Below the pieces are notes generated by a model. The model made no database searches and was not told where the DNA came from. It saw only the letters and a list, made by a program, of their open reading frames with translations. A program made the position numbers and the translations under genes. Positions 1 to 35,932 of a DNA stretch of 35,932 nucleotides are shown here, one piece after another. The stretch lies in assembly GCA_023150535.1 (NCBI GenBank), contig JAKLKS010000012.1, positions 1 through 35,932 on the forward strand, in the 5' to 3' direction. This DNA comes from Planctomycetota bacterium. GTDB taxonomy: Bacteria > Planctomycetota > JAJSAM01 > JAKLKS01. The first letter of the stretch is position 1, and each line of letters opens with the position of its first letter.

Positions 1-20
1 GAGTAACCGAGGAGCGTCCC

Positions 21-1445
21 CTAATCCCACAGCTCCTTCCACGGGAGGCGGGGGACCTTCAGGTCGACGTGGGCGCGGTACCACTGTTTGGGGTCGTTGC
101 GGGGGAGGATGGAGGCCATCAGCGCGAAGAAGGAGGGCTCGACCCTCCCCTCGAAGAGGACCTTCCCGCCGCTCGTCACCTTCAGGGGCTTCGACAGGTC
201 GAACAGCTCCGGCCCGAGCAGCAGCGTCAGCGCCATCTCCGCCGGCGCCGTCCGCCCCGCCAGCGGCTTCGTCGTCCCCGTCACCTCCACCGCGTTGGGG
301 GCGACGATCTTCGCGTGGAACCGCCAGGAGTCCCGGTGCCCGCGGCTGAAGAGCCAGTACATCCGCTCCTTCCAGGGGTTCCAGGTCTCCCACACCACCT
401 CGTCGGGATGGGCCCTCCGCGTCCTCCCCGCCATCCACTGGAGGATCGGCTTCACCCCCCCCTTGGGCAGCGCGTGCCCGTTCCCGTCCACCCGGTCGTA
501 GCGGAACTCGTACCGCCCCGGGAACCTCTCCTGGAGCGTCCGCAGCCGCCCCGTGGCGATGTCGTCGGGATGGATCGCCTCGTTCGGGTCGTCCGCGGAG
601 TGGTGGATCCAGAGCGGGAGGTGCATGAGGTTGGCGATCACCCCCTCCTGCAGCCCCTCGTAGGAGGAGAGCGGCGTCTGGAGCCGGTTCACCGCCCCCT
701 GCTTCATGTAGGGCATCACGCTGCCGGCCAGCGGCGCCGCCGCGGCGAGGCGGTCGGCGTTGCGCCCCCCGAGCATCCAGGAGCCGTCCCCGCCCATGGA
801 GTGCCCCGCGAGGCAGACCCGGTCCGGGTCCACGTCCAGCGTGCGCCGCGCCGCGTCGATGAGGTCGAGGACGAAGCGCTCCTGCTTCTCCTGGTTCCAG
901 GCCGAGGAGACGAGGTCGATGGCCTGCGGCGCGATCACCGTCATCCCCTGGGCCGTGGCCCCCGCCCAGATCGACTGCGCGCTCCCGGCGTCGCCCGCGT
1001 TCTCCCCGCCCCCGTGCATGGCGATGAGGAGCCCCCCCTTCGGCTTCCCCATGTTGAGGAGGTAGAGCCCGAGGTCCTCGTCCTTCAGCGCCTTCAGCGC
1101 CTTCGGGTCCCGCGGGTCCTTCCCCTGCATCGCCGCCGCCTCGGCCGGCGTGTAGAGCGTCGCCCGTCCCTTGCGGGCGAGACGGCGGCCCGACTTCTCC
1201 GCCAGCGCGAAGAGCCGCTCCGCGGCGGCCTCCACCGAGGAGGCGGGGAGCGGCGGGAGGGCGCGGGCCCTGGCCTCCACGGCCGCGCGGGCGTCGTCGT
1301 CGGGGGCCCTCATCCACTCCGCGGCGAGGGCGTCGAGGGCCTTCCCGTCCGGGGCGGGGGGCTCCTCGGCGGGGGCGGGGAGGGGGAGGGAGGCGAGGAG
1401 GACGGCGCACAGCGCGGCCGCGGCCGCGGCGGGGGGGAGGCGCAT
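21..1445 (-). CDS. Secreted alpha/beta-hydrolase, PHB-depolymerase/dienelactone-hydrolase-like esterase
   Basis: Predicted exported esterase of 474 aa. An Ala/Leu-rich signal peptide (about residues 1-25, ending near 'APAEEPP') precedes a Lys/Arg-poor linker and an alpha/beta-hydrolase core. Visible motifs are the oxyanion strand 'LLIAMHGGGENAG', the nucleophile elbow G-H-S-M-G-G, an acid candidate in 'HHSADDPNEA' and a His in 'GNGHALPKGG', so a full Ser-Asp-His triad is likely. This layout is known from LpqC/polyhydroxybutyrate-depolymerase-like and dienelactone-hydrolase-like esterases. The C-terminal 130 residues after the His look like a beta-rich add-on domain. The start was placed at the ATG that opens the signal peptide, not at upstream in-frame codons that would overlap the divergent yqgE-like gene. 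The substrate is unknown. Confidence 0.8.
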   Translation of the reverse strand: MRLPPAAAAAALCAVLLASLPLPAPAEEPPAPDGKALDALAAEWMRAPDDDARAAVEARARALPPLPASSVEAAAERLFALAEKSGRRLARKGRATLYTPAEAAAMQGKDPRDPKALKALKDEDLGLYLLNMGKPKGGLLIAMHGGGENAGDAGSAQSIWAGATAQGMTVIAPQAIDLVSSAWNQEKQERFVLDLIDAARRTLDVDPDRVCLAGHSMGGDGSWMLGGRNADRLAAAAPLAGSVMPYMKQGAVNRLQTPLSSYEGLQEGVIANLMHLPLWIHHSADDPNEAIHPDDIATGRLRTLQERFPGRYEFRYDRVDGNGHALPKGGVKPILQWMAGRTRRAHPDEVVWETWNPWKERMYWLFSRGHRDSWRFHAKIVAPNAVEVTGTTKPLAGRTAPAEMALTLLLGPELFDLSKPLKVTSGGKVLFEGRVEPSFFALMASILPRNDPKQWYRAHVDLKVPRLPWKELWD

Positions 1446-1497
1446 GGCGGGGATTCTAACCCGGCGTCCGGTGGCCCCCGGGCGGGGCGGCGCTACC

Positions 1498-2079
1498 ATG
1501 GAGCCGATGCCCCAGGGAATCCTCCGGCCGGCCCGCGGGACGCTCCTCGTGGCGCGGCCCCACCTCCTCGACCCGAACTTCATGCGCACCGTGGTCCTCC
1601 TCTGCGACCACGACGACGAGCGGGGCACCTTCGGCTTCGTCCTCAACCGGCCCTCGGGGAAGGGGCTCGCGGAGGTCCTGCGGGACGGCAGCGCCTTCGA
1701 GGGGCGGGACGATCCCGTCTTCGCCGGGGGGCCGGTGGGGCTCGATTCCCTGGCCATCCTCCACCGCGAGGAGGGGATCCCCGGCTCCATGGAGATCCTC
1801 CCCGGGGTGATGCTCGGGGGGGACGTGGACGTGCTGGGGGCGCGGTTCCGCGAGGGCTCCGCCCCCGGGGGGGCGCCGCGGTTCGTCGTCGGCTACAGCG
1901 GCTGGGGCGAGGGGCAGCTCGCCCGGGAGATGACCGAGGACACCTGGGTCGTCTGCCCCGCGGAGGCCCGCTGGGTGTTCGATCCCGAGCCGGCCACCCT
2001 GTGGAGCCGCGTCCTGCGGTCCATGGGGGGGGAGTACCGGATGTGGGCCCTCTCCCCGGCGGACCCGGAACTCAACTGA
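1498..2079 (+). CDS. YqgE/AlgH family protein (UPF0301)
   Basis: A 193-aa protein matching the YqgE/AlgH family in length (about 185-190 aa) and in its N-terminal signature: 'GTLLVARPHLLDPNF..TVVLLCDHD', then 'GTFGFVLNRPSG', then 'FAGGPVGLDSLAILH' and the late 'GYSGWGEGQLAREM'. Family members are soluble proteins of unknown biochemical role; AlgH was linked to alginate regulation in Pseudomonas. Two starts are close together, ATG 1498 and ATG 1507. A TACCAT -10-like hexamer at 1494-1499 overlaps the first one, so if that is the promoter the transcript would begin near 1507 and be leaderless or nearly so. It is divergent from the esterase gene, with about 50 bases between them. Confidence 0.88.
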   Translation: MEPMPQGILRPARGTLLVARPHLLDPNFMRTVVLLCDHDDERGTFGFVLNRPSGKGLAEVLRDGSAFEGRDDPVFAGGPVGLDSLAILHREEGIPGSMEILPGVMLGGDVDVLGARFREGSAPGGAPRFVVGYSGWGEGQLAREMTEDTWVVCPAEARWVFDPEPATLWSRVLRSMGGEYRMWALSPADPELN

Positions 2080-2115
2080 GGCGGGTCCCGTTCCGCGGGT
2101 CCGCCCCGCCGCCCC

Positions 2116-2487
2116 CTACATCGCCTCGGGGGGGACCTTCACCTCGGGGAGGAACTTGTCGGTGATGGTGATGCCGGCCATGGCCTCGACCTTCGGCGTG
2201 TCCACCATGGCGATGGCGTCCCAGGCGAGCTTGCTGCAGACGCGGACGCAGATGGAGCAGCCGATGCACTCGTTGTAGCGGATGTGGACGGGGGGGATGG
2301 GGCGGTCGGGGTGGAGGCGCGCCGGGGCGTGCTCGATGCAGTCCACGGGGCAGAAGGGGACGCAGATCTCGCAGCCGGTGCAGTTCCCCGGCTCGACCAC
2401 CGCGATCTGCTTCGGCTTCTTCTTCTTCGCGTTGATCTTGTCCGGGGTGTCCGGGATCGTCTTGTAGAAGTCCGGTTCCTTGGCCAT
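2116..2487 (-). CDS. Ferredoxin with two [4Fe-4S] clusters
   Basis: Small soluble electron carrier of 123 aa. A Lys-rich N-terminal segment (about residues 17-27) is followed by two cluster motifs. The first is C36-x2-C39-x2-C42-x3-C46-P, with an extra Cys at 50. The second is C74-x2-C77-x2-C80-x3-C84, followed by Ser instead of the usual Pro. A roughly 24-residue insertion separates the motifs, and a 35-residue tail follows. The eight ligands fit two [4Fe-4S] clusters; the redox partner cannot be told from context. It starts at ATG with its own intergenic space, and its stop lies 36 bases from the convergent yqgE-like stop. It could belong to a ferredoxin-like subunit family rather than being a free carrier. 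Confidence 0.85.
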   Translation of the reverse strand: MAKEPDFYKTIPDTPDKINAKKKKPKQIAVVEPGNCTGCEICVPFCPVDCIEHAPARLHPDRPIPPVHIRYNECIGCSICVRVCSKLAWDAIAMVDTPKVEAMAGITITDKFLPEVKVPPEAM

Positions 2488-2552
2488 GGGCGGGAGTATA
2501 CGGCCCTCCGGGGGGGTGCCCGAATTCCCCGGACGCCGGCGGTCCCCGGCGA

Positions 2553-4352
2553 TCAGGCGGGAAGGAGCCCCTCGGCCGAGGGGTCCAGGGAGTCGAAGCG
2601 GCCTCCCAGCATCTCCGAGGCGATCCAGATCTCCGCGTGGATGGCCGCCGCCGCGAGCACCCCTCCCGCGAGGACCCCCGCGGGAAGGAGGAGGTCCCCG
2701 CCCGCCGCCCCCGCCGCGACCACGACCAGGGCCCCGAGCCCCACCGGGATCCCCCCCCCGAGGAGGAGCAGGAGGACCTTCGCCAGCATCGTCACGATGC
2801 CGTAGCCCATCCCCTCCGCGCCCCCCTGGGGCTGCCCCTGCCCGGGCCGCACCCACCCGGGGAAGAGGAGGGCCGCGCCGGAATCCACGAGCGCCGACAG
2901 CGCCATGAGCGAGGGCTGCACCATCGCCAGGGCCATGAACCCCGCGAGGCGCCAGGCGGGCGTCACCGGAGCCTTCGCGGTCGAGGGGACCGCCAGGGCC
3001 GCGACGCCGACGAGGAGGAGGGAGAGGACAGCCCCCGGCGCCACCGAGGCGGCGAGGTACCCGCGGAACAGGCGCGGGCCCGGGATGGGGAGCGTCTTCA
3101 GCACCTCCGCCATCTCCAGGTCCCCCTTGAGGCTGCAGCCGAGGAGCGCGGGGCCGCCGAAGACGAGGAGGCCCGACAGGACGAGGGGGATGACCGTCAG
3201 GAGGATCCGTCCCGCCGGCGGGCCCCCGTCGTCCTCCCCGGAGGAGAGGACCATGGGGAGCATCACGACCAGGGGGAGGAGGAGCAGCAGCAGGAAGCGC
3301 GGCGACACGTGGCGGAAGGTCTCCGTGAAGCTCCGCCAGACGAAGGCCGTCTCCGGGGGCCCCGTGGGCGCGAGCCGGAAGAGGCTCGGCCGGACCTTCG
3401 TCCCCGGCTCCAGGGTGCGCCCGAACCTCCCCCTGCGGACCGCCTCCATGCGGCCGGCGAGCTTCGTCGCGTTCTCCGCGGCCGCCTCCTCGAAGGCCGC
3501 GTCGGAGCGGTCCACCCAGAGGTAGAGGAGCCCGAGGAGCAGGACCACGGGCAGGCAGTTCAGGAGGAAGGCCGGGAGGTCGGGGGAGGCGAAGAGCCTG
3601 CCGGGCAGGCGGAAGGGGTAGAGGGCCCATCCCCCGGGGCTCTCCCCGAAGGCGACGAGCCAGTCCTCGAGCTCCCGCGCGAAGCCCCCCCCCTCGAGGG
3701 AGGGGAAGGGCGGCGCCCCGAGGACCGACACCGCCGCGATCCCGAGGAGCGCCCCCAGGACCGGCGCCTGCCGCTTCCACCCCGCGACGCCGTGCTCGAG
3801 CAGGCTGAGGCGCGTGAGCTTCGAGGCCACGCCGTGGAGGGACATCAGGTTGAAGAACAGGATGCCCCCGAGGGCGTACCGCAGGACCGATCCGGCGCCG
3901 CGCTGCATCCCGAAGAGGAGCGAGAGGAAGAGGGTCGAGGGGACGATGTACTTCTGGATGTCCAGCAGCTTGTAGCGGACCAGCTCCCTCCGGGAGACCG
4001 GCGCGGGGAAGAGCATGGCCACGTCGGATTCGAGGAAGGGGAGGGGCGGGCCCCTCGAGGGGAGCAGCCAGGAGAGGGAGGCGAGGAGGAGGAGGGCGGC
4101 GGCGATCCCCCACTCGAGGAGGAGCCCCTGCCGGAGGGCCTCCCGGGCCGCGATCTCCCCCTGCAGGTCCGGGGGGAGGCCCGCGGGGGGGCCGGAGGCG
4201 TCCCTCCCGAAGGGGCCGCCGAAGACCAGGACGAAGTAGGCGAGCCCGACGACGGTGGGGACGAGGTAGCGGGGGCTCCGCAGCCGCCGCAGCCGGGCCA
4301 GGAACCCGTTCACTGCCGAGCGGCGGAGCAGGTAGAGGAGGGCGGGGTTCAC
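2553..4352 (-). CDS. Putative ABC exporter, membrane subunit
   Basis: A 599-aa polytopic membrane protein with many hydrophobic segments: one near residues 30-50 ('YLVPTVVGLAYFVLVFGG'), one near 75-95, several in the 120-250 range, and a cluster in the C-terminal half including 'LLLLLLPLVVMLPMVLS' and 'VVVAAGAAGG'. Length and topology fit the 'putative ABC exporter' family often seen in Planctomycetes and Firmicutes, with two six-helix-like halves separated by a soluble loop. It begins with GTG, whose last two bases form the TGA stop of the upstream ATPase gene (GTGA overlap), so translation is probably coupled and the two proteins form one transporter. The cargo is unknown. Confidence 0.78.
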   Translation of the reverse strand: MNPALLYLLRRSAVNGFLARLRRLRSPRYLVPTVVGLAYFVLVFGGPFGRDASGPPAGLPPDLQGEIAAREALRQGLLLEWGIAAALLLLASLSWLLPSRGPPLPFLESDVAMLFPAPVSRRELVRYKLLDIQKYIVPSTLFLSLLFGMQRGAGSVLRYALGGILFFNLMSLHGVASKLTRLSLLEHGVAGWKRQAPVLGALLGIAAVSVLGAPPFPSLEGGGFARELEDWLVAFGESPGGWALYPFRLPGRLFASPDLPAFLLNCLPVVLLLGLLYLWVDRSDAAFEEAAAENATKLAGRMEAVRRGRFGRTLEPGTKVRPSLFRLAPTGPPETAFVWRSFTETFRHVSPRFLLLLLLPLVVMLPMVLSSGEDDGGPPAGRILLTVIPLVLSGLLVFGGPALLGCSLKGDLEMAEVLKTLPIPGPRLFRGYLAASVAPGAVLSLLLVGVAALAVPSTAKAPVTPAWRLAGFMALAMVQPSLMALSALVDSGAALLFPGWVRPGQGQPQGGAEGMGYGIVTMLAKVLLLLLGGGIPVGLGALVVVAAGAAGGDLLLPAGVLAGGVLAAAAIHAEIWIASEMLGGRFDSLDPSAEGLLPA

Positions 4353-5146
4353 GGGGCGGGGGGGAGGGGGCCGGGGGGCGGGGGAGGATCCGCGGCGGGG
4401 GGGGCGCCGGCCGCGCCGGCCGCGGGCCCCAGCGCCATCCGCATGAAGATCTCCTCGAGCCGGGCCCCGGCCGCGAGGTCGGGGTGGGCCGCCTTGAGCT
4501 CCTCCAGGGTCCCGTGGGCGGCCTTGGCGCCGTCGAGGATGACGAGCACCCGGTGGGCGATCTCCTCCACGAGGGCCAGGAGGTGGCTCGAGACGATGAT
4601 CGCCGCCCCCTCCTCCGCCTGGCGCACGATGGAGTCCTTCGCCTTGCGGATGGCGATGGGGTCGAGCCCCGTCAGCGGCTCGTCGAAGAGGATCGCCTTC
4701 GGCCGGTGGAGGAAGGCGCAGGCGATGGAGAGCTTCTGCTTCATCCCGCGGCTGAGGGCCCCGGGGAGCTCCCCGGCCTTGCCCGCGATCTCGAACTCCT
4801 CGAGGAGCGCGGGGATGCGCTCCTCCGCGTCCTCCACCCGGTAGAGCCGCCCGATGAAGCGCAGGTGCTCCTCCACGGTGAGGTTCTCGAAGAGGCGGGG
4901 GTCGTCGGGGATCCAGGCGAGCCTCGCCTTCGCCCCCACGGGGTCGAGGCGGAGGTCGCGGCCCGCGATGGCGACGCTCCCCGAGGTGGGGGGGAGGATC
5001 CCGGCGAGGCAGCGGAGCGTCGTCGTCTTCCCGGCGCCGTTGGGGCCCACGAGCCCGAGCACCTCGCCGGGCCGGACGTCGAAGGAGATGCCGCGGACCG
5101 CCTCGGTCTCCCCGTAGGACTTGCGCAGATCGGTGACCTGGATCAA
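4349..5146 (-). CDS. ABC transporter ATP-binding protein
   Basis: A 265-aa ABC ATPase of the export (DRA/CcmA-like) type. Walker A is 'GPNGAGKTTTLR' near residues 35-46. The Q-loop region reads 'WIPDDPRLFENLTVEEHL'; the signature is degenerate ('LSRGMKQKLSIACA', LSRGM instead of LSGGQ), which is common in this subclass. Walker B is 'AILFDEPLTGLDP', and the H-loop His is in 'IIVSSHLLALVEEI'. A Pro/Ala-rich tail follows residue 245. The start is TTG, one base after the stop of the GDT1-like gene, and its stop overlaps the permease start by four bases. This gives a three-gene transcription unit. Confidence 0.92.
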   Translation of the reverse strand: MIQVTDLRKSYGETEAVRGISFDVRPGEVLGLVGPNGAGKTTTLRCLAGILPPTSGSVAIAGRDLRLDPVGAKARLAWIPDDPRLFENLTVEEHLRFIGRLYRVEDAEERIPALLEEFEIAGKAGELPGALSRGMKQKLSIACAFLHRPKAILFDEPLTGLDPIAIRKAKDSIVRQAEEGAAIIVSSHLLALVEEIAHRVLVILDGAKAAHGTLEELKAAHPDLAAGARLEEIFMRMALGPAAGAAGAPPAADPPPPPGPLPPAP

Positions 5147-5147
5147 C

Positions 5148-5432
5148 TCAGTCGTCCTTGCCGAGGAGCATGAGGAGCCCCATGACCACGAAGGCGGCGC
5201 CCGCGGCGAGGCGGATCCACTTCCGGAAGCCCTCCCCGACCGCGCCCTGGAGGAGGGACCCGAGGGCCACGGCGAGGACCGTGGAGGCGCAGAGCGCGAG
5301 GCAGCCGCCGAGGAGGACCGCCCCCCTCGGCTTGCCCTGCGCCGTCATGGTGAAGAGCGCGATCTGGGTCTTGTCGCCGAGTTCCGCGAGGAACACCATG
5401 GCGAAGGCGGCGGAGAGGGTCTTCCAGTCCAA
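5148..5432 (-). CDS. GDT1/UPF0016 family membrane protein, single-repeat form (probable cation transporter)
   Basis: A 94-aa membrane protein with one copy of the family motif E17-L-G-D-K-T22 in its first helix and three hydrophobic segments (about 6-30, 36-60, 70-90). Family members (TMEM165/Gdt1, bacterial MneA, cyanobacterial Mnx) transport Mn2+ or Ca2+ and usually have two inverted copies of this unit. A single-copy protein would have to dimerise. The start is TTG, supported by a GGGAGG ribosome binding site five to six bases upstream; the only downstream ATG (before 'VFLAELGD') would cut off half of the first helix. It is the first gene of the minus-strand operon with the ABC exporter. 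No second UPF0016 gene is present nearby. Confidence 0.85.
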   Translation of the reverse strand: MDWKTLSAAFAMVFLAELGDKTQIALFTMTAQGKPRGAVLLGGCLALCASTVLAVALGSLLQGAVGEGFRKWIRLAAGAAFVVMGLLMLLGKDD

Positions 5433-5475
5433 GGGGTCCTCCCGGGTGGGGTCGCCGGCGCGAGGGGGACACCGT

Positions 5476-5505
5476 AACCGGGGGCCGCGGCGGGGTCCCC
5501 CGGTT
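5476..5505. repeat. 9-bp perfect inverted repeat between divergent genes
   Basis: AACCGGGGG at 5476-5484 is mirrored by CCCCCGGTT at 5497-5505 around a 12-base centre. It lies between the divergent GDT1-like and LpoB-like genes, about 40 bases upstream of the TTG start at 5432 (minus strand). It could be an operator or a short RNA hairpin. In such GC-rich DNA a chance repeat is also possible. Confidence 0.3.
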
Positions 5506-5544
5506 TCCCGCGGCGGCGGGACCCGTGGTAGAGTGCCGGGGTCC

Positions 5545-5569
5545 GGGCGCCGCCGCAGGGCCGGCGCCC
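5545..5569 (+). other. GC-rich hairpin in the leader of the LpoB-like gene
   Basis: GGGCGCCG at 5545-5552 pairs with CGGCGCCC at 5562-5569, leaving a nine-base loop. A TAGAGT -10-like hexamer at 5529-5534 lies just before it, so the hairpin would sit near the 5' end of a roughly 120-base leader. Its function is unknown. Confidence 0.3.
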
Positions 5570-5659
5570 GCGAGCCGCGCCGGGGAGCGGACGGGACCGG
5601 GGCCGATCGGGGCCCCCTGCCGACCTCCCCGCAGGCCGCCCTACCCGGAGGAGGTCCCC

Positions 5660-6280
5660 TTGCGTCCGTCCCTCGCCCTCGCCGCCGCGATCCTCGCCGC
5701 CGCGTCCCTCGCCGCGGGATGCACCGGCCGCACCGGCCGCGTCATGGACGCGAACGAACCCGTCGGCACCGACGTCCGCCAGGCCTCCACGGACGTGCTC
5801 GACTCCATGATGAAGGAGGGGGTCCCGAAGATCCTCGGCCGGGCCCGGGACCAGCAGGCCGGGGCCGAGGGGCGCTCCCGCCTCGTCTTCGCCGGCATCC
5901 AGAACAACACCGACGAGCGGCTCGGCGAGAAGAAGGACTACGTCTACGACACGGTGGACATCATGGTCGGCCAGACCGGGGTCTTCGACATGGTCTCCCG
6001 CACCTTCGTCGAGAACGTCATGGACCAGATGGGGGAGCAGCCCCGCGCGGAGCTCCTCATCGACCCCGCCGTGCGCCGCAAGGTCGTGGAGCGGTTCGAG
6101 CAGACCGAGGGCCGGGACTACATCCGCTACATCCTCTGGGGCAAGCTCAACAACGCCACCTCCGACACCGGGAGCGGCACCTCCGAGAAGAAGTACGCGC
6201 TGGTGCTCGAGATCGTGGACGTGAAGACGGGGCTCCAGCTGAAGGAGCAGGTCCTGTCGCGGAAGGCCTACACCGAGTAG
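5660..6280 (+). CDS. LpoB-like lipoprotein (penicillin-binding-protein activator family)
   Basis: A 206-aa predicted outer-membrane lipoprotein. The start is TTG at 5660, preceded by GGAGGAGG four to five bases upstream; it opens a signal peptide ending in the lipobox 'SLAAGC' with lipidated Cys near residue 21. The mature part starts with 'VMDANEPVGTDVRQAS' and contains 'LVFAGIQNNTDERLGEKKD', 'FDMVSRTFVENVMDQM', 'RDYIRYILWGKLNN' and 'YALVLEIVDVKTG'. This pattern is typical of the LpoB/COG3417 family, whose E. coli member activates PBP1B. It is ten bases upstream of a COG3014-type gene, a pairing known from other bacteria. Whether it truly activates a peptidoglycan synthase here is inference. 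Confidence 0.8.
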   Translation: MRPSLALAAAILAAASLAAGCTGRTGRVMDANEPVGTDVRQASTDVLDSMMKEGVPKILGRARDQQAGAEGRSRLVFAGIQNNTDERLGEKKDYVYDTVDIMVGQTGVFDMVSRTFVENVMDQMGEQPRAELLIDPAVRRKVVERFEQTEGRDYIRYILWGKLNNATSDTGSGTSEKKYALVLEIVDVKTGLQLKEQVLSRKAYTE

Positions 6281-6290
6281 GGACGGGCCC

Positions 6291-7691
6291 GTGGCACCGC
6301 TCCGGGGGATCCCCGCGGCCGCGATCCTGGCGGCGGCCGCGGCCCTCCTCCCCGCGGCCCCCGGCTGCGCCACCGCCTCCGAGGAGATCGCCCCCGCCCG
6401 CGCCGCCTGGGAGGCGGGGGACCCGGCGGGGGCGCTGGCCGCCCTGGACGCGCTGCGCCCGCGGATCGGGAAGGACGCCCACCTCCTCGACCTCGAGCGC
6501 TCCTCGGCGCTCCAGGCGCTGGGGCGGTTCGGGGCCGCCGCCGACGCGGCCGTGGACGCGGCGGAGGCCATGGACGACCGGGAGGCCGCCGACCTCGCCT
6601 CCTGGGTCGGGGCGGTCCTCGCCGACGACACCGCCTTCCCCTTCGAGGGGGCGGACCACGAGAAGGTGCTCGCCAGGGCCATGGCCTCGGTCTCCCTGCT
6701 GATGGCGGGGGCGCCCGACGACGCCCGCGCGCTGGCCCTCCAGGTGAACCGGGTGCAGGACCGGCTGCGCTCGCGGGCGGTGCTGGAGCGGGAGGACGAC
6801 GCCCGGCCCGGCTACCACCCCTTCGCGCTCGGGGAGTACCTGCGGGCTCTCTCCGACGAGCAGCGGGGCTTCCTCGACGAGGCGGCCATCGGGTACGCGG
6901 AGGCGGCCCGGTACGGCTTCCCCGGCGCGGGGCGGGAGCGCGACCGGGTGAAGAGGAACCGCCTCGCCGAGGGCGAGGGCCGCGGCGCCGTCGTGGTCCT
7001 CTTCCTCGCGGGGAACGGGCCGCTCCTCGTGGAGCGGGTGGAGCCGGTGACGAGCGCCGCCTTCATGGCGGCCTCCTCGATCCTGAACGCGCGGAAGGGC
7101 TTCGGCATGCCCTCCCAGGCCCCGGTGGAACTCCCCTGGCCCGAGCCCCGGCCCTCCCCCGTGGCGGCGCTCCGGATCACCTCCGGCGCGGGGCTCCTCG
7201 GGACCACGGAGACGCTCCTCGACGTGGACGAGACGGCGCTCCGGCAGGCGGCGGACGAGATGCCGCGGGCCCTCGTGAGGGCGATCTGCCGGAGGGCCTT
7301 CAAGGAGTACACGAAGAACCTCGCCAAGGACGCCGTGGCCGGGAAGGAGCACAACTGGCTCGGCTTCCTCGTGGACGTGGCGGGCTACGTCTGGACCGGC
7401 GCGGAGAGGGCCGACACCCGCTGCTGGTCCTTTCTGCCGAAGCGGATCCAGGTCGCGCGGATCGAGGTCCCCGAGGGGGATTCGATCCTCCACCTCGCCC
7501 CCGTGGACGCGCGGGGGCTCCCCGCGGGGGAGGAGGCCGCGCTCCCCGTGCGCGTGTCGCGGTCGCGGATCGGCGTCGTGCTCGTCGTCGCCCCCGTCGC
7601 GGGCCCCCCGCCCTTCGCCTTCGCTGATCCGCGGACGGCGATGACGACAGTACTGAACCCGGCACAAATCAGCAGGGAGGAGGGACCATGA
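6291..7691 (+). CDS. COG3014-like TPR lipoprotein
   Basis: A 466-aa predicted lipoprotein. It starts at GTG 6291, and the signal peptide ends with 'PAAPGC' (Cys near residue 26). Residues 30-220 are Ala-rich helical repeats resembling TPRs ('AREAGDPAGALAALDAL'-like units). The C-terminal half contains 'VVVLFLAGNGPLLVERVEPV' and 'GAERADTRCWSFLPKRIQ', which I associate with COG3014 proteins found beside LpoB. The biochemical role is unknown; envelope assembly is likely from context. Its last 16 codons lie in the left arm of a 38-bp inverted repeat and use codons otherwise rare here (ACA, GTA, GCA, CAA). Its TGA stop overlaps the next ATG (ATGA). Confidence 0.72.
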   Translation: MAPLRGIPAAAILAAAAALLPAAPGCATASEEIAPARAAWEAGDPAGALAALDALRPRIGKDAHLLDLERSSALQALGRFGAAADAAVDAAEAMDDREAADLASWVGAVLADDTAFPFEGADHEKVLARAMASVSLLMAGAPDDARALALQVNRVQDRLRSRAVLEREDDARPGYHPFALGEYLRALSDEQRGFLDEAAIGYAEAARYGFPGAGRERDRVKRNRLAEGEGRGAVVVLFLAGNGPLLVERVEPVTSAAFMAASSILNARKGFGMPSQAPVELPWPEPRPSPVAALRITSGAGLLGTTETLLDVDETALRQAADEMPRALVRAICRRAFKEYTKNLAKDAVAGKEHNWLGFLVDVAGYVWTGAERADTRCWSFLPKRIQVARIEVPEGDSILHLAPVDARGLPAGEEAALPVRVSRSRIGVVLVVAPVAGPPPFAFADPRTAMTTVLNPAQISREEGP

Positions 7692-7747
7692 GAGGGCTCC
7701 GGCCCGTCGCCTCCCTGCTGATTTGTGCCGGGTTCAGTACTGTCGTC
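7643..7747. repeat. 38-bp perfect inverted repeat across a gene junction; possible translational hairpin or insertion
   Basis: Bases 7643-7680 are the exact reverse complement of 7710-7747, separated by 29 bases. Each arm has 22 G/C of 38, far below its surroundings. The left arm encodes the C-terminus of the COG3014-like protein and its inner end is the ribosome binding site (GGAGG 7676-7680) of the next gene. The ATG at 7688 lies in the loop, and the right arm encodes the hydrophobic core of that gene's signal peptide. In mRNA this would be a very stable stem hiding the binding site. It could instead be a small palindromic insertion (MITE-like) or an assembly or template-switch artefact. 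Confidence 0.85.
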
Positions 7748-9142
7748 GCCGCCGACCTCCTCGGCGACCCGGCCCTCGCCGAGTGGAAGGACGGGCTCCC
7801 CGTCTCCTGGCAGGTGATGGAGGGTGCGGTCTCCGGCCCCGGGAAGTCCGGGACGGAATCGGAGATCGCCCGCGGGCCCGAGGGCGGGGTCCTCCTGCGG
7901 GGGGACGCGGGGACCGGGCGCTGGCGGCTCCTCCGCCGGCCCTTCGAGGCGAAGGGGGGGACCGTCTACCGCCTCTCCTTCGAGTTCCGGGCGGCGGGGC
8001 TGCGGCTCGAGGCGGGGCAGTTCGACAACTGCTGGGCGGGGCTCCAGCTCCCCGGCGGGGCGGGGAGCCCCGCCCTCTCCTTCACGACCCTCGGCGAGGG
8101 GGGGTGGCGGCCGGCGGAGGTGATCGCCCGCGCCGCCGCCGACGGGACCGGCGAGGTGCGCCTCTTCCTCAGCCGGACCGGGACGCTCGAGGTCCGCGGG
8201 CTCCGGCTCGAGCCGCTGGAGGCCGCCGATTCCTTCGACGTCCTCGTCCGCCACATGGGGCTCCACTACAGCCACTTCGCCTCCAAGGGGATCGACTGGG
8301 GGAAGGAGGCGGAGGCCCGGGCCGGGCCCGCCCGCGCGGCGAAGGACCCGGAGGCCTTCGTGAAGGAGGTCCTGCCCCTGCTCGCCCGCCTCGAGGACGT
8401 CCACGTGACGATCCGGGCTCCCGGGGGCCCCGTCCTCCCGACCCACATCCGCCGGATCTCTCCGAACATCGACGTCGCGTCCCTGAGGAAGCGGCTCTCC
8501 CCGGGGGTGACCCTCGGGAAGGCCGGCATCGCCGGCGTCGCGGGGAGGGACCTCGGCTACCTCCTGGTCGGCCTCCTCCCCGACCCCGCGGCCGCGGCCC
8601 CCCTGCAGGAGGCCCTGGAGGGGATGCTCGACCGCCGCGGGATCCTCCTCGATCTCCGGGCCTGCCCCGGGGGGAACGAGACCACCGCAGCCGCCCTCGC
8701 CCGGGCCTTCGTGAAGGAGCCGGTCCTCTACGCGCGGAGCCGGTACCGGGACGGCCCCGGCCCCGCCGACTTCGGCGCCGCCGTCGATCGGGTCCTGCGC
8801 CCGGGGGAGGGGCGGCGCTTCGAGGGGCCCGTGGTCGTCCTCGTCGGCCCCGCCTGCGTGAGCAGCGGCGAGGGGTTCGCGCAGATGATGGCGGCGATCC
8901 CGGGGGTGGTCCTCCTCGGGCAGCCCACCGCGGGCCAGAGCGGGAACCCCCGCCCCCTGGAACTCCCCAACGGGGTGGTGGTCGCCTTCTCCCGCTGGAT
9001 CTCCCTCCTCCCCGACGGGACGCCCCTCGAGGGGAAGGGGGTGCCGCCGGACGTCGTCCTGGAGCACGCCGGGGACGGGGACCCGACCTTCGAGAAGGGG
9101 CTGGAGGTCCTCGAGGGGATGGCGGCGGAGGCGGGGCGGTAG
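7688..9142 (+). CDS. S41-family (C-terminal-processing/tricorn-like) peptidase, exported
   Basis: A 484-aa predicted exported protein. The signal peptide 'MRGLRPVASLLICAGFS...' ends near 'TVVAA' and uses codons rare in this genome (ATT, TGT, AGT, ACT) because it lies in the inverted repeat. Residues about 30-180 look like a beta-sandwich (jelly-roll) domain. Residues 190-260 are helical, with 'EVLPLLARLEDVHVTI' typical of the S41 N-terminal lid. The catalytic domain has 'GILLDLRACPGGNETTAA' and 'VVVLVGPACVSSGEGFAQ', the nucleophile Ser being in VSSGE near residue 393. 'GVVLLGQPTAGQSGNP' and 'GKGVPPDVVLE' complete the fold. No PDZ domain is evident. The start overlaps the upstream stop (ATGA). 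Confidence 0.82.
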   Translation: MRGLRPVASLLICAGFSTVVAADLLGDPALAEWKDGLPVSWQVMEGAVSGPGKSGTESEIARGPEGGVLLRGDAGTGRWRLLRRPFEAKGGTVYRLSFEFRAAGLRLEAGQFDNCWAGLQLPGGAGSPALSFTTLGEGGWRPAEVIARAAADGTGEVRLFLSRTGTLEVRGLRLEPLEAADSFDVLVRHMGLHYSHFASKGIDWGKEAEARAGPARAAKDPEAFVKEVLPLLARLEDVHVTIRAPGGPVLPTHIRRISPNIDVASLRKRLSPGVTLGKAGIAGVAGRDLGYLLVGLLPDPAAAAPLQEALEGMLDRRGILLDLRACPGGNETTAAALARAFVKEPVLYARSRYRDGPGPADFGAAVDRVLRPGEGRRFEGPVVVLVGPACVSSGEGFAQMMAAIPGVVLLGQPTAGQSGNPRPLELPNGVVVAFSRWISLLPDGTPLEGKGVPPDVVLEHAGDGDPTFEKGLEVLEGMAAEAGR

Positions 9143-9178
9143 GAGCGGCTCCCCTCCCGCGGGCGCGGCGGAATAGAG

Positions 9179-9211
9179 GGCCCCGGGACGCCGCGCGGGC
9201 GCCCCGGGGCC
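9179..9211. terminator. Candidate bidirectional terminator hairpin between convergent genes
   Basis: GGCCCCGGG at 9179-9187 pairs with CCCGGGGCC at 9203-9211 around a 15-base loop. It sits in the 92-base gap between the S41 peptidase stop and the convergent selenoprotein stop, where a shared terminator is expected. There is no T-run on either side, so factor-independent action is uncertain. Confidence 0.45.
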
Positions 9212-9234
9212 GGGGTCCGGAACGGTGCGGGCGG

Positions 9235-10203
9235 CTACTCGCCCTTGAGCTTCTTCAGCCTCTCGTCCTGCTTCTGGAAGAAGCCCGCGGCCTGGGGGTT
9301 GTCGCCGAACTTCCCGCGGACGACGCCGAGGGCCTTCTCGAAGAGCGCGACGTCCTTCGTGGCCTCGGCGTGGTCGAGCATGAGGATGTAGTAGGGCTGG
9401 AAGGACCGGCCGTCGGGGTCGGGCTCGGCCCCCGCCTTCCACATCTCCGCGAAGGCCTTGCCCGCGGCCTGCTTCTCCTCGGGGGTGCCCTTCCGGATGC
9501 CCTCGAGGACCGCGCCGATCTCCTTGTCGAGGAGGGCGCCGGCGACCCGCTTCCTCTGGTCGTCGGAGAGGTCCTTCATCTTCGCCGCGGCCTCGCGGGC
9601 CCCGGCGAGGTCGAGGTTGCCGACCTCGACGTCGAAGAGGAACAGCTCCAGCGCCTCGGCGGCGGGGAGGTCGGCCTTCGCCTTCTTCGCCGCGTACTCG
9701 GCGCCCTTCTTCATCATCTCCGTGAAGCCGGCGACGTCGCGGCCGCCCTCGAGGGTCGCCGTGACCCGCCCCTCGGCATCCAGCGCCACGATGTAGGGGA
9801 AGCCGCCCCCGCCCTTCCTGCCGAGGAGGTCGTCGTCCTTCTTCCCCTCGATCCGGGTCGTGATGTGGCAGAGGAGCACGACGTCCTTCGCCCAGGCCTT
9901 GAACTCGTCGGTGGAGAGCACACGGCTCTCCAGAGCCTTGCAGGGCGGTCAGGGACTGTAGGAGCGGGAGAAGTAGGCGAAGATCCCCTTCCCCGTCTCC
10001 TTCGACTTCGCGCGGGCGGCGTCGTAGTCGTCGGTCCAGCCGCCGTCCTTGAACCAGGGTTCGGCGAGCTTCTCCTCGTACTTCACCTGCAGCGGGTCCT
10101 TCGCGGGCGCCCCGGCGGGGGCGGCCTCCTGCGCGAGGGCGGGCGCCGCCAGGGCCGCGGCGAGGAAGCCGGCGGCGGCGGCGGACAGGAACGTACCCTT
10201 CAT
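9235..10203 (-). CDS. Exported thioredoxin-fold selenoprotein with U-P-P-C redox motif (in-frame UGA read through)
   Basis: Read as one frame this is a 322-residue protein: signal peptide (cleavage near 'ALA-QEAAP'), a segment with 'EPWFKDGGWTDDYDAARA', 'GKGIFAYFSRSYSP', then TGA (9949-9951), then P-P-C-K-A-L-E-S and 'VLSTDEFKAWAKDVVLLCHI'. The TGA stands where a thioredoxin-fold protein has its first redox Cys, giving Sec85-P-P-Cys88. The fold continues with a cis-Pro candidate ('GGGGFPYIVALD') and about 130 helical, Lys-rich residues. The frame is open for 237 codons after the TGA, and codon use does not change. TGA is an ordinary stop in neighbouring genes, and hairpins follow within 40 bases. 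A nonsense mutation or a Cys-to-stop sequencing error is the alternative. Confidence 0.85.
9912..9937 (-). promoter_or_regulatory. Candidate bacterial SECIS hairpin region downstream of the UGA
   Basis: Two overlapping, mutually exclusive hairpins follow the UGA. Hairpin A (9924-9937) has a 5-bp GGCTC/GAGCC stem with loop UGGA; its loop is 17-20 bases past the UGA and has G at its second position. Hairpin B (9912-9932) has a 7-bp UGGAGAG/CUCUCCA stem with loop CCGUGUG, 24-30 bases past the UGA. Bacterial SECIS elements are known to lie immediately 3' of the UGA with an apical loop about 16-37 bases away and a G near the loop start, so A fits the rule best. Confidence 0.6.
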
Positions 10204-10365
10204 GGATCCTCCTAGTTCGGGGCCGGGCCCAACCTAACCGACTCCCCATGGGCGGGTTGCGGCGGAATCACCCGGGCCCTCCCGGGGGCCATTCGTCGCA
10301 TCTATGGCGATCATCCGCGCCGCCGGGGGGAGCGCCGCTTCCCCCGGACCCTCCATGCCCCTAGG

Positions 10366-11736
10366 ATGGTCACCCCGCCCCCCCCCTGCCCGCCCCCCCC
10401 TGGAGGCCCCCGCATCCTCGAACTCCTCGTCATCCTGGCCCTGGTGCTCGTGAACGGGCTCCTCGCGGGGGCGGAGATCGCCATCGTCTCCGTCCGGACC
10501 ACCCGCATCACCGAGCTGGCGCGCTCCGGCAGCGCCGCCGCCCGGGCCGCCCTCCTCCTCCGATCCGACCTGGAGACCTTCCTCGCCACCGTCCAGGTCG
10601 GGATCACCGTGGTCGGCGCCGCCGCGGGGGCCTTCGGGGGCGCGGCCTTCGCCGGGGACCTGGAGCCCCTCCTCGCCGCCGTCCCGCTCCTCGCCCCCTT
10701 CGCCCGGGAGATCGCCTTCGCCCTCGTGGTCGTCCTCCTCGCCTACCTCTCCGTGGTCCTGGGGGAGCTCGTGCCGAAGTCCCTGGCGCTGCGCTCCTCG
10801 GAGCGGTTCGCGCTCCTCGCCGCCCGCCCCCTGCTCCTCCTCTCCCGCGCCGCCCGCCCCGTGGTCTGGTTCCTGTCCGCGAGCTCCAACGCCGTCCTGC
10901 GGGTCTTCGGCGACCGGACGACCTTCACGGAGTCGCGGCTCTCCCTCGAGGAGCTGCGCCACCTCGTCCGGGAGGCCTCCGGGGAGGGGGGCATCGGGGA
11001 GAGGACGGGGGAGATCCTCTCCCGGACCCTGGAGTTCGCGGAGCTGACGGCGGAGGACGTGATGGTCCCCGCGAGCCACCTCGACACCGTCCCGGGGGAC
11101 GCCACGGTCGCGGAGGTCCGGAGGCGCTTCCTCGAATCGGGCCGGGACCGGCTGCCCGTCTCCGACCCCGCCGCCGACGGCCTCCTCGGCTGCGTCTCCT
11201 GGCGCGACCTGGAGTCCGCCTCCTCCACCGATCCCGGCCGCCCGATCGCGGGCCTCGTCCGCCCCGCCCCCTTCGTCCCCGAGGTGATGGCCGCCGTGGA
11301 GGTCCTGCGCACGATGCAGGCGAAGCGGTCCCCCGCGGCCGCCGTCGTGGACGAGCACGGGGGGGTCGTGGGGGTGGTCTTCCTGCAGGACCTCCTCGAG
11401 GAGATCGTCGGGGAGACCCTCGGGGAGCGGGAAGGGGCGCAGCCCTCCCGGATCCGGGTCCAGGCCGACGGCACGGCCCTCGTCGACGGGATCCTCTCCC
11501 TGCGGGCGGCGAACCGGGCCCTCGGCACCGCGCTGGAGGGGGAGGGGCGGGTCCGGACGGTGGGGGGGCTCTGCTCCGTCCTCGCCGGGGGGCGGATCCC
11601 CGCGGTCGGGGAGGAGCTGCGGGCCGCCGACGGGACCGGGCTCGTCCCCGTGGAGGTCTCCGCGCGGAGGGTGCGGGTGGTCCGGCTGGTCCCGTTCCCC
11701 CGGGGGGGGCCGGCCCCGGAGGACTCCGCGCCCTGA
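10366..11736 (+). CDS. CNNM/CorC-type transporter (DUF21 + CBS pair + CorC_HlyC domain)
   Basis: A 456-aa 'hemolysin-like' membrane protein. The DUF21/CNNM region (about 17-190) starts with 'ILELLVILALVLVNGLLAGAEIAIVS' split over a helix and includes 'VQVGITVVGAAAGAFGG' and 'LAYLSVVLGELVPKSLAL'. Two CBS domains follow (about 215-345), with 'LTAEDVMVP' and 'AAAVVDEHGGVVGVVFLQD' and 'LLEEIVGE'. A C-terminal CorC_HlyC domain (about 360-445) holds 'DGTALVDGILSL'. Relatives act in Mg2+ or Co2+ transport. The ATG at 10366 overlaps a TAGGAT -10-like hexamer (10362-10367), and the first 16 residues are Pro-rich and unusual. An ATC codon at 10414, seven bases after a GGAGG, is an alternative start matching family N-termini. 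Confidence 0.9.
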   Translation: MVTPPPPCPPPPGGPRILELLVILALVLVNGLLAGAEIAIVSVRTTRITELARSGSAAARAALLLRSDLETFLATVQVGITVVGAAAGAFGGAAFAGDLEPLLAAVPLLAPFAREIAFALVVVLLAYLSVVLGELVPKSLALRSSERFALLAARPLLLLSRAARPVVWFLSASSNAVLRVFGDRTTFTESRLSLEELRHLVREASGEGGIGERTGEILSRTLEFAELTAEDVMVPASHLDTVPGDATVAEVRRRFLESGRDRLPVSDPAADGLLGCVSWRDLESASSTDPGRPIAGLVRPAPFVPEVMAAVEVLRTMQAKRSPAAAVVDEHGGVVGVVFLQDLLEEIVGETLGEREGAQPSRIRVQADGTALVDGILSLRAANRALGTALEGEGRVRTVGGLCSVLAGGRIPAVGEELRAADGTGLVPVEVSARRVRVVRLVPFPRGGPAPEDSAP

Positions 11737-11738
11737 CC

Positions 11739-12290
11739 TCAGCCCGCCAGCCGGTCCCGCAGGCGCTCCAGGGCGGGAAAGGCGGCGAGGAGCGCGGGGG
11801 GCTCGAGGCGCACGGGGGGCGGGAGGCGGAAGACCCGGTTCCGGCAGGCGGCCAGCAGCACGAGGGCGCCCCGGTCGGCGGCGTCGAGCGAGACCCCGGC
11901 GGCGGCGCGGGCCGTGGCCCGGGAGCGGGCGCAGGAGAAGCGCCGGTCCTCCCAGCCGGAGTGGAGCGCGGGGGAGGCGCAGGGGAGGTCGTCGGCGGAG
12001 AGCAGGTCCACGACCTCGGCGAAGGTGAGGACGGGGGGTGCGTGGCAGGCGTCGCGGTCGGGGAGGACGGCGGGGTCGGGGGATTCCAGGCGCATCCCGA
12101 TGGTGGCGGGGAACTTCGCCGCCACGGGGCGCAGGCGGTGGGTGGCGAGGACCTCCACGGCGCGCAGCCCGAGGTCGAGGGCGGAGAGGAGGGAGCCGAG
12201 GTCCTCCCGCTTCCGCGCGGCGAGGGCCTCCTCCCAGAGGCGGCGGGCCTCCTCGAGGGGTTCCAGCGTGACGGACGCGGGCAGGGCCAT
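11739..12290 (-). CDS. Hypothetical protein
   Basis: An unrecognised 183-aa soluble protein. The ATG at 12288-12290 follows AGGAGG-CCCC, a strong ribosome binding site, so longer in-frame versions are rejected. Residues 8-60 look like two helices rich in Leu, Ala, Glu and Arg; the centre has 'FPATIGMRLESPDP', 'DACHAPPVLTFAEVVDLL' and 'CASPALHSGWEDRRFSC'. A Leu/Pro-rich tail follows. No signal peptide or membrane segment is visible. Its stop is two bases from the stop of the CNNM gene (convergent), and its start is divergent from the repeat lipoprotein. I assign no function. Confidence 0.7.
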   Translation of the reverse strand: MALPASVTLEPLEEARRLWEEALAARKREDLGSLLSALDLGLRAVEVLATHRLRPVAAKFPATIGMRLESPDPAVLPDRDACHAPPVLTFAEVVDLLSADDLPCASPALHSGWEDRRFSCARSRATARAAAGVSLDAADRGALVLLAACRNRVFRLPPPVRLEPPALLAAFPALERLRDRLAG

Positions 12291-12362
12291 GGGGCCTCCT
12301 TTCGGCCTCCCCGATCCTAGGGGGGCCGCGGGGGAGGATCCGTGACCTGCGTGACCGGCGGA

Positions 12363-12391
12363 GTGACCGGGGGAGGCCCTCCCCGTAGACT
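12363..12391 (+). promoter_or_regulatory. Candidate sigma70-type promoter for the repeat lipoprotein
   Basis: GTGACC (12363-12368) and TAGACT (12386-12391) are 17 bases apart and 17 bases before the ATG at 12409. The -35 keeps the TGAC core. The predicted transcript would have a leader of about ten bases that still contains the GGGAGG ribosome binding site at 12398-12403. Confidence 0.45.
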
Positions 12392-12408
12392 CCGCGCGGG
12401 AGGTGCCC

Positions 12409-14595
12409 ATGCGGAAGGCGGCGGCGCTGTCGATCGTCCTGGCGGGATGCGCGGCGACGGGGCCGGAGCGGGCCGGGACGGAAACCCCGGCGGCGATCCC
12501 CGCGCCCGCGGAGCGGGCCTCGCTGGAGATCCCCGCGGACCTCCTCGAGGAGGCGCGGGCCGCCCTCGGGCGGCCGGGGCGGCCCCTCGGATACACCTTC
12601 GAGGAGATGGCGAACTACTCCGGGCGGAAGCACCTCCTGCGCACCGTCGAGACCCTCTTCCGCGACGCGGCGACGCTGCCGCGCTTCTCCGGCGCGCTGG
12701 CGGAATCCCTCGTGAAGAACGCGTCGAAGCCGGAGGAGGTCGTGCGCATCGCCTTCGGGCTCACGGACGCCGTGGCGGGGCGGATGCTGCCGCTTCCGGA
12801 CTTGGAGGATGGCTGGGGGGTTCAGGGCGTCCCCGCGGAGGCGAGCCCCGAGGAGGTGCTGCATCTCCTCCAGGAAGGGAGGGTCATCTACCTTCCCGCC
12901 TCGGGCACGGCCGGGGTCCCGCCCCTGGATGAGGGGGACCTCGCTTCCTTCCGCCTCCTCCCGCCGGAGGCACAGCGGCTCGCGGTGCGTCTCCTCCTGG
13001 CCGGGAGGGATGGTGACCTCTGGCTGCAGGACGCCTTCCTCCGCACGGAGACCCACCATCGGGGCATCCTGGAGCCGTTCCCCGGCACCCTCGGTCCCTC
13101 CCTGCTGGACTCCGCCTCGGCTCCGCTCCGGGACGAGCGGATGGGGCAGTCGGCGACGACGAACACCCACGCCTTCCAGTGCCTGGAACTGCTCGATCGG
13201 GAGGCCCTCGCCTTCGGCTCCGTCCTCCTCGTCGCCCGGGTCCGCCAGGCGCTCGAGGAGTACGCGGCGGCGGAGAAGCACCACGTACCGGGCTCCTTCA
13301 AGGGGGTGACCCTCGACGTCGGTGGCGGCGGCCTCGTGGTGCACGGACCGGGAGACGACGTCATCGGGGAAGGCGCCGGCATCGTCCTGGACCTGGGCGG
13401 TGCCGACCGCTGGGTCGGGAGCCACGGAGCGACGGGAGCCTCCCCGCGGAGGGTCTCCCTGGCCATCGACCTCGCCGGCGACGACTCCTGGGACGGGGGG
13501 GAGGAGCCGGGGTCGCTCGCCTGCGGGCTCTTCGGGGTCGGGATCGCCATGGACCTCTCCGGGAACGACTCCTGGCGCTGCTCCGAGTCCGGGCTCGGCG
13601 CCGCCTGGTTCGGGACGGGGCTCCTCGTGGACTTCGCGGGGAACGACTCCTACGAGACCGCCACGAACCGGGGCCAGGGGTTCGCCTTCGCCGGCGTCGG
13701 CGCCCTCGTCGACCTCGCGGGGGACGACCGGTACGTCATCGGCCACGACGGCCAGGGGTACGGCGGGACGCTCGGCTGCGGGCTCCTCCTGGATGTATCA
13801 GGGAATGATACATACCTCGCCCGCGACGACGGGAACGTGAGCGAGATGTACCTCGGCCGCTCCGTCTCCATGGCCCAGGGGGTCGGGCAGGGCCGCCGCG
13901 CCGACCTCGGCGACGGCCGGAGCCTCGCCGGCGGCTTCGGCGTCCTCGTGGACGGCGCCGGGGACGACTCCTACCGCGCCGAGTGCTGGGCCCACGGGGC
14001 CGGGTACTGGTGGGCGGTCGGCATCCTCGAGGACCTCGGCGGGAACGACGTCTACCGCGACGGGAAGTACTCCCTGGGCGCCGCCGCCCACTTCGCCCTC
14101 GGCGTCTGCGTGGACGCCTCCGGGGACGACGCCTACAACGCCGGCAACGACGAGGCGGTCAACCAGTACCAGGGCCACGGGCGGGACGGCTCCCTCGGCG
14201 TCTTCGTGGACGGGGCGGGGGACGACCGCTACCTCCTGCGGGCCCACTGCGCCGGGTCCGGGGACCTCGGCTCCTTCGGCCTCTTCTGGGACCGCTGCGG
14301 GGACGACCTCTACGAGGTGGCCGCGGTGCGCCAGGGGGAGGGGAGCGGCTGGCCAGACACGCCGCCTCTCGGAAGCGCCACCGTCTCCGAGACCATGCGC
14401 TCCTGGCGGGACGACCTGGACGCCTGCGGCCTCTTCCTCGACACCGGCGGGAGGGACGCCTACGAGGGGGAGCCCGGGCCCTGGGGGGACGGGAGGGAGT
14501 GGCGGACGATCCGCGGGCCGCGGTCGAAGGGGTGGGGGAGGGACGTCGAGCGGTTCGCCCCGCCGGTGCGCCCGGCCCCGGGAGGGGCGGAGTAG
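12409..14595 (+). CDS. Lipoprotein with ~12 acidic 'D-x-x-G-[DN]-D-x-[YW]' repeats (solenoid-like surface protein)
   Basis: A 728-aa predicted lipoprotein with lipobox 'IVLAGC' (Cys near residue 14). Start ATG 12409 was chosen because GGGAGG ends five bases before it. Residues about 25-300 form a mixed, mostly helical domain. Residues about 326-690 carry twelve copies of a unit ending in hydrophobic-D-x-x-G-[DN]-D-x-[YW], spaced about 25-45 residues: LDLGGADRW, IDLAGDDSW, MDLSGNDSW, VDFAGNDSY, VDLAGDDRY, LDVSGNDTY, VDGAGDDSY, EDLGGNDVY, VDASGDDAY, VDGAGDDRY, WDRCGDDLY, LDTGGRDAY. Gly-rich linkers between units suggest stacked beta turns, perhaps binding Ca2+ as RTX repeats do. I know no named family; the function is unknown. 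Confidence 0.8.
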   Translation: MRKAAALSIVLAGCAATGPERAGTETPAAIPAPAERASLEIPADLLEEARAALGRPGRPLGYTFEEMANYSGRKHLLRTVETLFRDAATLPRFSGALAESLVKNASKPEEVVRIAFGLTDAVAGRMLPLPDLEDGWGVQGVPAEASPEEVLHLLQEGRVIYLPASGTAGVPPLDEGDLASFRLLPPEAQRLAVRLLLAGRDGDLWLQDAFLRTETHHRGILEPFPGTLGPSLLDSASAPLRDERMGQSATTNTHAFQCLELLDREALAFGSVLLVARVRQALEEYAAAEKHHVPGSFKGVTLDVGGGGLVVHGPGDDVIGEGAGIVLDLGGADRWVGSHGATGASPRRVSLAIDLAGDDSWDGGEEPGSLACGLFGVGIAMDLSGNDSWRCSESGLGAAWFGTGLLVDFAGNDSYETATNRGQGFAFAGVGALVDLAGDDRYVIGHDGQGYGGTLGCGLLLDVSGNDTYLARDDGNVSEMYLGRSVSMAQGVGQGRRADLGDGRSLAGGFGVLVDGAGDDSYRAECWAHGAGYWWAVGILEDLGGNDVYRDGKYSLGAAAHFALGVCVDASGDDAYNAGNDEAVNQYQGHGRDGSLGVFVDGAGDDRYLLRAHCAGSGDLGSFGLFWDRCGDDLYEVAAVRQGEGSGWPDTPPLGSATVSETMRSWRDDLDACGLFLDTGGRDAYEGEPGPWGDGREWRTIRGPRSKGWGRDVERFAPPVRPAPGGAE

Positions 14596-14608
14596 CGGCG
14601 GCGGCCCC

Positions 14609-14998
14609 TCAGGCGCCCGGGCGGGGCCGGGCGTTCGAGGCGACCTTCTGCTGGGCCATCACGATGCAGCGGAAGATCTCCACCGTGTCCGGGGGGACCG
14701 CGATGGAGGCGGCCACCTGGGGGATCTCGCGGGAGAGCGTCCCCTCGATCCGGTCCCGCGCGAGGAGGATGGCCGGCGCCCCGAGGCCCCCCTCGCGGAG
14801 CTGCTTCATGAGCTCCAGCCCGTCCCCCTGCGTCTCCAGCCGGTCGGAGATGACCAGGAGGTCGTAGGGGTTCTCCTTGGCCAGCTCCAGGGCCCAGGCG
14901 TCCTCGGCCGTGTCCACGGTGGTGCCCTCGAACTGCTGGAGGGCGACCTTGACGCGGTCGCGCACGTTGTGGTCCTTCTCGACGAGGAGCACTCTCAT
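14609..14998 (-). CDS. Single-domain, partly degenerate response-regulator receiver protein
   Basis: A 129-aa CheY-like receiver domain with no output domain. It begins 'MRVLLVEKDHNVRD'. 'YDLLVISDRLETQGDGLEL' aligns with the CheY segment around the phosphorylated Asp, making D52 the phosphoacceptor candidate with the right spacing to the following D-G. Other conserved positions are changed: the second acidic residue is Lys8, the Thr/Ser switch region reads 'AILLARD', and the Lys of the K-P motif is replaced ('SIAVPPDTV'). Phosphorylation may therefore be weak or absent. It is divergent from the RNase HII-like gene, and no histidine kinase is nearby. Confidence 0.75.
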   Translation of the reverse strand: MRVLLVEKDHNVRDRVKVALQQFEGTTVDTAEDAWALELAKENPYDLLVISDRLETQGDGLELMKQLREGGLGAPAILLARDRIEGTLSREIPQVAASIAVPPDTVEIFRCIVMAQQKVASNARPRPGA

Positions 14999-15089
14999 GG
15001 GGGGGCGATCCTAGCGCGGCCCCGGGGGCCGCCCCGGCGACAATCCCGCGCGCCCCGCGGTGCGGCGGGACGGGGAGGGGAGGCGGCGC

Positions 15090-16025
15090 GTGATCCAGGC
15101 GGGCGTGGACGAGGCGGGCTACGGCCCCATCCTGGGGCCCCTCTGCGTCGGGGCCGCCGCCTTCCGCTGCTCCCGCGATCCCGCGCCCGGCCCCTCCGCC
15201 GCGGCCCTCGCGCGGGCGCTCGACCCGGCCCTCCACGGGGTGCGGGTGGCCGACTCGAAGGAGGTCCACGTCCCCTCCCGCGGGCCCCGCGCCCTGGAGG
15301 AGACGGTGATGGCCTTCCTCTTCGCCCGGGACGGCGCCCTCCCCGCCGACGGGGCGGCCCTCCACCGCGCTCTGGGCGTCGCCTCCCCCCCGGCCGACCA
15401 CCCCTGGTACGGTTCGCTCGCGAAGCGCCCCCTCCCCCTCGCCGCCGACCCCGCCGCGGCGGCGGAGCGGGGGGCGGCGCTCCGGGCCGCGCTCGCGGGG
15501 GAGGGGCTCGAGGTCGCCCTGCTGCGCGTCCGCGCCCTCCCCGAGGGGCGCTACAGCGAGGCCTCGGAGCGGGCGGGGAGCAAGGCGGCGGTCCTCTTCG
15601 CGGAATCCGCGGCGCTCCTCGCCGAGGTCCTCGCCGCCGCGGGGGCCGGGCCCTCCTTCACGGTCTGCGACCGGCAGGGGGCCCGCGGGCGCTACGCCCC
15701 CCTCCTGCAGGAGCGGTTCCCCGACCGGCTCGTGCGCGTCGTCTCCGAGGGGGCGAAGCACTCCGCCTACGAGGTGGGGCCGGCCCGGGTCTCCTTCCGG
15801 GAGAAGGCCGACGCCGCGGTCCCCGCCGTGGGCCTCGCCAGCATGCTCGCCAAGTACGTCCGGGAGTTCTGGATGGAGGCCCTCAACGCCTGGTTCCTCC
15901 GGGAGGCCCCGGGGGTGAGGCCCACGGCCGGCTACTGGACCGACGGGCTGCGGTTCCTCGCCGAGACGGAGGCGGCCCGGAGGAGGCTCGGCGTGGACGA
16001 CCGGATCCTCGTGCGGAGCCGGTAG
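15090..16025 (+). CDS. Divergent type 2 ribonuclease H (RNase HII-like)
   Basis: A 311-aa protein starting 'VIQAGVDEAGYGPILGPL', which matches the RNase HII/HIII opening (D-E-A-G-[RY]-G-P...GP) carrying the first two catalytic acids. 'VADSKEV' corresponds to the D-S-K motif. 'TVCDRQGARGRY' supplies another acid, and 'PAVGLASMLAKYVREFWME' matches the 'A-S-I-x-A-K-x-x-R-D' helix. The protein is about 100 residues longer than usual RNase HII, the extra part being a helical insertion at about 70-160. It probably cleaves RNA in RNA:DNA hybrids, but the divergence leaves substrate preference open. GTG 15090 was chosen because a GGGGAGG lies upstream; GTG 15105 is possible. Confidence 0.72.
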   Translation: MIQAGVDEAGYGPILGPLCVGAAAFRCSRDPAPGPSAAALARALDPALHGVRVADSKEVHVPSRGPRALEETVMAFLFARDGALPADGAALHRALGVASPPADHPWYGSLAKRPLPLAADPAAAAERGAALRAALAGEGLEVALLRVRALPEGRYSEASERAGSKAAVLFAESAALLAEVLAAAGAGPSFTVCDRQGARGRYAPLLQERFPDRLVRVVSEGAKHSAYEVGPARVSFREKADAAVPAVGLASMLAKYVREFWMEALNAWFLREAPGVRPTAGYWTDGLRFLAETEAARRRLGVDDRILVRSR

Positions 16026-16066
16026 GGGCGGGGGGGCGCGGGGAGAGGAGAGGCACCGGTGCGAGG

Positions 16067-16084
16067 GGGTCCGGCGCGGGACCC
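16067..16084 (+). terminator. Candidate terminator hairpin after the RNase HII-like gene
   Basis: GGGTCC at 16067-16072 pairs with GGACCC at 16079-16084 around GGCGCG, 42 bases past the stop codon. No T-run follows. Confidence 0.3.
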
Positions 16085-16099
16085 GGCGGGCGGACGGGA

Positions 16100-16142
16100 G
16101 GGAAGGACCCGACCGCGGGTCCCTCCCGGACCTGTCCTTCCC
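16100..16142. repeat. 9-bp perfect inverted repeat in the gap
   Basis: GGGAAGGAC at 16100-16108 is the reverse complement of GTCCTTCCC at 16134-16142. A smaller GGACCC/GGGTCC pairing (16105-16110 with 16117-16122) competes with it. Confidence 0.4.
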
Positions 16143-16228
16143 GCCGGGAGAATCCCCTCCCGTTCCGAGGGCACCCCCCTCCCGCCGGTCCCCTCCGGCC
16201 CCTCCACCCCCGCCGCCGACGTTCCAGC

Positions 16229-16278
16229 GCTCCCGTCTCGCGTCGGCCGATCCGTTCCGGCCGAGGCGAGACGGGAGC
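16229..16278. repeat. 20-bp inverted repeat with one mismatch
   Basis: Arms 16229-16248 and 16259-16278 match over 20 positions with one mismatch; the central ten bases (16249-16258) are GATCCGTTCC. As RNA it would form a very stable stem. It is 170 bases upstream of the PilZ gene start and 200 bases past the RNase HII-like stop. Confidence 0.55.
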
Positions 16279-16447
16279 CCCGCGGCGACGAAGGAGGCGC
16301 GGCCCCGCGCCGGGCCGGGGCCGCGGGGGCGGGGAAGGGGTTCCCGCGGGATCCGGCGCGCCCCGCCCGTGACGCGTGGGCCGGCCGGGCGGTGCCCCGG
16401 GCCCCCTCCTGCGGTAGACTCGCGCCGGGGTAGTGGACGGAGAACGC

Positions 16448-16843
16448 ATGGAAGGCTCCGACGAGCGCAGGGAGTTCGCGAGGATCCGGCACGCCCTGGC
16501 GGTCCGGTACAAGTTCCTCTCGGGGAGCGTCAAGGACCCCGAGATGGAGGCGGTCCTCGACGGCACGACGTCCAACCTCTCCCTCGGGGGCCTCCTCCTC
16601 GTCGGACCCCTGGGGAAGGTCGACTGGCTGAAGGACCTCCTCCTCGGCCGCATCCAGGTCGGGGTCAACATCGCCCTCCCCACCAGCGTCGACCCCGTGA
16701 AGGCCCTCACGCGCCTCTCCTGGATCGAGGCCAAGGAGCCCGACACCGTGACCTACCGCATGGGCCTGCGGATCCTCGACATCTCCGCCGAGAGCCGCGG
16801 CGCCCTCTCCGAGTTCCTCTCCCGGGAGACCCGGATCCCCTGA
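16448..16843 (+). CDS. PilZ-domain protein (c-di-GMP receptor candidate)
   Basis: A 131-aa protein consisting of one PilZ domain. The N-terminal c-di-GMP arginine motif reads R-R-E-F-A-R-I-R (R-x3-R), and the second motif is 'SNLSLGGLLL' ([DN]-x-S-x2-G). Strands such as 'TRLSWIEAKE' and 'YRMGLRILDIS' complete the barrel. Both ligand motifs are intact, so c-di-GMP binding is likely; the target is unknown, but a type IV pilus operon lies 13 kb downstream. ATG 16448 is chosen over GTG 16433 because GGAG precedes it by five bases. Confidence 0.85.
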   Translation: MEGSDERREFARIRHALAVRYKFLSGSVKDPEMEAVLDGTTSNLSLGGLLLVGPLGKVDWLKDLLLGRIQVGVNIALPTSVDPVKALTRLSWIEAKEPDTVTYRMGLRILDISAESRGALSEFLSRETRIP

Positions 16844-16889
16844 CGCCTCCTCCCCCGCACGATCCCCCCCGCCGGCACCAGGAGTCCCC

Positions 16890-18428
16890 GTGAAAGGCCC
16901 CTTCCTCTTCTGCATCCTCGACGGCTGGGGCGTCGGCGACCGCGGCCCCGGCGACGCCCGGGCGCTGGCCCGCACCCCCTTCCTCGACTCCCTCGAGCGG
17001 GAGTGGCCGACGGCCCGGCTCTCCGCCTCGGGCCTGGACGTGGGGCTCCCCGCGGGGGTCATGGGGAACAGCGAGGTCGGCCACCTCAACCTCGGGGCCG
17101 GGCGGGTCGTGCCCCAGGACATCGTGCGCATCGACGCCGCGGCGGAGGAGGGCTTCGCGGGGAACGGGGTGATCGGGGACCTCGCCCGGCGGGCGCTGGA
17201 GGGGGGAGGGCGGCTCCACGTCCTCGGCCTCGCGAGCGACGGGCGGGTCCACTCCTCCCGCGTCCACCTCGCCGCGCTCCTGCGGGCGGCGGCGCGCCTC
17301 GGGCTCCGCGGGGACCGCGTGGTCCTCCACGCCTTCACCGACGGCCGCGACACGCCCCCCACGAGCGGCCCCGGCCACGTCGGGTTCCTCCTCGCCGCCT
17401 GCCGCGAGGCGGGGGCCGGGGTGATCGGCACCGTCGCGGGCCGCTACTTCGCCATGGACCGGGACCGGCGCTGGGAGCGCACGGAGCGGGCCTGGAGGGC
17501 GCTGGTCCTCGGGGAGGGGAGGCGGGCCTCCGATCCCGTGGAGGCGGTGCGCGCCTCCCACGCCGCGGGGACGACGGACGAGTTCGTGGAGCCCGTGGTG
17601 ATCGCCCCCCCGGGCGCCGCGCCCCCCGGGATCGGCCCCCGGGACGCCGTCCTCCACGCGAACTTCCGCCCCGACCGGGCCCGCCAGCTCTGCCGGGCGC
17701 TGGCCGACCCCGCCTTCGCGGAGTTCCCCCGCGGGGGCGCACCGCTCCCCGCCGCGCTCGGGACGATGACCCTCTACGACGCGACCTTCCCCTTCCCCGT
17801 GGCCTTCCCCCCCTTCTTCGTGAAGGAGACCCTGGGGGCGGCCTGGGCCGGGGCAGGGCTCCGGCAGCTGCGCATCGCGGAGACGGAGAAGTACGCCCAC
17901 GTCACCTACTTCTTCAACGGGCGGGACGAGAAGCCCTGCGAGGGGGAGGAGCGGGTCCTCGTGCCCTCGCCGAAGGTGGCGACCTACGACCTCCAGCCGG
18001 CCATGAGCGCGCCGGAGGTGACCGACCGCCTCGTCGCGCTCCTCGCCGAGGGGCGGCACGGGGCGGTGGTGCTCAACTACGCCAACCCCGACATGGTGGG
18101 GCACACGGGGAACCTCGCGGCGACGGTGGAGGCCCTCGGCGTCGTGGACCGCTGCCTCGCCCGGGTGATCCCCCTCGTGCTCGGGGCGGGGGGGGCGGCG
18201 GTGGTGACGGCGGACCACGGGAACTGCGAGGAGATGCTGGACGCGCGGGGCGGCATCATGACCGCCCACTCCATGAACCCGGTGCCGGCGATCCTCGCCG
18301 GGGAGGCCTTCGCGGGGAGGAGGGTGCGGCCGGGGAGGGCGCGGCTGTGCGACGTGGCGCCCACGGTGCTGCGCGCCATGGGGATCGCGGTGCCGGGGGG
18401 GATGACGGGGGAGCCGCTCCTCGCCTAG
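16890..18428 (+). CDS. gpmI: 2,3-bisphosphoglycerate-independent phosphoglycerate mutase
   Basis: A 512-aa enzyme of the usual iPGM length, interconverting 3- and 2-phosphoglycerate in glycolysis with two Mn2+. It opens with 'FLFCILDGWGVG' (metal ligand D11) and has the phosphoserine motif 'MGNSEVGHLNLGAGR' (S61). 'HAFTDGRDTPP' and 'GRYFAMDRDRRWERT' are the substrate-binding segments; 'NFRPDRARQL', 'YFFNGRDEKPCEGEER', 'NYANPDMVGHTG' and 'VVTADHGNCEEM' are the C-terminal phosphatase-domain motifs. The start is GTG 16890 after AGGAG-TCCCC. It is 46 bases past the PilZ stop and 53 bases before pgi, so a run of central-metabolism genes is probably co-transcribed. Confidence 0.96.
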   Translation: MKGPFLFCILDGWGVGDRGPGDARALARTPFLDSLEREWPTARLSASGLDVGLPAGVMGNSEVGHLNLGAGRVVPQDIVRIDAAAEEGFAGNGVIGDLARRALEGGGRLHVLGLASDGRVHSSRVHLAALLRAAARLGLRGDRVVLHAFTDGRDTPPTSGPGHVGFLLAACREAGAGVIGTVAGRYFAMDRDRRWERTERAWRALVLGEGRRASDPVEAVRASHAAGTTDEFVEPVVIAPPGAAPPGIGPRDAVLHANFRPDRARQLCRALADPAFAEFPRGGAPLPAALGTMTLYDATFPFPVAFPPFFVKETLGAAWAGAGLRQLRIAETEKYAHVTYFFNGRDEKPCEGEERVLVPSPKVATYDLQPAMSAPEVTDRLVALLAEGRHGAVVLNYANPDMVGHTGNLAATVEALGVVDRCLARVIPLVLGAGGAAVVTADHGNCEEMLDARGGIMTAHSMNPVPAILAGEAFAGRRVRPGRARLCDVAPTVLRAMGIAVPGGMTGEPLLA

Positions 18429-18481
18429 GCCGTCGATCCCTCTCCCCCCCCGTCCCCTCCGTCCGCTATCCTCCCCGGGAC

Positions 18482-19855
18482 ATGACCTCCCTCTTCTCCC
18501 TCCGGACCGCGGGCGCCTCGGCCGACCTCGTGGGCCGCGAGCACGGCCTCTCGGCGACCGACCTCGAGGACGCCGCCCCCCTCGCCGAGCGGGCCGGCCG
18601 GGCCCTCGTCGAGGCCCGCGAGGCGGGGAAGGCCGGATTCCTCGACCTCCCCCTCCGGCCGGCGGTCCTGGACGAGTGCCTGGCCGCGGCCGAGGACCTC
18701 CGGGGCCGGTGCGAGACGCTGGTCGTGGTCGGCATGGGCGGGTCGGCCCTCGGCGCCCGCACGCTGCTGTCCGCGCTGGGATCCCCCCTCCCCCCCGGCC
18801 TCCCCGGCGCGGCGCGGAACGGGCGCCCCCGGGTGCTCGTCGTCGACGACCCCGACCCGGCCTCCTTCCTGCCCCTCCTCGACGCCCTCCCCCCGGCCTC
18901 CACCTGCTGGAACTTCGTCTCCAAGTCGGGGAAGACCCTGGAGCCGCTGGCCCTCTACTCGCTCCTTCGCTCCCGGCTCGAGGCGGCCCTCGGCCCCGCC
19001 TGGCGGGAGAGGGTGATCCTCACCACCGACCCCGCCGGGGGGCCGCTCCGCGAGGAGGCCTCCCGCGAGCGCCTCCGCTCCCTCGTCGTCCCGCCCGAGG
19101 CGGGGGGGCGCTTCAGCGTGCTCTGCGCGGTGGGGCTCCTCCCCGCGGCCGCCGCGGGGATCGACGTGCGCGGCCTGATGCGGGGGGCCGCCGAGGCGGC
19201 GGCCCTCTTCCAGAGCGCCGACCCGGCCCGCAACGACGCCCTGCGCCTCGCCCTCTGGCTCTCCCTCCTCGGGACGAAGCGGGGCAAGCGCCACCACGTC
19301 ATGGTCCCCTACGCCGCGGCGCTCGCCCCCTTCGCCGGCTGGTGGCAGCAGCTGTGGGCGGAGAGCCTCGGGAAGAACGGCACCGGCTTCGACGCGACCC
19401 CGGCCCCGGGGCCGGGCTGCCAGCACTCCCTCCTCCAGCTCTGGATGGAGGGACCCCGGGACAAGGCCTTCCTGTTCCTGGACGTGGAGGACCCGGGCGT
19501 CGATCGCGTGATCGACCCGCCCGGCCCCCCCGGCGCCCCCTTCCTCTCGCGGCGCACCCTGGGGGACGCCCACCGCGCCCTGGCCGACGGGACCGCCGCC
19601 GCCCTCGTCCGCGCCGGCAGGCCCGTGATCCGGATCTCGCTCCCCGCCCTCCGCCCCGACGTCCTCGGCGCCCAGCTCCAGCTCTGGATGACGGCCACGG
19701 CGCTGGCGGGCCCGCTCGTCGGGGTGGACCCCTTCGGCCAGCCGGGGGTGGAGGAGGGGAAGAGGAACGCCGCCTCGCTGCTCGGGCGCGAGGAGGACGC
19801 GGCGCGGCGCGAGGGGGTGAGGGACCTCCTCGACCGGCTCCGCTCCCGTCGATGA
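18482..19855 (+). CDS. pgi: Glucose-6-phosphate isomerase
   Basis: A 457-aa phosphoglucose isomerase of the shorter bacterial type (about 450 aa). It interconverts glucose-6-phosphate and fructose-6-phosphate in the cytoplasm. Family motifs are 'LVVVGMGGSALGARTL', the sugar-phosphate SIS motif 'FVSKSGKTLEPLA', 'WWQQLWAESLGKNG' with the catalytic Glu, 'GPGCQHSLLQLW' with the ring-opening His, and 'QPGVEEGKRNA' with the active-site Lys near the C-terminus. A TATCCT -10-like hexamer lies at 18467-18472, ten bases before the ATG. The TGA stop overlaps the trkH ATG by four bases, which is an unusual metabolic-transport pairing. Confidence 0.95.
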   Translation: MTSLFSLRTAGASADLVGREHGLSATDLEDAAPLAERAGRALVEAREAGKAGFLDLPLRPAVLDECLAAAEDLRGRCETLVVVGMGGSALGARTLLSALGSPLPPGLPGAARNGRPRVLVVDDPDPASFLPLLDALPPASTCWNFVSKSGKTLEPLALYSLLRSRLEAALGPAWRERVILTTDPAGGPLREEASRERLRSLVVPPEAGGRFSVLCAVGLLPAAAAGIDVRGLMRGAAEAAALFQSADPARNDALRLALWLSLLGTKRGKRHHVMVPYAAALAPFAGWWQQLWAESLGKNGTGFDATPAPGPGCQHSLLQLWMEGPRDKAFLFLDVEDPGVDRVIDPPGPPGAPFLSRRTLGDAHRALADGTAAALVRAGRPVIRISLPALRPDVLGAQLQLWMTATALAGPLVGVDPFGQPGVEEGKRNAASLLGREEDAARREGVRDLLDRLRSRR

Positions 19856-21717
19856 CCCCCACGGCCCCGGGGGGGATCCTCCGCCCGCTCCTCGCGCGCG
19901 CGGGCGCCGTGGCGCTCTTCTTCTCCTCCCTCGTCCCCATCCTCGTCGAGGAGGGGGGGGTGCCCGTGGAGGAGGGGACCCTCCCCTGGGTCCGGTGGGC
20001 GAACGTCGTCTTCGCGGGGCTCCTCGCCTGGACGGAGGTCCGGCGGTTCCGGGCGGCCGGGAACCGGGCCGCCCACCTGAGGGAGGAGGCGGTGGACGTG
20101 GCCCTCCTCGGGGCCACCCTCCTCGCGGTCCTCGTCGAGGGGCTGGGCGGGGGGGCGATCTTCGGGCTCCGCGGGGCCGACGCCCTGATCGTCCCCTCCA
20201 AGGGGTACATCGTCGCCAACCTCGTCCTGCGCATCGTCCGGCTCTTCCGGCACGTCGTCGCGCTGAAGTGGTCCTATCCCAAGGTGTTCGTCGGCTCCTT
20301 CGTGGTCGTCATCGGCGCCGGGACCCTCCTCCTCTGGGGCCTGCCCGGGGCCCGGGGCGAGGGCGCCGCCCCCATCACCTTCCTGGACGCCCTCTTCACC
20401 TCCGTCTCCGCCACCTGCGTCACGGGCCTGACGGTCCGCACGACCGGGGCCGACTTCTCCCGCTTCGGGCAGACCGTGATCCTCGTGCTCATCCAGATCG
20501 GCGGGCTCGGGCTCATGACCTTCGCGGCCTTCTTCGCCATGGCGGTCCGCCGGGGCATCGGCTTCACCGACCGGCTCCTCCTCCGCGACATGCTCAACGT
20601 CGACCCCCTGAACACGCTGGGGAGGCTGCTGGCGGGGGTCGTCACGGTGACCTTCCTCGCGGAGGCCGCCGGGGCGGCCCTCATGTTCGGGAAGTTCACG
20701 GTCCCCGGGGATCCCGCGCGGCTCCTCCCCCCGGCGGACCAGCTCTACTACGCCACGTTCCACTCCGTGTCGGCCTTCTGCAACGCCGGCTTCGCCCTCT
20801 ACCCGGACAACTGGATGCCCTTCCGCTCCCACCCCCTCATGAACGGGGTGATCATGGCGGAGATCGTCCTCGGCGGCCTCGGGTTCACGGTGATCCTGAA
20901 CGTGCTCGGCCTCACGGGGTCCGTCACCCACCGGCTCCGGGCCCGCCTGCGGCGGCGGCCCCTGACGGAGGAGGAGGAGGGGGAGGAGGAGCGGCGCGAG
21001 AAGCCGCGGGTCTCCCTCCAGACGCGGGTCGTCCTCTCCCTCACCGCCGTCCTCGTCCTCGGCGGGGCCCTGCTCCTGTGGGTCTTCGAGAGGGACGGCT
21101 CCATGGCCGACCTCGATCCCCTCTCCGCGGTCCTCGCCTGCCTGTTCCAGTCGGTCTCGACCCGCACCGCGGGCTTCAACACCGTCGACCTCGCCGGCCT
21201 CCAGGCGGGGTCCCTCTACCTCATGGTCCTCCTCATGTTCATCGGCGCCTCCCCCGGCGGCACCGGCGGCGGCATCAAGACCGTGACCGCCGCCGTGCTG
21301 GTGCGCAGCGTCACGGCCCTGGCCCGGGGGCGGCGGCGCGTGGAGATGTCCCGCCGGTCCCTGCCGGTCGAGGTCGTCGCCCAGGCCATCGTCGTGGTCA
21401 CCCTCTCGGCGCTGGTGGTCTTCCTCGGCTCCCTCCTCCTCTGCCTGACGGAGGCGGACTACATCTCCGCCGACGGGGTCGCGGGGCCCCCTCCCTTCCT
21501 CGCCGTCCTCTTCGAGGCGGTCTCGGCCTTCGGCACCGTGGGGCTCTCCTGCGGCTCCGACGGGGGGCTCACGCCCCGGGTCTCCGACATGGGGAGGATC
21601 ATCCTCATGGCGCTCATGTTCGCCGGGCGCATCGGGCCCATCACCCTGGTCCTCGCCATGGGCCGCAGGACCGGCGCCGCCTACGAGTTCCCCGAGGAGC
21701 GGGTGATGATCGGCTAG
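19852..21717 (+). CDS. trkH: Potassium uptake channel subunit TrkH/KtrB
   Basis: A 621-aa membrane protein of the Trk/Ktr superfamily. Four pore loops with selectivity-filter residues are visible: 'VSATCVTGLTV', 'HSVSAFCNAGFALYPDN', 'QSVSTRTAGFNTVDL' and 'EAVSAFGTVGLSCGS'. Each is followed by a membrane helix, and the third is followed by 'LLMFIGASPGGTGGGIKT', a family hallmark. Compared with KtrB (about 450 aa) there is a 150-residue N-terminal extension with three to four hydrophobic segments. A charged 'EEEEGEEERRE' loop precedes the third repeat. It starts at ATG 19852 inside the pgi stop. Its regulatory RCK partner is the next gene. Confidence 0.93.
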   Translation: MTPTAPGGILRPLLARAGAVALFFSSLVPILVEEGGVPVEEGTLPWVRWANVVFAGLLAWTEVRRFRAAGNRAAHLREEAVDVALLGATLLAVLVEGLGGGAIFGLRGADALIVPSKGYIVANLVLRIVRLFRHVVALKWSYPKVFVGSFVVVIGAGTLLLWGLPGARGEGAAPITFLDALFTSVSATCVTGLTVRTTGADFSRFGQTVILVLIQIGGLGLMTFAAFFAMAVRRGIGFTDRLLLRDMLNVDPLNTLGRLLAGVVTVTFLAEAAGAALMFGKFTVPGDPARLLPPADQLYYATFHSVSAFCNAGFALYPDNWMPFRSHPLMNGVIMAEIVLGGLGFTVILNVLGLTGSVTHRLRARLRRRPLTEEEEGEEERREKPRVSLQTRVVLSLTAVLVLGGALLLWVFERDGSMADLDPLSAVLACLFQSVSTRTAGFNTVDLAGLQAGSLYLMVLLMFIGASPGGTGGGIKTVTAAVLVRSVTALARGRRRVEMSRRSLPVEVVAQAIVVVTLSALVVFLGSLLLCLTEADYISADGVAGPPPFLAVLFEAVSAFGTVGLSCGSDGGLTPRVSDMGRIILMALMFAGRIGPITLVLAMGRRTGAAYEFPEERVMIG

Positions 21718-21788
21718 CGGGGGTTCTCCCCACCCGGCGGCCGGCTGTCGGGCGCCGCGGGTAGGATCCCCGGCCGCAGGAGGTCCCC

Positions 21789-22613
21789 ATGCACCGCGCC
21801 GCCGTCATCGGCCTCGGTCGATTCGGGATGACCCTCGCCCGGGAACTCGCCCGCTACGGGGCGGAGGTCATCGCCGTCGACAACGACGAGGCCCACGTGG
21901 AGGAGATCCGGGATCGCGTCTCCGTGGCGGTCGTGGCCGACGGCTCCCAGGAGAAGGTCCTGCGGGACCTCGGCGTCGGGGGGGTGGACGTGGCCGTGGT
22001 CTCCATGGGGGACAACTTCGAGGGGCTCCAGCTCACGGTCGTGCTCCTCAAGCGCCGGCTGGGGGTGAAGCGGGTCGTGGCCAAGGCCACGAGCCCCCTC
22101 CGGGAGCGGATCCTCCGCAGCATCGGCTGCGACGAGGTCATCAGCCCCGAGAGGGAGACGGCGCTGCGGCTCGCCCACCACCTGGTCCTCCCGCGGGTGC
22201 TGGAGCACGTGGCGCTGGGCCCGGGGAAGGCCCTCGTCCAGGTGGTCACCCCGCCCTCCATGGTGGGGAAGTCCATCAAGGACACGGGGGTGCGCCACCG
22301 CTTCGGCGTGAACATCGTCGCCGTGAAGCGCCGGGTCCTGCCGGACGGACGGCCGGCCTCCTCCGGGGAGAGGACGCTCCGCATGGCCATCTCCCCCCTC
22401 ACGGGGCTCCCCGTGGCCGAGGAGGTCGTCCGGCCCGCCCCCACGGCGGAGGCGGCCACCGGCGGCGAGGCCTCCCCCGCCCTTACGGGCGGCCCCGGGG
22501 AGGCGCGGGAGGAGGTCCTCACCACCCCCTCCCCCGAGGAGGTCCTCCTCGCCGGGGACGTGCTCGTGGTCATCGGCGAGGACGAGGGGATCAACCGGAT
22601 GGTGGAGGCGTGA
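21789..22613 (+). CDS. trkA: Trk/Ktr regulatory subunit with RCK_N and RCK_C domains
   Basis: A 274-aa cytosolic regulator that gates the TrkH channel in response to nucleotides. The Rossmann RCK_N domain begins 'AAVIGLGRFGMTLAREL' (G-x-G-x-x-G nucleotide loop) and has the acidic strand end 'VIAVDNDEAHVEEI'. 'VVAKATSPLRERILRSIGCDEVISPE' is typical of the family. The RCK_C domain (about 140-270) is interrupted by an Ala/Glu/Pro-rich insertion of about 60 residues (about 190-250) before 'LLAGDVLVVIGEDEGINR'. This is a single RCK_N/RCK_C unit, as in KtrA. The ATG follows GGAGGTCCCC. A TAGGAT at 21762-21767 may be a promoter of its own. Confidence 0.93.
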   Translation: MHRAAVIGLGRFGMTLARELARYGAEVIAVDNDEAHVEEIRDRVSVAVVADGSQEKVLRDLGVGGVDVAVVSMGDNFEGLQLTVVLLKRRLGVKRVVAKATSPLRERILRSIGCDEVISPERETALRLAHHLVLPRVLEHVALGPGKALVQVVTPPSMVGKSIKDTGVRHRFGVNIVAVKRRVLPDGRPASSGERTLRMAISPLTGLPVAEEVVRPAPTAEAATGGEASPALTGGPGEAREEVLTTPSPEEVLLAGDVLVVIGEDEGINRMVEA

Positions 22614-22794
22614 GCGCGGGCATCCCCCCCCGGATGTACACGGGTCGGCATCCTCGCTCCCGCCGGGAAGGGTTCCCGGCCGTTCCCGGGCGCCCCGGAG
22701 GGGCGGGGGGGACGAGGGCGGAACGGCACGGTCCGCGCCAGCGGACCCAGGCGCCGGGGGCCGCGGCAGCGGACCCCCGGGAACAGGAGACGAC

Positions 22795-23298
22795 ATGGCG
22801 GCCCTGAACAAGGTGTTCCTCATCGGCAACCTGACGCGCGACCCGGAGCTGCGCTACATCCCCTCGGGGACGGCGGTGGCGGAGTTCGGCCTCGCCGTCA
22901 ACCGGGAGTACATGGACAAGGCGGGGGAGAAGAAGGAGGACACCTGCTTCGTCGACCTCGTCGTCTGGGGCCGGCAGGCGGAGACCTGCAACCAGTACCT
23001 GAAGAAGGGCCGCATGGTCTTCATCGAGGGGCGGCTCCAGTTCGACCAGTGGGAGTCGAAGGAGGGGGAGAAGCGCAGCCGCCTGCGGGTGGTCGCCGAC
23101 AGGGTCCAGTTCCTCGGCGGGAAGGGCCGCGACGAGGGGGAGGGCGGGGGCGGGGGCGGCGGCGGCGGCGGAGCCCGGCGCGAGGAGCGCCGGCCCTCCT
23201 CCCCCCCCGCGTCCCGCCCGGGGCAGAAGGCGGCCCCCCAGGAGTCGGTCAGCGACGCCCCGCCGGACGACCTCAACATCGACGACATCCCCTTCTAG
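22795..23298 (+). CDS. ssb: Single-stranded DNA-binding protein
   Basis: A 167-aa SSB. The OB fold spans about residues 3-108: 'NKVFLIGNLTRDPELRYIPSG', 'FVDLVVWGRQAETCNQYL', 'GRMVFIEGRLQFDQW' and 'SRLRVVADRVQFLGG'. A Gly-run and Pro/Arg-rich linker follows, and the acidic tip ends D-I-P-F, the conserved partner-binding tail. It binds ssDNA as a tetramer in replication and repair. It follows trkA after a 181-base gap containing inverted repeats, so it probably has its own promoter. The ATG follows AGGAG. Confidence 0.96.
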   Translation: MAALNKVFLIGNLTRDPELRYIPSGTAVAEFGLAVNREYMDKAGEKKEDTCFVDLVVWGRQAETCNQYLKKGRMVFIEGRLQFDQWESKEGEKRSRLRVVADRVQFLGGKGRDEGEGGGGGGGGGGARREERRPSSPPASRPGQKAAPQESVSDAPPDDLNIDDIPF

Positions 23299-23313
23299 GG
23301 GCGTGCGCCCCCC

Positions 23314-23964
23314 CTAGCGGGGCTCCGTCTCCGCCTCGATCCGGTCGAGGATCTCCCGGGCCTTCTCCCGGCCCGGATCGAGGCGGAGCACCTCGGCGAG
23401 GCTCTCCTTCGACCCCTCCCGGTCCCCGGATTCGTAGCGCGCCCGCGCGAGGGCCATGTGGAGGTCGGGCTCCGAGGGGTGGAGCGCCGCCCCCCGCACC
23501 AGGGCCTCCGCCGCCCCGGCGGGGTTCCCCGAGAGGATGCGGGCCATGCCGAGGCTGAGCCAGGCGTGGGAGATCCCCGGGTCGGCCTCCACCACCGCCG
23601 CGAACTCCCGCTCGGCCTCGAGGTTCCTCCCCTGGCGCCCCAGCACCGAGCCGAGCCCGAGGCGCGCGAGGTGGAATCCCGGATCGGCCGCGAGGGCCCG
23701 CCGGTACCAGGCCTCCGCCTCGGGGAGCGCCCCCGCCGCCTCCTCCACGGCCCCGCGGGCGAAGAGCACGTCGGGGAGGCCGGGGGATCGGGCCTCCGCC
23801 TCCTCGAGGAGGGAGCGGGCGCCCTCGAGGTCCCCCTCCCGCGCCTTCGCCACCGCCGCCTTCGCGCGGGACCGCGCCGCCCCCTCGGCGGCCAGGGAGG
23901 CGCACCCGGCCGCGGCGGCGGCCGCCAGGAGGAGGGGGAGGAGCGCGACGCGGGGGATTCGCAC
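23314..23964 (-). CDS. TPR-repeat lipoprotein
   Basis: A 216-aa predicted lipoprotein with signal peptide and lipobox 'AAAAGC' (Cys near residue 21). Five or so tetratricopeptide-like helical pairs follow, for example 'AVAKAREGDLEGARSLLEEAEAR', split over residues 38-60, and 'AEAWYRRALAADPGF', 'AEREFAAVVEADPGIS', 'AAEALVRGAALHPSE' and 'SKESLAEVLRLDPG'. TPR proteins scaffold complexes; a PilW/PilF-like pilotin role is conceivable given the pilus genes 5 kb away, but that is a guess. It is convergent with ssb (15 bases between stops). Confidence 0.8.
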   Translation of the reverse strand: MRIPRVALLPLLLAAAAAAGCASLAAEGAARSRAKAAVAKAREGDLEGARSLLEEAEARSPGLPDVLFARGAVEEAAGALPEAEAWYRRALAADPGFHLARLGLGSVLGRQGRNLEAEREFAAVVEADPGISHAWLSLGMARILSGNPAGAAEALVRGAALHPSEPDLHMALARARYESGDREGSKESLAEVLRLDPGREKAREILDRIEAETEPR

Positions 23965-24074
23965 GGACGTGTCTCCGGGGCCGCGTCCAACCTATCCTGC
24001 GGGCCCCGCGCGCGAAAACCCCCCCGGGGCGCGGCGCCCCGCGTAGGATGGCCCCCCTCCCGCGGGAGCCCGCC

Positions 24075-24665
24075 ATGCCCGGAACGGAGCCGCCCTTCGT
24101 CCACCCCTCGGCCGTCGTGGATCCCGGCGCCGTCCTCGGCCCCGGGGTGAAGGTCTGGCACTTCTGCCACCTCATGGCCGGCGCCCGCGTCGGCGCCCGC
24201 ACCAGCCTCGGCCAGAACGCCTTCGTCGCCGGCGGCGCGGTCCTCGGGGAGGACTGCCGGGTGCAGAACAACGTCTCCCTCTACGACGGGGTGGTGCTCG
24301 AGGACGGGGTCTTCTGCGGCCCCTCCGTGGTCTTCACCAACGTGCGCAACCCCCGGGCCCGGGTCCCGCGCCGGCACGCCTTCCAGCGCACCCTCGTCCG
24401 CACCGGCGCCACCCTCGGCGCCAACGCCACGGTCCTCTGCGGGAACACCGTGGGCCGCCACGCCTTCGTGGGGGCCGGGGCGGTGGTGACCGGGGACGTG
24501 CCCGACCACGCCCTGGTCCTCGGCGTCCCCGCGAGGCTGGCGGGCTGGATGTGCTCCTGCGGGGAGCGGCTCGGCGTGCCGGGGGGGGACGGCTCCCGCG
24601 CCTGCGCCGCCTGCGGGGCCCGGTTCGTCGAGCGGGACGGAGGGCTCGCCCCTGCCGCCCCTTGA
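24075..24665 (+). CDS. Left-handed beta-helix N-acetyltransferase, WbpD/WlbB-like
   Basis: A 196-aa hexapeptide-repeat acyltransferase. 'FVHPSAVVDPGAVLGPGVKVWHFCHLMAGARVG' (read in pieces) and 'LGQNAFVAGGAVLG', 'QNNVSLYDGVVLEDGVFCGP' and 'VVFTNVRNPRARVPR' match WbpD/WlbB, which acetylate a UDP-3-amino sugar using acetyl-CoA in O-antigen synthesis. The C-terminus has a C-x-C...C-x2-C zinc-ribbon-like tail ('CSCGERLG', 'CAACGARF'). ATG 24075 with GGGAG upstream is preferred: the alternative ATG 24048 overlaps a TAGGAT -10-like hexamer (24044-24049). No other sugar genes are in the window. Confidence 0.85.
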   Translation: MPGTEPPFVHPSAVVDPGAVLGPGVKVWHFCHLMAGARVGARTSLGQNAFVAGGAVLGEDCRVQNNVSLYDGVVLEDGVFCGPSVVFTNVRNPRARVPRRHAFQRTLVRTGATLGANATVLCGNTVGRHAFVGAGAVVTGDVPDHALVLGVPARLAGWMCSCGERLGVPGGDGSRACAACGARFVERDGGLAPAAP

Positions 24666-25671
24666 GGCCGCCCTCGGAAGGCTCCTCCTCGGCGGGTCGG
24701 CGGCCCTCGGCCTCATCGTGGGCTCCTTCCTCAACGTGGTGATCCTCCGCCTCCCGGCGGGGATGTCCGTGGTCCGGCCCCGCTCCCGCTGCCCCGGCTG
24801 CGGGGCGGGGATCGCCTGGTACGACAACGTGCCGGTCCTGTCCTGGCTGCTCCTGAGGGCCCGGTGCCGCGGGTGCGGGACGGGGATCTCCTGGCGCTAC
24901 CCCTTCGTGGAGGCGCTGACGGGGGCGATCTTCGCCCTGGCGGCCTGGCTCCTCGTCCTGCGGTGGCGGGGGTGGACGGGGGACCCCCTCCGCCTGGCCC
25001 ACCTCGGGGTCGCCCAGGCCTTCGCGGCGGCCATGATCGCCCTCTCGGGCATCGACTTCGACCACCGCATCCTCCCGGACCGGATCACGAAGCCGGGCAT
25101 GGCGGCCGGTTTCCTCGCGAGCCTCCTCCTGCCACGGCTCCAGTCCCCCTCGGGCTCCTGGGGGATCCCCCCGGCGGGGGAGGCGGCGGTGCTCTCCGCC
25201 GCCGGCATGGTCCTCGGCTACGGGCTCCTGTGGGGCGTCGGGTGGCTCGGGGAGAGGGTGTTCCGCCGGGAGGCCATGGGGCTGGGGGACTGCAAGCTGC
25301 TCGCCATGATCGGCGCCTTCGCCGGGCCCGGCGGGGTCCTCCTCGCCGCCGGGGCGGGGATGGTGCTCGGCCTCCTCCTCGGCGCGGTGCAGCACCTGAG
25401 GACCCGGGACGCCGCCTTCCCCTTCGGGCCGGCGCTGGCGGCGGGGGGGCTCGGGGCGGTGCTGGCGAGGCGGGAGCTGCTGGAGGGGTACCACCGGGCC
25501 CAGGACCTCATGGCCGACCCGAGGGGGGGGCTCCTCCTGGCGGCCCTCTGCACGGGTCTCCTCCTCTGGATCCGCGGGAGGCTGCCGCGGGGGGTGTTCC
25601 TCGGCCTCCTGGTCCTCATGCTGGTCATGGCGGGGTTGAACCTCGCCCTGCTGGCCGCGGCGCCGGGGTAG
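24652..25671 (+). CDS. pilD: Prepilin peptidase / N-methyltransferase (A24 family)
   Basis: An inner-membrane aspartic protease of about 339 aa that cleaves prepilin leaders before Phe and methylates the new N-terminus. Visible are 'LIVGSFLNVVILRLP' in TM1, and the cytoplasmic Zn site 'CPGCGAGIAWYDNVPVLSW' with 'CRGCGTGISWRYP'. The catalytic Asps are in 'GIDFDHRILPD' and 'GLGDCKLLAMIGA'; a C-terminal pair of extra helices follows. A canonical start exists only at GTG 24718, which would remove most of TM1. The frame is open upstream, with CTG 24652 eight bases after GGAGG (24639-24643), so I propose CTG and a 14-base overlap with the acetyltransferase. It probably serves the pilins at 33.7-35.9 kb. 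Confidence 0.88.
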   Translation: MPPLEAALGRLLLGGSAALGLIVGSFLNVVILRLPAGMSVVRPRSRCPGCGAGIAWYDNVPVLSWLLLRARCRGCGTGISWRYPFVEALTGAIFALAAWLLVLRWRGWTGDPLRLAHLGVAQAFAAAMIALSGIDFDHRILPDRITKPGMAAGFLASLLLPRLQSPSGSWGIPPAGEAAVLSAAGMVLGYGLLWGVGWLGERVFRREAMGLGDCKLLAMIGAFAGPGGVLLAAGAGMVLGLLLGAVQHLRTRDAAFPFGPALAAGGLGAVLARRELLEGYHRAQDLMADPRGGLLLAALCTGLLLWIRGRLPRGVFLGLLVLMLVMAGLNLALLAAAPG

Positions 25672-25678
25672 AGGGGCC

Positions 25679-25697
25679 GGGAGGAGGGCCTCCTCCC
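25679..25697 (+). terminator. Candidate terminator hairpin after pilD
   Basis: GGGAGGAG at 25679-25686 pairs with CTCCTCCC at 25690-25697 around GGC, eight bases past the pilD stop. The following bases are C-rich with few Ts. Confidence 0.4.
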
Positions 25698-25800
25698 CCC
25701 GGGGCCCTTCCCCGGCTCCTCTTCTCCACACCGGCGCTCCCTCCCTGCCGGCCCCCCCTCCCTCCGCCCGGGGGATCCGCCTTGTGGGCGTAAGTTCAAT

Positions 25801-25895
25801 GTCCCCAACAGGTTGTATGCTGATCCCGGATGCCAGGAGGGGCACGATTGCACAAGATGGGGGGGAGGAATCGGGGATAGTCCCCAACAAATTGT
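25801..25895. repeat. Two 16-bp direct repeats upstream of the OmpA-type promoter
   Basis: GTCCCCAACAGGTTGT at 25801-25816 and GTCCCCAACAAATTGT at 25880-25895 differ at two positions and start 79 bases apart. The second ends ten bases before the -35 box and contains the small palindrome ACAAATTGT. Spacing and position suit paired binding sites for a regulator. Confidence 0.55.
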
Positions 25896-25905
25896 GGAAA
25901 TCCCC

Positions 25906-25934
25906 TTGACTCCCCGGCCCCGGTGGGGTACCCT
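25906..25934 (+). promoter_or_regulatory. Sigma70-type promoter of the OmpA-type gene
   Basis: TTGACT (25906-25911) and TACCCT (25929-25934) are separated by exactly 17 bases. The leader would be about 95 bases, ending in GGAGGAAGGA before the ATG at 26035. It is the best consensus match in the window. Confidence 0.75.
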
Positions 25935-26034
25935 CCATGGCGTATCGGGGGCCCCTCCGGGATCACCGGGCGGTGATTCCGCGGGGGGACGGCTCCCCGG
26001 TCCCCCGGGACCGGGCTCTGGGAGGAAGGAAGAC

Positions 26035-26763
26035 ATGAAGCGTCTCGCCGGACTCGGACTGCTCACCCTGGCCGCCGGCCTCGCCGCCTCGGGATGCGCC
26101 TCCACCGGGGCCGACTGGCGCGAGCGCTACCTGGAGAAGGAGCGGGACGCCAGCGACCTCGCCTCCCAGCTCTCCGAGGAGCGCAACGCCCACTCCACCG
26201 CCGTCGCCCAGCTCGAGGAGGCCCGCGCCCGCATCACCGACCTGGAGGGCGAGAACGCCTCCCTCCGGAGCCGCCCCGCCGAGGCCGCCGCCCCCGCCCC
26301 CGCCGGCGACGAGATGGGCGACACGCTGGCCCGCCTCAAGCAGCAGGGCATGGACGCCTACCAGACCGCCGACGGGAACATCGCCATCGTCATCCCCTCG
26401 GACATCAACTTCGCCGCGGGCTCCAAGGACCTCACCGGCCCCGGCAAGGCGGCGGTCGGGCAGGTCGCGAAGGAGCTCGACGGCCAGTTCGCCGGCTACA
26501 CGGTCCGGATCGAGGGCCACACCGACGGCGACCCCATCCGGAAGTCGAAGTTCACCGACAACTTCGAGCTCGGCGCCGAGAGGGCGCTGACGGTCCTGCG
26601 GTCGCTCGTCAAGGACCACGGGCTCGCCCCGGAGCGGCTCATCGCCGCCACCCGCGGGGAGACGGTGCCCGTGGCCGACAACAAGTCCGAGAAGGGCAAG
26701 GCCCGCAACCGCCGCGTCGAGGTCGTCGTGATGGTCCCGAAGGACGCCGCGCTGGCCAAGTAG
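26035..26763 (+). CDS. OmpA-family peptidoglycan-associated lipoprotein with coiled coil
   Basis: A 242-aa predicted lipoprotein. The signal peptide ends in 'LAASGC' (Cys near 21). Residues about 30-80 form a coiled coil ('SQLSEERNAHSTAVAQLEEA'), and an Ala/Pro linker follows. An OmpA/MotB C-terminal domain (about 105-238) has 'INFAAGSKDLTGPGKAAV', 'VRIEGHTDGDPI', 'FELGAERALTVLRSL' and 'KARNRRVEVVVMVP'. Such domains grip peptidoglycan, so the protein probably ties the outer membrane to the wall. It is monocistronic: a clear promoter precedes it and a strong terminator follows at 26918-26953. A GGAGGAAGGA binding site supports ATG 26035. Confidence 0.9.
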   Translation: MKRLAGLGLLTLAAGLAASGCASTGADWRERYLEKERDASDLASQLSEERNAHSTAVAQLEEARARITDLEGENASLRSRPAEAAAPAPAGDEMGDTLARLKQQGMDAYQTADGNIAIVIPSDINFAAGSKDLTGPGKAAVGQVAKELDGQFAGYTVRIEGHTDGDPIRKSKFTDNFELGAERALTVLRSLVKDHGLAPERLIAATRGETVPVADNKSEKGKARNRRVEVVVMVPKDAALAK

Positions 26764-26805
26764 CACCCGCGCAACCGGCACCCGCGCAATCAGCACCCGC
26801 AAAGG
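26763..26805. repeat. 15-bp tandem repeat, about 2.7 copies
   Basis: Units of GCACCCGCGCAAYCR start at 26763, 26778 and 26793, the third shortened. They begin at the last base of the OmpA-type stop codon. They may have arisen by slippage; there is no sign of function. Confidence 0.6.
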
Positions 26806-27069
26806 AGGCGCACCCACCACAGACTCCCGACATTCCGGCCCGGGCGGGGCACCCAACCCATCTCCTATCCACTTCGCCCACTCCAACCCAACCCGCCTCG
26901 CCCGCCGGAACCCAAGAGGAGGCCGTCCCGAGAGGGGCGGCCTCCTTCCTTTCCGGGAGCGTGACCGGACCGCGTTCCGCGCCCCGCTCCCGGCGGAATC
27001 CCCCCCCGGGCCCCCCCGCGCCTCCCTTACGATGGCCCCGCCGCCGGTCCAACGGGGAGGAACCCATCC
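26764..27069. other. 306-base gap between the OmpA-type and EF-G-like genes
   Basis: The gap holds the short tandem repeat, a C-rich purine-poor stretch (about 26815-26905), the strong terminator at 26918-26953, and a TACGAT -10-like hexamer (27028-27033) 37 bases before the EF-G-like ATG. I see no gene. Confidence 0.6.
26918..26953 (+). terminator. Intrinsic terminator of the OmpA-type gene
   Basis: GGAGGCCGTCCC (26918-26929) pairs with GGGGCGGCCTCC (26934-26945) over 12 bp with one G-U, closed by the tetraloop GAGA. TTCCTTTC follows directly. It is the clearest terminator in the window. Confidence 0.85.
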
Positions 27070-29115
27070 ATGGCTCCATCGAGCGCCGACATCCGCACCC
27101 TCGCCCTCGCCGGGCACGGGGACACGGGCAAGACGACGCTGGCCGAGGCGATGCTGTTCCGGGCGGGGGCGATCAAGAGGCAGGGCCGGGTGTCGGAGGG
27201 GAGCACGACCCTCGATCACGACCAGGACGAGAAGGAGGCGCGCCACAGCATCGACGCCTCGGTGGGGCGGCTGGAGTGGAAGGGCCGGCGCTTCTACCTC
27301 GTGGACACGCCGGGGTACCCGGACTTCATCGGGGCCGCCCTGTCCGCCTTCCCCGCCGTGGAATCGGTCCTCCTCTGCGTGAACGCCGCCCGCGGGGTGT
27401 CGGTGAACACCCGGCGCATGTGGGACGCGGCCACCCAGGCCGGCAAGGCCCGGGTCATCGTGGTGACGAAGATCGACGCGGAGAACCTCGACCTGCCGGG
27501 GCTCGTCCGCGAGCTGCGCGAGACCTTCGGCGAGGGGGTCCTCCCCGTGAACCTCCCCGTCGGGCGCGGCCCCGCCGTCAAGGAGGTCGTCTCCGTCCTG
27601 GCCCTCCCCCACGTCCCGCGGCACGAGGACGTCGAGGGGGACGAGGCCGAGGCCCGCCGCTCCCTCGTGGACAAGGTCGTGGAGGAGGACGAGGCCCTGA
27701 TGACGAAGTACCTCGAGGGGGAGGCCCCCGGGGACCAGGAGCTGCGGCAGGCCCTGGGGCACGCCATCGGGTCGGGGAACATCGTCCCCGTCCTCTTCAC
27801 CGCCCCCGAGAAGGGGATCGGCGTGGCCGAGCTCCTCGACTTCGTGGAGGCCGAGCTCCCCGGGGCCGACGGGGAGCTCCACCACCCGCTCCGGGACGCG
27901 GAGGGAGCCGCCCCGATCACCCTGCGCTCCAACGCCCCCTTCTGCGCCGTCGTCTGGAAGACCGCCATCGACTCCTTCGTCGGGAAGCAGTCCTTCCTGC
28001 GCATCCTCTCCGGGACCTTCCGGGAGGGCATGGAGGTCCTCGTCCCCCGCACGGGGCGCACGGAGAAGCTCGCCCACGGCTTCCTGCCCCAGGGGAAGGA
28101 GGAGACCCCCGTGAAGGAGGCCGTCGCGGGCGAGATCCTGGTCGTCACGAAGATCGAGGGGCTGGCGCTGGGCGACACGCTCTGCGACCCGGCCCGCCCG
28201 GTGCGCTACGCCCCCCTCGCCTGGCCCGACTCCATGGTCTCCCTCGCGCTGGAGGCGAAGTCGAGCAACGACGAGCAGAAGCTCGGCCCCGCGCTCTCGA
28301 AGCTGATGGAGGAGGACCCGACCTTCCGGGTCGAGGTCCACCGCGAGACCAAGGAGCGGGTCGCCTCGGGGATGAGCGGCCTCCACCTGCAGGCCGTCCT
28401 CGGCCGCCTGAAGCGGCGCTTCCACCTCGACGTCGCGACCCACGTCCCCCGCATCCCCTACCGGGAGACCGTCCAGGGGCGGGCCGAGGGGCACCACCGG
28501 CACAAGAAGCAGACCGGCGGCCGGGGCCAGTTCGCCGAGGTCTACGTCCGGGTCTGGGCGAAGGAGCGGGGGAGCGGGTTCGAGTTCGTGGACTCCGTCG
28601 TCGGGGGCACCGTGCCCCGCCAGTTCATCCCCGCCGTGGAGAAGGGGGCGCGGGCGGCCCTCGAGAAGGGGTTCCTCGCCGGCTACCCCGTCGTGGACGT
28701 GGCCCTGGAGCTCTACGACGGCAAGGACCACCCGGTGGATTCCTCCGAGGCCTCCTTCAAGCTGGCGGGGGAGAGGGGGTTCCGGGACGCCTTCCTCAAG
28801 GCGAAGCCCGTCCTGCTCGAGCCGGTGATGCGCCTGGGGATCGTCATCCCCTCCCGCTTCATGGGGGACATCACCGGGGACCTCAACAAGAGGCGCGGCC
28901 GCATCCAGGGCATGGACTCCCGGGGCTCCCTCCAGGTCATCGAGGCGCTGGTCCCGCTGGCGGAGATCCCCAACTACTCCACCGAGCTCCGCTCCATCAC
29001 CGGCGGCGAGGGCTCCTACTCCATGGTCCACGACCACTACGACGTCGTGCCGAACTCGCTGGCCGAGGCCATCATCTCCCGCCACTCGAAGCCGGGCGAG
29101 GAGGACGAGGAGTAG
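27070..29115 (+). CDS. Elongation factor G-like GTPase (EF-G paralogue)
   Basis: A 681-aa translational GTPase. The P-loop is 'AGHGDTGKTT' (G15-T22; EF-G proper usually has A-H-I-D-A-G-K-T-T). Switch II is 'LVDTPGYPDF', and the base-specificity motif is T-K-I-D. Domain II follows with 'LRSNAPFCAVVWKT' and 'GFLPQGKEE'. Domain III holds 'LSKLMEEDPTFRVEVHRETKE' (in two pieces), domain IV holds 'KKQTGGRGQFAEVYVRV', and domain V has 'RRGRIQGMDSRGSLQVIEA'. It resembles the EF-G-like (EF-G2/FusA2-type) paralogues more than canonical FusA, because of the GHGDTGK loop and the lack of str-operon neighbours. It may act in translocation or recycling. ATG 27070 follows GGGGAGG. Confidence 0.88.
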   Translation: MAPSSADIRTLALAGHGDTGKTTLAEAMLFRAGAIKRQGRVSEGSTTLDHDQDEKEARHSIDASVGRLEWKGRRFYLVDTPGYPDFIGAALSAFPAVESVLLCVNAARGVSVNTRRMWDAATQAGKARVIVVTKIDAENLDLPGLVRELRETFGEGVLPVNLPVGRGPAVKEVVSVLALPHVPRHEDVEGDEAEARRSLVDKVVEEDEALMTKYLEGEAPGDQELRQALGHAIGSGNIVPVLFTAPEKGIGVAELLDFVEAELPGADGELHHPLRDAEGAAPITLRSNAPFCAVVWKTAIDSFVGKQSFLRILSGTFREGMEVLVPRTGRTEKLAHGFLPQGKEETPVKEAVAGEILVVTKIEGLALGDTLCDPARPVRYAPLAWPDSMVSLALEAKSSNDEQKLGPALSKLMEEDPTFRVEVHRETKERVASGMSGLHLQAVLGRLKRRFHLDVATHVPRIPYRETVQGRAEGHHRHKKQTGGRGQFAEVYVRVWAKERGSGFEFVDSVVGGTVPRQFIPAVEKGARAALEKGFLAGYPVVDVALELYDGKDHPVDSSEASFKLAGERGFRDAFLKAKPVLLEPVMRLGIVIPSRFMGDITGDLNKRRGRIQGMDSRGSLQVIEALVPLAEIPNYSTELRSITGGEGSYSMVHDHYDVVPNSLAEAIISRHSKPGEEDEE

Positions 29116-29138
29116 CCGGAAACGCGGTGCGTTCCCGG
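29116..29138 (+). terminator. Candidate terminator hairpin after the EF-G-like gene
   Basis: CCGGAAACGC at 29116-29125 and GCGTTCCCGG at 29129-29138 pair with one mismatch around a three-base loop, directly after the stop codon. No T-run follows. A TAACCT -10-like hexamer at 29151-29156 may begin the pil operon. Confidence 0.4.
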
Positions 29139-29240
29139 CCCCCGGCGGTGTAACCTTTCCGGGACGCTACCCGGTCCCCCGGTGGGACCCGGTCCGCGTC
29201 GGATTCCCCCGCTCCGGGGACGGAAGGGAGGTCGGCTGCC

Positions 29241-30305
29241 TTGGTCACCATCGAGGAACTGCTCCAGCTCATGGTCCAGAGGGGGGGCTCCGACCTCCAC
29301 TGCACGGCGGGGGCCCCTCCCAAGATCCGGGTGCACGGGGAGATGCTCTCCACGGAGCACGACGTCTTCACGCCGGACATGACGCAGAAGCTGGTCTACT
29401 CCTTCCTCACCTCCGACCAGATCGCGAAGTTCGAGAAGAACCTCGAGCTCGACCTCTCCTTCGGCGTCGACGGCCTCGGCCGGTTCCGCGTCAACGTCTT
29501 CCAGCAGAGGGGCGCCGTGGGCTGCGTGCTCCGCATCATCCCCTACGAGATCAAGAACTTCACCCAGCTCGGCCTGCCCATCGACGTCTGCACCAAGCTG
29601 TGCCGCGAGCCGAAGGGGCTCATCCTGGTCACCGGGGCCACGGGCTCCGGCAAGTCCACGACCATGGCCGCGATGATCAACGAGATCAACGAGACCGAGC
29701 AGGTCCACATCATCACCATCGAGGACCCCATCGAGTTCGTGCACAGGAACAAGAAGGCCCTCTTCAACCAGCGCGAGGTGGGCTCCGACACCCACGGCTT
29801 CAAGGAGGCGCTGAAGAGCGTGCTCCGCCAGGACCCCGACGTCGTGCTCGTGGGCGAGATGCGCGACCAGGAGACCATCGAGGCCGCCCTGACGCTGGCC
29901 GAGACGGGCCACCTGACCTTCGGGACCCTGCACACGTCGGACACCGTCCAGACCATCTCCCGCATCGTGGACGTGTTCCCGGCCTACCAGCAGCAGCAGA
30001 TCCGCACCCAGCTCGCCTTCTCCCTGGTGGGGGTGTTCTGCCAGCAGCTGATCCCGAAGACCGGGGGCAAGGGCCGCGTCATGGCCGCGGAGATCATGAT
30101 CTCCAACGCCGCCGTCAAGGCCCTCATCCGCGACGACAAGGCCCACCAGATCTACTCCATCATCCAGACCGGCGGGAAGCTGGGCATGAAGACGATGAAC
30201 CAGTCCCTGGCGGACCACGTCAAGAGCGGCGCCATCACCATGGACGAGGCGATGACGAGGACCACGGACACCGAGGACCTCAAGCGGCTGCTGGCGCGGA
30301 GCTGA
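29241..30305 (+). CDS. pilT: Type IV pilus twitching motility ATPase PilT
   Basis: A 354-aa hexameric retraction ATPase of typical PilT length. The N-terminal PAS-like domain begins 'TIEELLQLMVQRGGSDLH' (S-D-L-H signature). Walker A is 'VTGATGSGKSTT' near residues 128-139. The Asp box is 'IITIEDPIEFVH', Walker B is 'DVVLVGEMRDQETI', and the His box is 'TGHLTFGTLHTSDTVQTI'. The PilT-specific 'AEIMISNAAV' and the late 'LGMKTMNQSL' are present. The start is TTG 29241 with GGGAGG nine bases upstream. It heads a pilT-pilB-pilC run on the plus strand. Confidence 0.97.
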   Translation: MVTIEELLQLMVQRGGSDLHCTAGAPPKIRVHGEMLSTEHDVFTPDMTQKLVYSFLTSDQIAKFEKNLELDLSFGVDGLGRFRVNVFQQRGAVGCVLRIIPYEIKNFTQLGLPIDVCTKLCREPKGLILVTGATGSGKSTTMAAMINEINETEQVHIITIEDPIEFVHRNKKALFNQREVGSDTHGFKEALKSVLRQDPDVVLVGEMRDQETIEAALTLAETGHLTFGTLHTSDTVQTISRIVDVFPAYQQQQIRTQLAFSLVGVFCQQLIPKTGGKGRVMAAEIMISNAAVKALIRDDKAHQIYSIIQTGGKLGMKTMNQSLADHVKSGAITMDEAMTRTTDTEDLKRLLARS

Positions 30306-30309
30306 GCCG

Positions 30310-30373
30310 GCCGGGACGGCGACGGAACGGACCGGGGCGGGACGGGACGGGACGGGGCGGACGGGACGGGGCG
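30310..30373. repeat. GGGAC-type simple repeat in the pilT-pilB spacer
   Basis: The 80-base spacer is made largely of GGGAC/GGGGC pentamers (densest at 30336-30373). It is purine-rich on the plus strand, with the pilB ribosome binding site (AAAGGAG) right after it. It is likely a slippage-prone microsatellite. Confidence 0.6.
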
Positions 30374-30385
30374 AAAGGAGCGCAC

Positions 30386-32170
30386 ATGGTTTCCTTCAAC
30401 AAGGGCCTGGTGAAGATCCTCAAGGACGCGAAGGCCATCAGCGACGAGGACCTGAAGAAGGTCAACGACGCGGCCGCCGCGGACCGGGGCTCCCTCTCCG
30501 CCGCCATCGTCAAGGCCGGGCTCATGGGGGAGCGGGACCTCCTCGGGATCATCGCCGAGCAGGTCAAGTACCCGCCCATCGACCTCGAGGGGTACACGCC
30601 GGACAAGAAGGTCCTGGAGACCCTGAGCGAGGACCTGGCGAAGATGCACGGCGTCTTCCCCGTGAGCCGCATCGGCAACGTGCTCACCCTGGCCGTCTCC
30701 AACCCCTACGACGTCGTGAAGCTGGACGACATCCGCATCATCACCGGCTGCGACCTGCGCCTCGTCCTGGCCCTGGAGGACCCGCTGAAGAAGGCCGTCG
30801 AGCGGGCCTACAACCAGGACAAGCAGGCGATGCAGGACATGATGTCCTCCCTCAGCGAGAACGAGGACATCGAGCTGTCGGAGAAGGCCGAGGAGGAGGA
30901 GAAGGTCGACCTCAGCGCCATCTCCTCCGACGCCGACTCGCCGGTCGTGAAGTACGTGAACATGATGATCGCCGCCGCCATCAAGGAGAAGGCGTCGGAC
31001 ATCCACATCGAGCCGCTCGAGAAGCGGACCCGCGTGCGCTTCCGCAACGGCGGCGTGATGCGCGAGATCCCCCCGGCGCTGCCGAAGAAGATGCACGGCG
31101 CCGTGATCTCCCGCATCAAGATCATGGCCGACCTCGACATCGCCGAGCGCCGCAAGCCCCAGGACGGCAAGTTCCAGATGAAGGCCGAGGGGCGCCAGGT
31201 CGACTTCCGCGTGAGCATCCTCCCCCTGATCCACGGGGAGAAGGTGTGCATGCGACTCCTGGACTCCGGGAACCTGACCCTGGACCTCGGGAAGCTCGGC
31301 CTCCACGAGAAGGCCCTGACGGACTTCCGCGCGGCCATCAACTCCCCCTACGGGATGGTGCTCGTGACGGGCCCCACGGGCTCCGGGAAGTCCACGACCC
31401 TCTACTCCGCCGTGAAGGAGCTCCTCTGCGACGAGGACAACTTCGTGACGGTCGAGGACCCCGTCGAGTACCAGCTCGAGGGCGTCAACCAGGTCCCCGT
31501 GAACCCCAAGCGCGGCCTGACCTTCGCCGGGGCCCTGCGCTCCATCCTCCGGCAGGACCCCGACGTGGTGATGATCGGCGAGATCCGCGACCAGGAGACC
31601 ATCGAGATCGCGATCAAGGCCGCCCTCACCGGCCACCTCGTGCTCTCCACGCTCCACACCAACGACGCCCCCGGCACCATCACGCGCATCATCGACATGG
31701 GCATCGACCCCTTCAACATCGCCTCGGCGACCCTTCTCTGCTCGGCCCAGCGCCTCCTGCGCAAGGTCTGCGCCCAGTGCAAGAAGCCGGCGGAGATCAT
31801 GCCCATCGAGCGCTACCTCGAGGTGGGGTTCCTCCAGAGCGAGGCGGAGAGGATCGTCTCGGGGGAGGTGAAGCTCATGACCGCGGACGGCTGCGCCATG
31901 TGCGTCAACGGTTTCAAGGGCCGCTTCGGGGTGCTCGAGACGATGCCCATCACGGAGAACGTCAAGCGGGTCATCATCGACGGGGGCTCCTCCATCGACA
32001 TCAAGAACAAGGCCATCGAGGACGGGATGATCACCCTGCGGCGGGTCGCCCTCCTCGGGTGCATGGAGGGGAAGACCACCCTGGCGGAGGTCGTCGGGTC
32101 GACCCTCGCCGACAAGGACAAGCCCGCCTTCAAGAAGCGGGAGGACGTTGGAGCCGCGGAACCGGCCTAG
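30386..32170 (+). CDS. pilB: Type IV pilus assembly ATPase PilB (GspE family)
   Basis: A 594-aa assembly ATPase. The N-terminal MshEN-like domain (about 1-150) has 'LLGIIAEQVKYPPIDLEGY' and 'LTLAVSNPYDVVKLDDI'; such domains can bind c-di-GMP. A charged linker ('EKAEEEEKVD') leads to the motor: 'KASDIHIEPLEKRTRVRFR', Walker A 'GPTGSGKSTTLY' near residues 329-340, 'FVTVEDPVEYQL', 'DVVMIGEIRDQETIEIA' and 'HLVLSTLHTNDAPGT'. The zinc tetracysteine is C-x2-C near 462 and C-x2-C near 503. It powers pilus or pseudopilus extension. ATG 30386 follows AAAGGAG. Confidence 0.97.
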   Translation: MVSFNKGLVKILKDAKAISDEDLKKVNDAAAADRGSLSAAIVKAGLMGERDLLGIIAEQVKYPPIDLEGYTPDKKVLETLSEDLAKMHGVFPVSRIGNVLTLAVSNPYDVVKLDDIRIITGCDLRLVLALEDPLKKAVERAYNQDKQAMQDMMSSLSENEDIELSEKAEEEEKVDLSAISSDADSPVVKYVNMMIAAAIKEKASDIHIEPLEKRTRVRFRNGGVMREIPPALPKKMHGAVISRIKIMADLDIAERRKPQDGKFQMKAEGRQVDFRVSILPLIHGEKVCMRLLDSGNLTLDLGKLGLHEKALTDFRAAINSPYGMVLVTGPTGSGKSTTLYSAVKELLCDEDNFVTVEDPVEYQLEGVNQVPVNPKRGLTFAGALRSILRQDPDVVMIGEIRDQETIEIAIKAALTGHLVLSTLHTNDAPGTITRIIDMGIDPFNIASATLLCSAQRLLRKVCAQCKKPAEIMPIERYLEVGFLQSEAERIVSGEVKLMTADGCAMCVNGFKGRFGVLETMPITENVKRVIIDGGSSIDIKNKAIEDGMITLRRVALLGCMEGKTTLAEVVGSTLADKDKPAFKKREDVGAAEPA

Positions 32171-32316
32171 CGGGGGTTCCCTGCGGTAGGCTTTAGGGCC
32201 GCCGGGCCGGGGGGGCGTGCCGCCGGCGGCGGGCGGCGTCGGGCGTGGACGCTGGCGCTGGCGCGGACGCGGGCTCGGGCTCGGGCGGCGGGGGAGCGGG
32301 CGGCGAGGAGGAAGGC

Positions 32317-33528
32317 ATGGCGAAGTTCAAGTTCAACGCGAAGTCGGCGGCCGGGCGGACGGAGTCCGGGGTCATCAACGCCCGGACCGAGGAGGAGGCG
32401 CTGGCCGAGCTCCGCAAGCGCCAGCTCTCGAACATCACCATCAAGGTGGACAAGGGCGGCTTCGGCCTGAAGCCCGGGGCCTCGACCGAGGACATCGTCA
32501 TCTTCACCCGCCAGCTGGCCACCATGATCGGGGCCGGCATCCCCCTCATGGAGGCCATGGAGATCCTCCACGCCCAGTCCGCCAACCCCCGCTTCGCCAT
32601 GGTGCTGGACCGGGTGGTCGAGGACATCCGGGCCGGCTCCGACCTGTCCGCCGCCATGGGCAAGTACCCGACGGTCTTCTCCAACATCTACCTCGCCATG
32701 ATCCGCGCCGGCGAGGTGTCGGGCCAGATCGACGAGATCCTGGTGCGCCTCGCGGGGTACATGGAGGAGGCCCAGAAGCTGAAGTCGGAGATCAAGTCGG
32801 CCATGACCTACCCGGTGGTCTCCATCTGCATGATCACCGGCATCACCCTCTTCCTGATGGTCTACATCGTCCCCCAGTTCGGCGTCATCTTCGGGCAGAT
32901 CACGGACAAGAACGGCAACCCCCTGGAGCTCCCCGGGATCACCAAGGTCACCCTCGGCATCTCCGACTTCATCCTGAACAAGTGGTGGGTGATGCTGCTG
33001 GGCATCATCGGCTTCGCCTTCGCCCTCAAGACCTACAAGAAGACCGACCGCGGCGCCTACCAGTGGGACTGGCTGATGCTCAAGATGCCGGTCTTCGGCC
33101 AGCTGTTCTCCAAGGTGGCCCTCTCCCGGTTCTCCAAGACCTTCGCCACCCTCATCAAGTCCGGCGTCCCCATCCTCGGGGCCCTGGAGATCGTCTCCGC
33201 GACCTCCGGCAACCGGGTCATCATGGAGGCCGTCGACGGCGCCCGCGACAGCGTCCGCGAGGGCAACACGCTGGCGGAGCCCCTCGGGCGCAGCCCCGTC
33301 TTCCCCCCCATGGTGGTCAAGATGATCGCCATCGGCGAGCGGTCGGGCGCCCTGGAGTCCCTCCTCGAGAAGATCTCCATCTTCTACGACGAGCAGGTGG
33401 AGGCCTCGGTGAAGGCCCTGACGAGCCTCATCGAGCCCATCATGATCGGGATCATGGGCGTGATGGTCGGCGGCATCGTGCTCGCCGTCTTCTACCCCAT
33501 CCTCAAGCTGCAGTCGGCCCTGATGTAG
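32317..33528 (+). CDS. pilC: Type IV pilus inner-membrane platform protein PilC (GspF family)
   Basis: A 403-aa platform protein. The N-terminus 'MAKFKFNAKSAAGRTESGV' is typical of the family. Two T2SF domains follow: the first with 'FTRQLATMIGAGIPLMEAM' (about 65-190), the second with 'FSKTFATLIKSGVPILGAL' (about 265-390). Three membrane helices are visible at about 167-190 ('GITLFLMVYIVPQFGVIFG'), 220-245 and 380-400. ATG 32317 with GAGGAGGAA upstream is chosen over the upstream in-frame GTG, whose leader would be a low-complexity Ala/Gly run. The 146 bases before it contain TAGGCT (32187-32192) and GC microrepeats. Confidence 0.96.
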   Translation: MAKFKFNAKSAAGRTESGVINARTEEEALAELRKRQLSNITIKVDKGGFGLKPGASTEDIVIFTRQLATMIGAGIPLMEAMEILHAQSANPRFAMVLDRVVEDIRAGSDLSAAMGKYPTVFSNIYLAMIRAGEVSGQIDEILVRLAGYMEEAQKLKSEIKSAMTYPVVSICMITGITLFLMVYIVPQFGVIFGQITDKNGNPLELPGITKVTLGISDFILNKWWVMLLGIIGFAFALKTYKKTDRGAYQWDWLMLKMPVFGQLFSKVALSRFSKTFATLIKSGVPILGALEIVSATSGNRVIMEAVDGARDSVREGNTLAEPLGRSPVFPPMVVKMIAIGERSGALESLLEKISIFYDEQVEASVKALTSLIEPIMIGIMGVMVGGIVLAVFYPILKLQSALM

Positions 33529-33537
33529 GCCGGGGAA

Positions 33538-33566
33538 GGGGGCGGCCCGCCTTCCGGACCGCCCCC
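33538..33566 (+). terminator. Candidate terminator hairpin after pilC
   Basis: GGGGGCGG at 33538-33545 pairs with CCGCCCCC at 33559-33566 around a 13-base loop, ten bases past the pilC stop. No T-run is seen. Confidence 0.45.
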
Positions 33567-33602
33567 GCGCCGCCTCGCCGCGGGACCATGCATAGGGTCG
33601 CA

Positions 33603-33647
33603 CGGTCGGCCGCAACCCGCATCCCGCGATGGGGTTGCGGCCGACCG
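33603..33647. repeat. 16-bp perfect inverted repeat upstream of the first pilin promoter
   Basis: The arm at 33603-33618 is the exact reverse complement of 33632-33647, with 13 bases between. It ends ten bases before the -35 box of the pilin promoter. It may be a second pilC terminator, an operator, or a copy of a dispersed genomic repeat. Confidence 0.6.
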
Positions 33648-33657
33648 GGGGGGGTGC

Positions 33658-33687
33658 TTGACGGAGGACGCCGGGCCGGGATACCCT
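33658..33687 (+). promoter_or_regulatory. Sigma70-type promoter of the first pilin gene
   Basis: TTGACG (33658-33663) and TACCCT (33682-33687) are 18 bases apart, with the same -10 as the OmpA-type promoter. The leader would be about 65 bases to the GTG at 33758. Confidence 0.65.
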
Positions 33688-33757
33688 TCCCCCGTGACGG
33701 ACGGCGGCGCGGGATGGGACCTCGCCCGCGGCGCCGACGGAAGGGAGCCGGTCTCCA

Positions 33758-34540
33758 GTGAGCCTGACACGAACGCAACGGAGGTCCGAGGTCGGTCCGC
33801 CCTCCCGGGGTCCGTCCGGGGGCTTCACCCTCGTCGAACTCCTCATCGTGGTCGCCATCATCGCGGCCCTGGCCGCCATCGCCGTCCCCAACCTCCTGGC
33901 CGCGAAGCTCAACGCCAACGAGACCTCCGCCCTCGCCGCCCTCCGGAACCTCGTCTCCTCCCAGGCCCAGCTCGTCGTGGCCGGGAGGATCGACGCCGAC
34001 CGGGACGGCCGCGGGGAGTACGGGACCATCCTGGAGCTCTCCGGCGCGGTGGGGACGAGGAGGGGCTTCGCGCCGGGCCCGCCCGGGACGGCGGACTTCA
34101 GCCTGCGGGGCCCCCCCATCGAGCCGGCCATCCTGTCGGCCTCCTTCTCCGTCGTGAACCCGCAGGGGTTCGCCACGAAGTCGGGCTACGCCTTCTCCGT
34201 CCTCCTCCCGGACGGGGCCGCGCCCGGGGGGTTCGTCCACGAGGTCGGGCCCGCCGCCTCCCCCTCCTTCGACGGGGACGGGCCGGCGGTCGGGGTCGAC
34301 GCGTCGGAGGTCTCCTGGTGCGCCTACGCCCAGCCGCTCCTCATGGGCAGCACCGGGCGGAGGCGGTTCTTCGCCAACCAGGCGGGGGATCTCCTCCAGT
34401 CGCAGAACGAGGTCGCCCGGGGGCAGGGGACGGCGGCGGCCGTGGCCGGCCCCTCGGCCCTCCTCGGCACGGGCTTCACCGCCTCTCCCGCCATCGGGAC
34501 CAGGGGGCGGGACGGGGACGTCTGGACCGTGGCGAACTGA
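33758..34540 (+). CDS. Type IV pilin / type II pseudopilin-like protein (copy 1)
   Basis: A 260-aa prepilin. The leader ends P-S-G-G before 'FTLVELLIVVAIIAALAAIA', the class III cleavage site with Phe+1 and Glu+5. The helix continues into 'VPNLLAAKLNANETSALAAL'. The C-terminal globular domain has the acidic 'DADRDGRGEYGT' loop, 'FVHEVGPAASPSF' and 'WCAYAQPLLMG', ending with 'GDVWTVAN'. The leader has about 22 residues if GTG 33758 is the start; AGGGAG lies ten bases upstream, a long spacing. It is about the same length as the next gene and clearly paralogous. It would be processed by PilD and assembled by PilB/PilC. Confidence 0.9.
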   Translation: MSLTRTQRRSEVGPPSRGPSGGFTLVELLIVVAIIAALAAIAVPNLLAAKLNANETSALAALRNLVSSQAQLVVAGRIDADRDGRGEYGTILELSGAVGTRRGFAPGPPGTADFSLRGPPIEPAILSASFSVVNPQGFATKSGYAFSVLLPDGAAPGGFVHEVGPAASPSFDGDGPAVGVDASEVSWCAYAQPLLMGSTGRRRFFANQAGDLLQSQNEVARGQGTAAAVAGPSALLGTGFTASPAIGTRGRDGDVWTVAN

Positions 34541-34623
34541 GGGGCGGCGCGAAGGGGGACTCCGGGGCGCGGCGGCGAAGCCGGATCGACGTCAGTGGGG
34601 TAGCGAAGGAAGGAGCCGTCATC

Positions 34624-35406
34624 GTGGACGACATCGCGGACGCGGGGGGGAGCGGGGAGCGGGGCCGGCGGGCGCCCCGCGAGCCCGGCTTCACCCTCAT
34701 CGAGCTCATGATCGTCATCGCCATCATCGCCATCATCGCGGCCATCGCGGTCCCGAACCTGCTCGCGGCCAAGCTCTCCGCCAACGAGACGGCCGCCATC
34801 GCGACCCTGCGCAGCATCGTCTCCTCCCAGGCGCAGGTCTCCACGGTGGGGAAGATCGACGCCGACGGGGACGGGCGCGGGGAGTTCGGGACCTTCCTCG
34901 AGCTGACGGGCACGGTGGGGGTCCGCAGGGGCTACACGCCGGGCACCCCCGCCTCCTCCGACTTCTCGGTGCAGGGCCCCCCCCTGAACCCCGCGGTCCT
35001 CTCCTCCGTCCTCGCCCGGATCGACGCCAACGGCTACGTGACCAAGGCGGGCTACGCCTTCATCCTCTTCCTCCCCGACGCGGCGGTCCCGGCGGGCTTC
35101 GTCCACGAGACCGGGCCCTCGACGACCCCGGGCCTGACGGGGGGGACGGGCAGCGTGGGGGTGGACCTCTCCGAGGACTACTGGTGCGTCTACGCCCACC
35201 CGGTGATGCTGGGGAACAGCGGGAACCGGCGGTTCTTCGCCACCCAGAGGGGGGACCTCCTCCAGTCGCCCAACGACGTGGCGAAGTTCCAGGGCACCAC
35301 CGCGGTCCCCCCGGGCAACTCCGCCTACCGGGGGACCGGGATCTCCTCCAGCCTCGCGGTCGGCACCGTCGGCAACGACGGGGACGTCTGGAAGGCCACG
35401 AACTGA
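34624..35406 (+). CDS. Type IV pilin / type II pseudopilin-like protein (copy 2)
   Basis: A 260-aa prepilin with leader ending 'APREPG' before 'FTLIELMIVIAIIAIIAAIA'. The same layout as copy 1 follows: 'KLSANETAAIATLRSIVSSQ', the acidic 'DADGDGRGEFGT' loop, 'FVHETGPSTTPGL', 'YWCVYAHPVMLG' and the C-terminal 'GDVWKATN'. GTG 34624 is the likely start: AAGGAAGGAG lies eight bases before it, and a much longer open frame upstream overlaps copy 1 out of frame. No clear promoter is seen in the 83-base gap, so it may be co-transcribed with copy 1. Its helix-coding DNA is nearly identical to copy 3. Confidence 0.9.
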   Translation: MDDIADAGGSGERGRRAPREPGFTLIELMIVIAIIAIIAAIAVPNLLAAKLSANETAAIATLRSIVSSQAQVSTVGKIDADGDGRGEFGTFLELTGTVGVRRGYTPGTPASSDFSVQGPPLNPAVLSSVLARIDANGYVTKAGYAFILFLPDAAVPAGFVHETGPSTTPGLTGGTGSVGVDLSEDYWCVYAHPVMLGNSGNRRFFATQRGDLLQSPNDVAKFQGTTAVPPGNSAYRGTGISSSLAVGTVGNDGDVWKATN

Positions 35407-35423
35407 CCCCCCCGTCCGGGGGG
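35407..35423 (+). terminator. Candidate terminator hairpin after pilin copy 2
   Basis: A C-run at 35407-35413 can pair with the G-run at 35418-35423 around GTCC, directly after the stop codon. Pure G-C stem, no T-run. Confidence 0.4.
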
Positions 35424-35497
35424 CCCCTTGCCTAGGGACGTACAACGACGCGCAACCTGTTGAAAACAAAGGAGTTGAAGCAATCCTCCGGGTACCC

Positions 35498-35527
35498 TTG
35501 ATGGACACGCACCCGGTTGGGTACTCT
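35498..35527 (+). promoter_or_regulatory. Candidate sigma70-type promoter of the third pilin gene
   Basis: TTGATG (35498-35503) and TACTCT (35522-35527) are 18 bases apart, matching the layout of the first pilin promoter. Confidence 0.5.
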
Positions 35528-35647
35528 TGCACCGTTGAAATCGATCGGAAGGCCGGCATCGCTTCGGGCGGCTCTGAAGAGGAAGGAACCCCAGACGACG
35601 AAAGACGGAGGTTGCACGGGCCCCTCCGGCGTCCGGATGGGAACGGT

Positions 35648-35670
35648 CATACCTAGACAGTCTAGGTATG
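35648..35670. promoter_or_regulatory. 23-bp perfect palindrome in the third pilin leader (operator or hairpin)
   Basis: CATACCTAGAC (35648-35658) and GTCTAGGTATG (35660-35670) are exact reverse complements around a single A. The AT-rich sequence contrasts with its surroundings. It fits a dimeric regulator's binding site; as RNA its loop would be too tight at the centre, so DNA binding is the likelier role. Confidence 0.65.
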
Positions 35671-35678
35671 AAAGGGAA

Positions 35679-35696
35679 GGTGTCCAGGTGGGCACC
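35679..35696 (+). promoter_or_regulatory. Leader hairpin just before the third pilin's ribosome binding site
   Basis: GGTGTCC (35679-35685) and GGGCACC (35690-35696) pair over seven positions with one G-U around AGGT. AAAGGG (35671-35676) can pair instead with CCCTTT (35695-35700). GAGGAGG begins seven bases later, so folding could influence translation. Confidence 0.4.
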
Positions 35697-35717
35697 CTTT
35701 TCGAGGAGGATGCAGAG

Positions 35718-35932
35718 ATGAAGAAGACGGAAAGCGGCTTCACGCTCATCGAGCTGATGATCGTCATCGCGATCATCGCCATCATCGCGGCCATCGCGAT
35801 CCCGAACCTGCTCGCGGCCAAGCTCTCTTCCAACGAGACCGCGGCGCTGGCGACCCTCCGCAACCTGGCCTCCTGCCAGGCGCAGATCCAGACCTCCGGC
35901 AAGATCGACTGCGACTCCGACGGCATCGGGGA
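35718..35932 (+). CDS. Type IV pilin-like protein (copy 3), cut by the window end
   Basis: Only the first 71 codons are in the window. The short leader M-K-K-T-E-S-G precedes 'FTLIELMIVIAIIAIIAAIA', then 'IPNLLAAKLSSNETAALATL', two residues 'SC' in 'NLASCQAQIQTSGKIDCDSD', and the start of the acidic loop. ATG 35718 follows GAGGAGG at a suitable distance. The seven-residue leader is of the classic type IVa length, unlike the longer leaders of copies 1 and 2. The separate promoter, long leader and palindrome suggest this is the differently regulated, perhaps major, pilin. Confidence 0.9.
   Translation, partial: MKKTESGFTLIELMIVIAIIAIIAAIAIPNLLAAKLSSNETAALATLRNLASCQAQIQTSGKIDCDSDGIG

Follow-up and report, generated by a model that had tools for sequence, protein, structure and literature searches.

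Does the single TGA inside an apparent thioredoxin-like gene end a short exported peptide, or does it encode selenocysteine (Sec) at a redox-active position? The gene lies in a window of 35,932 nucleotides, the whole stretch of Planctomycetota DNA analysed here, in which a preliminary description had proposed a probable selenoprotein. Sequence comparisons strongly support that the TGA at codon 85 would encode selenocysteine in the active site, and the proposal has been substantiated by selenocysteine machinery in the host genome, by approximately 109 homologues carrying TGA, and by a conserved SECIS hairpin.

A thioredoxin-like gene with one in-frame TGA

The minus-strand stretch 10203-9235 reads as one continuous phase with the TGA at 9951-9949 as its sole interruption, in agreement with the earlier observation of two in-phase frames split by a single TGA (Table 1). 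Translating this TGA as U yields a protein of 322 amino acids in which residues 81-88 are S-Y-S-P-U-P-P-C, within the context ...AYFSRSYSP-U-PPCKALESRVLS... The gene has no same-strand company, being flanked by two plus-strand genes, one for an S41 peptidase (7688-9142) and one for a CNNM/CorC transporter (10366-11736). Given that the DNA is GC-rich and the window holds 131 open reading frames of at least 80 amino acids, an open frame 3' of the TGA by itself proves little; a chance open frame is instead excluded by conservation, the identical column being TGA in approximately 109 distinct homologues.

The N-terminus, as read by eye, has a basic start, a hydrophobic core and an ALA-Q sequence, and a hydrophobic N-terminus is common to the homologues. 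The Thioredoxin_7 match (PF13899; 38.3 bits vs a gathering score of 27) spans the TGA, and 41 of 46 family members matched the same model at E ≤ 0.001. Together with the existence of Cys homologues, this upholds the placement of the TGA where a thioredoxin-like protein has C-x-x-C. An AF2 model computed with the family alignment (mean pLDDT 92.5, pTM 0.84) had a low-confidence N-terminus that included the putative signal peptide, followed by a thioredoxin fold to about residue 155 and helices at 157-321. For the thioredoxin part, profile and fold searches of the PDB pointed to Chlamydia DsbH, DsbD-gamma and AGR2-type domains, while the helical domain alone gave no significant Foldseek match in the PDB, only faint TPR/PPR similarity. 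Export and fold of the 322-residue product are thus predicted, the former supported by the N-terminus and the latter by the AF2 model, as the terms "exported" and "thioredoxin fold" had implied.

Table 1. Features of the predicted selenoprotein gene, in window coordinates.
Feature	Position	Strand	Details
Entire predicted selenoprotein gene	9235..10203	-	322 codons plus TAG stop (9237-9235), codon 85 = TGA; homologues align over full length
Shine-Dalgarno AGGAGG	10208..10213	-	Upstream of ATG at 10203; read from sequence
Putative signal peptide, residues 1-25 (...APALA-Q)	10129..10203	-	Read by eye
Thioredoxin_7 domain, residues 56-143	9775..10038	-	Pfam PF13899, 1.5e-9; AF2/Foldseek thioredoxin fold
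TGA codon, predicted Sec85, first redox position	9949..9951	-	Column is TGA in ~109 distinct homologues
Cys88, resolving cysteine in U-P-P-C	9940..9942	-	Invariant in family alignment
SECIS hairpin GGAGAGC-CGUGU-GCUCUCC	9913..9931	-	Starts 18 nt after UGA (18-36 nt downstream)
Pro136, cis-proline position of thioredoxin fold	9796..9798	-	Invariant in family alignment
C-terminal all-helical domain, residues 157-321	9241..9735	-	AF2 pLDDT 95.8; TPR-like hairpins at most

Conservation of the TGA across the phylum

Dozens of the 149 related genomes gave homologues whose aligned region contains TGA. The first 57 non-redundant TGA copies always had the TGA at the equivalent U-x-x-C place, with [TS]-R-S-Y-[AS]-P-U-P/G-P-C as the prevailing motif. 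A survey of 392 genomes of the phylum returned 128 matches at E ≤ 1e-50, 122 of them with an in-frame TGA by hand count, and approximately 109 distinct TGA copies (106-108 after stricter deduplication) were checked at the exact column. Neither TAA nor TAG occurred at the Sec column among the family copies checked (the approximately 109 TGA copies and the non-TGA copies), and no homologue with a natural terminus at codon 85 was observed. The invariant alignment columns were U/C85, C88, E92, P136 (the cis-proline position) and G145.

Homologues with Cys across the join, which the preliminary description had anticipated, align through codon 85. Three of them (L047, L051 and L071) have Cys (TGC) at the Sec column, and each is nested among Sec copies in the tree, indicating that Sec was replaced by Cys at least three separate times in the family; the hairpin described below is gone in all three. 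Searches of genome contigs and plasmids yielded distant Cys relatives at most, and clustering of gene neighbourhoods across homologues revealed no conserved partner gene, the recurrent open reading frames being mostly antisense artefacts.

A hairpin under selection in TGA copies

The bSECIS model specifies a stem of 4-16 bp and a loop of 3-9 nt with G in the first two loop positions, located 16-37 nt from the UGA and with a minimum free energy ≤ -7.5 (PMC13188914). The hairpin downstream of codon 85 satisfies all four constraints (stem, loop with early G, spacing and energy), with a 7-bp stem, an apical CGUGU loop 24 nt after the UGA, G at loop position 2, and a folding energy of about -13 to -15 kcal/mol. 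However, 19% of random window positions also passed the same rule. In such GC-rich DNA a lone hairpin is therefore weak evidence, and the argument is that of family conservation. Since RNAfold alone also gave the single hairpin a weak z-score (-1.68), synonymous-codon controls and Cys homologues were used as tests instead. An Rfam scan of the window gave no match.

In the family, 99/109 TGA copies passed the bSECIS rule vs 2/8 Cys copies, and G was present at +26 in 106/109 TGA copies. Stem pairing was scored as the better of two registers, given that the family uses two, with the 3' arm offset by 2 nt, which blurs RNAalifold and one-register covariation. TGA copies had 6.72 of 7 stem positions paired vs 4.76 with codons redrawn synonymously from the same gene, and Cys copies had 4.0 vs 4.2 under synonymous recoding, figures for which kinship among copies makes a formal p-value too optimistic. 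Given this excess pairing over synonymous codons in TGA copies and its absence in Cys copies, we infer that the hairpin is under RNA-level selection specifically in TGA copies.

Selenocysteine machinery and other candidate selenoproteins

The host genome assembly (4.4 Mb, 88% complete) was searched for selA, selB, selC and selD, as had been suggested, and all four were present: a tRNA-Sec with anticodon UCA (80 bits vs a gathering score of 47), SelB, SelA (490 bits) and SelD (384 bits). Planctomycetota is very probable as the host phylum from RpoB as well: that of G010, a genome given as belonging to the same phylum, shares 70% identity with RpoB of a named Phycisphaera sp. (L021/G149), and the latter is 49-59% identical to RpoB of the other genomes compared. 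The host SelD has its own in-frame TGA in GAG-U-ACK, corresponding to the Sec form (L018, minus strand; G000:C521), and 33 nt after this TGA lies a SECIS-like hairpin whose loop is GUG. Among the 149 relatives, SelA was found in 106 genomes, namely above cut-off in 36/38 genomes with the TGA form and in 70/111 of the remaining ones (one-sided Fisher p 6e-5, a value that overstates certainty, as members of one phylum are not independent). The two TGA-form genomes without a SelA match, G029 (80% complete) and G087 (92%), are both drafts. Selenocysteine coding, the SECIS element and the decoding machinery are thus well supported computationally.

A DsbD homologue in the host genome (L180:811-2763, minus strand; G000:C199:6463-8415) also contains an in-frame TGA, which is the first redox codon of the C-terminal (gamma) thioredoxin domain, in VDFTGFG-U-GNC. 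This second exported Sec candidate, like the conserved hairpin and the phylum-wide family, goes beyond the preliminary description. The DsbD TGA is shared by the relatives G015, G009 and G030 (L225, L232 and L236), and TGC occupies the position in L231 and L234. In G009, a second in-frame TGA lies near the DsbD gene (L232), in the TlpA-like motif VVVDFWGFW-U-PPC. A weak thioredoxin-like match with one TGA was also detected at G000:C504:5534-5836 (L242), on the contig that carries SelB; no clear U-x-x-C gene was resolved around it on contig C504.

Relation to known thioredoxin-like proteins

DsbH of Chlamydia pneumoniae (2ju5; NF043050), the top PDB profile match (2.3e-10), is likewise an exported thioredoxin-fold protein of the PVC group with the same placement of the redox motif, but it has Cys-x-x-Cys, no Sec and no helical C-terminal domain. 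The Sec85 protein scored 23.9 bits against the DsbH equivalog model (cut-off 190 bits), which matched 39/46 family members, all below its cut-off. The Trx7/PDZ domain selenoprotein (NF041199) shares the Thioredoxin_7 fold and a predicted active-site Sec, although it combines C-x-x-U with a PDZ domain, whereas the Sec85 protein combines U-x-x-C with a helical domain, has no PDZ match in Pfam, and reached 20.9 bits where the cut-off is 300. The thiol:disulfide interchange protein selenoprotein also has U-x-x-C in a thioredoxin-like domain (PMC13188914), but belongs to PF13098, the Thioredoxin_2 family, where the Sec85 protein, at 20.1, falls short of the gathering score of 27. Finally, the DsbD gamma domain (2fwe, 1uc7) has a similar thioredoxin fold by Foldseek and profile match; in contrast to this C-terminal domain of a membrane protein, the Sec85 protein is stand-alone, predicted to be exported, and has an extra helical domain.

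No NCBIfam model matched at or above its cut-off, those for DsbH and the Trx7/PDZ selenoprotein being nearest, and no Thioredoxin_7 U-x-x-C entry is present among the 119 prokaryotic selenoprotein families of a 2026 inventory (PMC13188914, Table 1). That Planctomycetes have selenoprotein genes is known in general (PMC4807772), and individual members of the present family may have been mentioned before. The family of the Sec85 protein is large and apparently uncatalogued in the open-access literature, NCBIfam and the 119-family inventory. It would add a sizeable selenoprotein family, with members in numerous families of a single phylum and frequently with multiple copies in a genome, whose genes standard annotation would split or truncate at the active site. 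Selenoprotein-rich organisms have so far been mostly anaerobic Deltaproteobacteria and Clostridia (PMC9312934). The present results point to a phylum with widespread Sec machinery that would use Sec in redox proteins predicted to be exported, and the three Sec-to-Cys replacements offer cases for tracing the loss of SECIS elements.

Proposed mechanism and alternative readings

The combination of a U-x-x-C motif at the N-terminal redox position with a cis-proline corresponds to a selenol-thiol oxidoreductase, in which Sec attacks and Cys resolves. In the mechanism that we propose, the downstream hairpin would guide SelB in delivering Sec-tRNA(UCA) to UGA codon 85, and translation past the UGA would yield the full-length protein, which the signal peptide would take out of the cytoplasm. 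The product would consist of a folded thioredoxin domain, in which U-P-P-C forms the redox centre and Pro136 is the cis-proline, and of the C-terminal helical domain, which probably binds partners or substrates. Sec85 would attack a substrate disulfide and Cys88 would resolve the selenenylsulfide, and the protein would then be re-reduced by a transmembrane donor of the DsbD type, itself a predicted selenoprotein in the host genome. Taken jointly, an exported Sec85 selenoprotein decoded by SelB with the hairpin as guide, acting as a periplasmic oxidoreductase of the DsbH/DsbD-gamma type and re-reduced by a DsbD-type protein, is in our judgement very probably correct. The protein is probably a periplasmic thiol-disulfide oxidoreductase working in the reducing direction, a direction that, like its donor and substrates, we infer. 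DsbH has been suggested to help maintain a reducing periplasm (PMC5193440). The low-pKa periplasmic reductase or isomerase of the preliminary description would likewise be a putative role.

Since the gamma domain of the host DsbD also has TGA as its first redox codon, a relay from Sec-DsbD to a Sec-thioredoxin is plausible. A broader version seems rather doubtful: many Planctomycetota might possess a largely selenium-based periplasmic reducing relay, in which Sec-DsbD would feed electrons to several exported Sec thioredoxin paralogues, up to approximately five per genome, whose helical domains would each confer a separate specificity.

The protein could alternatively be an oxidant, an isomerase or a chaperone-like holdase (compare CnoX/YbbN and AGR2), a reading that we consider unlikely while giving it appreciable weight. 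Thioredoxin-fold proteins span all redox directions, and Foldseek listed AGR2/AGR3 and, weakly, YbbN, which combines a thioredoxin domain with TPRs; however, the YbbN match had a TMq of only 0.24, the nearest matches were the reductive DsbH and DsbD-gamma, and the predicted Sec-containing DsbD donor in the host genome also favours a reductase.

It is very improbable that the UGA is a true stop releasing an exported peptide of 84 residues, with the downstream frame either separate, starting at GTG 9921, or unused. This is what gene callers would report, and the open reading frame 9235..9921 does have a GTG start; furthermore, since Sec is usually inserted with incomplete efficiency, a fraction of truncated product would be expected. 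A stop at this codon would cut the thioredoxin fold within the active site, yet sequence similarity, the Pfam match and the predicted fold all continue across codon 85, and selection on the SECIS hairpin is confined to TGA copies. Even less credible is a pseudogene or sequencing error, in which a Cys codon was mutated to or misread as TGA: TGA is one base away from TGC and TGT and Cys homologues exist (L047, L051, L071), but approximately 109 distinct homologues from many families of the phylum share the TGA, keep the frame after it intact and encode a conserved protein, which has already refuted this possibility, including the misreading of TGC that the preliminary description had considered. 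A lineage-wide recoding of UGA to Trp, Gly or Cys, which would also explain an in-frame TGA, has a negligible probability and is already contradicted, as had been argued before, by the use of TGA as the normal stop of other genes in the window (7689, 11734 for the CNNM transporter, 19853, and 22611 for TrkA), as well as by the Sec machinery and by non-Sec homologues having Cys, with a few degenerate copies.

Paralogues and divergent copies

Several genomes that encode the Sec85 family carry up to approximately five paralogues, some of them in tandem (G118 contig C29). Degenerate paralogues with neither U nor C at position 85 were observed (L066, L067, L068 and L216), and L195 has U-x-x-A and lacks the resolving cysteine. 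In the tree, a separate subfamily (L084, L087, L089 and L090), with the motifs YFGRxxPx-U-PPC or YVHRTxPP-U-PPC, branches apart from the main family; it has both the TGA and a hairpin too.

Follow-up and report, generated by a model that had tools for sequence, protein, structure and literature searches.

A single-copy palindrome in the leader of a planctomycete pilin gene as a candidate regulatory element

The leader of the third pilin gene in a type IV pilus cluster carries a perfect palindrome of 25 nt. We read it, with a probability of about 0.4, as a single-copy, lineage-specific cis-regulatory element of one near-duplicate pilin, most likely a two-fold-symmetric DNA operator. The operator is slightly favoured over an RNA stem-loop, which is nearly as likely. 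The window, that is the whole stretch of 35,932 nt that was analysed, is the entire contig C33 of a Planctomycetota genome of 4.42 Mb, which consists of 529 contigs and is 87.9% complete; among the four best named protein relatives of the second pilin, three carry the label Planctomycetota. On this contig lies a type IV pilus cluster ending in three pilins, and the features that bear on the palindrome are as follows.

24718-25671: prepilin peptidase
26035-26763: OmpA-like
27070-29115: EF-G
29241-30305 and 30386-32170: two T2SSE ATPases
32317-33528: T2SSF
33758-34540, plus strand: first pilin gene, GFTLVELLIVVAII signal by eye, start codon uncertain
34624-35406, plus strand: second pilin gene, N_methyl
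35427-35446, plus strand: conserved upstream element CTTGCCTAGGGACGTACAAC, also 5' of the paralogue on contig C524
35498-35527, plus strand: predicted sigma-70-like promoter TTGATG-18-TACTCT, by eye, with the -10 TACTCT at 35522-35527
35647-35671, no strand: perfect palindrome, 12-bp arms and central A (in RNA form, an 11-bp stem with a CAG loop)
35672-35687, plus strand: 16-nt block AAGGGAAGGTGTCCAG common to the C524 paralogue leader, starting at the first base past the palindrome
35674-35702, plus strand: second predicted RNA stem-loop, ending directly 5' of the Shine-Dalgarno sequence; -14.7 kcal/mol, equalled by 2 of 200 shuffles
35703-35709, plus strand: GAGGAGG, likely Shine-Dalgarno sequence, 8 nt before the ATG
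35718-35932, plus strand: third pilin gene MKKTESGFTLIELMIVIAII..., running off the contig; Pfam N_methyl, E 5.6e-10; possible continuation on contig C28

The palindrome sits in the 311-nt gap 5' of the third pilin gene. The initial annotation had described it as a 23-bp palindrome, CATACCTAGAC-A-GTCTAGGTATG at 35648-35670, which is exact as given; the symmetry continues for one more base on each side, to TCATACCTAGAC-A-GTCTAGGTATGA. Its contrast with the GC-rich surroundings was also borne out, since the GC content falls from 73.5% for the window and 60.5% for the leader to 40% in the palindrome (42% in its arms). The spacing had been put at about 120 bases past the -10 and about 48 before the ATG, and we measured 119 nt from the predicted -10 to the 25-nt palindrome and 46 nt from there to the pilin ATG (35718-35720). 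Could the palindrome be coding? The frame of the pilin is open upstream and an in-frame ATG at 35637 would place the palindrome inside an N-terminal extension. This was rejected because no Shine-Dalgarno sequence is seen at 35637, whereas GAGGAGG precedes the start of MKKTESG at 35718 by 8 nt, and because many related pilins begin like MKKTESG.

The two-fold symmetry is beyond chance for the leader. Of 1000 Markov shuffles of the leader, one produced an arm of at least 12. Analytically, such arms are expected there 5e-4 times for any composition (loops 0-15) and 2e-5 times if at least 7 of their bases are A or T. Over the window in full, 12-bp arms are expected 0.38 times regardless of composition (loops 0-15) and are hence unremarkable, while AT-rich ones are expected 5e-5 times; arms of at least 10 with at least 50% AT occurred once in 60 simulated windows. 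Another inverted repeat of the window, at 33603-33647 between the T2SSF gene and the first pilin, is GC-rich, with perfect 16-bp arms and a 13-nt loop, and is perhaps a terminator.

How does the palindrome compare with other inverted repeats of the genome? A genome sample of 920,887 bases (906,332 without N) holds 53 perfect inverted repeats with arms of at least 12, of which 39 are intergenic by a crude gene caller. Their median arm GC is 0.83, and it is below 0.5 in only two, the palindrome of the pilin leader and one on contig C3. The latter (L156:2994-3026) is a 33-nt AT-rich perfect palindrome, ATACCAAGTGATAATCATATTATCACTTGGTAT, which lies directly 5' of an AAA_14/DUF4143 ATPase gene and is followed by TATACT; it is a possible autoregulatory operator. 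The same sample has 14 perfect hairpins with arms of 18-44 bp, 13 of them intergenic by the crude calls (for example L207:10421-10501, L169:5617-5682, L230:1808-1910, L197:6723-6789 and L128:9299-9373). Several of these have sequence in common (TACGGAGCCAGGCTCCCTTTCTTC, CTGTGGATAAC and AACCCGACCCGTTT) and resemble REP or hairpin mobile elements.

A paralogue in the same genome allows a further comparison. The pilin on contig C524, which lies behind a CAAX-protease-like gene, is 94% identical to the third pilin over 71 residues, and the palindrome is missing from its leader. Three elements are common to both leaders: CCCTTGCCTAGRGWCSTACA at about -290 (alignment P 0.007), the promoter-like TTG(A)TGGAC...GTACTCTT at about -220 to -187, which in C524 reads TTGTGG-17-TACTCT, and the 16-nt block AAGGGAAGGTGYCCAG (P 0.002 against shuffled leaders). 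The upstream element, CTTGCCTAGNGNCNTACANC, lies at 35427-35446 in the window and at L127:484-503, about 285 nt before the pilin starts. A pattern built from these two places occurs without mismatch at those two only, and with three mismatches at 4 further places against 7 and 6 for the controls; the element is a candidate activator site. Whether the palindrome and this element are one and the same site was also considered, CCTAG being present in both, but this is only a lead: with 29 copies of CCTAG in 131,920 strand-bases, another one in the leader is no surprise.

A 20-base pattern for the 16-nt block, with at most 3 mismatches allowed, was found in C524, at the window site and at one place on C29. 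Its resumption directly after the palindrome is compatible with an insertion in the window copy or a loss in C524. An insertion at exactly this point is, however, not established, because the C524 block aligns more weakly also to -142..-118 of the window leader (score 22 vs 27) and a global alignment pairs the two leaders otherwise. Note also that an identical 77-base end inside the pilin gene is shared by three contigs, C33 (window 35856-35932), C524 (start of L127) and C28 (start of L128), so that the assembly forks there, one downstream sequence being joined to two different leaders and 5' parts. This may be either an assembly fork from duplicate pilins or a real common body. The separate regulation of the third pilin that had been proposed at the outset is compatible with the paralogue, which has the same promoter and leader motifs and no palindrome.

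Is the palindrome repeated or conserved elsewhere? In the own genome, with at most 3 mismatches in 18 specified bases, it was found at 35647-35671 only. Looser forms fell below their controls: a 15-base core with at most 2 mismatches gave 8 other places where the reversed control gave 18, and TACCTA-N7-TAGGTA with at most 2 mismatches gave 1 other place against 11. These searches cover the 88%-complete genome, and sites more degenerate than the mismatch limits would escape them. Among phylum genomes, matches with at most 2 mismatches occurred in 5 of 392 including the own genome, that is in 4 of 391 others (G118, G322, G350 and G380, six places), where the reversed control matched in 23 genomes. 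The leader alone had no match in 8 other genomes of the order. A query of leader plus gene matched in 52 of 59 genomes, the own included, and among the matches listed, all those outside the own genome start at query position 289 or later, at most 22 nt 5' of the ATG; none of them therefore reaches the palindrome at query 240-264. It is present in 1 of 43 extracted pilin leaders, that of the window, and absent from the other 42, and an exact search of 249 loci found it only in seven, all of which represent this place. The relatives compared share only the order or phylum; that none shares the genus or family is the main limit of these comparisons. A scan for copies clustered before pilus or surface genes and a look for conservation before orthologous pilins had been proposed as checks; the former returned no other copy and the latter nothing before the related pilin genes examined, so both came out against a multi-site regulon. 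Among the papers listed for a planctomycete pilin palindrome, none was relevant by title.

What function could such a lone site have? For an operator speak the symmetry, the low arm GC, the position between the start codon and a promoter-like sequence common to the paralogue, and the C524 leader itself, with the same motifs, no palindrome and the block resuming where the palindrome ends. In the perfect-armed members of GTATC-N7-GATAC, a dyad taken up below, arm GC is 0.27, 0.33 and 0.40 (C228, C130 and C42), so that in composition the palindrome stands closer to this presumed protein site than to the hairpins that are usual in the genome. As DNA, with its AT-rich letters and odd centre, it resembles a protein site more than it does the GC-rich hairpins. 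The proposed scenario is that a dimeric regulator would bind the palindrome about 113 bp downstream of the predicted transcription start, the bound regulator would stall or modulate RNA polymerase, and the third pilin would then respond to a signal that the paralogue with a similar promoter ignores. In this scenario we infer promoter use, protein binding, the action on elongation and the difference in expression.

Against the operator stand the lack of a second site within the mismatch limits and of any counterpart in relatives of the order or phylum, the failure of the predicted promoter at 35498-35527 in a consensus promoter scan, and the fact that a transcript would fold to a stable stem-loop at the same place, so that RNA could account for the anatomy too. 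A regulator often binds 5' of its own gene too. Among 32 of the 33 called genes of the window (5 of the 32 without any Pfam match), Pfam recognised neither an HTH nor another DNA-binding regulator domain, and it gave no DNA-binding regulator in 6 of the 9 called genes of C28. One receiver-domain protein (14609-14992) is under the Pfam cut-off and far from the palindrome, and an AlgH-like gene (1498-2079) lies at the opposite end of the window. The initial annotation had suggested a roadblock repressor site. The palindrome may be a lone operator of this kind, but nothing positive demands one, and the RNA stem-loop accounts for the same arrangement.

In that RNA reading, only slightly less likely than the operator, the 11-bp stem with its CAG loop would stand beside the second stem-loop ending at the Shine-Dalgarno sequence, and the pair would protect an abundant pilin mRNA from decay or tune the translation start. 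The predicted hairpin is stable, the leader being presumably transcribed. Positions 35640-35720 fold at -29.4 kcal/mol (z -3.2, with 0 of 200 shuffles as stable) into two adjacent stem-loops that leave the Shine-Dalgarno sequence free; the palindrome alone gives -13.9 kcal/mol, the second hairpin -14.7 kcal/mol, and the stretch 35571-35720 has z -3.3. Perfect inverted repeats with arms of at least 8 between -120 and -15 occur in 8 of the 43 pilin leaders, which come from the own genome, from phylum relatives and from six named loci; 1.2 were expected, and the sequences of the repeats are unrelated. However, one of the eight is the palindrome itself and at least three (L029, L036 and L053) lie between tandem pilins and are perhaps terminators, which leaves four. 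In the C524 leader another hairpin, of 7 bp and different sequence, lies at nearly equal distance, -72 to -53, but that region is no stabler than its shuffles (z -0.48). Other stretches of the window leader are also less convincing, with z only -1.74 for -120 to -15 and -1.26 for 328 nt, and hairpins of a 73% GC genome do not usually have a three-base loop on an AT-rich stem. No examined relative has the palindrome, hence there are no compensatory changes to compare. Two particular kinds of RNA signal were rejected. A riboswitch or known Rfam RNA is not indicated, as the window had 0 hits at the gathering score and the leader 4 matches at E of at least 4.6; the same search on 13 own and related loci gave one tRNA only. 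Nor is an intrinsic terminator or attenuator, as 35380-35760 has 0 terminator-like sites and no T-run; the CTTTTC of the second hairpin is taken up into its stem.

Might the palindrome do nothing at all? A neutral or recent insertion, for example one left behind by a palindromic mobile element or produced by template switching, seems unlikely to us. Such an origin would agree with a single copy that is absent from the paralogue, with the shared block that begins at the 3' edge of the palindrome, with the short repeat GGGAA on both sides, and with a genome in which long perfect hairpins are present and in part repeated, as in REP-like elements. Yet the palindrome fits none of the long hairpin families by eye, it has no second copy, GGGAA is too short for a target duplication, and the alternative alignments of the C524 leader tell against an insertion point. 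A mobile or viral origin was rejected: an exact match was absent from viral contigs, the phage search with the leader was blank, and the plasmid search returned one match at chance level (E 0.5). Far less probable still is a second or antisense promoter marked by the palindrome. The minus strand has TGGACA-16-TAGACT at 35686-35659, with its -10 inside the palindrome; it matches 9 of 12 consensus positions where shuffles give 0.0 (sd 0.2), and is the sole consensus match in the leader. It is a consensus match only, though, and transcription from it would enter the leader without an obvious product. Over the palindrome, the plus strand has no promoter match, and the activator site of a second promoter that had been offered as an alternative to the roadblock found no backing, the sole match being on the opposite strand.

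A separate dyad of this genome deserves description. GTATC-N7-GATAC has 74 copies in the own genome (G000), including one in the window at 13795-13811, against 0 for the reversed control, and 0 or 1 in eight relatives of the order. In the sample, GTATC and GATAC were spaced by 7 in 20 cases and by 9 in one, with none at other spacings of 3-15. The stricter form GTATCA-N5-TGATAC has 41 copies in the own genome; of 391 other genomes of the phylum, 39 contain it at all and none more than 3 times. From 23 instances, the consensus AGTGTATCA-YAWTR-TGATACACT was derived. By the crude gene calls, 9 of 20 sampled sites are intergenic, two of them lying between convergent gene ends (C228:927 and C130:5720), and 11 of 20 are inside genes, which makes the dyad less like a promoter operator and more like a chromosome-wide site. 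MatS and SlmA sites are of this chromosome-wide kind, and the dyad may be likened to them. It resembles the target of a DNA-binding protein specific to this lineage, with perhaps a role in chromosome organisation. Among the papers listed for its letters, none was relevant by title. The pilin palindrome was rejected as a member, since the half-sites differ. The dyad is a stronger signal, unrelated in sequence to the palindrome, and may matter more.

What would the operator, or the stem-loop, mean for the pilins? One quite improbable scenario is that duplicate pilins with a common promoter module were split in use by the gain of one leader palindrome, the switching working through an elongation roadblock or a leader stem-loop and not through different promoters. 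If the palindrome is functional, it would show how duplicated pilins with like promoters gain separate control in this lineage. It is ordinary in kind, and its interest lies only in being a possible point of divergence between the two duplicates; as one site with neither a repeat nor conservation in the sequences that were searchable, it leaves the general picture unchanged.

Membership of the palindrome in the roadblock operators, the REP elements or the leader hairpins cannot be claimed, and it has likenesses to each. Stabilising stem-loops are known from the 5' leaders of abundant bacterial mRNAs, for example ompA. The pilin leader resembles them in its stable predicted 5'-leader hairpins, in the surface-protein gene and in the open Shine-Dalgarno sequence, and differs in that the hairpin is away from the predicted 5' end, has an AT-rich stem and a three-base loop, and was not found in relatives. 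REP elements are extragenic palindromes of 20-40 bp in high copy number (PMC3733652); ours is a palindrome of that size in a bacterial genome, but it is single-copy, and copy number excludes it from this class. For C.Kpn2I, a site downstream of the promoter is reported to act as an elongation roadblock (PMC6237814). The pilin site, in contrast, is in a leader and not in a coding region, and it is a candidate by sequence for which no second site was found; like dyad operators of the C.Kpn2I type, it is a symmetric site inside the predicted transcribed region and 3' of the predicted promoter, where it could stall RNA polymerase.
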